This document shows, piece after piece, positions 1 through 44,194 of a DNA stretch of 44,194 nucleotides (its first letter is position 1; each line of letters starts with the position of its first letter). The notes under the pieces are model-generated. The model searched no databases. It was not told where the DNA came from and worked only from the letters and a program-made list of their open reading frames with translations. Source of the stretch: Pseudomonadota bacterium (lineage in GTDB: Bacteria; Desulfobacterota; Desulfobacteria; Desulfobacterales; Desulfolunaceae); NCBI GenBank assembly GCA_018818835.1, contig JAHIRD010000032.1, positions 1 to 44,194 on the forward strand, written 5' to 3'. The translations under genes were made by a program, and so were the position numbers.

Positions 1-138
1 CACGGTTCTGAGAGGGGCCGGTAACAACGGTAATGGCAAAACATAAAACGACTGTCACGTAGTAGCCGCGTGCGGCAAGGCGTCAGTAAAGCATGTTGTT
101 AATAAGCTGCCATTATTGGAGAAACCGGTCTACTCGAC
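1..138 (+). mobile_element. 3' end of a group II intron (partial, decayed)
   Basis: The window opens in what looks like the tail of a bacterial group II intron. Positions 1-17 (CACGGTTCTGAGAGGGG) match the end of domain V and the linker after it, a string that typically follows intron-encoded reverse transcriptases. Positions 128-138 (GTCTACTCGAC) match the usual 3' terminus ending in AC. CCGGT at 18-22 can pair with ACCGG at 124-128 as the base of domain VI. The roughly 100 nt between them are longer than a normal domain VI, and 64-85 resembles the 5' half of a second domain V, so the element is probably rearranged. The reverse transcriptase would lie left of the window. Recognition is from memory of such introns, not from an alignment. 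Confidence 0.6.
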
Positions 139-400
139 ATATAGTGCCAAAAAATGGCCTTGACCGGCCGCATCTACGATGCCCATGAAGCGGAACGCAT
201 GGGATATGTCAGCAAGGTCTTCCCCGCGGGTGAACTCCTGCCCAATGTCATGGATATCGCCAAAACCATGGCCACCTAAGACCGAACCTGCTTGTCCGAA
301 ACAAAAATGCGGGCCAATATCATTCTCGACGAAGACCTGGATGGCGCCATGAAACAGAAGTAAGTCAGTGCTTCAAAGCTACGTTCAAAATCTCATAGGT
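139..400 (+). pseudogene. Enoyl-CoA hydratase/isomerase, C-terminal remnant
   Basis: The frame from 154 reads MALTGRIYDAHEAERMGYVS and continues with KVFPAGELLPNVMDIAKTMA, which is the crotonase segment after the active-site helices (LTGR..DA.EA...G.V..V.P). It is broken by TAA at 277-279, resumes in the same frame (SETKMRANIILDEDLDGAMK) and meets a second TAA at 361-363. Upstream the codons for S-A-K-K sit in another frame, so one base appears to be missing in the A-run at 149-154. The N-terminal two thirds are absent, because the intron 3' end abuts at 138. In a live form it would hydrate enoyl-CoA in beta-oxidation. It is a dead gene. Confidence 0.75.
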
Positions 401-424
401 CCCATGGGTCTCATAAGTCCCATC
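392..424 (-). repeat. 9-bp tandem repeat, locus 1 (3+ units)
   Basis: Read on the minus strand the units are GGGACTTAT, GAGACCCAT and GGGACCTAT, followed by GAG. They match the degenerate unit G-R-G-W-C-N-Y-A-T seen at two other places in the window. The copy lies directly after the decayed enoyl-CoA hydratase reading frame. It is non-coding as far as can be seen. Confidence 0.8.
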
Positions 425-552
425 AAAAATCCACCCATCCCTAACAGATAAGCCCTCCTGTCAAACAACCCAGACGTTTTTTTCCACCACCCGTTTCCGA
501 TGGTCACTGAAGAGCACGAAGAAGGGCTAAAAATAGGCATGGTGATATGAAT
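425..552. other. Non-coding gap upstream of the ORF6N gene
   Basis: No open frame with a convincing start, and no repeat or hairpin, was recognised here. Together with the flanking repeat and promoter it makes up the 363-647 gap. Confidence 0.5.
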
Positions 553-581
553 TTGATTTTAAGGATAAATATATGTATATC
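553..581 (+). promoter_or_regulatory. Possible sigma-70 promoter of the ORF6N gene
   Basis: TTGATT at 553-558 and TATATC at 576-581 are separated by 17 bp in an AT-rich stretch. The predicted start of transcription is near 588, some 60 nt before the ATG. The match is moderate (4-5 of 6 in each box). Confidence 0.35.
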
Positions 582-612
582 ATTGATGAAAAAAGGATAC
601 GGTTCATTGAAA

Positions 613-627
613 AATGACGATGTCATT
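613..627. promoter_or_regulatory. Inverted repeat, possible operator
   Basis: AATGAC-GAT-GTCATT is a perfect 6+3+6 palindrome in the presumed 5' leader of the ORF6N gene, 21 nt before its ATG. It could be an operator or a small hairpin. The binding protein is unknown. Confidence 0.35.
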
Positions 628-647
628 ATCTTTATTGGAGATTCCCA

Positions 648-1151
648 ATGGATTTAATTGTTTCTGAAGATATTATTGCCAACAGAATTTTTACGATTCG
701 GGGTCAAAAAGTCATGCTTGACAGGCACTTGGCTGAACTTTATGGTGTAGAAACCAAACGGTTGAAAGAACAGGTTCGAAGAAATATAGACAGGTTCCCT
801 GATGATTTTATGTTCGAATTGTCAAAAGATGAATTCGAAAATTGGAGGTCGCAATTTGCGACCTCCAATGACAAGATGGGTTTAAGAATACCGCCCTTTG
901 CTTTTACAGAACATGGCGTTTTGATGCTTTCAAGTGTTTTAAACAGCCAGAGGGCCATTGACATTAATATCCAAGCTGTCAGAATTTTCAACAAGCTCAG
1001 ACGAGTGGTCCTGGATAATGAAGACATAAGAAAAGAATTGGCCGAATTTAAAGATCAAACAGAAGACCGGTTTAATATTGTGTTTGAGGCTCTTGATCAA
1101 ATACTTTCCACCGCCAACGAAGATAAAAACAAGCGGAAAATAGGTTTTTAG
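648..1151 (+). CDS. ORF6N domain-containing protein
   Basis: This 167-residue protein matches the ORF6N family: an N-terminal domain (about 8-115) with the typical run IFTIRGQKVMLDRHLAELYGV, then RRNIDRFPDDFMFELS and, near 96, FTEHGVLMLSSVLNS. A charged helical tail (125-160) probably oligomerises. ORF6N domains are DNA-binding-associated modules first described in phages and common on bacterial chromosomes, often in mobile regions. The exact function is unknown, although a regulatory or anti-phage role is often suspected. The start at 648 follows GGAG with 7-nt spacing. It sits just after an intron and pseudogene remnant, which fits a region of genome turnover. The family call is firm and the function is not. 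Confidence 0.9.
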   Translation: MDLIVSEDIIANRIFTIRGQKVMLDRHLAELYGVETKRLKEQVRRNIDRFPDDFMFELSKDEFENWRSQFATSNDKMGLRIPPFAFTEHGVLMLSSVLNSQRAIDINIQAVRIFNKLRRVVLDNEDIRKELAEFKDQTEDRFNIVFEALDQILSTANEDKNKRKIGF

Positions 1152-1280
1152 AGTGTATTTACGTACAAATCTCGGACACACCCTTATAAGGGGGATAGCA
1201 ACGATTCCTTCCAAATTCCTCCAATCGAACGACGTTTATTTCTTTAAAATATTAATATTATTTAGTAAAAGGAGGCAGAG

Positions 1281-1823
1281 ATGGTGAATTCACAAATAAA
1301 GGTAGGGGATAAAGCGCCAAATTTTCAATTTGATACTCCTTGGAAACTCTCTCAGGATTTTTATGACACCCTACACCATCGAGATGCCATCTTCGTATTT
1401 TTACGGTATCATGGTTGCCCCGTCTGTCAGATGGAAATGGCAAACCTTAAGCGAGAGATAGAATTGTTCAATCAGAAAGATGCCAGGGTATTTGTTTTTC
1501 TGCAGAGCTCAACCGAAACTCTGTTACCTCTGCTAAAAGAAGGCGATTGGCCTTTTGATATCGTGTGTGACCCCCAAGGAAAAATTTTTCAGCGTTATGC
1601 TGTTGAGCCTGGCGGCCTGTTGAAATATCTACACCCTGCAGGTCTTATAGCGGCTATCAAGGCGACAAGCCGAGGATTTATTCATAAAAAATTTGAGGGG
1701 AAGGAAACCCAGCTACCCGCAGCATTTATTGTAAAATCGGACAAGACCATAAAATATGTCTATTACGGTAAGAACATCAGTGATGTACCAAAGCCAGCGA
1801 CTTTAGCTGAGAATCTTGATTAA
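1281..1823 (+). CDS. Peroxiredoxin-like (AhpC/TSA, redoxin fold) protein
   Basis: This is a 180-residue thioredoxin-fold protein of the AhpC/TSA superfamily. It starts with the usual VGDKAPNFQFDTP strand, and at 40-50 has FLRYHGCPVCQME, giving a CxxC pair (Cys46 and Cys49). Cys46 is in the place of the peroxidatic cysteine, and the HGCPVC context is typical of peroxiredoxin-like or AhpC/TSA-antioxidant proteins with a resolving cysteine beside it. Later segments (IVCDPQGKIFQRYAVE, LPAAFIVKSDKTIKYVYYG) match the C-terminal half of the fold. It is likely a cytoplasmic thiol peroxidase or bacterioferritin-comigratory-type reductase. AAAGGAGG at about 1268 sets the start. It stands alone, with no operon partner on this strand. 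Confidence 0.85.
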   Translation: MVNSQIKVGDKAPNFQFDTPWKLSQDFYDTLHHRDAIFVFLRYHGCPVCQMEMANLKREIELFNQKDARVFVFLQSSTETLLPLLKEGDWPFDIVCDPQGKIFQRYAVEPGGLLKYLHPAGLIAAIKATSRGFIHKKFEGKETQLPAAFIVKSDKTIKYVYYGKNISDVPKPATLAENLD

Positions 1824-1887
1824 AAAGGGCCACAATTATCATTAAAGAATTTTATTCACTACCCCTAATAATAAGGTTTACTAAAAC

Positions 1888-1932
1888 CCCATAGGTCCCA
1901 TGGGTCTCATACGTCCCATAGGACCCATCCCC
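1888..1932 (-). repeat. 9-bp tandem repeat, locus 2 (4-5 units)
   Basis: On the minus strand the units are GGGTCCTAT, GGGACGTAT, GAGACCCAT and GGGACCTAT, flanked by GGGG on both sides. It lies between the convergent ends of the peroxiredoxin gene and the small membrane protein gene. It shares four consecutive unit types with locus 1. Confidence 0.85.
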
Positions 1933-1937
1933 AGTCT

Positions 1938-2132
1938 TCATGAGGCGTCATCTTGGCCTTTTTCTTCTTTCCCTTTGATCTGGCACGTATCCGTGCCTCC
2001 GCACTGACATCCTGTGCAGGTGATACGTGGCTCATCATAATTCCTGAGCCCCCGTTTTTGGGACAGATAATCCACGCCAATCCAGATGGCGAGAAAAAAA
2101 ACAATCAGACCTGCGGCGACAAGATACTGCAT
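1938..2132 (-). CDS. Small single-pass membrane protein with C-terminal cysteines
   Basis: This is a 64-residue protein starting MQYLVAAGLIVFFLAIW, with one transmembrane helix (about 3-22). It is followed by a basic patch (QKRGLRNY) and a cytoplasmic-type tail with the cluster CTGCQCGGTDTC, that is C-x2-C-x-C-x5-C. The tail ends in a lysine- and aspartate-rich stretch. AAAGGAG 9 nt before the ATG at 2132 fixes the start; a longer frame to 2204 has no such site. It lies 68 bp downstream of the cNMP-binding gene on the same strand, so the two are probably cotranscribed. The layout recalls FeoB-associated and NqrM-type cysteine membrane proteins, but I do not recognise the family. A metal or FeS role is inference only. 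Confidence 0.7.
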   Translation of the reverse strand: MQYLVAAGLIVFFLAIWIGVDYLSQKRGLRNYDEPRITCTGCQCGGTDTCQIKGKEEKGQDDAS

Positions 2133-2200
2133 GGGGTTTATCTCCTTTGATAGAGTGCCAAGACCATGATTCTCTATCATGCCACGGAGACGCCATGGGC

Positions 2201-2686
2201 TCAAGTCATTTCCGACATGATCATCTGGCCCGTGCCAAAGGACTCCCGTTTTGAATCATGAAGCCCGTCATAAATTCCCTTGTAACTTGCGATCAGACGA
2301 ATACCCAGCATGGTTGCCAGTTTTTTGTAAAACATCATGCCGTTGACGGGATTATCTTCGGCCAGTCTCTGGATATCCATGGCCTCGAACCTGAGAAGAA
2401 TCGTTTTATCCATGCACTGAGCTGTGGATGAATAGGTGTCCCGATCCAGAAGACCGGACCATCCAAAGGCTTCCCCTCCATGTCTTACGATATAGACCAC
2501 CTGCTCGCCTTCCCCGATATCAATTTTGACACACCCCTTGAGAAGAACATAAAACCGTAATGCAGGGTCACCTTCGGTAAAAAGAATATGACCTTTTTCA
2601 TGGGTCTCCTTAACGGATACATCCATGAGTTCAGAGATAAAATCCTTGTCCATGCCCCAGAAAAGATCTGCCTGTTTGATAAACAT
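2201..2686 (-). CDS. Single-domain cyclic nucleotide-binding (Crp/Fnr-type sensor) protein
   Basis: The protein is about 161 residues and consists of one cNMP-binding beta-barrel domain (about 20-120): KGHILFTEGDPALRFYVLLK, then a conserved glycine turn (GEAFGWSGLLD) and the helix after it. No C-terminal helix-turn-helix follows, so it cannot act as a normal Crp/Fnr DNA-binding regulator. Stand-alone cNMP domains often sense a ligand or regulate a partner protein. Two ATGs are possible (2692 and 2686). AAGGAG directly abuts the first and is 6 nt from the second, so 2686 is preferred. The downstream neighbour is the cysteine-rich membrane protein. Whether it binds cAMP or c-di-GMP cannot be told from sequence. 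Confidence 0.85.
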   Translation of the reverse strand: MFIKQADLFWGMDKDFISELMDVSVKETHEKGHILFTEGDPALRFYVLLKGCVKIDIGEGEQVVYIVRHGGEAFGWSGLLDRDTYSSTAQCMDKTILLRFEAMDIQRLAEDNPVNGMMFYKKLATMLGIRLIASYKGIYDGLHDSKRESFGTGQMIMSEMT

Positions 2687-2869
2687 AGTCATCTCCTTTA
2701 TTTTAAAATGGATGATAAAAACCCGCAGCAGAATGAGAGGAAAAGGACATCCGATTTAATGGTATTGCATAAAGAAAAACCCGCATGGTCAACGTGTGTA
2801 ATGCGACCGTTATGTGCTGGATGAGCAGCTCAGCGGAATTTTACTTCTGCTGCGGAAGTCTTTGTGTAT

Positions 2870-2897
2870 AGAATAGCATAAAGGGCCGAAAAATCAA
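2870..2897 (-). promoter_or_regulatory. Possible promoter for the cNMP-binding gene
   Basis: On the minus strand TTGATT (2897-2892) and TATTCT (2875-2870) are 16 bp apart. This would give a leader of about 175 nt before the start at 2686. The match is only moderate. Confidence 0.3.
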
Positions 2898-2974
2898 CAT
2901 GATACAATGCTTTTTAAAGTAAACATGTTTAACGCCTCAGGCCCAGTCAAATCAGATGGATGTCATGGCGTGTC

Positions 2975-4279
2975 TTATAAAATCACGGTGCGAATATGCT
3001 GGGAAAGGACCTTGTAAAGCATAAACGCATCGGAAGCGCCGGCTGTTTCCCGAATGGAATGCATGGCCAGCATGGGGATGCCTGCATCCAAGGTTTTTAT
3101 ACCGGTTCCTCCGGCCGTGACAGGGCCGATGGTACTTCCGCAGGGCATATCCGATCGCACCACAAAGGCCTGAAAGGGAACCTGTGCTTTGGTACACAGG
3201 TATCGGAAAGCAGCTCCGGTTCGGCTGTCTGTGGCGTAGCGCTGATTTGCATTGTATTTGATCACGGGCCCTTGGTTGAGCACCGGGCTGTGATTGGGTT
3301 CGTAACGATCTCCAAAGCTGGGGTGAACCCCGTGGGCATTGTCAGCGGAAATCATCAGGGACCCGGAAAGACTTCGGGCATATGTTTCAGGATCCTGACA
3401 AAGGCGTTTAAGGACACTGGTCAGAAAATTCCCGGCAGCGCCAGATGCTGAAACACTCCCCACTTCCTCATGGTCGTTGCAGACCAGAAGAGCCGGGATA
3501 TCCCCCTGGTAATCCAGAAGAGCCAAGGCACCGCAATAGCAACTGACCAGGTTGTCCAGCCGTCCCCCTGTGATGAATTCCCGGTTAAGGCCCGTATAGA
3601 CAGGGCCTGTCGGGTCGTAAAGCATTAAATCAAAATCAATGGGATATTCGTCCAAAACAGGCTGCCCCATAAGTTCCATCTGCTTTTTAAGATGGTCAAT
3701 AAACCGAAATGACGGCTGTCCGTCCAGCATGACAAGGGGGGGAAGATCATTTTGTTTGTTGATGTTTTTACCATTGTTGACTTCCCGGTCAAGATGGATG
3801 GCCAGATTGGGAATGATGGCCACCGGATCCTTGAAATCCACAAGGACACTGGAAAGCATTGGCCCTTGGGTATGGTTTTCATCCACAAAAGAAACACGCC
3901 CGGCCAGGGACAGTTCCCGATCAAACCATGTGCTGAGAATGGGGCTTCCGTAGACTTCTACCCCGAGCTGAACAAAGGATTTTGCTGTGATTTCGGGTTG
4001 GGGTTTGACCTTCAACCCGGGGCTGTCCGTATGGGCACCGATCATTCGAAAGCCGGATCGTGTAAACTCCTTGTCGCCACAGACAAAGGCGATGATGGTG
4101 GCATTGTTCCGAACCACATAGTAACGCCCCCCCGGCATTGTCTTCCAGAGATCTGCCTCGGATAATTTAATAAACCCGGCATCGCTGAACAAACCCTCCA
4201 GATAACGGGCTCCATGAAAGGCTGTTGGGGAATGCTTCAGGAAATCAAACAATCCCCCATTAAACGTGTCATTATTCAT
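2975..4279 (-). CDS. apeB: M18 family aminopeptidase (aspartyl aminopeptidase type)
   Basis: This 434-residue protein matches M18 metallopeptidases over its whole length. It has the first zinc-ligand motif IGAHTDSPGLK near 85, VCNDHEEVGS with the catalytic Glu pair near 260-270, SADNAHGVHP, YNANQRYATD and, near the end, PCGSTIGP and HSIRE. It removes N-terminal (often acidic) residues from peptides in the cytoplasm as a dodecameric dizinc enzyme. A longer frame begins at 4300, but AAAGGAG lies inside that extension 9 nt before the ATG at 4279, so 4279 is the better start. It then overlaps the 3' end of the sensor kinase gene by 8 nt, which implies coupled translation. The functional link with a kinase is unknown. 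Confidence 0.93.
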   Translation of the reverse strand: MNNDTFNGGLFDFLKHSPTAFHGARYLEGLFSDAGFIKLSEADLWKTMPGGRYYVVRNNATIIAFVCGDKEFTRSGFRMIGAHTDSPGLKVKPQPEITAKSFVQLGVEVYGSPILSTWFDRELSLAGRVSFVDENHTQGPMLSSVLVDFKDPVAIIPNLAIHLDREVNNGKNINKQNDLPPLVMLDGQPSFRFIDHLKKQMELMGQPVLDEYPIDFDLMLYDPTGPVYTGLNREFITGGRLDNLVSCYCGALALLDYQGDIPALLVCNDHEEVGSVSASGAAGNFLTSVLKRLCQDPETYARSLSGSLMISADNAHGVHPSFGDRYEPNHSPVLNQGPVIKYNANQRYATDSRTGAAFRYLCTKAQVPFQAFVVRSDMPCGSTIGPVTAGGTGIKTLDAGIPMLAMHSIRETAGASDAFMLYKVLSQHIRTVIL

Positions 4280-6917
4280 TGATATGGGCTCCTTTGTCAT
4301 CGCGTTCGATGATATTCGTCATCATGGGGATTTCAACCATGATTTTTGTTCCTTTGTCTTTCTGGGACCGTATCTCAATTTTTCCCGATAGAAGCCGGAC
4401 CCTCTCTTCCATGCTCCTCACCCCCATACGCTTTTCAACATAGGCGTTTTCCAGGGTTTTTTTCACATCAAACCCTTGCCCATTGTCTTCAATGCGCAGA
4501 ATGATGGTGGGAAAGGAGGCGGTCAGCCGGATGGTCACCAGGGTTGCCCGGGCATGTTTGGTGATATTATGAAGGGCTTCCTGGACTATCCGATAAAGGT
4601 TGATTTCCGTATCGGGACTTAGGGACAGTCCTGCCACCCCAGCCGAAAAGAAATCGATCTCTATCCGGTTCCTTCCTGAAAAATCCTCACAATAATTGCC
4701 CATGGTGCTGACCAGTCCCAGTTGATCCAGGCCCGGGGGCCTCAGGTCATAGGCCATGTTCCGCACACTCATGATGGTGTTTTGGAGAATCATTGAAAAA
4801 CCATTCACTTTTTTTATCACGTCCAGGGGGAAATGATGGTGATCATCAAACAGGGTTTCGCATGTAATTTTCATGGAGGCAAGCTCCTGGGCCACATTAT
4901 CGTGAAGGTCCCGGGATATTCTCTGCCTCTCATTTTCCTGAACCTTAATCAGTTCCTGGGACAAACTGTGAATGTGTTTTTCAGCTTTTTTAAGATCACT
5001 GATGTCCCGGGCGAAAACCGCAATACGTTCAATGGATGGATCCTTATCATTGATGGGGTAGATATGCATCAGGAAATGACTGCCCATAAAATCGTCTTCG
5101 TAAATCACCGGTTCCTTGCGGAGCACAGACTCCATCAACTGCTTTTTCCGAAATGAGTTTCGGGATGGGGGAATGAATTGAAAAATATTTTTCCCTTTGA
5201 GAAAGTCCCCATTGGCCTTGAGGTTGTTCGCCAGCATTTCATTGACCATGAAAATGGTCCCATCGGGTTTGAGCAGCACCACTGAATCACGGGAGGCATC
5301 TAACAGCGCACGGGTCATTTCCTCGCTTTCCCGGAGTGCTGCTTCCATGGACTTGATCCGGGTGATATCTGTGATAACGGAAAACCTCTCTTCGATATTT
5401 CCGTCTTGTCCGTAAAGGGCTTCCGGGGAGATGTATGCATGGATTTGCTGCCCCCCTTTATTCCGAAGAATGGTTTCATATGCCCTCTGATCCCGAGTCG
5501 TCCTGGTACCCAGATGATTTTTTAAACCCGGAATCTGCTCATCGGGCACAAAATCATAAATACTGTTTCCAACAATATCGTCCCAGGAAAGACCCAGCAT
5601 TTCACAGAGACGTTCATTGGCATAACTGATGATCATATCCTTATCGAAAACAACGAATCCGTCGTTCATCTTTTCGATGAGCATCAGGGACTGCTCTTCG
5701 GTTTTACGCAGAACCTTTTCCGTTCGCCTGTGATCGGAAATTTCCTGTTTTAAAAGCTTGTTGGCCTCTTCCACACGCTCGCTGCGTTCCCGTACCCTCA
5801 GCTCAAGATCGGTGTTTGACTTCCGAAGTTCCTCTTCGGCAATTTTTCTCCAGGTGATATCCCGTGCCGTTGCCAGAAGCAGGGTCCGATGCTGTAAGGT
5901 GGTGAGCGAACTCCGGACTTCCGCCACAATGAAACGGCCATCCCTCAGATGCAATGGGAATTCATAGGGACCGGCAAAGGATTTGGCCAGGGTCTCCGTG
6001 ATAATACCCTCAACCAGAAGACACTGTTCCTCAGTGAGAATACCCAGATCACTGTAATTCTTTCCGGCCACCTCCTCGTTTTTATAATCAAACAACGCTT
6101 CGGCATAGGCGTTGATTTCAGTGAACACGCACTGGTCCGAGTCATAAAGCATATAGGCGTCCGGTGCATTATCAAACAGGCTTTTCAACTGTTCTTCGGA
6201 CCGCTTAAGATCATCCATGGCCTGGAGGCGTCCCTGGATTTCTTCTTTTAAGGATGTGTTGGTTTTTTCCAGCTGTCTGCGGATATAATAATCACGGGCC
6301 GAGGCCAGGTAAAAACTGCGGGCAACAAACCATGACACAATCAAAAGAACGGGAATATGCATGTGCTCGACACCCAGTTTCATGATGTCGCCATTGTAAA
6401 GATAAATGGTCAGAACCATGGTGCCTGCACTGGCCACAAAATATATAAGAAGGGTATACCAGTTGATGGTAAACACAATGCAAAGGGTAAAAATCGTGAA
6501 AAAGAAGCGGGTCAGTGTTCCTGTGCCGATATACTCCACCCCGGAGGCAACGGACATCAGAAGAACAAAAAACAAGGCCGAGGTGTGAACCAGAAGGGTA
6601 TGAAGCGGATTTATGAATTCCGAGGACCCTGGGTTAACCCGCTGAAATATGACCAGCAATGAGGCGGAGCCCGCAATAATAATCATGTTCAGAAAAAACA
6701 GGGACTTATATCCGGGCAGCGAGTTGTAAACTGAAAAAAGACAAAGCCTTAATATAAAAAAAAGAACGCCTGCTGCCAGAAATCCTCCCAGGGCGATTTT
6801 GGCCCGGGTAAAATTTGCAAAGCTCAGCTCCCGGGCAAACTCTGGCTCCGGAACATTGCAGGGAAGAGACAGGATTCCATAGTTATCAATCCCATGGTCT
6901 TTGGAGTTTTTTTTCAT
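4272..6917 (-). CDS. Membrane-bound PAS sensor histidine kinase (NarX/DegS-type core)
   Basis: About 881 residues. Five or six transmembrane helices (about 40-210) form an integral-membrane input region. A coiled segment (215-245) and three PAS domains follow (about 245-365, 410-525 and 535-650). The kinase core is the HisKA_3 kind: RISRDLHDNVAQELASM with the phospho-acceptor His near 672. The ATPase domain has an N-box in NLYRIVQEALHNITKHA and G-boxes in IEDNGQGFDV and GVRSMEERVR. Such kinases normally signal to NarL-type regulators, and none is encoded nearby. A TTG at 6938 would add seven residues; the ATG at 6917 is taken. It lies about 30 nt after the carbonic anhydrase homologue and overlaps the peptidase gene. 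Confidence 0.9.
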   Translation of the reverse strand: MKKNSKDHGIDNYGILSLPCNVPEPEFARELSFANFTRAKIALGGFLAAGVLFFILRLCLFSVYNSLPGYKSLFFLNMIIIAGSASLLVIFQRVNPGSSEFINPLHTLLVHTSALFFVLLMSVASGVEYIGTGTLTRFFFTIFTLCIVFTINWYTLLIYFVASAGTMVLTIYLYNGDIMKLGVEHMHIPVLLIVSWFVARSFYLASARDYYIRRQLEKTNTSLKEEIQGRLQAMDDLKRSEEQLKSLFDNAPDAYMLYDSDQCVFTEINAYAEALFDYKNEEVAGKNYSDLGILTEEQCLLVEGIITETLAKSFAGPYEFPLHLRDGRFIVAEVRSSLTTLQHRTLLLATARDITWRKIAEEELRKSNTDLELRVRERSERVEEANKLLKQEISDHRRTEKVLRKTEEQSLMLIEKMNDGFVVFDKDMIISYANERLCEMLGLSWDDIVGNSIYDFVPDEQIPGLKNHLGTRTTRDQRAYETILRNKGGQQIHAYISPEALYGQDGNIEERFSVITDITRIKSMEAALRESEEMTRALLDASRDSVVLLKPDGTIFMVNEMLANNLKANGDFLKGKNIFQFIPPSRNSFRKKQLMESVLRKEPVIYEDDFMGSHFLMHIYPINDKDPSIERIAVFARDISDLKKAEKHIHSLSQELIKVQENERQRISRDLHDNVAQELASMKITCETLFDDHHHFPLDVIKKVNGFSMILQNTIMSVRNMAYDLRPPGLDQLGLVSTMGNYCEDFSGRNRIEIDFFSAGVAGLSLSPDTEINLYRIVQEALHNITKHARATLVTIRLTASFPTIILRIEDNGQGFDVKKTLENAYVEKRMGVRSMEERVRLLSGKIEIRSQKDKGTKIMVEIPMMTNIIERDDKGAHINE

Positions 6918-6948
6918 GAGGCATAACTCGTGTTTCAAATTTTAAGGG

Positions 6949-7479
6949 TTATCCCAGACGGACAAAACGAGCCGGATCTTTATAAGCATGGGAACGATTT
7001 GTGTATATATCGGCCATGGAGGCCATCAGGTCAATCACACCCTCATCCAGGCTTCGCTTGATCTTTCCGGGGGCCCCTGCCACCAGTGATTTTTCAGGAA
7101 TATCCGTGTTTTCGAGAATCACAGATCCGGCTGCGATGATACTCCCCTTTCTGATGATGGCTCCATTCATCACCACCACACCCATTCCGATCAGGCAGTC
7201 ATCTTCGATGGTGCAGCCATGCACCACACAGTTATGCCCCACGGTGACCCTGTTTCCGATGGTCAGGGGTTTTCCCTCATCCGCATGGCACATGGTCAGA
7301 TCCTGTATGTTGGTGTCGTCTCCAATGGTGATGGTCTCAAAATCCGCCCGGATTACCGAGTTGAACCAGACAGAGGAATTTTTCCCCACACGAGCCCGAC
7401 CGATCACGATGGCATTGGGTGCGATAAATGCTGTGGGATCAATCTGTGGCGTGGCCTGATCAAGACTGTATATACTCAT
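6949..7479 (-). CDS. Gamma-carbonic anhydrase family protein (hexapeptide repeat)
   Basis: This is a 176-residue left-handed beta-helix protein. Hexapeptide-type repeats fill 15-140 (FIAPNAIVIGRARVG, SVIRADFETITIGDDTNIQD, VTVGHNCVVHGC, GMGVVVMNGAIIRKG). Three histidines at 65, 82 and 87 sit where Cam/CamH/YrdA/PaaY proteins bind the zinc between subunits, so a trimer is expected. It may hydrate CO2 or may have another esterase- or thioesterase-like activity, since many members of this family are uncharacterised. AAGGAT precedes the ATG. It is the first gene of the minus-strand group with the sensor kinase and M18 peptidase, and is divergent from the MarR gene. Confidence 0.93.
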   Translation of the reverse strand: MSIYSLDQATPQIDPTAFIAPNAIVIGRARVGKNSSVWFNSVIRADFETITIGDDTNIQDLTMCHADEGKPLTIGNRVTVGHNCVVHGCTIEDDCLIGMGVVVMNGAIIRKGSIIAAGSVILENTDIPEKSLVAGAPGKIKRSLDEGVIDLMASMADIYTNRSHAYKDPARFVRLG

Positions 7480-7700
7480 AATAAATCCTTATATGTCTTT
7501 TTCTATGGATAGATGTGTCGCTTAAGACCTTGTAAATGTAAAACGCCCCGGTTCGGTAATATTATTGGTGTGATATACCATAAAGTCTCACTATTGTGTT
7601 ATTCGAATTCCCAGTCCTTTTCAATAGAAACTTCTTTTTTTATTAATTTGATTTGAAAAAGATTTATTTAAACCGCAGGGAGTTTGGCCTGTATTTTTTC

Positions 7701-7727
7701 TTGACATTTTATTTGTGCAGATATAGT
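7701..7727 (+). promoter_or_regulatory. Promoter of the marR-type gene
   Basis: A consensus -35 box TTGACA lies at 7701-7706, with TATAGT at 7722-7727 as the -10 (15-bp spacer). A weaker alternative -10 lies 2 bp downstream. Transcription would begin near 7734, leaving a leader of about 14 nt that still holds AAAGGA at 7736-7741. The operator at 7726-7738 overlaps the -10 box and the start point. Confidence 0.6.
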
Positions 7728-7738
7728 TAGTATACAAA
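7726..7738 (-). promoter_or_regulatory. MarR-type operator, copy 1
   Basis: Read on the minus strand, TTTGTATACTAAC contains a 12-bp palindrome matching 10 of 12 positions, close in form to SlyA/MarR sites (TTAGNNNNCTAA). It overlaps the -10 box of the regulator's own promoter, which fits autorepression. A near-identical site lies before the ene-reductase gene. Confidence 0.6.
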
Positions 7739-7747
7739 GGATATTTA

Positions 7748-8164
7748 ATGATGATACCATACCGAGAATGCATTGTATTTCTATTGGCCAAAGGCAATCA
7801 GAAAGCCCATCGAAACCTGAAGAACCGCCTGAAGGCGTATCACCTCACGCCGGTTCAGGCCCTTGTTCTTGGTGCTCTCGAAGAGGAAAACGGCATCACT
7901 GCCAGTGAAATCGGGAAAAGACTGGGGCTTGATAATGCCACGGTGTCCGGAGTCCTGGACCGCCTGAGCGAATCATCCTGGATCATCCGGGAGAATGATG
8001 AAAACGATCGCCGTGCCCAACGCGTCTATCTTCCTGAAAAAACAGAAAAAACAATGGTCTCAAAACTTTACGAAGCCCGCAGGGAGGCCAACGAAGAAAC
8101 CCTGCAGAATCTTTCCCCGGAAGAGAGAATGTTGCTGAAACGTTTATTAAGGGACCTTGTTTAA
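7748..8164 (+). CDS. MarR family transcriptional regulator
   Basis: This 138-residue winged-helix protein has the MarR pattern: a dimerisation helix at the N-terminus, LTPVQALVLGALEEENGI, the recognition helix ASEIGKRLGLDNATVSGVLD (about 58-77) and the wing with the DxRxxxVYL signature as DENDRRAQRVYLPEK. A C-terminal helical pair (110-138) completes the dimer interface. MarR proteins are usually ligand-released repressors of a neighbouring gene. AAAGGA 6 nt before the ATG sets the start. The downstream flavoenzyme gene begins 54 nt after the stop and carries the same operator, so it is the likely target. The inducer may be an enoate or enoyl-CoA-type metabolite, which is inferred only from the neighbour. 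Confidence 0.92.
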   Translation: MMIPYRECIVFLLAKGNQKAHRNLKNRLKAYHLTPVQALVLGALEEENGITASEIGKRLGLDNATVSGVLDRLSESSWIIRENDENDRRAQRVYLPEKTEKTMVSKLYEARREANEETLQNLSPEERMLLKRLLRDLV

Positions 8165-8174
8165 ATATATTTGG

Positions 8175-8187
8175 TTTGTATGCTAAC
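8175..8187 (+). promoter_or_regulatory. MarR-type operator, copy 2
   Basis: TTTGTATGCTAAC differs at one of 13 positions from the site in front of the MarR gene, in the opposite orientation. It lies between the MarR stop codon and the SD site of the ene-reductase gene, and overlaps a weak -10-like TATGCT (8179-8184). Confidence 0.6.
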
Positions 8188-8218
8188 CAGTTTACCATTT
8201 AAAATAAAGGGGGATTAC

Positions 8219-10222
8219 ATGCGAGACCCGTTGTTCGAACCGATTAAAATAAACAATCTGGAATTAAAAAACAGGATCTACCTTCCGGCCATGCACATGG
8301 GAATGGCCGTAGATTTTCAGGTCACTGACCAACTGGTGGATTTTTATGCCGAACGCGCCAAAGGCGGCGCCGGTATGATCGTGGTGGGTAATGCAACGGT
8401 GGATGAGGTGTCAGGCTTTTTCCAGTATATTGGAGCACACAGTGATGCATTCATTCCCGGCCTGACCCGCCTTGCCAACGCCATCAAGGACAACGGTGCA
8501 AAAGCTGCGGTCCAGTTGAACCACGCGGGGCGCTACTCCCATTCAGCCCTGATGGGTGGGAAAAAACCTGTGGCCCCCACGGCACTGGCCTCCAATCTTA
8601 CCCGTGAAGTCCCGGAAGAGCTTGATATTAAGGGGATCAAGGCCATTGTTGAATCATTTGCCCAGGCCGCCTTAAGGGTTAAAAAATGCGGCTATGACGC
8701 AGTGGAAGTCTTGAGCGGAACAGGATATCTGATCAGCGAATTCCTTTCCCCTGTGACCAACAAACGGGAGGACGAGTACGGCGGAAGCTTTGAAAACCGC
8801 ATGCGATTCGGCATAGAGGTCATGACGGCCATCCGGAAAGCCCTGGGCCCTGACTTCCCCCTGATCGTTCGCATGGACAACAATGATTTCATGGAAGGCG
8901 GTATGCGCCATGGCGAGCTGGGACAATACGCTGTGCGACTGGTCGAAGAGTGCGGCGTAAATGCTCTGTGTGTTAAAGGAAGCTGGCATGAAGCCCGGGT
9001 TCCCCAACTGACATCCAACGTCCCCCGTGGAACCTATGCCTATCTTGCCCGGAATATCAAAAACCTGGTCAATGTCCCTGTGATCGCAAGCCACAGGATC
9101 AATGATCCCCATATTGCACGTGAACTGATCCAGGACGGATACTGCGACATGGTGGCCATGGCCAGGAGCCTCATCGCGGATCCCTATCTTCCGGAAAAAG
9201 CCAGGACCGGCCGGGAAAATGAAATCATTCACTGCATCGGCTGTGCCCAGGGTTGTTTTGACAATCTGTTCAAATTGCAAGCCGTGGAATGTCTGTGCAA
9301 TCCTATGGCTGGCCATGAGCGTGAACGAGCCATTTTGAAAACCGACACCCAAAAGAAAATCATGGTGGTGGGCGGAGGAGCCGCTGGAATGAGCGCTGCA
9401 CTTGCCGCTTTTGACAAGGGCCATGCCGTGAGCCTCTATGAAAAAAGTGACCGCCTTGGTGGCCAGTTGTTTCTGGCAGCCCTGCCCCCTGGGCGGGAAG
9501 AATTCGCCGAACTGGCCAAAGATCTTTCCACCCAGATTTCCCTTAGAAAAATTCCGGTTCACTTGAATACCGAGGTGAACGCCGCTGTTCTGGACCAGGA
9601 AAAACCCGATGCTGTGATTCTGGCAACCGGTGCCAAACCACTCAAGCCACCGATTCCCGGTGTGGATCTCCCCCATGTCGTCCAGGCCTGGGATGTCCTT
9701 TCAGACCGTGTTTCAACAGGCACAAACGTTGTGGTCATCGGCGGAGGTGCCGTGGGGGTTGAGACAGCCTTGTTTCTGTCGGAAAAAGGAACACTACCTG
9801 GTGAGGCCTTGAAATTCCTCATGGTGAATCGTGCTGAAAGTTTTGAAACCTTATATGATCTTGCCACCCGGGGGTCCAAGAACGTGACCATCATCGAGAT
9901 GATGGGAAAAGTGGGAGCGGGAATTGGGAAAAGCACCAAATGGGTGATGATGCAGGACATGGCCCGAAACAGAATATCCGTGAAAGTTGGGACAAAAGCA
10001 CTCGAAATCACGGAAAAATCCGTGAAAATTCAAACCGACGATCGTGTGGATGAGATTTTGGCCGACACGGTTGTGATTGCAGCCGGTGCAGTGCCGGTGA
10101 ATGAACTGGCTCTTCTTTTGAAAGAAAAAGACATTCCCTGTATGACTGCCGGGGATGCCCGCCAGATTGCCCTGGCATTTGATGCGGTTCATCAAGGCCA
10201 CGAGGCCGGACGAACGATTTAA
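8219..10222 (+). CDS. NADH:flavin oxidoreductase, 2,4-dienoyl-CoA reductase/enoate reductase (FadH) family
   Basis: A 667-residue three-part flavoenzyme. Residues 1-330 are an old-yellow-enzyme TIM barrel binding FMN (PLFEPIKINNLELKNRIYLP at the start). Cys339, 342, 346 and 358 (C-x2-C-x3-C-x11-C) bind a 4Fe-4S cluster. From about 378 a FAD/NAD(P) half begins with KIMVVGGGAAGMSAALAA, and a second dinucleotide fold VVVIGGGAVGVETALFL follows near 505. Length and cysteine spacing match E. coli FadH. It should pass electrons from NAD(P)H through FAD and FeS to FMN and reduce a conjugated C=C bond of an enoyl-CoA or enoate. A longer frame from TTG at 8171 runs through the operator; the ATG at 8219 with AAAGGGGG is the start. 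The substrate is not known. Confidence 0.93.
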   Translation: MRDPLFEPIKINNLELKNRIYLPAMHMGMAVDFQVTDQLVDFYAERAKGGAGMIVVGNATVDEVSGFFQYIGAHSDAFIPGLTRLANAIKDNGAKAAVQLNHAGRYSHSALMGGKKPVAPTALASNLTREVPEELDIKGIKAIVESFAQAALRVKKCGYDAVEVLSGTGYLISEFLSPVTNKREDEYGGSFENRMRFGIEVMTAIRKALGPDFPLIVRMDNNDFMEGGMRHGELGQYAVRLVEECGVNALCVKGSWHEARVPQLTSNVPRGTYAYLARNIKNLVNVPVIASHRINDPHIARELIQDGYCDMVAMARSLIADPYLPEKARTGRENEIIHCIGCAQGCFDNLFKLQAVECLCNPMAGHERERAILKTDTQKKIMVVGGGAAGMSAALAAFDKGHAVSLYEKSDRLGGQLFLAALPPGREEFAELAKDLSTQISLRKIPVHLNTEVNAAVLDQEKPDAVILATGAKPLKPPIPGVDLPHVVQAWDVLSDRVSTGTNVVVIGGGAVGVETALFLSEKGTLPGEALKFLMVNRAESFETLYDLATRGSKNVTIIEMMGKVGAGIGKSTKWVMMQDMARNRISVKVGTKALEITEKSVKIQTDDRVDEILADTVVIAAGAVPVNELALLLKEKDIPCMTAGDARQIALAFDAVHQGHEAGRTI

Positions 10223-10262
10223 GCATAAAAGCCCCCCTGGTGGGACAGGGGGGCTTTTATGC
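10223..10262. terminator. Bidirectional Rho-independent terminator
   Basis: A perfect 17-bp stem (10223-10239 with 10246-10262) has a 6-nt loop. The GC-rich core (GCCCCCCTG) is flanked by A-runs on one side and T-runs on the other. It serves the ene-reductase gene on the plus strand and the XRE gene, which ends at 10274, on the minus strand. Confidence 0.95.
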
Positions 10263-10273
10263 GGGTTATGATT

Positions 10274-10690
10274 TTATTTTTTCTTTTTACCGTTTGCGCA
10301 CCGGTAGCTTCCGCCCCGCTCAATGCACAGAATATGTTCAAAATATTCTGCTGGAACAGATCCGTTGATGAACCTCTGACAGAACAGAGTTTCCATCTCT
10401 GATTTTGTGATTTCCAATTCCCTGTCAGCATAAAGATCAAGAAGAATGTCCAGCTCGTCATTGTCAGGCATTCCATGCATCAAGGTGTAGGGCGATACGC
10501 CCAAGGCATCTGCTATTTCTGCAATTCTTCCCAGGGACACACCCACATGACCGTTTTCAAGCTTGGCCACATAGGAGCGAGATGTCCCTATTTTATCTGA
10601 GAATTCCTTCTGGTCCAAGCCTTCAAGCTTTCTCCAGAATTGCATGGCTTTGCCAATGGATTTCACAATTACCTTTCCTTCATCATCCAT
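10274..10690 (-). CDS. XRE family helix-turn-helix regulator
   Basis: 138 residues. A Cro/CI-type helix-turn-helix lies at about 14-70: FWRKLEGLDQKEFSDKIGTS, then SYVAKLENGHVGVSLGRIAE and IADALGVSP. The C-terminal half is helical and acidic, with an unusual end of several cysteines and a KKKK tail, and matches no cupin or peptidase domain. It probably binds DNA as a dimer. The start at 10690 follows a GGGGGGA stretch. It is the only gene between the terminator and the MFS transporter gene, separated from the latter by a very AT-rich 209-bp gap that contains an inverted repeat. Its targets are unknown, and autoregulation is the simplest guess. Confidence 0.88.
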   Translation of the reverse strand: MDDEGKVIVKSIGKAMQFWRKLEGLDQKEFSDKIGTSRSYVAKLENGHVGVSLGRIAEIADALGVSPYTLMHGMPDNDELDILLDLYADRELEITKSEMETLFCQRFINGSVPAEYFEHILCIERGGSYRCANGKKKK

Positions 10691-10752
10691 AATTTTTTCC
10701 CCCCAAAATCAAATTAATAATAATAAATAAACGTCTTATAAAAATTATCCAC

Positions 10753-10777
10753 ATTGTTGTTCAACAATATAGAACAA
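10753..10777. promoter_or_regulatory. Overlapping inverted repeats upstream of the XRE gene
   Basis: ATTGTTG-TT-CAACAAT (10753-10768) is a perfect palindrome. TTGTTC (10757-10762) and GAACAA (10772-10777) form a second pair spaced by 9 bp. They lie 63-87 bp before the XRE start codon in AT-rich DNA, as expected for an XRE operator. Confidence 0.45.
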
Positions 10778-10899
10778 TTTCCCCCTTCCCACTAAACGTT
10801 TAAAAAAATAATATTCCTTAAAAGCATATCTTCTTTAATATATCAATAATTTTTATAAATTTGTTTGATTTTTTTAACTTTTTTTATATGACGCAGGTG

Positions 10900-12063
10900 T
10901 CAGGAATTCAATTGGACCCTCATTTTTTCGGAAAAAACAAAAATCAGGCCCCCGGAAAGGGACATCAAACTGCTTGCAATATAAAGATACGCTCCATATT
11001 TTTCAAAAAAGTACCCATTGAAAATAAACCCTGCCATCATGCCAAGCCCATATGATACAGCATTATTGGCAACCTGTCCAAATGTTTTTGTTTCTTTTGA
11101 AGAAAGCTCATCCATGTAAAGAATGCACGCAATATGAAAGGCACCATAGGTCAAGGCATGGAGAAGTTGAGCAAAAAGAATCATGGGTGAAGAAACTGAG
11201 AAAAAAAGAATCAACCAACGTATGGCCGCTGCAAAAAACGAAAAAATCAGAACGGTTCGTATCGTAAAACGTCTGAAAACATAGTCTGATTTAAGCATAA
11301 TAACGATTTCTGCCATGGACGCCAGTCCCCAGGCAAAACCGATAAAGGTCCTACCAAAACCCAACTGCTCAAGATGGATGGAAAAAAAGGCATAATAGGT
11401 TCCGTGGCTAGCCAGCATCAAAAATGAACAAAAAAGAAATACAATCATCCGTGGGCTTATGAAATCTTTCATCTGAATCATAAAAGACGGAGCGCGTACC
11501 CGTGCATGACCACCCGGAACAAGAGGGGCGAAAAAAGCCTGGAACACCGAACCGATCAGAATCAGGACGACAATGGTATTGACCGGGAACTGATCGATGA
11601 CCCGGCCCAGAACCATCACCACAATAATGAAATTCAAGGATCCCCAGACTCGAATGTTGCCGTAGCTCCTCTTGTCGCTGTTCTTTGCCAGGGCCTCCAT
11701 GGTAAAGGCCTCGAGAAAGGCAATAATGGGACCATAAAATAGGGAATAAGCAATGGTGATGATCAACATGGGCCAGAAGTCCCGGGTAAACAGGTAAAGG
11801 ACCCAGATCAGAGCGCTGGCCACGTTGCAGAGAACATACAAGGGTTTCCGGATGTCAAATCGGTCAGCAAGGATGCCCCAGGCAAGGGAAAAAATCACGA
11901 TGGCAAGGGTCCGGGCCGCTGATAAAAGGCCGATCTGAAAACCGGAAAAATCAAGATGGTAGCAGTAGAGGTTGAAATAGGGCAGAAAGATCCCCATCAC
12001 ACCAAAATAAAAAAAATACTGAAGGCCCAGGGGCCATTTTGCAGTCAAGGCGTTTTGTCTCAT
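10900..12063 (-). CDS. MFS transporter, PPP (HcaT-like)/NHS type
   Basis: 387 residues from the ATG at 12063, with about twelve hydrophobic helices. The first is LQYFFYFGVMGIFLPYFNLY and the loop 2-3 motif is GILADRFDIRKPLYVL. The pattern FYGPIIAFLEAFTMEAL and YGNIRVWGSLNFI is typical of the phenylpropionate permease (HcaT) and nucleoside permease branch of the major facilitator superfamily. It exchanges a small organic solute across the inner membrane with protons. A longer frame to 12102 exists, but the ATG at 12063 shares ATGA with the stop of the radical SAM gene, so translation is coupled and 12063 is preferred. The coupling suggests it moves the substrate or product of that enzyme. Confidence 0.88.
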   Translation of the reverse strand: MRQNALTAKWPLGLQYFFYFGVMGIFLPYFNLYCYHLDFSGFQIGLLSAARTLAIVIFSLAWGILADRFDIRKPLYVLCNVASALIWVLYLFTRDFWPMLIITIAYSLFYGPIIAFLEAFTMEALAKNSDKRSYGNIRVWGSLNFIIVVMVLGRVIDQFPVNTIVVLILIGSVFQAFFAPLVPGGHARVRAPSFMIQMKDFISPRMIVFLFCSFLMLASHGTYYAFFSIHLEQLGFGRTFIGFAWGLASMAEIVIMLKSDYVFRRFTIRTVLIFSFFAAAIRWLILFFSVSSPMILFAQLLHALTYGAFHIACILYMDELSSKETKTFGQVANNAVSYGLGMMAGFIFNGYFFEKYGAYLYIASSLMSLSGGLIFVFSEKMRVQLNS

Positions 12064-13334
12064 AGGCGTTGGATGATGTACATAAACATGGGCAGCGTGC
12101 ACCTGTTTTTGATGACCTTGAACCCGGACACAAGGGCTCTCCGATCTCTGATTTTCCCGTATGGAGACAAATAGACGGCACCTTTAGGGTAATGACGTGG
12201 GCATTTTCTTTGGATCAGATCCAATACCGATTCCAGATGTGAGTCGGCAAAACCGTCGCCATAAAGAAAGTTCGCCGTAATTTCTACGCCGGGAAATGAT
12301 CGATTGATATGTATCATGCGCTCAAAAGCCTCGGTCACCTTTTCAGGGGACAGGGGCTTGCCCAGGCATTTAAGCGTAGCTTCATCGACGGATTCCAGGC
12401 CGATATTAATGGTGGTTTCATAGGGTGAAAGGGACAGGGTCCTAAACAACCGATCCGGTGATAAAAGAAGTGAATCGGCGCTTCCGAACAGGAAAAGTCG
12501 GGGGCCTTTGATGTTGGATAAGGCAAAATCAAAGGAGTGATAGGCCTTTTCTGCGGCATCTTCAATCATATCCATCCCGGCATGAAGGGCGTCATGCTGA
12601 CCCAGAAAAACAGAATTGAAATTTCGGATATCCCTGCCGTAAAAATTCTGTAAATTCCTGATCTGCTCGTCAATATCCCCCTTTGATCGCACAGAAAATC
12701 CCTTTCCTGTTTTTATGGTGCAAAACCTGCAGTTATAAATACAACCATCCGAAATTGTGAGGGGTATTACGTCATAATCCACATGCCGGGCATCGGGGGG
12801 AAGGACACTGACGGCACCTCCGATCATCCGGTGAAAAGCCTCGGCCCGGGCATTGAGAGCCTGGGGATCATTTCGGCTGAGGCTATCAAAAAAATGCTGA
12901 AGTTCGGGATTCTGCACAGGGGATCCTATCCCTGCAATTTTTTTGAGGATTTTCTGAAGCGAGGCTCGTGCAACATCAAGAATACCCTGTTTAAAAGGGT
13001 TTCCACCAAAAAGTGAATTACTGGGATATGTAAAACAGGGGACATAATACTCTCCAACCGCATCAAAAGCCCCATTGTATCCCCCTGAAGAATAATACAC
13101 CCAGTCATTGGCCACGGTGCGTTTCAGCCAATCCATGGGATCCATGGCGGTTCCGTTTTTGCTCTGGATATGTTTGATCTCGGCGTTCAGATCGAACTGA
13201 AACACAAAGGAACCGGAATGAATTTCCGTGTAGTTGCCGTAACGGATTGGGCAACTGAGCTTCTCGTAGTGATCAAGCCCTTGTTTGCCGATGAATACGG
13301 AAAAATCTCCAAAGTGATATTCATGCATGGTCAT
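12060..13334 (-). CDS. Radical SAM protein with extended N-terminal domain
   Basis: 424 residues. The 4Fe-4S/AdoMet motif is CIYNCRFC (Cys198, 202 and 205), unusually far from the N-terminus. About 190 residues before it form a separate domain that I do not recognise. After the motif the barrel pieces can be seen: SVFLGQHDALHAG, RLFLFGSADSLLL, INIGLESVDEATLKCLGKPL (typical of the HemN/Elp3/B12-independent group) and ITANFLYGDGF. It probably generates a 5'-deoxyadenosyl radical on an unknown substrate. No strong SD is visible. It is in line with the FmdB-type gene upstream (29-bp gap) and overlaps the transporter gene by ATGA. Confidence 0.85.
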   Translation of the reverse strand: MTMHEYHFGDFSVFIGKQGLDHYEKLSCPIRYGNYTEIHSGSFVFQFDLNAEIKHIQSKNGTAMDPMDWLKRTVANDWVYYSSGGYNGAFDAVGEYYVPCFTYPSNSLFGGNPFKQGILDVARASLQKILKKIAGIGSPVQNPELQHFFDSLSRNDPQALNARAEAFHRMIGGAVSVLPPDARHVDYDVIPLTISDGCIYNCRFCTIKTGKGFSVRSKGDIDEQIRNLQNFYGRDIRNFNSVFLGQHDALHAGMDMIEDAAEKAYHSFDFALSNIKGPRLFLFGSADSLLLSPDRLFRTLSLSPYETTINIGLESVDEATLKCLGKPLSPEKVTEAFERMIHINRSFPGVEITANFLYGDGFADSHLESVLDLIQRKCPRHYPKGAVYLSPYGKIRDRRALVSGFKVIKNRCTLPMFMYIIQRL

Positions 13335-13363
13335 TATGGTGAAACGGCCCGAAGGCCTTTTCT

Positions 13364-13621
13364 TTAATCGTCACCGGGAAGGGTGTATGTGGTGCATGAC
13401 CCGCTGGAGCATTGACGCTCGTGAATACCGGTCCCGCTTTCCCCGGCACTGGCGCAGGCCGATGATCCGCCACTGACATTGAAATTAGTCCGGCTCATAA
13501 TCCGCTCAAAGGTCTGGGCACCGCACTTGGGGCATTTAAAGTCATCTTCATCATTTTTGCTCATCACCAGAAGTTCAAAATACTCGTCACATTTCTGGCA
13601 CTTAAACTCATAAATCGGCAT
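13364..13621 (-). CDS. FmdB family zinc ribbon protein
   Basis: 85 residues. The start MPIYEFKCQKCDEYFELLV and the second knuckle FKCPKCGA give the two CxxC pairs of the FmdB/CxxC_CxxC_SSSS family, followed by the usual serine- and cysteine-rich tail. The family name comes from a putative regulator of formamidase, but the role is unknown. AGGAG ahead of the ATG at 13621 decides against the longer frame to 13669. It lies between recN and the radical SAM gene on the same strand and may be part of one transcript. Confidence 0.9.
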   Translation of the reverse strand: MPIYEFKCQKCDEYFELLVMSKNDEDDFKCPKCGAQTFERIMSRTNFNVSGGSSACASAGESGTGIHERQCSSGSCTTYTLPGDD

Positions 13622-13689
13622 ATCATATCTCCTAAAAACCATAAAAAAGGTATGCCTAATTATCAGCACATTATTAAAATTGTCAAGGC

Positions 13690-15405
13690 TTACCGCGAAT
13701 TGGAAGGCACCATTTCCCTGGCATGGGCCAGGGTGGCTTCGGTGATTTTCGAACCCCCTAGCATCCGTGCCATTTCATAAACCCGCTGCTCATGGGAAAG
13801 ACCATGAATACCTGTACATGTCCGCCCCTTTGAAACAGTTTTCTCGATTTTATAATGCTGATCTCCGAATTTGGCGATCTGGGGGAGATGGGTGATGCAG
13901 ATCACTTGATGGTGGGCTGAAAGGGCCTTGATTTTCTCCCCCACTTTTTCGGCCACGCCCCCGCCGATACCTGCATCCACCTCGTCAAAAATGATGGTTT
14001 CCACCGAATCGACTCCGGCAAGGATCGCTTTCAAAGAAAGGACAACCCGGGACAGCTCGCCACCGGATGCAATTTTTGCAAGGGGTTTCATCTCTTCCCC
14101 AACGTTGGGTGCAATCATGAACATGGCTTTGTCCTGGCCGGTTTCCCCCATGGCGGTCTCACCATCTTTCAGCCATGTTGGGGTGCTGCTGTCGGCAACA
14201 AGGGGACTGACTCGAACCTCAAACCGGGTTTTCTTCATGTCCAGACTGGCCAGCTCCCCTTCAACCAAAGACGAGAGTCTGGCCGCAGCCTTTTTTCGCT
14301 TGAGAGACAATTCCCGGGACAAGGCCACCAGCTCCCCGTGGTTCCGGGCGAGCTTCTGTTCCATGTCCCGTATGGTTGATGATAGATTTTCAACGTCTTT
14401 CAGTTCGTGACAAATTTTTTGATACAGGGCATCCACCTGGTCCAGGCTTCCACCGGGCCCTGCGTATTTCCGCTTAATTTTATTGAGAAAATCAAGCCTG
14501 GCTTCGGTTTCATCAAGAAGGTTGGTGTCTGTGCTGATCTGGTCCTCGTAGTCACCTAATGTCCCTGCAATATCTTCTATCTTGAAAATGATATCGGACA
14601 CATCCTCGGAGGTTTTGTTCAGTCCGGAATCAAGGGCCGCTGCTTTGGCCATATTTTTTTGGATCTCTGACAGACGTTCGATCAGGGCCCCATCCATCCG
14701 GTAGAGTTCCTCCATGGCGTTGTGGACAATCTGCCTTAGGGTTTCGCCGTGTTTAAGCCGCAGACGAATTTTTTCAAGGTCCTCATCTTCGTTGGGAAGA
14801 AGGTGGGCCTTTTCAATATCATTTTTTTGAAAACTGAGAAATTCCATATGCTGGGCCTGATTCTGCTCCAGGGCCTTGATTTTTTCCAAGGATGAAATAA
14901 GGGGCAGAATCATGGCGTATTGGGCAGCAACCGTTTCTTTAAGAGGTAGAAGATTTCCGAACTGGTCCAGAAATAAAAGATGCTGCTCTTCCCTGAGCAG
15001 ACCCTGGTGGGCATGCTGGCCTGAGATGCTTGCCAGATTCTGAGTGATGTCACTGAGCATCTGGACCGTACACATTCGCCCATTGATGTACATCTTGTGC
15101 CTGTCATTGGCAGAAATGATCCGCCGTATCAAAAGCCCGTCACTGTCATCACACCCGTGTTCTTTCAACATGCGGGACACAGGACTGTCTTTTTGAATGG
15201 TAAACATGGCTTCGATTTCCGCGTTTTCTTCACCTGTGCGTATCAGTTTGGAGGTGGCCCTGTTGCCTAAAATCAGGTTGACGGCATTGATGATAATAGA
15301 TTTCCCGGCTCCTGTTTCACCGCTCAACACGGTAAGACCGTCGGTGAAAGACACAGACAAATCGTCGATGATGGCCAAATTTTTTATGGACAATTCTGCG
15401 AGCAT
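13690..15405 (-). CDS. recN: DNA repair protein RecN
   Basis: 571 residues (family usually about 550-560). The start MLAELSIKNLAIIDDLSVSF is canonical. The Walker A motif GETGAGKS is at 29-36, a long coiled-coil middle runs over about 160-370, the signature LASGGELSRVVLSLK is near 460, and Walker B is TIIFDEVDAGIGGG. RecN is an SMC-like ATPase that holds broken DNA ends and acts in RecA-dependent double-strand break repair. A longer frame to 15510 adds residues unlike the family, so 15405 is taken, although no clear SD is seen there. No LexA-type box was recognised upstream. Confidence 0.95.
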   Translation of the reverse strand: MLAELSIKNLAIIDDLSVSFTDGLTVLSGETGAGKSIIINAVNLILGNRATSKLIRTGEENAEIEAMFTIQKDSPVSRMLKEHGCDDSDGLLIRRIISANDRHKMYINGRMCTVQMLSDITQNLASISGQHAHQGLLREEQHLLFLDQFGNLLPLKETVAAQYAMILPLISSLEKIKALEQNQAQHMEFLSFQKNDIEKAHLLPNEDEDLEKIRLRLKHGETLRQIVHNAMEELYRMDGALIERLSEIQKNMAKAAALDSGLNKTSEDVSDIIFKIEDIAGTLGDYEDQISTDTNLLDETEARLDFLNKIKRKYAGPGGSLDQVDALYQKICHELKDVENLSSTIRDMEQKLARNHGELVALSRELSLKRKKAAARLSSLVEGELASLDMKKTRFEVRVSPLVADSSTPTWLKDGETAMGETGQDKAMFMIAPNVGEEMKPLAKIASGGELSRVVLSLKAILAGVDSVETIIFDEVDAGIGGGVAEKVGEKIKALSAHHQVICITHLPQIAKFGDQHYKIEKTVSKGRTCTGIHGLSHEQRVYEMARMLGGSKITEATLAHAREMVPSNSR

Positions 15406-15539
15406 AAGTACACGTGTGCTGTTCTCTTTAGTGAATGGATAATTAACGCATGATATATGCCACAGGTTGGGGACTTTGTAAAGAAGCGGCCGAGGGAAAC
15501 CTTCGGGCATGGTATGCTGGCCTTAAAAAACGGAAAACT

Positions 15540-15881
15540 TTAATATTCTCTGATAAAGGTATGTATTTTCAGGCATTCTTCTTTTAATCTCAAAAAAACT
15601 CCCTGCACATTATTGAGGTCATTGTCTTTTCCCATGAGTTCAAGTTGATTGGCTGCTTCCGAGGCTTCCCGGGCGGCAAGGTATTTCAGACTCCCTTTGA
15701 AGGCATGCGCTGCATGCTCCAAATCGGAACACTGGCCCATGTCGATGGCTGCCTTGATTTTATTGAGCATGTCAGGATAGTCCTGCATGAAATCGTCAAG
15801 ACATTCTCGTAAAAGGTCTTCATCATCATCCATGATTTCAAGTAGTTCTTTCGTATCTATAGGGACGTTCGAATGATTCAT
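15540..15881 (-). CDS. Stand-alone HPt (histidine phosphotransfer) protein
   Basis: 113 residues forming one Hpt domain. HAAHAFKGSLKYLAA carries the phospho-acceptor His59 followed by the K-G of the family motif; the helix ASEAANQLELMGKDNDL follows. It shuttles phosphoryl groups between receiver domains. AGGAG about 10 nt before the ATG at 15881 supports the start, and the ATG overlaps the stop of the small upstream gene by ATGA. It is divergent from the hybrid kinase at 16332, which has three receivers, and from the island of receiver proteins beyond, so it may serve those proteins. Confidence 0.92.
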   Translation of the reverse strand: MNHSNVPIDTKELLEIMDDDEDLLRECLDDFMQDYPDMLNKIKAAIDMGQCSDLEHAAHAFKGSLKYLAAREASEAANQLELMGKDNDLNNVQGVFLRLKEECLKIHTFIREY

Positions 15882-16078
15882 TCGTCGGATACTCCTAATA
15901 TTTCTAAGGTAACGAGCTCGGTGGCCAATGGGTTCGGACACTCTGCTTCCAGGGCATGTTTAATTTGAATAGTGATGAACGTGTAAACATTCGACAGATG
16001 ACAATGAAAAGCTCTATTGGCCAAACGCGATAACGCCACATATGGATCTTTTACGACACCATCAATAGAGATAATCAT
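15878..16078 (-). CDS. Small protein of unknown function, coupled to the HPt gene
   Basis: A 66-residue frame (72 if the TTG at 16096 is used) that starts MIISIDGVVKDPYVALSRLA and ends EILGVSDE. I do not recognise it. It has no membrane segment or metal motif, but contains two histidines and two cysteines. The main support for its being a real gene is the exact ATGA overlap with the HPt gene (15878-15881), the arrangement of translationally coupled operons. No strong SD precedes either start. It might be the remainder of a receiver-like or regulatory domain, but that is speculation. Confidence 0.5.
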   Translation of the reverse strand: MIISIDGVVKDPYVALSRLANRAFHCHLSNVYTFITIQIKHALEAECPNPLATELVTLEILGVSDE

Positions 16079-16331
16079 AGCCCAAAAGGGATTCAAAGGT
16101 CAAAATATTTGTGCCCCGCACATGGTTTTCCTTTTTTACATTTTGATGGGACTGTGATAGAACTAATAAACAAAACAAGAGTTTGGAAAATAGCCTTTTG
16201 GCCCATGGCCCATTTAAATCATATGTTTCTTTTCCTTAAATTCAAACCCGCCTTAAAGGGGTTTTCACCATAAGAATCAACGCTTGACGGCATGACTCAT
16301 AAACATCAGACCTTACATTTAGGTGTATTTT

Positions 16332-19300
16332 ATGTTGGCGACATTTTTCACACATGGGTTACGATTCCTCGAATCGGAATACCTGGTCACAGGGCCTGCC
16401 CTTGCCATGGGATTGTTTCTTCTCGGTTTCCTCCTGCTCTGCCTTTTCCGCCAGTACCTGAATGTGAGACGTGAAAACAGAATTTTTCAGCTGGAACTCG
16501 GGATCAACACCCGAATCGAAGAAAAAAACTACGAGCTCAATGAACGCCTCCTTCGCTTAAACGAACAGATCCAGGATATGGATCAGGAAATCGACCCATC
16601 CCTTTCTTTGTTTGAGCAGAACAAGGAGGCCATGATCATGGTCTGTGATGATCGCATTCTGGACATGAATCACGCCGCCATGGACCTGTTCGGTTTTAGT
16701 ATCAAAGAAGAATACCTGTCAGCAAATCCCAAGAGTCTGTTTTTCGGAAAACACAATGGTGGAAGCCCACCCAAAACCGATTACAATGATTTTGTTAAAA
16801 CAGCCTGTGACAAGGGTTACAGCCGCTTCACATGGCAAAACTCCCGACCCGACGGATCCCTAATTCACGGGGAAACCATCATCAGCTGTATCACGAGATG
16901 TGGGAGACAGATCCTGCTCCTGAGTATCCGCGATATGGAGAATCATGCCCGTATCGAAAATGAATTGAGAGCGACCCTGGAAAAAATGCTGGCGGCCAAT
17001 GATGCCAAAAATCGATTTCTCGCGACCATGAGCCATGAAATCAGAACACCGTTGAATGGAATTATTGGTATTTCCGAGTTAATGATGGACACGGGCCCCA
17101 GTGAAGAGCAACAAAAGCTTCTGTCCACCATTGACCATGAAGCGTCGTCCCTTTTGTCCATCATCAACGACATTCTGGATTATTCGAAAATTGAAGCCGG
17201 AAAGCTGGAACTGGAAAACATCGACTTCAATTTTAACATCATGATGGGAGGCCTTTCCCGCATCTTCTCAGCACGGGCCAGAATGAAACACCTTGATTTT
17301 CATCTTCATATCTCACCCCAAATCCCAATCAATCTTCAAGGTGATCCGGGGAAACTCCGACAGGTCCTTGTCAATCTTCTGGGCAATGCCCTGAAGTTTA
17401 CGAATAAAGGGGATATCAGTATTTCTGTTGAGCGTGTTGCCGGAAATGATGATCACGTGGAACTGCTATTCAAAGTCACAGACACAGGCATCGGGATTTC
17501 CCCGGACAAACACGAAACCATTTTTGAAAGCTTCACCCAGGCCGAGCACTCCACATCCCGTCGCTATGGAGGGACTGGGCTGGGCACAACCATCGCCAAA
17601 CAGCTGGTCGAACTCATGGGTGGCCGGATTGAACTTTTGAGTTCTCCAGGCTTAGGCACAACCTTCAGCTTTACGGCTCTTTTCGGCTCCAGGCCATTAA
17701 TTGCCACGGCTAAATCAAACCGACGTTGCCTGGATCAGCTGAAAATCCTTGTGGTGGGCAGTACAAAAGATAACCGTTCCCGTGTGATACGGCACTTGAA
17801 ATACCAAGGCTGCATTCTGGACGAGGCCGCCACCGTAGACGATGCCTTCTCCCTTCTGGAGTGGGCACTGTCGTGCAATAAGCCCCATGATATTGTCATT
17901 TTGGACCTCTATATGAAGAACACAAAAGGATTCACACTGGCCCAACGAATCCGATCTTCCGAGGGAACTGCCCATGTCCCCGTTCTTGCCGTGACATCGT
18001 CGGGGCGTAGAGGGGATGCACGGAAATGCATAGAAAAAGGGATTGACGGATATCTTGCCTGGCCCATCACCCGGAATGAACTGATCCACGCCATCGAAAC
18101 CCTTGCGGCCCAGCAAGCCGATGAGTCACCCGGGGGAGGGGGAAGTCTATTGACCCGCTACTCCCTCAAAGAAGATTATAAATCGGATTTCACGATTCTT
18201 CTTGGGGAAGACTACCCCACCAACCAGAAGCTCATCCTCAACCACCTGACACAAGCCGGTTATCAAACGGTCCTTGCCGAAAACGGTCGCAAGGTTGTGG
18301 ATCTTTTTAAAAAACAGTCCTTTGATCTTATCCTCATGGATGTGCGTATGCCCATTTTGGATGGTTTGGAGGCCACAAAAATTATCCGTACCTTGGAACG
18401 GGAAAATGCACCTTCGGATACAACGCGTATCCCCATTGTCGCCCTTACAGCCGATGCCATGAACGGAGATAGCGACACATGTTTTGAGGCGGGAATGGAT
18501 GATTATTTTACAAAACCCATCAACCGCAAACAGCTTTTGAACCTGGTGGACAGACTGGCCATGATCAAATGGAAAAAAAAGCAAGGCATTGACGATCAGG
18601 ATAAATCGTCAGACCTTTTTTCTTCCACAATCACACAGAATACTCCCAAAAAAATCCTTCTTGTGGAAGATACACCCATCAATCAAAAAATTATTATCCA
18701 ACATCTGAACTCGGCCGGATACGACGTGGATCTGTCCCAAAACGGGCTGGAAGGCTTGGAATTGTTTAAAAAAAAACATTATGATCTGGTCATTATGGAC
18801 CTGCAGATGCCGGTTATGGACGGCTTTGCTTCGGCCAGAGAAATGCGTAAGTTTCAAACCCGCAAAAGCAGATCTGACAAGCAGACACCTATCATTGCTG
18901 TCACGGCGAACTCTCAGGCACATGACCGGGAAAAATGCTTTGATGCCGGCATGGATGATTTTGAAAGCAAGCCCATCAAACGAACACGCCTCCTTGAACT
19001 TGTCCGGATCTGGACCGGCGAAAGCCCCGGCCCTGCAAGGCCACTAATTAAAGCCGACCCTGACAAAAAAAACCTGCCCCTTGATTATGATAAAGCCCTT
19101 GCAGAGTTCCAGAATGATAAGGTTCTTTTGGATGATGTCCTCAAACAGTTTCTGGAGACGATCCGGCATCACATTGACGATATGTCCATTAACCTTGACC
19201 GTTACAATTCAGACATGATTGCCCAGACGGCCCATATGATCAAAGGAGGTGCCGCCAATATCCTGGCAAAGGACCTGAGCGAGGCGGCTTCAACGCTTGA

Positions 19301-19421
19301 AAAAATTGGGAAATCGGGTTGCCTTGATCAGGGCCCCCTGGCCCTGGAACAGCTAAAAGAAGAATTTAAGCGGCTGGTCCTTTACGCCGATGAAACATAT
19401 AAGATTAAAATTGAGACCTAA
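16332..19421 (+). CDS. Hybrid histidine kinase: TM-PAS-HisKA-HATPase-REC-REC-REC-HPt
   Basis: 1029 residues. One transmembrane helix (about 20-40) is followed by a coiled segment, a PAS domain (about 95-210), HisKA with MSHEIRTPLNG (His235) and an ATPase domain with TDTGIGISPD and RYGGTGLGT. Three receivers follow. The first (about 475-600) keeps Asp525, but its acidic pair is replaced (VGSTKD) and its lysine is a tryptophan (YLAWPI). The second (Asp670) and third (Asp823) look intact, both with NQK after the acidic residues. An HPt domain ends the protein, with His968 in AHMIKGGAAN. It is a BarA-like phosphorelay kinase whose HPt would feed an external receiver. The GTG at 16323 is possible, but AGGTG before the ATG at 16332 is better. 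It heads the signalling island. Confidence 0.93.
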   Translation: MLATFFTHGLRFLESEYLVTGPALAMGLFLLGFLLLCLFRQYLNVRRENRIFQLELGINTRIEEKNYELNERLLRLNEQIQDMDQEIDPSLSLFEQNKEAMIMVCDDRILDMNHAAMDLFGFSIKEEYLSANPKSLFFGKHNGGSPPKTDYNDFVKTACDKGYSRFTWQNSRPDGSLIHGETIISCITRCGRQILLLSIRDMENHARIENELRATLEKMLAANDAKNRFLATMSHEIRTPLNGIIGISELMMDTGPSEEQQKLLSTIDHEASSLLSIINDILDYSKIEAGKLELENIDFNFNIMMGGLSRIFSARARMKHLDFHLHISPQIPINLQGDPGKLRQVLVNLLGNALKFTNKGDISISVERVAGNDDHVELLFKVTDTGIGISPDKHETIFESFTQAEHSTSRRYGGTGLGTTIAKQLVELMGGRIELLSSPGLGTTFSFTALFGSRPLIATAKSNRRCLDQLKILVVGSTKDNRSRVIRHLKYQGCILDEAATVDDAFSLLEWALSCNKPHDIVILDLYMKNTKGFTLAQRIRSSEGTAHVPVLAVTSSGRRGDARKCIEKGIDGYLAWPITRNELIHAIETLAAQQADESPGGGGSLLTRYSLKEDYKSDFTILLGEDYPTNQKLILNHLTQAGYQTVLAENGRKVVDLFKKQSFDLILMDVRMPILDGLEATKIIRTLERENAPSDTTRIPIVALTADAMNGDSDTCFEAGMDDYFTKPINRKQLLNLVDRLAMIKWKKKQGIDDQDKSSDLFSSTITQNTPKKILLVEDTPINQKIIIQHLNSAGYDVDLSQNGLEGLELFKKKHYDLVIMDLQMPVMDGFASAREMRKFQTRKSRSDKQTPIIAVTANSQAHDREKCFDAGMDDFESKPIKRTRLLELVRIWTGESPGPARPLIKADPDKKNLPLDYDKALAEFQNDKVLLDDVLKQFLETIRHHIDDMSINLDRYNSDMIAQTAHMIKGGAANILAKDLSEAASTLEKIGKSGCLDQGPLALEQLKEEFKRLVLYADETYKIKIET

Positions 19422-19745
19422 TAAGCTATTTATGGATGGGCACTACTTAGCTTTTTCTTGAAAATATCCGGGAAACAGGTATACTAAAAATAAGATATAT
19501 TCGTTCATGTCATTTAATAATCCCGAATAAACGGACAGACGCTTCAAATAGGCTGATTTTCACGCATCGGGTGCCAAGATCCTTATATAAAACATAACCG
19601 GCTTGCCGGACCAAAAATAGAATAGGATGTTCTTTGTTTTTTAAAAGGGAACATCGTCAATAAGGGATAAGATCCCAACTCATCTTCGGTGTTCAGGGAA
19701 GATTAAGAGACCCGGAATAAGGGACATGGTTTCGCATCCCTATCC
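19422..19745 (+). other. 324-bp intergenic leader with hairpins
   Basis: No gene was seen. After the promoter at 19458-19485 the leader holds GATGTTC/GAACATC (19626-19632 with 19649-19655), GGGAT-AAG-ATCCC (19664-19676) and AGGGA/TCCCT (19720-19724 with 19737-19741), the last ending five bases before the ATG. No known riboswitch class was recognised. No usual SD lies within 15 nt of the start codon. Confidence 0.5.
19458..19485 (+). promoter_or_regulatory. Promoter for the Cache-GAF kinase gene
   Basis: TTGAAA (19458-19463) and TATACT (19480-19485) are separated by 16 bp, each with 5 of 6 consensus matches. The start of transcription would be near 19492, giving a leader of about 250 nt and separate control of the rest of the island. 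Confidence 0.55.
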
Positions 19746-22685
19746 ATGGCACAGGATAGTAAAGAATTGAAGCCTCTTTTCAAAGATAACACCTCCCAGG
19801 CCCTTTCTCCTGGCTCGATTCCTGCCGATCTAAGTCAGGAATGGGCCGGTGGGTATTCCTTTGGGGCAAAGCACCGGAGCCCTGTGACCAGGATTGAAGC
19901 GTATACGTTCATTTTATTCATGGTCGGAGTTCTTACACCACTGATTATGTTTATGGCCATGAATTACAACACCCTTGTCCGTACCCAAGTGGAAGAAAAG
20001 GTCCAGAAACTGGTCGATACCTCTTTCACCATGAAAACAGAGATTGAGATATATATCTCAAAACGATTTGACTTCCTGGAACATATCGTCAATCACATGG
20101 GCCTTTCCCAATGGCTGCAGGAACACTCCCTTTTACACGAAGGGACCTATCAGAATGGAAGGGATCTTGAGAGAATCAAGCATGAATCGAATGTGGTCGG
20201 GTTTGAACGTATCATCATATCGAATTTATACGGAACGATTCTCTTTTCCTGGCCCGATACAAGCATCCTGGGAGCGAATATCCTGACTGATCATGATAAA
20301 AATATGACATGGGCCTCTGTTGCTGCGATAACGTTGAGATCAGGAGGGCGTCTTTGCTCGGCACCCATATCGTCTGATATTGGGCTGCCAGATACCCTTG
20401 CATTTCTCAGCCTTCCCATTATGGACGACAAAGGTCAAATTATCGGAGTGGTAACCAGCGGGGTCAGAAAGAGTCAATTTCTTGACATTTTGAATACCGG
20501 TTCCATCCGAAGTCCTAACACTGAGTTCAGCATCCTGGGTAATGATTATCAGGTCAAGCTCAGGGAGCCCGGAAAAGACGAAACACTCCGAGTGCATATG
20601 GAAGAATCCTTCACGTTAACCGGTGTTAAAAAAGAATTTCGGCCCATGATTAAAACTTACCGAAACAGTAAGGGACATCGTTATGCCGGTATACGAACCC
20701 GTCTGGATGAGGGACTGTTCAAAGGAAGCCCCTGGTATCTTTTGACAGAAATCCCCCTTGAGGCCATGTATGAAACACGAGTACGTTTTCAAAAGACGGC
20801 TCTTTGGTTCATCGCCGGGTCTCTGATCCTGGTTTTTTTGCTGACCTGGTTTCTTTTCCATGGAACCTTACAGGCCCTAAGGCACTACCTGACCTGGGCC
20901 CAAAATGCCACCGATGGAAACATCCTGGACCTTCAACAACCCCATGGGAACCACGAAATCGCGGAGTTAGGTAAGGCTCTGGGTTCTTTATCCCTCCGGC
21001 TGAAAGGCCTGGTCCGCTTTTGTTCATCGGGTTCGGTGGGGGATTTCGGTAAACCCTTTGATATCAGGGGTGACTATGACCGTCTTGGACAGGCTGTCAA
21101 CGGAATCCGGCATTATTTCAGAGCCATGCTCGCAAAAATTGATCTTATTGCCGACGGACGATATGGCCCGGCACCTGACCCAATCATACCGGCCGATGAA
21201 CTCAGCCCCCGGCTGATGAGATTGGCCGAAGCCCTGGGCCAGATGAACGACGATAACATGCACCAGATTTCTGAGGCCTTCGCCCAAATGGAACTGATGC
21301 GGATCGTGAGCGAAGACCAGAACCTTTCGTCCATGATCCCCAAGGTCCTGTCTTTTCTTTGCCAGTACATGAAAGCCCAGATAGGTTTACTCTATGTGTA
21401 CGATACGGACGAAAAAGCGTTTATTCTTACCGGAATTTATGGTGCACTGAAACATGACGCCCATGAACGGATTTTACCCGGAGAAGGCTTGTGCGGCCAG
21501 TCTGTCATTGAGAAAAGGCCCCTCCTGATTGATACCAAGCTGGACAGTGGCCCCGCCATAACATCCGGTTTAATTGAGGGACATCCTGAATCACTGATTG
21601 TTTACCCGTTTATCCTGAGGCAGGAGGTTATCGCCGTTGTTGAGATCGGAAGTATGACAAATATTAAGTCACAACACATTGATTTTCTCAAAAAAAACAA
21701 TGAAAGCCTTGCCATAGGTATCCATTCGGCCCAGTCCCGGAACCTTATGGAAAAGCTCTTGGAAAAAACCCTGGTGCAATCGGAAAGCCTGAAAATACAG
21801 CAGAAAAAACTATCCGGTGTAAACATTGAACTGGCCAACCAGGCAGAGGCCCTTAAAAAATCCGAAACACGGCTGAAGGCCAGGGAGGCGGAACTTGAAG
21901 AGGCCAAATCCATTCTGGAAGTCAAGGCAGAGGAATTGACCCGGAGCAACCACTACAAATCCGAGTTTCTGGCCAACATGAGTCATGAACTCCGGACCCC
22001 TTTGAATAGCATCATACTTCTTTCCAAGCTATTATCAGACATACCGGGTGAAAGCCAGGAAAGCAAGTACTCCAAATTTGCGTCCATTATCAATTCATCG
22101 GGAAAGGATCTTCTGAATCTCATTGATGAGGTTCTCGACCTGACCAAGGTGACATCCGGGGATATGACGATGAACATGACTCAGTACCCTCTGCGTGACG
22201 TTGAAAACGTCGTGAGACTCTTGTTTGATGGACAGGCCAGAGAAAAAAATATTGCGTTTGAGGTAAACAAGGCTGAAAATCTTCCGGAAACAATCATCAC
22301 CGACCCGCCCAAGCTTGAGAAAATCCTGAAAAGCCTTATTTCCAATGCCTTTAAGTACACCTCGGAAGGATGCGTGGCCGTTGAAATAAAAAGACCCCAT
22401 CCGGACACACCCATGATGATCCGGGGCCTTGACCATGAACATACGGTGGAATTTTCAATACGTGATACCGGGGAGGGGATACCGGACGCCATGCGCAACC
22501 TTGTGTTTGATGCCTTTAAGCAAGTGGACGGCAGTATCAGCCGAAAGCATGGAGGGGCCGGGTTGGGCCTTTCACTGGCACGGGGATTCGCACATCTTCT
22601 CCATGGAGAAATTCAGTTGATGCATTCAGACAAGGGGGGCAGTACCTTCAGTCTGTTTTTACCTGAAACGGGTGAGTACACTTAA
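19746..22685 (+). CDS. Cache-GAF sensor histidine kinase without receiver
   Basis: 979 residues. A cytoplasmic lead of about 50 residues precedes a first transmembrane helix (about 51-72). A periplasmic double-Cache-like sensor region (about 75-360) follows, then a second helix (about 363-384) and a HAMP-like linker. Next come a GAF domain (about 515-650, with GEGLCGQSVIEKRPLLI), a long coiled coil (670-735), HisKA with NMSHELRTPLNS (His747) and an ATPase domain with RDTGEGIPDAM and KHGGAGLGLS. It ends right after the ATPase domain, with no receiver. The next gene starts with one, 47 nt downstream, so the natural phosphate acceptor is probably that protein. The Cache region suggests an extracellular small-molecule ligand. 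Confidence 0.92.
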   Translation: MAQDSKELKPLFKDNTSQALSPGSIPADLSQEWAGGYSFGAKHRSPVTRIEAYTFILFMVGVLTPLIMFMAMNYNTLVRTQVEEKVQKLVDTSFTMKTEIEIYISKRFDFLEHIVNHMGLSQWLQEHSLLHEGTYQNGRDLERIKHESNVVGFERIIISNLYGTILFSWPDTSILGANILTDHDKNMTWASVAAITLRSGGRLCSAPISSDIGLPDTLAFLSLPIMDDKGQIIGVVTSGVRKSQFLDILNTGSIRSPNTEFSILGNDYQVKLREPGKDETLRVHMEESFTLTGVKKEFRPMIKTYRNSKGHRYAGIRTRLDEGLFKGSPWYLLTEIPLEAMYETRVRFQKTALWFIAGSLILVFLLTWFLFHGTLQALRHYLTWAQNATDGNILDLQQPHGNHEIAELGKALGSLSLRLKGLVRFCSSGSVGDFGKPFDIRGDYDRLGQAVNGIRHYFRAMLAKIDLIADGRYGPAPDPIIPADELSPRLMRLAEALGQMNDDNMHQISEAFAQMELMRIVSEDQNLSSMIPKVLSFLCQYMKAQIGLLYVYDTDEKAFILTGIYGALKHDAHERILPGEGLCGQSVIEKRPLLIDTKLDSGPAITSGLIEGHPESLIVYPFILRQEVIAVVEIGSMTNIKSQHIDFLKKNNESLAIGIHSAQSRNLMEKLLEKTLVQSESLKIQQKKLSGVNIELANQAEALKKSETRLKAREAELEEAKSILEVKAEELTRSNHYKSEFLANMSHELRTPLNSIILLSKLLSDIPGESQESKYSKFASIINSSGKDLLNLIDEVLDLTKVTSGDMTMNMTQYPLRDVENVVRLLFDGQAREKNIAFEVNKAENLPETIITDPPKLEKILKSLISNAFKYTSEGCVAVEIKRPHPDTPMMIRGLDHEHTVEFSIRDTGEGIPDAMRNLVFDAFKQVDGSISRKHGGAGLGLSLARGFAHLLHGEIQLMHSDKGGSTFSLFLPETGEYT

Positions 22686-22732
22686 AACGTTTATCAAATA
22701 GAGACGACAACCAAGGAACAAAAAAACACGAC

Positions 22733-24745
22733 ATGATCTATCCGGATACCATAAAAATTCTTATCGCCGACAACAGCCGGGAAAACCAGATCGCCCTTAA
22801 ATCGGTGCTGGATAAACCGGACTACGAGGTGATCACGGCTCATTCAGGGAAAAAGGCCATAGATCTATCAAAACACTACGATTTTGCGCTTATCCTTCTG
22901 GATATTGAGCTTCCCGGGATGGAGGGTTTTATAACCGCAGAAAAACTTAAGGCCCGAAAAAAAACCCAGCATGTCCCTTTAATTTTTATCAGCCCCAAAG
23001 CCCTGGAAAAAGATGACTTGTTCAAAGGATACCAGGCCGGAGCCGTGGACTATATTATACTGCCCGCGGACCCCGTGGTCATCAAAACCAAGGTCAACGT
23101 ATTTGTGAATTTGTTCCGCCTCAGGCAGGAATCCGAGAAGCGTGCGGCCGAGCGGTTAAAAAGTTCGGAGACAAAGTACAAGAGTCTGTTCGACACCAGC
23201 CGTGACGGAATTGCATTCATGAGTCTGGCCGGTCATATTGAAAATGCGAATAAAGCATACTGTGATATGCTCGGATATAGTTTGAATGACCTGATCTTCA
23301 TGACAGATAAACAGAACACCCCTGAAAAATGGCTTGAAAGGGATAGAGAAATTCTGGAAGATCACGTCCTGAAACGGGATTATTCCGAAGAATACCGAAA
23401 GGAATTAATCCGCAAAGACAGCACCGTGTTCCCGGTGATGGTTCGCATCTGGCTCGTCCGGGATGATAAGGGTGAACCCTTGCGGCTCCTGAAACTTGTC
23501 CGTGATGTCACAGATCAAAGCCGTCTTGAAACACAGCTCAGGCAGGCTCAAAAAATGGAATCCATCGGGACACTGGCTGGGGGCATCGCTCATGACTTCA
23601 ACAATATTCTCGGGGCAATCATCGGCTACTCACAGCTGGCCAGATACAACATCAAGGACAATGAACAGGCTCTTCACGACATTGACCATGTCCTTACCGC
23701 ATCGAACCGTGCCAAGGATCTCGTCAAGCACATACTGGGGTTCAGTCGATTGACCGAGCATAGCATGCAGCCCATTCAGCTCCATCACATTGTCAAAGAA
23801 GCCCTGAAGCTGATCCGAGCCTCCCTGCCCAGTACCATTGAGATCAAACAGAACATCACAAGCTATAAAACATCCATTCTGGCTGACCCTACGGAAATAC
23901 ACCAGGTTATCATGAATTTCTGCACCAACGCCCTCCATGCCATGGAAATAACAGGGGGGGTCCTTGAGGTGACATTGGAACCTGTTGAGGGGGACCATGT
24001 CGATTTTAACGAACATCCTGGGTTGAAACCCGGCCCCCATCTGAAACTGGTTGTCAGTGACACGGGGTGCGGCATAGACCCCAGGGATATTGAACGAATC
24101 TTCGACCCCTATTTCACCACCAAGAAAATGGGGACCGGAACGGGCCTTGGCCTTTCAGTGGTCCATGGGATCATCAAAACCCATGGCGGGTCCATCCATG
24201 TCTGGAGCCAGCCGGGTCAGGGCACGGTGATGACGGTGATGCTCCCAAGGCTCCAGTCCACTATAGAAAAAGCGGCCTCGGGTCCCGAAATGCTTCCCCT
24301 GGGCCATGAGAGCCTTCTTTTTGTGGATGATGAAAAATCACTGGTTGAAATAGAAAAAGTCATGCTCCAGCGCCTGGGGTACCGTGTGGTTTCTGAATCG
24401 AGCAGCTTGACGGCCTTTAATACCTTTAAAAAAAATCCCGACCATTTCGATATGGTGATCACTGACATGACCATGCCCGAAATGACAGGTCTTGAACTGG
24501 CCCGGGAAATAACTGCCATCAAACCCGACATTCCCATTATCCTCTGCACCGGTTACAATAAAAGAATCACCGAGGCCAAAGCAAAGGAAGCCGGAATTTC
24601 CCTGCTACTTTTAAAACCAGTCGAAATCAAGGAGCTTGCTGTTTCCATAAGACGCTTGTTTGATACCCCTTACAACCAAAGAAAGAAAATTGAACCCCTG
24701 GGCCGGAAAAAGGACCCGTCCCTTCCGGATAGCACTGATAAATGA
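22733..24745 (+). CDS. REC-PAS-HisKA-HATPase-REC hybrid kinase
   Basis: 670 residues, soluble. Residues 8-125 are a receiver with Asp57 in LILLDIELPGMEG, but the conserved lysine before Pro is a leucine (DYIILPADP). A PAS domain (about 145-265) follows. The kinase core has GTLAGGIAHDFNNILGAIIG (His287, the DFNN H-box kind) and an ATPase domain with DTGCGIDP and GTGLGLSVVHGI. A C-terminal receiver (about 535-650) carries Asp578 in VITDMTMPEMTG, with the usual lysine in LLLKPVE. The design is that of a kinase controlled by a receiver at its N-terminus, here probably fed by the kinase encoded just upstream. The SD is weak (AAGGA about 14 nt before the ATG). Confidence 0.92.
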   Translation: MIYPDTIKILIADNSRENQIALKSVLDKPDYEVITAHSGKKAIDLSKHYDFALILLDIELPGMEGFITAEKLKARKKTQHVPLIFISPKALEKDDLFKGYQAGAVDYIILPADPVVIKTKVNVFVNLFRLRQESEKRAAERLKSSETKYKSLFDTSRDGIAFMSLAGHIENANKAYCDMLGYSLNDLIFMTDKQNTPEKWLERDREILEDHVLKRDYSEEYRKELIRKDSTVFPVMVRIWLVRDDKGEPLRLLKLVRDVTDQSRLETQLRQAQKMESIGTLAGGIAHDFNNILGAIIGYSQLARYNIKDNEQALHDIDHVLTASNRAKDLVKHILGFSRLTEHSMQPIQLHHIVKEALKLIRASLPSTIEIKQNITSYKTSILADPTEIHQVIMNFCTNALHAMEITGGVLEVTLEPVEGDHVDFNEHPGLKPGPHLKLVVSDTGCGIDPRDIERIFDPYFTTKKMGTGTGLGLSVVHGIIKTHGGSIHVWSQPGQGTVMTVMLPRLQSTIEKAASGPEMLPLGHESLLFVDDEKSLVEIEKVMLQRLGYRVVSESSSLTAFNTFKKNPDHFDMVITDMTMPEMTGLELAREITAIKPDIPIILCTGYNKRITEAKAKEAGISLLLLKPVEIKELAVSIRRLFDTPYNQRKKIEPLGRKKDPSLPDSTDK

Positions 24746-24758
24746 AAAAGGACCGACC

Positions 24759-25508
24759 ATGTGTAACGAGTCAAAAACCAAAATTCTAATCGTTGATGAC
24801 CGGCAGGACAACCTTGTGTCCTTGGTTGACCTTCTTGAACGACCGGATCTGGAGATCATGACCGCCGATTCCGGAAACAAGGCTTTAAGTTTGATTCTTG
24901 ATCATACCTTTGCCTTGATTCTCCTGGATATCCAGATGCCCGGCATGGACGGATTTGAAACCGCAGAAATTATCCAGAAAAACAAGAAAAGCCGAAATAC
25001 CCCCATCATCTTCATCACCGCCATTGGCAGGGAAGATCAATACACGGCAAGGGGTTACGAGGTTGGGGCTGTGGATTTCATGTACAAGCCCATCCATCCT
25101 TATGTTCTGGTCAGTAAGGTCGCCATTTTTATTGAACTCCACCGCCAACGCCTGGTCCTGGAAACAACCGGCATGGAACTCCAGAAAAAAGTCGTTGAAC
25201 TTGAGGAGGCAGGACGAAAGATCACCGAACAACAGGAAGAGGTGGTGAAAAAAGAACGCCTTAAGGTTCTTCTCCAACTGGCGGGGACCACCGCCCATGA
25301 ACTGAATCAGCCCCTGATGGGCCTTCTGGGTAACATCGAACTTTTAGAGATGAACAAAAACGATCCTGAAAAAGTATTGAAACATATTTCAAGAATCAAG
25401 GAATCGGGACTGAGGATATCGAACATCGTGAAAAAAATCCAGGCCATCAGCCATGACAAACTCAAGCTGCATGACAGCCAGTCGCCTATTATCGATATTA
25501 ATCAATAG
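24759..25508 (+). CDS. REC-HisKA protein lacking the ATPase domain
   Basis: 249 residues. A receiver (about 8-128) carries Asp57 in LILLDIQMPGMDGFE and has a normal lysine (DFMYKPIHP). A coiled linker (140-170) follows, then a HisKA-type helix pair with QLAGTTAHELNQPLMGLLGN (His180), ending at 249 in a short polar tail. There is no ATP-binding domain, and neither the 3' flank nor the next gene supplies one. It cannot phosphorylate itself. It may act like a phosphotransferase, moving phosphate between its Asp, its His and other receivers, or as a decoy or dimerisation partner. AAAAGGA precedes the ATG at 24759, only 13 nt after the previous stop. A longer frame to 24660 runs inside the previous gene and is not used. 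Confidence 0.88.
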   Translation: MCNESKTKILIVDDRQDNLVSLVDLLERPDLEIMTADSGNKALSLILDHTFALILLDIQMPGMDGFETAEIIQKNKKSRNTPIIFITAIGREDQYTARGYEVGAVDFMYKPIHPYVLVSKVAIFIELHRQRLVLETTGMELQKKVVELEEAGRKITEQQEEVVKKERLKVLLQLAGTTAHELNQPLMGLLGNIELLEMNKNDPEKVLKHISRIKESGLRISNIVKKIQAISHDKLKLHDSQSPIIDINQ

Positions 25509-25586
25509 AGCTTGCCCCGGAAAAGGGCAATACGCAGCGTGTCGCCATGGTCGTCTGGCCGTGGACATGAAGGTGATAAACAAGCC

Positions 25587-27338
25587 ATGGACACTCTAAA
25601 AGAAGACAAACCCAGGATTCTGATCGTGGATGACAAACCCATGAATCTGATTTCCCTTGAAGCAGCCATTGACTGCCATGAACTGGAAGTCATCAAGGCA
25701 GGATCAGGGAATGAGGCCCTGGGTTTGATTCTGGACCATGACTTTGCTTTGATTCTTCTGGATGTCCAAATGCCCGAAATGGACGGATTTGAAACGGCTG
25801 AACTGATCCGGATGAACCCGAAAACCAGTCACATCCCCATTATTTTCGTCTCGGCCATCAATAAAGAAGATTCCCATCTTTTCAAAGGATACGATACCGG
25901 GGCTGTGGATTATCTGTTTAAACCCGTGGACAGCCATATTCTTAAAAGCAAAATCCGAGTTTTCATTGATCTTTACCAGCAGAAAAAAGAAAGTGAAATT
26001 CTCAGTCATAATCTAAAGCAAGCCCTTCTCGAGGCTGAAAACAATCGAAAAATCATCGAAAATCAGAACAAGCTTCTCAAGGAACTGGCTGTGAAAGATG
26101 GTTTAACAGGCCTGTACAACCACCGCCATATGATCGTGGTGGCAGAATCGGAATTTAATCGGGCCAACCGATATAAGACAGAATTGTCCTGCCTTTTGAT
26201 GGATATCGACTTCTTCAAGGATGTCAATGACTCCCTGGGCCATCCCTTTGGGGATTATGTCCTCAAAGAGTTTTCCTTGTGCCTCCAGGAATACATGCGG
26301 GAGTCTGATTTTCTTTTTCGATACGGCGGAGAAGAATTTCTCGCTCTTCTTCCCCAGACCGACCTTGAGGGGGCCCGGTCCTCGGCGGAAAAATTTCGAA
26401 CAACCATTGAAAACAAGCTATTCAACGACGGAAACCATACATCCATCATCACGGTAAGCATCGGAATATCTTCCCTGCACTACAACCATCCGGCTTCTGC
26501 TTTCGAGATTATCGATTTTGCGGATAAAGCCCTGTTCACAGCCAAAGCCGAAGGACGTAACCGGGTGGTGGTCTTTCACGAGCATGAGCATGCCCTTCCT
26601 GACGGTGTTTTTCCCAGGGATTTACAGATACGCCATCTGAAAGAAAGCCTTGAAAGCATTTTAAAGAAAACCAAAAAAGCGTCTATTTTATCCTTGGAAC
26701 TACTGGCAAGGGACAGGGGAGGCTCTGTGGCGGAAAAACGGAGCCGCCTTCTCAGGGAGTACATATCGCTTCTGGGATACCATTTAAACCTCCCATTGTC
26801 TGTCATCGAAACATTCAAACTGACGGCCCTCATCCATGACTGCTTCCAGACTCTTCTGGGAAAAGAAGGCCCATGGCATGGTGAAAATATCACCGATGAA
26901 CAACCGGAAGAAGTCAAAAATCTTCCCTATATTCTGGCCGAACTGACAGAAAAATTCGATTTCTTTGCCAATGAACGGTCGGTCCTCCTGACCCACCATG
27001 AACATTATGACGGCAGCGGTTATCCCGAAGGTTTGAAAGAAAACCAAATCCCCATGGGGGCCCGGATTTTTGCCATTGCCGATTCCTTTGTGAACTTAAC
27101 CTGCGGTGCATTAAACGGCCAGGAAAAAAGTTTTGAAGACGCCCTGATCCAAATTGTTCAGGAGTCCGGAAAAAAATTCGATCCGACTCTGGTCAACCAT
27201 TTTTTGGCCGCCCTTATAAAAAGCGAGCCCAACAAAATATCGGACCATGTATACCAGCAGGCTCTAAAGATCCTGGCTCAGGGAAAGAAATCATCGTCAC
27301 CGAAAAACATGGCAAGCAAAAACGGAGTCCACTCGTGA
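25587..27338 (+). CDS. REC-GGDEF-degenerate HD-GYP protein
   Basis: 583 residues. A receiver (about 9-128, Asp59, lysine in DYLFKPVDS) is closely similar to that of the preceding protein. A coiled linker leads to a GGDEF domain (about 165-330) with an intact GGEEF active site at 247-251 and an upstream RxxD inhibitory site (RESD), so it should make c-di-GMP and be feedback-inhibited. A C-terminal HD-GYP-like region (about 350-560) keeps HHEHYDGSGYPEGL (His470, His471), but the HDxGK motif reads HDCFQ (His417-Asp418), so phosphodiesterase activity is doubtful. The start is taken at the ATG at 25587; AAGGTGA lies somewhat far upstream. It overlaps the HDOD gene by GTGA. Confidence 0.92.
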   Translation: MDTLKEDKPRILIVDDKPMNLISLEAAIDCHELEVIKAGSGNEALGLILDHDFALILLDVQMPEMDGFETAELIRMNPKTSHIPIIFVSAINKEDSHLFKGYDTGAVDYLFKPVDSHILKSKIRVFIDLYQQKKESEILSHNLKQALLEAENNRKIIENQNKLLKELAVKDGLTGLYNHRHMIVVAESEFNRANRYKTELSCLLMDIDFFKDVNDSLGHPFGDYVLKEFSLCLQEYMRESDFLFRYGGEEFLALLPQTDLEGARSSAEKFRTTIENKLFNDGNHTSIITVSIGISSLHYNHPASAFEIIDFADKALFTAKAEGRNRVVVFHEHEHALPDGVFPRDLQIRHLKESLESILKKTKKASILSLELLARDRGGSVAEKRSRLLREYISLLGYHLNLPLSVIETFKLTALIHDCFQTLLGKEGPWHGENITDEQPEEVKNLPYILAELTEKFDFFANERSVLLTHHEHYDGSGYPEGLKENQIPMGARIFAIADSFVNLTCGALNGQEKSFEDALIQIVQESGKKFDPTLVNHFLAALIKSEPNKISDHVYQQALKILAQGKKSSSPKNMASKNGVHS

Positions 27339-28210
27339 ATGACGTCTTGTCCAATATTTCAATTTTAACTCGTGGAATTCAATCATTCCCGGCCCTTCCT
27401 GCTGTGGTGGCCCGGATACTTGAACTCACCTCCGATCCGGAAAGTTCCGTTGACGATTTTCTGGACATGATCCAGTGCGACCCGTCCCTGACTGCGGTTG
27501 TCCTGAAATTGTCCAATTCGGCATTTTACGGACAAGTCCGAAACGTGGGTTCATTGAAGCAGGCCATCTCTGTACTGGGCATCAACGAGATACGCAATGT
27601 AGTGGTGGCACGGGCAGTGTTCAACAGCTTCAAACAAATTGACCACGGCGGCCGTTTTGATATCCGAAGTTTCTGGCTGCATTCCTTTATCTGCGGCCTG
27701 ACGGCAAAGATTTTGGCCGGAGAGGATGCGTCTGCAGATGATTTTTTCATCATCGGTCTGATTCACGATATCGGCAAACTGGTCCTTCTCAATGCCTTGC
27801 CATTATCCTTTTTCGAAGTGATTGAAAACCACAGTGGAAAGCCCTATGACCTGTTCCACTGTGAAAAAAGTGTTCTGGGTACCACCCATGCCGACATTGG
27901 AATGGCCCTTTTAAAACGTTGGATGTTTCCGGATAAACTGGTCAAAGCCGTTGGTTTTCACCACGCCCCTGAAAAAAGCGGAAAACCAGAGACCATACCT
28001 GCATTGATCTATTTTGCGGATATGGTGTCCTACCTGACACCAAGCACTGATCCAGGGGAACTGGACGCTCTGCTTTCAGATCCCTTGAACCAAAGCAGGG
28101 CTGACTTGGCGGGTATCTTGTGGGATGAGGTATCCCTTTCAGGATATCTGAACGAGTTGAACTTACGAAAAGATGAAGCACGGGAAACCTTTGCGCTGAT
28201 CTACTCATAA
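27335..28210 (+). CDS. HDOD domain protein
   Basis: 291 residues, nearly all one HDOD domain (about 15-215). FPALPAVVARILELTSDPES is the usual opening, then DPSLTAVVLKLSNSAFYG and IGLIHDIGKLVLLNALP, where an HD pair and GK survive, and later VGFHHAPE. HDOD proteins are signalling outputs in chemotaxis, c-di-GMP and development pathways and are usually not enzymes. The start is GTG at 27335, which shares GTGA with the stop of the REC-GGDEF gene, so the two proteins are made together. A downstream HDOD partner of a diguanylate cyclase points to a shared c-di-GMP output. Confidence 0.92.
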   Translation: MNDVLSNISILTRGIQSFPALPAVVARILELTSDPESSVDDFLDMIQCDPSLTAVVLKLSNSAFYGQVRNVGSLKQAISVLGINEIRNVVVARAVFNSFKQIDHGGRFDIRSFWLHSFICGLTAKILAGEDASADDFFIIGLIHDIGKLVLLNALPLSFFEVIENHSGKPYDLFHCEKSVLGTTHADIGMALLKRWMFPDKLVKAVGFHHAPEKSGKPETIPALIYFADMVSYLTPSTDPGELDALLSDPLNQSRADLAGILWDEVSLSGYLNELNLRKDEARETFALIYS

Positions 28211-28386
28211 AAAGGCCATAGGATTCTTTATGTATGATACGCCTTGTAATAGAAATAACCAAGCGTCTTCACTCAGAGATAATGACAGCTATCATTTTTG
28301 AATATCTGAAACCTCAGGAACGATAATTTTTTTACAAACAAAATGATGAATTGATGATTTTATCAGATATAAAGGGGGTACATGGT

Positions 28387-28755
28387 TTGAATAGCAACGC
28401 GAGTAAAACAATACTGGTCATTGATGACGACGAAACCCTCAGGGAACTGCTGGGTTCCATGCTCAAACGGATGGGCTACACGGTTCATGTTGCAGAAAAC
28501 GGAAAACAAGCCATCCAGATTTCCGAGAGCATTGAAGAAACCATAGACATAGCTATCCTGGATCTGTTTCTCCCGGATATGCGCGGGGACAAGGTCTGCC
28601 CCCAAATTCAAACAAAACACCCCGGCCTCAAGATTATTGTGATGAGCGGCTATGGTCTGCAGGACACTGCAGTACTGAACACCACGGTGCATGGTTTCAT
28701 TCAGAAACCATGCACCTATGAAATGTTGTCCAAAACCATTGAAAGTCTGAATTGA
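28387..28755 (+). CDS. Single-domain response regulator
   Basis: 122 residues forming a lone CheY-like receiver: TILVIDDDETLRELL, Asp in AILDLFLPDMRGD, and lysine in GFIQKPCTYEML. There is no output domain. Upstream frames to 28351 pass through AAAGGGGG at 28371-28378, so the TTG at 28387, 8 nt after this site, is the likely start. It stands 176 nt after the HDOD gene and may be the mobile phosphate carrier for the island, for example receiving phosphate from the HPt domain of the first hybrid kinase. That pairing is inferred from position alone. Confidence 0.88.
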   Translation: MNSNASKTILVIDDDETLRELLGSMLKRMGYTVHVAENGKQAIQISESIEETIDIAILDLFLPDMRGDKVCPQIQTKHPGLKIIVMSGYGLQDTAVLNTTVHGFIQKPCTYEMLSKTIESLN

Positions 28756-28790
28756 TTTCTCATGGACACGACGGTGTGTGACGGCTCAAA

Positions 28791-29384
28791 TCAGAAGTTA
28801 ATGACTTTACCGGCAACCTGAAGGCTGGTCATGATATCAAGCATGTTGGTGGTCTGCCCCACCTGTTTCTTCTCAAGCAGATTGAAATAATCCAGGCAGG
28901 TCCCGCAGACCAGCAGGCTGACCCCTTTCTTTTCAAGGTCCTGAAGAGCAGAAAGGGTTTCGGCCCCCTGCACGGTGAGCATGACACCCTCATTGACAAA
29001 GACCAGGCGCCACAGGCTGTCTTTGATTTCTCCCAGGGTCTTGATAAAGCTGAGCATAAGCTTTCCTCCCAGTTCCTTGTTCCCTGTGCCCATGGTATTG
29101 TGGGAAAAGAGGATCAGGGTGCTTTTTTCAAGGGGCTGGAGGTCAAGGACCTCGCATTCATTGCACTCTCCGCTCAATGTAGCGTTTATTGTATATTCCC
29201 GGTCTTGGCCCGTGACTTCCGTTGTAAATCCCCGACTTGAAAGAAAACGGCTGACATTCTCCGATGCGGCTTTATTATCCACCAGCACGTGGAGGCCCTC
29301 CATCGCCTTGTGTTCATCCAGGTATTTTTTGGTTTCCATGACGGGCTGGGGACAGTTGAGCCCTTTAAAATCAAGACGGTTCAT
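28791..29384 (-). CDS. yedF: Sulfurtransferase-like selenium metabolism protein YedF
   Basis: 198 residues in two parts. The N-terminal TusA-like domain has LDFKGLNCPQPVMETKKYL with Cys11 in the CPxP motif. The C-terminal DsrE-like domain (about 85-198) has STLILFSHNTMGTGNKELGG and LLVCGTCLDYFNLLEKKQVG with a CxxC. This fusion is the YedF family, which co-occurs with selenium-using genomes and is thought to handle selenium or sulfur as persulfide or selenide. The start is chosen at the ATG at 29384, 6 nt after GAGG; ATGs at 29387 and 29396 are possible. It is convergent with the receiver gene. No selenoprotein gene or selD was seen in the window. Confidence 0.92.
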   Translation of the reverse strand: MNRLDFKGLNCPQPVMETKKYLDEHKAMEGLHVLVDNKAASENVSRFLSSRGFTTEVTGQDREYTINATLSGECNECEVLDLQPLEKSTLILFSHNTMGTGNKELGGKLMLSFIKTLGEIKDSLWRLVFVNEGVMLTVQGAETLSALQDLEKKGVSLLVCGTCLDYFNLLEKKQVGQTTNMLDIMTSLQVAGKVINF

Positions 29385-29588
29385 CATATGCCTCATATTG
29401 GGTTATCAGGCCTCACCAATGGCCTTTGGTTTTTATTTCTTTGATCAGTTTCTCATAGATTCATGAATGCGTCTAATCCCTTTTATCTATAACAATCCAT
29501 CATGGCATTGGAAATTTCGATCATAGAACGTGGAATGATGCCCCGGGAAAATCTTAAAACGGGAAAACAAGCCGGATGATCCAAGATT

Positions 29589-29617
29589 TTGACTTTCCTC
29601 GGCATTTTTTGTATAGT
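29589..29617 (+). promoter_or_regulatory. Promoter of the TPR lipoprotein gene
   Basis: TTGACT at 29589-29594 and TATAGT at 29612-29617 are spaced exactly 17 bp apart, with 5 of 6 matches in each box. Transcription would begin near 29624, which rules out the longer frame starting at 29576 and supports the ATG at 29669. Confidence 0.7.
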
Positions 29618-29668
29618 TTTTATCCGGATAATTTTTTTACCTCATTTGACGCAGCAGGGAAAACGATA

Positions 29669-30613
29669 ATGCTCAAAAAACAGATGATGATCGTTATGGT
29701 AAGTGCGTGTGTGTGTGTTCTTTTGGCCTGTGGAGCAAAAGAAATTCAACGGCAGCCCCGGCATCAACAGGCGGCTGAAAATGAACTGGTTGAAGGCAAT
29801 ACCTGGTACATGAGGGGGTGTTATAACAAGGCATCCGACTATTTTGAAAAGGCACTGGAGAGGTTCTCTGCTTGTGACAATCTGGAAGGGGTGGCCAAAA
29901 GCATGAACAATCTGGGCAGCCTTCACCGTGCATCCAAAGAACTGGACAGCGCCCTGATGTTTTTTGATGAATCCTTTCGACTGTTCAAACGGATCAACCT
30001 CCCCTTGGGGCAGGTCCAAGCCCTTTCCAACAAGGCTGCCGTTTACATGGATATGGATCAGCTTGCCCAGGCGGAATCTGTCCTTGATCAGGCCGATACC
30101 CTGGCCCTCAAGAACGCCATCATTTACCCGCCCCTTCTGAGCAACAGGGCCCTTCTCTTGATCCGCCAGGCCAAAACCCGGGAAGCAGAGACCCTGCTTT
30201 CCCAAGCTCTGATCCAAACATCTGCGGCCAAAGCCTTTGAATATGCAACCATTAACCATGCCATGGGCCTTCTAATGGAAACACGGGGTGATAATGACAG
30301 AGCCATAACCTACTATACCACAGCCCTTGACACGGACCGGAACAGTTATTTTATCCGTGGCATTGCCGCAGACCTGTCAGCCCTGGGCAGAGTCTACCTT
30401 GCCATGGGGCAAAACGACGATGCTGCCGATGCCCTTTACCGGGGCCTGAAGATTCAGACCCTTGTGGGGGATGCAGATGCTGCTGAAAAAACCTCGGTTC
30501 TTCTGAAGCGCTGCCTTGAAGCCATGGGTGAAAAAACCCCGGACATGCGCATTACAGACCATTTCCTCACGCAATGGGCCAACGGTGATATTGTATCCGG
30601 GCCCTGTGATTAA
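29669..30613 (+). CDS. TPR-repeat lipoprotein
   Basis: 314 residues. A signal peptide ends in the lipobox VLLACGAKE, with Cys21 as the lipidated residue, so the mature protein is membrane-anchored outside the cytoplasm. The rest consists of tetratricopeptide repeats (roughly 45-285), for example WYMRGCYNKASDYFEKALER, SMNNLGSLHRASKELDSALM and YTTALDTDRNSYFIRGIAAD. Such proteins hold complexes together at the cell envelope. AGGGA is about 10 nt before the ATG. It has its own promoter and converges with the radical SAM gene, their ends overlapping by 4 nt. The partner is unknown. Confidence 0.88.
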   Translation: MLKKQMMIVMVSACVCVLLACGAKEIQRQPRHQQAAENELVEGNTWYMRGCYNKASDYFEKALERFSACDNLEGVAKSMNNLGSLHRASKELDSALMFFDESFRLFKRINLPLGQVQALSNKAAVYMDMDQLAQAESVLDQADTLALKNAIIYPPLLSNRALLLIRQAKTREAETLLSQALIQTSAAKAFEYATINHAMGLLMETRGDNDRAITYYTTALDTDRNSYFIRGIAADLSALGRVYLAMGQNDDAADALYRGLKIQTLVGDADAAEKTSVLLKRCLEAMGEKTPDMRITDHFLTQWANGDIVSGPCD

Positions 30614-32019
30614 AAATAATCCTGAAGACCGGGGGTAATAAATTCCTCGTTTAAAAATTCCGGATCAGCACCGGGTGTCGGTTCGTGGGAGGTTACAATC
30701 ACCCTTTGTTCAAAGAGAGGCATCTGGTCCGAATCGAGGTTCAGATGTTTTCTACCCCGCTTTTCCGCATAGATCTTCATTCCCGAATCCAACCGGATTT
30801 CCTTGAACGGATTCTGGTACGACAAAACAGGGCTGAGCACGGCTTCCGAGTAGGTCAGTGAAAGGCAGGTGTCTGTTTTGTCCAAAAAGGACCAGAGGCT
30901 GGGATGAATCGTGATCTGTTCTTTGTTTCCACTGATTTGCCACAGGGTTTTTTCCGGATTTTGGGCAGCCAGGGTTTCGGCGTTGGCCATGATACGCTGG
31001 GATGGCCCGGTCAGGGTGATGCTCCGGATCAATCCACTTTCCGTTACTGATTCGTGGCTTTTCATGATGAAAGCGGCATTGCGTTTCCGACTGGCAGCCC
31101 GCTGGAATTGATTTTTATAGGCAAAGGCGCAGTAATTGATGGGCAGGGCCCACCTGTTATCACAGGCTTCCTTGAGAATGGACAGGGCGGTCAGCTCGGA
31201 TTCCAGTACCGTGACTTTCTCGCCATGGAGAAAGGTGTAGCCCCTGCTTTTCAAGAAGCGACTGTTGTGGGGCGTCAGGCGAAGCTGATGCAGGTTCAGG
31301 TGATTGACCCCAACATCTTGCAAAATGGGGATCATGCGCAGCAGTGTCTCTTTGTCTTCGGGGATGGCCGGGATTTCAACGGTCACTGTGGGAATCCGGC
31401 CCACGGCCAGGCGGAGTTTTTCCACATCGTAGTCTTTGGCGCTTATATCAAAGCGGATTTCATTGAGCCCGGCATCTTTGAGTTTTCTAACATGCTCTTC
31501 CGTGAGCAGTGTGCCGTTGGTGTACATCCAGATATGAATGGACTCTCCGCATTTCTGCCTGACAGTTTGAATGTATTCAATGGTTTTATCCGCTGTAAGA
31601 AGGGGCTCGCCCCCGCTCATGCTCACCCCTTCAAAACCGAAATGGTTCACATACTCACTGTAATCCTGGGCCCTGGAAAAGGGAAGATGGTTGGTGGTGG
31701 GCACGCTGATCTCGTCCTGTGCAGTGGGGCAGTAAAAACAGCGGCAATTGCATTTCCCGTTGATAAACAGACAGGACCATCCTCCGTTTCCGCAGATCCT
31801 GCAGCCGGGCGATATGGGCCCGAGGGATGGTTTGGTCTGGCTGAACAGCCAGGTGACCATGTCGCCATATCCGGCAATCAGTGATCCCCGAACGCCTTCC
31901 GCATCCCTGGCTCCGGCCCCGGTGACCCAGTTCAGTTCACCCACGGTATCCGCGTATTCGGAAAGATTGGCCGCGATCAACTTCTTTCGTTGCTGGGCCA
32001 AAATCTGCTGTTTGTTCAT
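30610..32019 (-). CDS. Radical SAM protein with extra cysteine cluster
   Basis: 469 residues. Residues 73-97 form a dense cysteine block, C-x2-C-x6-C-x6-C-x-C-x-C-x2-C, in which CNCRCFYC (Cys90, 94 and 97) is the AdoMet FeS motif and the preceding cysteines may bind a second metal site. GVSMSGGEPLLTADK is the typical GGEP motif, and IWMYTNGTLLTEEHVRKLKD and IRFDISAKDYD are barrel strands. The C-terminal 200 residues do not match a SPASM domain that I can identify. AAAGGA 8 nt before the ATG sets the start. The next minus-strand gene upstream, the CoA-disulfide/persulfide reductase, is separated by a repeat array. The substrate is unknown. Confidence 0.88.
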   Translation of the reverse strand: MNKQQILAQQRKKLIAANLSEYADTVGELNWVTGAGARDAEGVRGSLIAGYGDMVTWLFSQTKPSLGPISPGCRICGNGGWSCLFINGKCNCRCFYCPTAQDEISVPTTNHLPFSRAQDYSEYVNHFGFEGVSMSGGEPLLTADKTIEYIQTVRQKCGESIHIWMYTNGTLLTEEHVRKLKDAGLNEIRFDISAKDYDVEKLRLAVGRIPTVTVEIPAIPEDKETLLRMIPILQDVGVNHLNLHQLRLTPHNSRFLKSRGYTFLHGEKVTVLESELTALSILKEACDNRWALPINYCAFAYKNQFQRAASRKRNAAFIMKSHESVTESGLIRSITLTGPSQRIMANAETLAAQNPEKTLWQISGNKEQITIHPSLWSFLDKTDTCLSLTYSEAVLSPVLSYQNPFKEIRLDSGMKIYAEKRGRKHLNLDSDQMPLFEQRVIVTSHEPTPGADPEFLNEEFITPGLQDYF

Positions 32020-32130
32020 GCTGTTTATCCTTTAAAACGGTTCAGTGAATATCGTCTTTTCTTGTATGAGGCTTTTTTAATTTTGGTGCAAGGTAATTTA
32101 GATTGGGGGGTGTGAAAATATGATTTTTGT

Positions 32131-32216
32131 GGGACTTATGGGACGTATAGGTCTTATGGGACCTATGAGACTTATGATATAGGACATATAGGTCCTATGA
32201 GTCGTATATGTCCTAT
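32131..32216 (+). repeat. 9-bp tandem repeat, locus 3 (9 units)
   Basis: Nine units of nine bases run without gaps except for a 5-bp GATAT insert at 32176-32180: GGGACTTAT, GGGACGTAT, AGGTCTTAT, GGGACCTAT, GAGACTTAT, then AGGACATAT, AGGTCCTAT, GAGTCGTAT and ATGTCCTAT. The TAT at positions 7-9 is invariant here, while the first six bases vary. It lies 24 bp after the stop codon of the CoA-disulfide/persulfide reductase gene. Confidence 0.92.
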
Positions 32217-32240
32217 TAAGTGCCCATCATTTAGGTCGTT

Positions 32241-33944
32241 TTAAATCTCCGAGCCCCAAGTCTTAAGCATTTTCATGCCGCCTTCCACGCTTTGGGTCTT
32301 GTAGATCCCCAGGTTGCGGAGATTCAACTGGGCCTCGTAGGAGCGCATGCCTGAATTGCAGACCAGGATGATGTTCTTATCCCTGGGCACTTCGGCGATG
32401 CGATCTTTGAGCTCACCCTGGGGGATGTTGTGCCAGCGGCCCGGATATTTTTCAAGCAAGGGGGCAGCATCAAGCTGTTCCCGGCAATCCAGGAAATAGC
32501 TGTCTGAGTTTTCATCATTTAACCAAAGGGCCTCGACGCTTTCGTGGTCAATGACCTTGAGGTGCCCGTCCAGGGCGTTTTCAGCCACGTTGGCAAGGGC
32601 GTTCACAATGTCCATGGCCGATGAAAAGGGCGGAGAATAGGCAAATTCCAGATTGCTGATATCCTCCAGAAGCGGCTTGTACTTCAAGATGGCGGCAACG
32701 GTGTTGATGCGTCCCACCATGGCGTCCCCGCTGGTTCCGAAACCCTGGATTCCCAGGATTCGTTTGGTTTTGCGTTCCACCACCAGCTCGAAAAACATAA
32801 AATCCTTTTCAGGATAAAAATGGGCCCGGTCCAGCTGACCCATGCGGACGCTCACCGCATCAAATCCCGATTTTTGAGCCATGGCAAGGGTCAAACCTGT
32901 TCCGGCCAGGGAGCTGTCAAAGAGTTTGACCACAAAGGAGCCCAGGGCTCCTTCAATGCTTGCCTGACCTCCGGCCAGATTGGTGCCGATGATGCGGCCG
33001 TGGCGGTTGGCAATGGAGCCCAGGGGATAGAAACCGGGTTCACCATCAACCAGATTGGGCACCTGGACGCAGTCGCCCCCTGCATAAATGTCGGGGTCCG
33101 ATGTTTCAAGGCGGGAATTTACCACAATACCACCGGTCACACCCACCTCAAGCCCGGTGTCTTTGGCCAGTTCCGAATTGGCCTGGATGCCCACGGCCAT
33201 GATCACGATATCTGCATCAAGGGTTTGTTTGTCCGTGACCACACGTTCCACAGGGCCATTTCCTTCAAAGCGAAGCACCCGCTCATTCAGATAAAAGGAC
33301 ACTCCGTTGTCTTCCATGGTTTTCATGGCCATGCGGGCCATGGGCCTACTCACGTTGCCCGGCATGATGCGATCGGACACCTCCACCACCGATGTCTCAA
33401 TTCCCCACATGTCCGTAAAGGCTTCGGCCATTTCAAGGCCGATAAACCCGGCACCAACAATCACGGCTTTACCGATATTCCCTTTTGCAATCAGGTCTTT
33501 TATCCTGATGGCATCGACCAGATTTCCCACGGAATAAATATTCTCCAGATCCTGTCCGGGAATATTTAGGTTCCTGGGGCGGCTTCCTGTGCCCAGCACC
33601 AGTTTGTCATAGGGAAGCTCCAGGCGTTCTCCCTTTGCATTTTTTGCAAAAACCCGTTTGTTCTCACGGTCAATGCAAATGGCTTCGGTTCCGGTCAGAA
33701 CCTTGAATCCTTTGATTTTTCTGAAGAATTCAGCATCACGTACCATGTGAAATGCCGTGCTCTGAAGGTCTTCGGCCTCTGCCACATCCCCGGACACATA
33801 GTAGGGAATACCACAACCGCCATAGGATATTTTTTCGTCCTTATCAAGCAGGGTTACCTCAGTGTCGGGTGAGAGCCTTTTCAAACGGCAGGCTGCCTTG
33901 GTTCCCAAGGCCACCCCGCCGATAACTACAATGTGTTTCGTCAT
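32241..33944 (-). CDS. CoA-disulfide/persulfide reductase with C-terminal rhodanese domain
   Basis: 567 residues. The N-terminal FAD/NAD(P) oxidoreductase starts HIVVIGGVALGTKAACRLKR. The single redox cysteine Cys44 in SYGGCGIPYYVSG is the mark of CoA-disulfide reductases. A second nucleotide fold (AVIVGAGFIGLEMAEAF) and YAGGDCVQVPN follow. From about 455 a rhodanese domain carries Cys529 in LVCNSGMRSYEA. This fusion (CoADR-Rhd, Npsr) reduces CoA-disulfide, CoA-persulfide or polysulfide with NADH, which fits sulfur metabolism in an anaerobe. GAGG 6 nt before the ATG at 33944 sets the start. The array at 32131 follows its stop. Whether the disulfide or the persulfide is the main substrate cannot be read from sequence. 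Confidence 0.93.
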   Translation of the reverse strand: MTKHIVVIGGVALGTKAACRLKRLSPDTEVTLLDKDEKISYGGCGIPYYVSGDVAEAEDLQSTAFHMVRDAEFFRKIKGFKVLTGTEAICIDRENKRVFAKNAKGERLELPYDKLVLGTGSRPRNLNIPGQDLENIYSVGNLVDAIRIKDLIAKGNIGKAVIVGAGFIGLEMAEAFTDMWGIETSVVEVSDRIMPGNVSRPMARMAMKTMEDNGVSFYLNERVLRFEGNGPVERVVTDKQTLDADIVIMAVGIQANSELAKDTGLEVGVTGGIVVNSRLETSDPDIYAGGDCVQVPNLVDGEPGFYPLGSIANRHGRIIGTNLAGGQASIEGALGSFVVKLFDSSLAGTGLTLAMAQKSGFDAVSVRMGQLDRAHFYPEKDFMFFELVVERKTKRILGIQGFGTSGDAMVGRINTVAAILKYKPLLEDISNLEFAYSPPFSSAMDIVNALANVAENALDGHLKVIDHESVEALWLNDENSDSYFLDCREQLDAAPLLEKYPGRWHNIPQGELKDRIAEVPRDKNIILVCNSGMRSYEAQLNLRNLGIYKTQSVEGGMKMLKTWGSEI

Positions 33945-34153
33945 CATAAACCTCAAATCATTTCAAAACGCCATAAACAGATACCTTCACAAAAAAACCA
34001 CCCATTTAACCAAATTAAAATAGACCGTCAACGCTTAATTTGACCCGAATCAGTACGGGTTGCCTGGGCGGTTTCTATCATAAATTACAAAATAACAACG
34101 ATTTTCGCTCCTGTCACCCAGGATAGGGAAAACTAAAGCCCTGAAGCTGTTTC

Positions 34154-34182
34154 TTGTCAAAAGAACTTAAATATACTATACG
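34154..34182 (+). promoter_or_regulatory. Possible promoter of the TraB/caspase pair
   Basis: TTGTCA (34154-34159) and TATACG (34177-34182) lie 17 bp apart, about 57 nt before the TraB start. The -35 box matches 5 of 6 positions, the -10 box 4 of 6. Confidence 0.35.
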
Positions 34183-34238
34183 CTTAGTCTGTTGTTCATC
34201 CGATAACCGTGTATCATCAGATAAAAGGAAGTTCCTGT

Positions 34239-35411
34239 ATGAGTGCAGCAGAAGACAGCGGACATGTTTATATTCTTCACTATAAAGACAAAGAGATTTT
34301 TCTAACCGGAACGGCCCATGTGTCCCGTGAAAGTGTGGATCTTGTGGAAAAAGTGATCCGGGAGGAAAAACCGGACACGGTCTGCGTGGAATTATGCGAA
34401 TCACGCTATCATGCAGTCACGCAAAAAGATCGGTGGCAGGAGATGGATATTGTTAAGGTCATCCGGGAAAAAAAATCCTTTCTTCTTTTGTCTAACCTTC
34501 TTCTGGCCTCCTTCCAGAAAAAAATTGCCGACAAATTCGGTGTTCGGCCGGGCGAAGAGATGATCAAGGCCATTGATACGGCCAAGGAAACCGGAGCCCA
34601 TGTTCATCTGGCTGACCGTGAAATAAATGTGACCCTGTCACGGACCTGGCGCTCCATGGGGTTTTTGAGCAAAATGAAGCTGATGTTCCAGCTGCTCCTT
34701 TCCCTGGGCAACACCGATGAAATCGAAGAAGAGGACATCGAGCGCATGAAAAAGGAAGATGTTCTCCAGACTGTTCTGGCTGATGTGGAAAAATCCCACC
34801 CCATCATCCGGAAGATTCTGATCGATGAAAGGGATCAGTATCTTTGCGAAAAAATCAGGACCGCCCCCGGGCAAAGAATCGTGGCCGTGGTGGGTGCCGG
34901 TCATGTCCCGGGCATCCAGAAATATTTGAATCAGGATATTGATATCCAGGCCCTTGAACAACTGCCTCCCAAAGGAAAGATGGGCTCTGTGTTAAAATGG
35001 CTGATTCCCCTGGCCATCTTCGCCCTCATCGCCGGAGGCTTTTTTTTTAAAGGCTCCCATGCCGGGACCCAGATGGTGGGTTGGTGGGTGGCGGCCAATG
35101 GGATTCTTGCAGGTCTGGGTGCGGTGATCGCCTTTGCCCATCCCCTGACCATTCTCTCGGCGGTGATCGCAGCCCCCATCACATCTCTGAACCCCATGGT
35201 GGCCGCAGGCTGGGTGTCCGGCCTTACCGAAGCCTATGTCAGACGGCCCAAGGTCCGTGATCTGGAACAATTACCTGAGGATATTCTATCGATCAGAGGG
35301 TTCTGGAGAAACAAGGTGACGCGTATCCTTCTGGTGGTGGTCTTCACCAATCTGGGCAGCACCTTCGGCACCTTTGTCGCCCTGCCCCTCATGTACAAAG
35401 TCATCGGATAA
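34239..35411 (+). CDS. TraB/PrgY family membrane protein (Tiki-fold)
   Basis: 390 residues. The N-terminal domain (about 10-225) has the two motifs of the TraB/GumN/Tiki superfamily: IFLTGTAHVSRES near 20-32 and, near 217, VVGAGHVPGIQKYL, with ADREINVTL between them. The C-terminal third has several hydrophobic helices (WLIPLAIFALIAGGFFF, LAGLGAVIAFAHPLTILSAV and VVVFTNLGSTFGTFVALPL), so it sits in the membrane. PrgY/TraB limits pheromone signalling in Enterococcus. Tiki proteins are metalloproteases, so a peptidase role is possible but unproven. AAAGGAAG precedes the ATG at 34239; the longer frame from GTG at 34209 contains this SD. The caspase gene follows 42 nt later. Confidence 0.9.
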   Translation: MSAAEDSGHVYILHYKDKEIFLTGTAHVSRESVDLVEKVIREEKPDTVCVELCESRYHAVTQKDRWQEMDIVKVIREKKSFLLLSNLLLASFQKKIADKFGVRPGEEMIKAIDTAKETGAHVHLADREINVTLSRTWRSMGFLSKMKLMFQLLLSLGNTDEIEEEDIERMKKEDVLQTVLADVEKSHPIIRKILIDERDQYLCEKIRTAPGQRIVAVVGAGHVPGIQKYLNQDIDIQALEQLPPKGKMGSVLKWLIPLAIFALIAGGFFFKGSHAGTQMVGWWVAANGILAGLGAVIAFAHPLTILSAVIAAPITSLNPMVAAGWVSGLTEAYVRRPKVRDLEQLPEDILSIRGFWRNKVTRILLVVVFTNLGSTFGTFVALPLMYKVIG

Positions 35412-35453
35412 CGGATTTTAGAAATTGGTTGGTAGTAAAGGAGAAGGTCGTTA

Positions 35454-38111
35454 ATGATAATTAAACGTATGATAGTATTCTTGTGTTTGACTTTATTACC
35501 GTTTTTTTCAGCAAATGACTTATCCGCCGAAATGCAAAGCAGAGCAATCAAAGTTGTCGTCAAGAATGATAACGGTTCAATAGACAGGGTTGACTTGTAT
35601 GATAAAATGGTGGCCGTCATCATAGGCGTGGACCTGTACAAGAACCTACCTTCACAATATCATCTCAACTATGCTGTTTCCGACGCCAGGGGCGTGGAAA
35701 AAACACTCAAGGAAAGATACAACGTTAGCCGCATCATCGGGCTTTATAATCAGGACGCAAACAGGGAAAATATAATGAAGGTTCTGCTTGGTGAACTTTC
35801 AACCCTGGACCCCGACGCAGGTGTCATTGTTTATTTTGCAGGGCACGGGATAACCCGTTCAACTCAACAGGGTAAACTCGGCTATCTCATCCCGTATGAC
35901 GGTTCGTTAGAAGGCAATGAAATGTATAAAAATATTTCAATGCAGCAAATCAAATCTGACATAAGCCCATTAATTCCATCCAAGCATGTTCTTTATATCA
36001 TTGATGCCTGTTTTGGGGGCCTGCTTCTTGGTCAAAGAGCGGCGGGGCTCAAACCATCCCACGACATGGCGTATTTAAGGGAAATAACGCGGGAGCCGGT
36101 CCGGCAGATAATAACAGCCGGGGGGGAAAATGAAGCTGTGCTTGATGGAGGCCTATACGGTCACTCGGTTTTCACAGGTCGCCTTATCGAAGCCTTGGAA
36201 ATGAACAATGATTTTATCACCGCTAAGGAGCTAGGTGTTTCACTTCAAAGAAAAGTATTTAGCGATGCCGCATCTAACGGTCATAAGCAACGGCCCCAAG
36301 TTGGTGAGATTTACGGCACCGGAGATTTTGTTTTCATACCCGACGTTGAAAAGCTTAGAAAGGACGTTGACAATGAGGTAGCTCAACTTGAATCCGAAAT
36401 GAACAAACTGAAAAAGCTCAAGGAGGATGCCGAAAAGAGAAAAAACAAAGCGGAATTGAGAGAGATCGAACGCCAGCACCTTCTGAAGGCGGCAGCCCTT
36501 AAACAGGCCAAACGTCGGAAAGAGACATCGCTTAAAGAAGCCGAGTTAAGACGGAAAATGGATGAAGACGAAAAAATCAATGCGATGGAAATGAAAAAGC
36601 GTGATGAAGAACGTGAAAAAAGGCTCGCGTATCTAAAGGGCCAAACAAACAAGATAAGAATGGATATAGGCAGCCCCATTGAAGCCTTGGGCATGGAAAA
36701 CGCCAGAGATGAGCTCATGCGGTTGAATAATATAATCGAGAAACTTGAAAATGATTACCAGTTTGAGTTTACAAGCCAGATAGCACCAATAAAAAAATAC
36801 TATGGTGACGCGATTAACAAAATCAAAGCTGTCCCGCCAAGGGATGAAATGTTTGAAAGTAAAGCCGACTATAACCTCAAGTTAAAAAATGCAAATGACA
36901 AAGTCGACTTACTAAAAAAAGAACTTTTACGAAAACAAGACGCCATCTATACGGAACTGAATGCTGATTTAATAGAAAAGAAAGACTCTCTTATCAACCA
37001 AAAAGAGGCTATTATTGCCCAGAATTTTCCAGTTGATCAAGATGATATAAAATGGACGTTCAATAAATATGATATTGAGAAGGAAAAATTCAGCATTTCT
37101 CTGGAAATAAAAGGTTTAAAAACGTATGTGCATATTCCAATCCCCAAGGCAAATGCAAAAGAATACTATCATAATCCAGACCTGTTGGTGGCAAAAGCCA
37201 CACTGAGCTTAAACGGTAAAGGCGAGGTCTCCCCAAACAGTTTTTCACTGCTCGGGCCTGGAGGAGAGGAGTACAAATCCGCTAATTTATCAAAAAATTA
37301 TAAATTCATTAAATTGACGATTGACTCTGGTTTTAACATGGAAGAAGTCCAACTGGCCGAGATTGAATTTTTGCAGGAAGGGGCAAAGATACCTGTCATC
37401 GTTGAGTCCTATTCCTCCGAGTACTATGATAAAAGATGGAGCCATAATAAGATAATTGACGGCAATACCGATTCATCTTGGGCCAACGGTGATTCCGATG
37501 ACAACAATTACCCCCACTGGTTTATCCTGTCCGTGCCTGATAACGCAAGCTGCTCATTTGACAGTGTACGTCTTTATACCGGGACTCAAAGAGGCCATAC
37601 ATATCGGCTGTCGGCCTTCAGCCTTTATGGCTCTTCTGACAAAAATGAATGGTCACATCTTTTAACCGGGAAACTTGACAAAAATGCTCCGAATAATTGG
37701 GAGACTTTTTACCCTGATCCGAAAGGATCCTCAGAAAAAAAGACCACCGGGTTGCTGGCCCCGGAGAAAAACGCGCTTTTTGAAAGCGGTTTAGCGGGGA
37801 CGTGGGAAGGGCGTGGCTGCCAGGGTAGCGGTAGCTGCTGGACCATTAAAATTAATATACCGCCATATGATTCAAAGGATTCGGTAGGCGGCACGATTGA
37901 ATATCCGTCCCTGCGCTGTAAAGCACGGCTGGAGTTTGTTCGATGGGAAAACGCCACCGCCGTGTTCCGGGAAAGATATACCAAAAAAGGCAATTGCGTT
38001 GATAATGGCTGGCTATTCTTAACTCCAAAAGATACTGACACGTTGGATTATGCCTGGGCATGGCCAGATGGAAGAAAAGATGCTTATACCGAAGTGGCCT
38101 TGATAAAATAG
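35454..38111 (+). CDS. Secreted caspase-like protease (peptidase C14) with coiled coil and discoidin-like region
   Basis: 885 residues. A signal peptide (about 1-25) is followed by a caspase-hemoglobinase fold (about 50-300) opening MVAVIIGVDLYKNLP. The catalytic His131 lies in VYFAGHG and Cys186 in IIDACFGG, both intact. A highly charged coiled coil (about 305-530) follows, then an all-beta region with SYSSEYYDKRWSHNKIIDGN and DSVRLYTGTQ (about 645-750), like F5/8-type C (discoidin) or NPCBM carbohydrate-binding modules, and a C-terminal domain with paired cysteines (GCQGSGSCW). Bacterial orthocaspases cleave after Arg or Lys and appear in stress and defence contexts. This one should act outside the cytoplasm. 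The gene looks AT-richer than its neighbours, possibly a sign of transfer. Confidence 0.87.
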   Translation: MIIKRMIVFLCLTLLPFFSANDLSAEMQSRAIKVVVKNDNGSIDRVDLYDKMVAVIIGVDLYKNLPSQYHLNYAVSDARGVEKTLKERYNVSRIIGLYNQDANRENIMKVLLGELSTLDPDAGVIVYFAGHGITRSTQQGKLGYLIPYDGSLEGNEMYKNISMQQIKSDISPLIPSKHVLYIIDACFGGLLLGQRAAGLKPSHDMAYLREITREPVRQIITAGGENEAVLDGGLYGHSVFTGRLIEALEMNNDFITAKELGVSLQRKVFSDAASNGHKQRPQVGEIYGTGDFVFIPDVEKLRKDVDNEVAQLESEMNKLKKLKEDAEKRKNKAELREIERQHLLKAAALKQAKRRKETSLKEAELRRKMDEDEKINAMEMKKRDEEREKRLAYLKGQTNKIRMDIGSPIEALGMENARDELMRLNNIIEKLENDYQFEFTSQIAPIKKYYGDAINKIKAVPPRDEMFESKADYNLKLKNANDKVDLLKKELLRKQDAIYTELNADLIEKKDSLINQKEAIIAQNFPVDQDDIKWTFNKYDIEKEKFSISLEIKGLKTYVHIPIPKANAKEYYHNPDLLVAKATLSLNGKGEVSPNSFSLLGPGGEEYKSANLSKNYKFIKLTIDSGFNMEEVQLAEIEFLQEGAKIPVIVESYSSEYYDKRWSHNKIIDGNTDSSWANGDSDDNNYPHWFILSVPDNASCSFDSVRLYTGTQRGHTYRLSAFSLYGSSDKNEWSHLLTGKLDKNAPNNWETFYPDPKGSSEKKTTGLLAPEKNALFESGLAGTWEGRGCQGSGSCWTIKINIPPYDSKDSVGGTIEYPSLRCKARLEFVRWENATAVFRERYTKKGNCVDNGWLFLTPKDTDTLDYAWAWPDGRKDAYTEVALIK

Positions 38112-38144
38112 CCCTCATAAATACAGTTATTTAAAAAAACAGAG

Positions 38145-40328
38145 TCATTTTGCCCCACCACGGGTGCTTTCCACCCCATGCTTCATCATCTTTGTGAAAA
38201 GGGTCTTGCGATTAATCCCGAGAGCCTCAGCAGCCTTTCCGCGATGCCACTGGTATTTGCTAAGCGTTTTTTTGATGATCTCTTTTTCATATAAGTCCAG
38301 CATGATGGACAAATGCTGGTCGCCCTGCATGGGGGAGATGTGGAGGGGGTTCTGTTTTGTCCGGGGTGAACCACTAAAATCAATCTTCTTCATAGAAATG
38401 TAGCGGTGGACCACATTCTGAAGTTCCCTGACATTTCCGGGCCAGTCGTAATCGAGAAATTGATCAATCAGAATTCGCTCGACATCCTTATTGGAATCAC
38501 CATGCATTTTCATAAAATGATCAATCAGGAGGGGTATGTCCTCTTTCCGATCTCTCAGGGGTGGAAGATGGATCGGTATGATATGGATGCGATAAAAAAA
38601 GTCTTCTCTTATTGATCCTTCTTTAATCAATTCCCTTAAGTTGCTGTTCGTTGCCGCAATAATTCTCACATTCGTCTTTTTACTGGCATTGCTCCCAAGG
38701 GGAATGTAGTCACCACTGTCGATGATCCGAAGGAGTTTGACCTGCATACTCAGATTGATTTCTCCCACTTCATCCAAAAAAAGGGTTCCCCCATCGGCAA
38801 AATCAAGATATCCCGGCTTGTCGGTATAGGCCCCGGTGAATGCCCCCTTTTTATATCCAAAAAATTCACTTTCAATGATATTTTCCGGAATGGCGCCACA
38901 ATTGACGGCAACAAACATATGTTTTTTTCGGCTGCTCATTTGATGAATTTCACGGGCAACGAGCTCTTTCCCCGTTCCGGATTCTCCGTAGAGAACGACA
39001 TTTGCATTGGTTTCCGCTGCATTGACAATGGATTCATACATGTCCTGCATCACGTGACATTTGCCGATGATATTGCCGAATCGATACCGTTCTTTCATGG
39101 AAGACCGGAGCAGTATGTTTTCTTTCTGAAGCTGTGCACTACTTTCCAGCAGATTGACTTCGACCTGTTTCCGCGACGTGATATCGGTAAACGAAACAAC
39201 CTTTTGATCCGTGCCGGATATAGTCCCCACCTTCATAATCATGTCAAACAAATCGCCATGATGGCTGATAATCCGACATTCCATCTCAAAGGATGAGGCG
39301 TTTTTCAGATCGAAAAAACGGTTGATTTCGCTTTGTTTTGTGTCTTTTACAATGATTTGGGGAAGAGTCATCTTGCCCTGGATGTCACCTTTCCTGTAAC
39401 CCACCAATTCTTCAAATTTGACGTTGACCATGGAAATGAGCAAATCATTTTCCAAAATAATTGTAGGCAGACCCGTATTTTCAAAGACACTCCGATAGCG
39501 GGTTTCACTGATCTCAAGGGATTTTTTCGCCGCTATTTCCGCGGTGACCTCCCTTGCCAGGATCCTTATGGCAACCGGTTTCTCATCCTCGTACACCAAA
39601 ACTTGATTAAACTCAAAACTTCGCTCTTCACCATCCTTTAATTTGATGTGTTCAATACCCTTTAATTTCCCTTGATTTATCACCTCTTTGAGATTACGTT
39701 TCATGATATGCTTTAAATCATCATGCAGGAAATCCATGATGTTTAATCCCAAAAGTTCGCTTTCGGAAATATTGAACTCCTCATTATGAATTGTACTGTG
39801 TGTTATACTGGATTCAATAATATTGCACTCAAGATCACACAGGACCCAGAACTCCCATGTATTCCGGAATATATCACGCCATTTTTGCTCTGCCCTGAGG
39901 AGTTTCTTCTGAAGGGCTTGCCGATCTGAGAGGTCGGCAATCATTCCGATGATTCCGGTGAAGGAGTTGTTTTCAAACATGTGATGGGTGTGTAACAGAA
40001 CTGAAAACGTGCTGCCATCATCCTTCAAAGCGGTGTATTCTTGAATCAGGTCATCGCGGCAGTTTAAATTTTTTTTAAGGCGAACGGTCTGTTCCGGGAC
40101 AAAAAACATGTCCAGTGTAAACCCACCCGATGTCGAAACAGGGGAACATCCAAATATTTTAATTCCAGCCTGATTCAAAAAAACAACCGTCCCGTTTGTA
40201 TCGGTTACGAAGACCGTTTCAGGCAGCAGGTTTGCCAATGCAAAAAATTTCGGGTCATCATGTATACTCGGATTATTCCCTGAATTGGTGTTTGTATTCA
40301 CATCGCTTGTTTTTTTTTGATTAAGCAT
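38145..40328 (-). CDS. PAS-containing sigma-54-dependent Fis-type activator
   Basis: 727 residues. Three PAS domains (about 28-145, 150-270 and 275-395) precede an AAA+ sigma-54 activation domain with Walker A GESGTGKE near 446, the sigma-54 contact loop GAFTGA near 493, and Walker B in GGTLFLDEVGEI. A Fis-type helix-turn-helix ends the protein (HRGKAAEALGINRKTLFTKM). There is no receiver, so the PAS domains sense the signal. It activates transcription from -24/-12 promoters, but no convincing site (TGGCAC-N5-TTGCW) was seen in the window. GGGGA before the ATG at 40328 sets the start; a longer frame to 40394 exists. The targets are unknown. Confidence 0.93.
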   Translation of the reverse strand: MLNQKKTSDVNTNTNSGNNPSIHDDPKFFALANLLPETVFVTDTNGTVVFLNQAGIKIFGCSPVSTSGGFTLDMFFVPEQTVRLKKNLNCRDDLIQEYTALKDDGSTFSVLLHTHHMFENNSFTGIIGMIADLSDRQALQKKLLRAEQKWRDIFRNTWEFWVLCDLECNIIESSITHSTIHNEEFNISESELLGLNIMDFLHDDLKHIMKRNLKEVINQGKLKGIEHIKLKDGEERSFEFNQVLVYEDEKPVAIRILAREVTAEIAAKKSLEISETRYRSVFENTGLPTIILENDLLISMVNVKFEELVGYRKGDIQGKMTLPQIIVKDTKQSEINRFFDLKNASSFEMECRIISHHGDLFDMIMKVGTISGTDQKVVSFTDITSRKQVEVNLLESSAQLQKENILLRSSMKERYRFGNIIGKCHVMQDMYESIVNAAETNANVVLYGESGTGKELVAREIHQMSSRKKHMFVAVNCGAIPENIIESEFFGYKKGAFTGAYTDKPGYLDFADGGTLFLDEVGEINLSMQVKLLRIIDSGDYIPLGSNASKKTNVRIIAATNSNLRELIKEGSIREDFFYRIHIIPIHLPPLRDRKEDIPLLIDHFMKMHGDSNKDVERILIDQFLDYDWPGNVRELQNVVHRYISMKKIDFSGSPRTKQNPLHISPMQGDQHLSIMLDLYEKEIIKKTLSKYQWHRGKAAEALGINRKTLFTKMMKHGVESTRGGAK

Positions 40329-40927
40329 ATTTCCCCATCGCCTGCATCTCTTTCCCTTATGGAAACAATTCCCTCGTATTGCATATAAAGACAATCGAGT
40401 TCAGTTTCTAAATTTCGCATATGCCAGAACCCAAAGGACATCACACCGAATTATTGATAGATTTAATGACGTGCCCGCAACCATCTGAGTATCTTTTGTA
40501 TTTTGATTTGGCCCATTTCGATAACATCATTTCATCAGGATTTGTCAAGAATTATTGTAGCGGCCGTGAATAATAAACCGCTTTGCCCGATAAATCGGGC
40601 CGGGCTGGTCCAGGGTGATGCGGGTGCTTTTTATGCCCCCCCGTTCTTACCATCTGGGAATAACAGTGATATAGCTTCGGGGTCCGCTTCTTTTTATAAA
40701 CTCAATGGCCTCTTTCTTTAAGGAAGGGTTTTTGAATAAGATTCCTGAACGTTTAGGGATAACCATTTATCAGGGCAGTCGATTACACATGCATACTGGG
40801 GCCAAACCGACTCGCCATGCCTGTTGTTTTGGCATCAACATACTAAAACCACTGATAAATACAAGTATGTGGCCGTTTTGCCCCATTGTGGGGATTTTCA
40901 ACCCCAGGAATCGTGATCTTTATTTTC
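40329..40927. other. 599-bp gap with possible decayed coding and structured elements
   Basis: No intact gene was seen. A near-perfect hairpin GCCCGAT-AA-ATCGGGC lies at 40585-40600. On the minus strand 40647-40834 gives two protein-like pieces in different frames (KKEAIEFIKRSGPRSYITVI and GESVWPQYACVIDCPDKWLS), as if one gene had suffered a frameshift, though this may be chance. At 40877-40910 the DNA resembles the last codons of the sigma-54 activator gene. Promoters for the activator should lie at the left edge. Confidence 0.4.
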
Positions 40928-41476
40928 TTAAAGCGTTTTCATACACTCGCCCGTAACATCAACCATGATTTTATATTGTCGACTCATATGGTAACCGATT
41001 TCTGCGCCGGTCTGTGAATAGAACCTGCTAAAAAGCCCGATGCCCATTTTTTCATAGTCTTCGTAGCGCATGACTCTGATCTCACTGCGCTCCTTGAATA
41101 CGGAGCAGATTAAAAAACAGATATTGGCGCCCTGCTTCATGAGATAGGGGCTTCCGGTCTCATAGCTTTTCAGAACATAATCCACGGCAAACCAGCTTTC
41201 CGGAACCTTGTTGGTGATACTTGTCAGCAAGTCCGAAATATACGTGCCGCAGAGAAAAAAGCCCGTATCAATAAAACTGTTTTTGATCAGGATATCCGAT
41301 ATTTTTGACTCAAAAAAAAGTTTCATCTTTTTAAGTCCGGAAATATGAATAAAATCGCCTTCTTCGGGCTCCTGTTTCCTCAAAGAAACAGCACGTCGAA
41401 GAAAGCCTGTCAGGTCATTTTCACTCTGTTTGCTTCTGCGGTCCGTTTGATGTCTGAATTTTATGATCTGTGCCAT
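40928..41476 (-). CDS. Conserved-looking hypothetical protein (182 aa)
   Basis: I do not recognise this protein. The first 40 residues are basic and polar (MAQIIKFRHQTDRRSKQ). From about 75 it is mixed alpha/beta with several aromatic residues and cysteines (FFLCGTYISDLLTSITNKVP, GANICFLICSVFKE) and ends MVDVTGECMKTL. There is no signal peptide, transmembrane helix or metal motif. GGGGAGG 8 nt before the ATG is a strong SD, so it is a real gene. It lies between the sigma-54 activator (600 bp downstream on the same strand) and the terminator of the EFR1 gene, so it has its own promoter somewhere in 41477-41599. Confidence 0.75.
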   Translation of the reverse strand: MAQIIKFRHQTDRRSKQSENDLTGFLRRAVSLRKQEPEEGDFIHISGLKKMKLFFESKISDILIKNSFIDTGFFLCGTYISDLLTSITNKVPESWFAVDYVLKSYETGSPYLMKQGANICFLICSVFKERSEIRVMRYEDYEKMGIGLFSRFYSQTGAEIGYHMSRQYKIMVDVTGECMKTL

Positions 41477-41599
41477 GTCCGCTGCCTCCCCGCTGAGTTA
41501 TAATGATATGCCCCGTATTTATAGTATCGTTAGTTCCGGGCAATTCGTTTAGAAATAAATTAAAACAGAGGAAGACCTTGAATAAAATTTAAGCGAAAA

Positions 41600-41645
41600 G
41601 ACACATCACAGGGCCCGGATCAGTGATCCTGGACCTGTTTGTGTC
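41600..41645 (-). terminator. Rho-independent terminator of the EFR1/slyD group
   Basis: A long hairpin is built of three paired blocks: GACACA/TGTGTC, ACAGG/CCTGT and GGATCA-G-TGATCC, with small bulges. It begins 12 nt after the EFR1 stop codon and is followed on the minus strand by a T-rich run (41599-41591). Confidence 0.8.
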
Positions 41646-41656
41646 TATGGCAGTGT

Positions 41657-42499
41657 TCATGGCATGAACATGCGGGTGCCTGGGGTTTCGCCGATGGTTT
41701 CGATGCGTGTTTGAATCATGGTTTCAACCTGGGTCAAGGGTACAGAAGGTTCAATGGCGCCTTCCGGGCATTCCTTCACGCAGGAAAAACAACCGAAACA
41801 CGAAGAAAGAAATTCGGGAAAAGGACTGAGGGCAATGGCCGAAACAGGACAGGTTTCAGCACAGAGACCGCACTGGGTGCAGGCGTCCTGATTGACACGT
41901 TTAGGCATGGGAACCAGGGGATCGTTGATTCTTTCCTTTATGCCCATGGCGAGTTCAGCGGGCTGGTAATCCAGAACGTCCGTATCCAAATCTGCCATCG
42001 TTCCGGCTTCAAACGATGCCATCAGATTTTCAAGAAGGTTCAAAAGAAGCTCCCGGTCTTTCCTGTCAGGATGTCCAAACCCTGCCGGGTTTTCAGACGA
42101 CCACATCATGGAATGAACTGCAAGGACCTTGGCAGCTCCAGCGAGCCGGAATCCCCGGGCGATAAGGCCCTGGCCCAGTTGCCAGAGGGCAAGGCCGCTG
42201 CATGCCTGGCCCCAGGTAACAAAGGGAACGGCAAAGGCCCCGTCGGATGTCAACCGGTCAACAAAGCCCATGACCGGGGGGATGGCCAGATCCTTGTACA
42301 CAGGAGAGCCCACAAAGACCAGGGTGTTTTTCCCGGCATCATGAAGGTGTTTCACAAACGGCCCGCTATCCCCTTTTTCACCGATATCAAGGGTTTCAAC
42401 CGGTACCCCGCGTCCTGAAAAATAATCCCTGATCATATGACCCACTGCCCGTGTTGATCCGGCCGGTGAACAGAAAACAATAAACACCTTCAATGACAT
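41657..42499 (-). CDS. EFR1 family ferredoxin (flavodoxin plus 2x[4Fe-4S])
   Basis: 280 residues. The N-terminal half (about 1-160) is a flavodoxin-like domain, with KVFIVFCSPAGSTRAVGHMI as the phosphate-binding loop and TLVFVGSPVYKDLAIPPVMG after it. The C-terminal half carries two ferredoxin motifs, CTQCGLCAETCP and CFGCFSCVKECP, each suited to a 4Fe-4S cluster. Such EFR1 proteins pass single electrons between FMN and FeS centres in anaerobes; the partner is not known. GGAGGG before the ATG at 42499 sets the start and excludes a four-residue longer form. It lies 47 nt after slyD and is probably cotranscribed. Confidence 0.93.
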   Translation of the reverse strand: MSLKVFIVFCSPAGSTRAVGHMIRDYFSGRGVPVETLDIGEKGDSGPFVKHLHDAGKNTLVFVGSPVYKDLAIPPVMGFVDRLTSDGAFAVPFVTWGQACSGLALWQLGQGLIARGFRLAGAAKVLAVHSMMWSSENPAGFGHPDRKDRELLLNLLENLMASFEAGTMADLDTDVLDYQPAELAMGIKERINDPLVPMPKRVNQDACTQCGLCAETCPVSAIALSPFPEFLSSCFGCFSCVKECPEGAIEPSVPLTQVETMIQTRIETIGETPGTRMFMP

Positions 42500-42514
42500 G
42501 GCTCCCTCCATTTA

Positions 42515-42535
42515 ATAAAAACCTTCTGTTTTTAT
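42515..42535 (-). other. Intercistronic hairpin between slyD and the EFR1 gene
   Basis: ATAAAAAC (42515-42522) and GTTTTTAT (42528-42535) pair perfectly over 8 bp with a 5-nt loop. It is AT-rich and lies just before the SD of the EFR1 gene, so it could tune RNA stability or translation. Confidence 0.5.
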
Positions 42536-42546
42536 CCTTTTAAAGG

Positions 42547-43065
42547 CTAACAGCAACCGGACGAACACCCACCGCTCTCACAGCCCGTCTCATCACAGCC
42601 ACATCCGCATTCGCCCTGGGGCTCCTGGGTGGCTGTTTTGCTGATACCCACCACTTCAATTTTAAATGTCAGGGATTCGCCAGCCAGGGGGTGGTTCATG
42701 TCCACAACGACTCGTTCGTCATTGGCTTCAACAATGTGAGCGGGAATCTGCTGACCGTCCGGTGTACTGAGCACGATGTGCTGACCTTCCTCAGGGTTCA
42801 TGTCCGGCGGGACCTCTTCCCGTGTAAATGTGTGCATATGCTCGTCACTCCGGTGGCCATAGGCATCATCCGGCTCAAGGGTAAAGGTCTTTTTTTCGTT
42901 CAAGGTCATCCCCATCAATGCCGACTCAAAGCCCTTGATCAATTGCCCTGCTCCCATCTGGACTTCCAGGGGCTGACGCCCTTCACTGGAATCAAACACA
43001 TCTCCGTTTCCGAGAGTCCCTTTATAATCAACACATACAAACACGCCGTTCACAACTATTTCCAT
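42547..43065 (-). CDS. slyD: FKBP-type peptidyl-prolyl isomerase, SlyD type
   Basis: 172 residues. The FKBP part has VDYKGTLGNGDVFDSSEGRQ and GAGQLIKGFESALMGMTLNE, interrupted by the insert-in-flap chaperone domain (KKTFTLEPDDAYGHRSDEHM, then the VPPDMNPEEGQ stretch) and closing with NHPLAGESLTFKIEVVGI. The C-terminal tail has seven cysteines in CGCGCDETGC and CSSGCC, replacing the His/Cys-rich nickel-binding tail of E. coli SlyD. It folds proteins and may deliver nickel to hydrogenases or other metalloenzymes. AAAGGAG 6 nt before the ATG sets the start. It heads the pair with the EFR1 ferredoxin gene. Confidence 0.95.
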   Translation of the reverse strand: MEIVVNGVFVCVDYKGTLGNGDVFDSSEGRQPLEVQMGAGQLIKGFESALMGMTLNEKKTFTLEPDDAYGHRSDEHMHTFTREEVPPDMNPEEGQHIVLSTPDGQQIPAHIVEANDERVVVDMNHPLAGESLTFKIEVVGISKTATQEPQGECGCGCDETGCESGGCSSGCC

Positions 43066-43310
43066 TCGAATCTCCTTTGGGTTATTTTTATAAGGTTCAT
43101 AATATGTGCAGTAATACAGCCCATGTCAAGAAAACGGGCAAATAAGTATGTCTTCAAAAGGATGGCAAATGGCTCGGCGGCCCACTGAAACGAACATCAC
43201 CGCCTGCGGACACAGGCTGATTTATTTTTTAACCACCCACTCGCCGGGCTCGCTGACGAAACGAAGGACACGAAGAAAAGCGACGGGACACGGCGGGCCT
43301 TGCCCTGGAA

Positions 43311-43481
43311 ATGCTTCCGGCGGCCCTTCCAGGGGACCAGTCCCCGCTCTGGGATAGGGTAAAATCAGAACAAACGGGTTTGGATTTGTGGGAGAAACGA
43401 TTCCAGATCATTCGATATGGCAATATTACGACGCTTAATATTGCCGGAATAGCCACGTTATTGCGACCAAAAGACCAATGA
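43311..43481 (+). other. Protein-like ORF fragment of unknown origin
   Basis: A frame open from 43257 (ATG at 43311, stop at 43479-43481) encodes about 56-74 residues whose composition looks like the C-terminus of a real protein: PGDQSPLWDRVKSEQTG, then LWEKRFQIIRYGNITTLNIA and GIATLLRPKDQ. I cannot name the family. A basic, hydrophobic tail of this kind might come from a transposase, but nothing else of one is visible. No SD is seen. The upstream part (43254-43256) ends at a TGA and the stretch is GC-richer than what follows, so it is probably a truncated remnant. Confidence 0.35.
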
Positions 43482-43725
43482 ATCAGGACAATAATTCATT
43501 TACAATTGGCGCTATTTTCAGAGTTAGATATGAGCTGTACCTTTCATCAGCGGCATTATTGCCCTGCTTATATTCTCTTAAAAGGCAATGTGTTACTTGT
43601 TTACATGATCAATGGTATGGATTTTATATTTTGGAAAATTAATATTGAGCGTTTTGACTCTCCAATCAAATTTAAGTGCCCGAATAAGATATTACGATTT
43701 GTAAATAATAGATGGAATAACGTTT

Positions 43726-44194
43726 ATGGATGCTCCCAATTCAGAAACGATTCAGAATGGATTAAGTAAAAAATCTGATGATTTTTTATTAAAAATTTGG
43801 ATCACTAATGATCGTTTCTCATGAACAGAAGAAGCATTTTCCGCCGTAAAAGAACTACTTTCGGAACGGAAAATTGATTTGCCAGAACAACGTCCGGTTC
43901 CAGAAAAACCAAAACGCAAAGAGACAAGTTCTGATACAAAATATGGCATTGCATGTATTATTGGTGGAATCATTGTATTTGTTGCTTCAGTAAATTTTGG
44001 TAGCACTATAATTTTACCAACAGGGCTTATCGGTGTTGGAATTTTGGTGCTAACAAAAGGTATTTATTCACGGGCACTATCGTCTATGTCAAGACACAGG
44101 AATGGCAAGGTCTCACCCTTAGCTATGTCATTCCGGGCGGGGCTTCTTCTGTTTCCGACGTTTAAATCGTCTATAGACGCATCCGGGCCCTTCA
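43726..44194 (+). pseudogene. Membrane protein gene interrupted by an in-frame TGA, open to the window edge
   Basis: The frame from ATG 43726 reads MDAPNSETIQNGLSKKSDDF, then LLKIWITNDRFS. It meets TGA at 43822-43824 and continues unbroken in the same frame with TEEAFSAVKELLSERKIDLP and, after a Pro/Lys linker, two hydrophobic stretches (GIACIIGGIIVFVASVNF, IILPTGLIGVGILVLTKG). The pattern of an LxxIW..D helix, then xEEAFxAVKxxLxER, then a linker and transmembrane helices is common in small bacterial membrane proteins, with an aromatic residue usual where the TGA stands. A Trp codon (TGG) changed to TGA is the simplest reading. From about 44070 base composition shifts, and the frame may no longer be the original gene. 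Its real end is outside the window. Confidence 0.55.

Follow-up and report, generated by a model that had tools for sequence, protein, structure and literature searches.

The 44,194-nucleotide stretch of DNA analysed here (the window) carries, directly behind two kinase genes, a gene for a protein (P0001) that has a receiver (REC) and a HisKA domain and no ATPase domain. This raises the question of what a protein with both a phosphorylatable aspartate and a phosphorylatable histidine does when the domain for autophosphorylation is absent.

P0001 has intact receiver and HisKA sites and no ATPase domain

P0001 is encoded on the forward strand at 24759-25508 and comprises 249 residues. Through Pfam searches of the translated product, we found a Response_reg match (PF00072) at residues 9-121 (1.4e-25) and a HisKA match (PF00512) at residues 172-229 (5.9e-10). 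The receiver domain (24783-25121) is complete in its residues, namely the acidic pair D13/D14, D57 (codon 24927-24929), T87 and K110. The HisKA or DHp domain (25272-25445), which is also seen in the predicted fold, has the H-box AHELNQPL, and its His180 (codon 25296-25298) lies within TTAHELNQPLMG. No HATPase_c match was detected in the whole 249 residues, an Hpt match (PF01627) was likewise absent, and the only Pfam match besides REC and HisKA was a sub-threshold one to PDE8A_N (E 0.01). The protein ends 20 residues past the Pfam HisKA match with no CA-like C-terminal domain, its last residues being the family tail IIDINQ (25488-25505, identified by motif count), which begins 64 residues past His180 and is followed directly by the stop codon. 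By eye, a Shine-Dalgarno-like AAGGA (24748-24752) is located 6 nt 5' of the ATG, and 13 bases separate the upstream stop from this ATG. The preliminary description had claimed a 249-residue product with intact Asp57, Lys and His180, no ATPase domain, its own Shine-Dalgarno sequence and tight spacing, and these results confirm it on each point.

An orthologue from a second genus shares the C-terminal end

A syntenic orthologue of P0001 (L009/L057) was found in another genus of the same family, with 75% identity over 244 residues and its C-terminus at the same residue. The cluster in this sister genome (L057) has the same order as the window: kinase, REC-PAS-HK-REC, REC-HisKA, REC-GGDEF-HD and HDOD. 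P0001 is the best conserved of six position-paired genes, the other five being 42, 68, 62, 49 and 61% identical. Within it, conservation is highest in HisKA, with 58 of 68 residues identical (85%) compared to 86 of 120 (72%) in REC. Between P0001 and the orthologue dN was 0.167 and dS was saturated, so that strong purifying selection can be claimed, without a dN/dS ratio.

The gene had been described beforehand as not looking like a fresh truncation, with same-length orthologues in related genomes proposed as a check; the orthologue of another genus, with its shared end, its identity and its dN, bears this out. A frameshift that restores an ATPase domain had been named as a possible objection. 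The next reading frame encodes a REC-GGDEF-HD protein with no ATPase hidden in it, so no frameshift can restore such a domain, and together with the shared end of the orthologue this rules out a frameshift or truncation of P0001. The window contig does come from a draft assembly in 334 contigs, but the same end in another genus, the low dN, the gene's own Shine-Dalgarno sequence and the family-wide architecture described below make it scarcely credible that P0001 is a decaying relic or an assembly artefact of a truncated kinase.

The absence of the ATPase domain is the rule of the family

At 1e-20, a profile built on the HisKA module matched at least 92 of 389 genomes drawn from the class and at least 17 of 395 drawn from the phylum, with up to 11 candidates per genome being scored. 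An order-level search, scored in the same manner on up to 11 candidates per genome, mostly repeated the genomes of the class search, and its weaker tier (about 1e-15 to 1e-20), which may hold ATPase-bearing kinases, was kept outside the family count. From most of the profile matches, with ten weaker listed ones left out, and from the matches of the search that gave the orthologue, we obtained 114 unique members including P0001, and assigned their domains with models built from window seeds, some members being cut by contig ends. The results showed that 67 are REC-HisKA-REC-GGDEF, 17 are HisKA-REC-GGDEF, 10 have HisKA as the sole recognised domain, 7 are REC-HisKA-REC and 5, like P0001, are REC-HisKA; the rest are HisKA-REC (2), REC-HisKA-GGDEF (2), HisKA-GGDEF (2), REC-REC-HisKA (1) and one protein (L128) whose HATPase comes after a second HisKA.

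In none of the 114 members, as judged by the window-seed models with some members cut by contig ends, does an ATPase immediately follow this HisKA. It had been suggested that orthologues all carrying an ATPase domain would speak against a genuine REC-HisKA protein; these relatives do the opposite. Pfam, run on 70 of the 114, found HisKA in 65 and HATPase_c in one, which in all likelihood is L128. Two of the ten HisKA-only members were run through Pfam individually, and showed only sub-threshold PAS matches (L045) or, in the short L056, nothing more. The absence of the ATPase domain is the rule of the family and not a peculiarity of the P0001 gene.

The IIDLD-like tail was counted in the same family. 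This count and those of the H-box below cover the profile-found members of loci L001-L137 only, because later loci were fetched with a peptide pattern in which the H-box is fixed; the profile itself was built mostly from His-bearing members. The loose motif I-I-D/N-L/I-D/N was present in 14 of 16 output-less members, each time starting 64 residues past the His, and in 74 of 94 fused members, 63 of these at exactly that distance, compared to 2 of 20 pattern-fetched ATPase kinases among the matches listed. The tail is thus common in ATPase-less members and rare in the sampled ATPase kinases. In the predicted fold of P0001, the tail region (residues 233-249) is unordered.

Scanning named genomes with the H-box peptide pattern yielded, among the matches listed, further members in Desulfobacterales, a Brocadiaceae bin and elsewhere; at a greater distance, it picked up many Myxococcota proteins whose chain likewise stops just past HisKA. 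The loci L150-L179, many of them from Myxococcota, encode among the matches listed large proteins that end soon after the same HisKA module with no ATPase after it; many of these carry a YVGxxxIIDLD-like tail, and L152 is GAF-PAS-PAS by Pfam.

In a tree of 73 non-redundant HisKA modules, one branch separated 54 ATPase-less from 19 ATPase-bearing modules, and this single change of the ATPase domain is given with reserve because it is based on a biased sample and on a support of 87, which is not starred. The 19 ATPase-bearing rows comprise pattern-fetched proteins among the matches listed and the three window kinases. In this analysis, four pattern-fetched proteins that run on for 44-107 residues past their HisKA were treated as terminal, and the GGDEF-only members, four in number, were left out. 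We tentatively propose, with appreciably less than even confidence, that a single loss of the ATPase in an old, coherent DHp family was followed by its spread through Desulfobacterota and Myxococcota, where its members would act as phosphotransfer (or phosphatase) valves gated by a receiver or a sensor, many of them wired into cyclic-di-GMP synthesis as REC-DHp-REC-GGDEF, with an IIDLD tail 64 residues past the His as the diagnostic feature.

P0001 and its neighbours follow the domain order of fused relatives

Two candidate phosphodonors are encoded upstream on the forward strand, a GAF-HisKA-HATPase sensor kinase of 979 residues (19746-22685) and a REC-PAS-HisKA-HATPase-REC hybrid kinase (22733-24745), both assigned by Pfam and both syntenic in L057. 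On the same strand downstream are the likely partner of P0001, a REC-GGDEF-HD protein (25587-27338 from its probable ATG, in a frame open from 25512; Pfam and translation), and an HDOD protein (27335-28210, Pfam) whose gene overlaps the end of the partner gene. The partner has GGEEF and RESD, the latter an inhibitory-site motif, and its HD domain keeps DGSGYP and has IHDCFQ instead of HDxGK, with the Lys missing. The intact GGEEF and RESD and the altered HDxGK suggest that the cyclase is likely active and that HD-GYP activity is doubtful.

The window holds the parts of the fused members in their order, split over genes as REC-HisKA, REC-GGDEF-HD and HDOD. Twelve family members have both GGDEF and HD, and the ten with at least 1.8 kb of downstream sequence were judged for an HDOD neighbour. 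The HDOD gene is next in six of them (L074, L078, L084, L091, L099 and L106), 3 bp on or overlapping as measured between stop-to-stop open frames, and is not next in the other four (L111, L121, L122 and L123). Two members with 0 and 116 downstream bases (L017 and L090) stand outside this count; in L082, a longer stretch around L017, an HDOD match was not found.

We also built a tree of REC plus HisKA, in which P0001 nests among REC-HisKA-REC-GGDEF proteins: P0001 and its orthologue (support 100) belong to a group of 14 (support 84), the rest of which consists of ten fused proteins and a second output-less REC-HisKA pair (L043 and L054). The open frames of L043 and L054 both overlap that of an HDOD gene. 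Among the fetched loci, the REC of the partner is closest to REC1 of the fused proteins, not to REC2. A simple fission of a fused gene into P0001 and the partner was rejected on this ground, and we infer from the same resemblance that the pair probably arose by tandem duplication followed by complementary loss. A single TAG (25506-25508) lies between P0001 and the in-frame REC-GGDEF-HD frame, and read-through there would yield the domain order of the fused relatives. In the sister genome, the P0001 orthologue and the next gene are in different frames, so read-through is not a conserved feature.

Gene contexts of other members were also inspected. Output-less PAS-like-HisKA genes (L045-L051) and a PAS-HisKA-REC gene (L053) adjoin a single-domain REC gene and a CheC/CheX-like gene, which in L045 matched CheC at 2.5e-11 and CheX at 1.3e-10 under Pfam. 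The L042 member adjoins genes for CheB- and CheR-like proteins (by eye), and REC-HisKA-REC genes (L038-L041) lie between a REC gene and a kinase gene. A middleman that handles phosphate would fit these contexts. A CheC/CheX-like phosphatase gene is also the neighbour of ATPase-less HisKA genes in L100, L102 and L104.

The helix from REC to DHp keeps a heptad register

The predicted fold of P0001 (11-row alignment, mean pLDDT 84.1, pTM 0.58) showed the last receiver helix continuing as one helix over residues 114-198, followed by a helix at 203-233. The signal helix linking REC and DHp (25122-25271, from spacing and predicted fold) lies within the former. According to the accessible text of a 2026 study of LvrB (PMC13269768), receiver-controlled kinases tend to have REC-DHp linkers that span a multiple of seven residues from the REC Lys-Pro to the H-box. 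In P0001, the distance from the Lys-Pro (Lys110) to His180 is 70 residues, or ten heptads, and falls into this LvrB-type register. Across the family, this distance was 56, 63 or 70 residues, a multiple of seven, in 45 of the 48 members measured, and in 28 of 30 after 70% redundancy removal; the count takes members with a REC Lys-Pro (absent in 19 of 66 rows) in a directly preceding REC, at distances up to 110 residues. Two close relatives at 60 and one member at 92 deviate, and the length class changes 10 times on the tree. Two other spacings served as controls: of the values off the mode, 0 of 19 for His-to-REC2 and 0 of 15 for REC2-to-GGDEF lay a multiple of seven away from it. The heptad distances and the control spacings without such a rule together indicate that selection acts on the register of the REC-to-DHp helix in these proteins, which have no autophosphorylation domain; this is our firmest mechanistic result.

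In Foldseek searches, LvrB (REC-DHp-CA) was the best-ranked match spanning both REC and DHp (rank 2, 230 columns, rmsd 10.5). PorX aligned over more columns (up to 250) but with an rmsd of 28, so its matches cover REC only, and it was rejected as a two-domain match. VIA-align returned REC matches only, with the PleD REC on top, and is silent on DHp.

The conserved histidine and H-box residues bear on four readings

Conservation of His180 had been proposed as a check of the preliminary description, and the results showed that 84 of 94 fused relatives have retained this His, as have all 16 output-less ones. The fused members have E or D at H+1 in 93 of 94 and Q at H+4 in 92 of 94, and the output-less members keep H, E, N, Q and P in all 16. 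In the HisKA kinase CrdS, kinase activity but not phosphatase activity depends on the acid at H+1, and phosphatase activity requires Thr or Asn at H+4, as stated in the accessible part of PMC3510030. Both positions are conserved here in proteins unable to be kinases alone, so they do not distinguish phosphotransfer from phosphatase action.

We consider it somewhat unlikely that P0001 is a dedicated aspartyl-phosphate phosphatase, whose receiver-gated DHp removes phosphate from the next gene's receiver, or from its own, and so resets the cyclic-di-GMP branch. The Gln at H+4, which occupies the phosphatase position, persists in 8 of 10 fused members that lack the His. EnvZ without its catalytic domain reportedly has phosphatase activity, and the accessible text of Galperin et al. 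2018 (PMC5847659) raises such an activity for ATPase-less HisKA proteins. In 11 distinct loci, a family gene has a CheC/CheX-like phosphatase gene beside it (Pfam being run on one), which suggests a role for dephosphorylation in these circuits. Against this, the acid at H+1 would be superfluous in a pure phosphatase, the residue at H+4 is Gln and not the Thr or Asn tested in CrdS, and Gln also occupies H+4 in 20 of 20 ATPase-bearing HELNQPL kinases among the matches listed, for which the fetching pattern demands Gln.

Loss of the His was compared with changes in the receivers. Ten of 94 fused members have lost the His and 29 of 93 the REC2 Asp, with only a weak association between the two losses (p=0.069); L088, whose REC2 is cut by the contig, was counted as not Asp in this association test and dropped from the Glu and tree-aware tests. 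No association was found between His loss and REC1 Asp loss (p=0.37). Glu occupies the REC2 Asp position in 6 of 10 His-lost members compared to 8 of 83 others (p=0.0006), an excess noticed post hoc with kinship ignored, and a tree-aware test of it had 3 supported independent pairs and was powerless. Glu often mimics phosphorylated Asp, and the six members with the His lost and REC2 Asp changed to Glu suggest, post hoc, a relay with its end locked on. An argument for a phosphorelay from co-loss of His and REC2 Asp was rejected in view of the p value, the post hoc Glu excess and the powerless test. Four fused members of the window's own family (L014, L015, L016 and L018) have lost the REC2 Asp and the GGDEF signature while keeping the REC1 Asp and the His, suggesting that REC-HisKA may be their sole working part. 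The L145 protein, a fused REC-HisKA-REC-GGDEF relative, retains the sites along with GGEEF.

The members without the His also bear on a mechanical dimer switch, in which DHp relays a conformational change of the receiver to an attached or partner protein and the His is dispensable. Heptad spacing is kept in the His-less L019, L020, L122 and L148, and the GGEEF/GGDEF signature in 7 of 10 fused members without the His. P0001 itself has no output domain to move, and the H-box residues are kept in all the output-less members, although the contrast of 16/16 with 84/94 is too small alone; we therefore regard this switch as unlikely.

A split kinase, in which the ATPase domain of a neighbouring kinase phosphorylates His180 in trans and P0001 is the substrate subunit, appears still less probable. 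It has a precedent in CheA3/CheA4, HisKA proteins without HATPase are proposed as candidates in the accessible text of PMC3591291, and the acid at H+1, used in autokinase reactions, is kept. However, the H-box pattern was recognised for 61 of the 74 HATPase domains of L001-L137; the other 13 were inspected by eye and comprise 7 with a canonical H-box, one with HQFNN (L006), one with Gln for His (L024), 3 cut by an end and one unplaced (L063, 205 residues). A partner kinase without its own His is thus rare among the fetched loci L001-L137. The HisKA of P0001 (residues 153-231) shares only 27% identity with the HisKA of the adjacent kinase, which also argues against a split kinase. The 569-residue frame of L024 encodes a HATPase protein with Gln at the His position of its H-box (AQEMNNPL), possibly an ATPase-only counterpart.

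A receiver-gated phosphotransfer module is the best-supported reading

The preliminary description had offered two functions for P0001. A dimerising inhibitor of a neighbouring kinase found no support, given the 27% identity and the GGDEF domain carried by most members. The phosphotransfer hub is the best-supported of the readings, through the intact sites, the family-wide absence of the ATPase domain and the fusion of this HisKA to REC-GGDEF, while the transfer itself is inferred. We accordingly favour, with confidence a little short of even, a receiver-gated DHp module that handles phosphoryl groups generated elsewhere and stands between a neighbouring kinase and the REC-GGDEF-HD protein of the next gene. 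A neighbouring kinase, most likely the hybrid kinase, would phosphorylate Asp57, upon which the receiver would change the register of the coiled coil along the unbroken helix that leads into the DHp bundle. From Asp57 the phosphoryl group would pass to His180 and from there to the receiver of the REC-GGDEF-HD protein, setting the cyclic-di-GMP output. The sites, the heptad-locked spacing, the fused relatives, the collinear neighbours and the conservation across genera are observed for P0001; the donor to Asp57, the direction of transfer and the phosphorylation of His180 are presumed.

Comparison with known systems

HisKA proteins without HATPase are known as a class (accessible parts of PMC5847659 and PMC3591291), and a SMART count of 2013 gave 1556 of 42417 HisKA proteins without an ATPase (PMC3591291, same part). 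The archaeal "HisKA, no HATPase" proteins, non-enzymatic and histidine kinase-like (Galperin et al. 2018, PMC5847659; "possible incomplete histidine kinases" in P2CS), often annotated as kinases, share with P0001 a C-terminal HisKA with a conserved His and no recognisable HATPase, and some, such as AF_1472, are REC-PAS/GAF-HisKA. As described in the available text, these proteins are archaeal and have PAS/GAF domains, whereas the P0001 family is bacterial, has its REC joined by a heptad-locked helix and mostly carries a REC-GGDEF output. LvrB of Leptospira (PDB 8vc9; accessible text of PMC13269768) resembles P0001 in its REC-signal helix-DHp order and its preference for heptad multiples; unlike P0001, it has a working CA domain and autophosphorylates. 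Searches of open-access literature yielded no description of a family with the REC-HisKA-REC-GGDEF layout, nor of heptad gating in proteins that have no kinase domain, and the accessible portions of PMC11210211, PMC4618731 and PMC1183210 contain nothing on the REC-HisKA-REC-GGDEF architecture.

The family forms a recognisable, testable set, often with the His, the receiver gate and the cyclic-di-GMP output in one polypeptide, so that the phosphotransfer, phosphatase and mechanical models are separable by point mutants. It would show that the gating of a DHp by a receiver through a helix can outlive the kinase activity thought to be its purpose. P0001 may be likened to Spo0B and ChpT, whose DHp carries out phosphotransfer without ATP-driven autophosphorylation. 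These have a CA-like C-terminal domain, which is defining for DHp-type phosphotransferases, whereas P0001 has its own REC and no such domain. Diguanylate cyclases of the PleD type are REC-REC-GGDEF proteins, and the relatives of P0001 similarly carry two RECs upstream of GGDEF; unlike in PleD, the HisKA module is placed between these RECs or, as in the window, on a separate protein.
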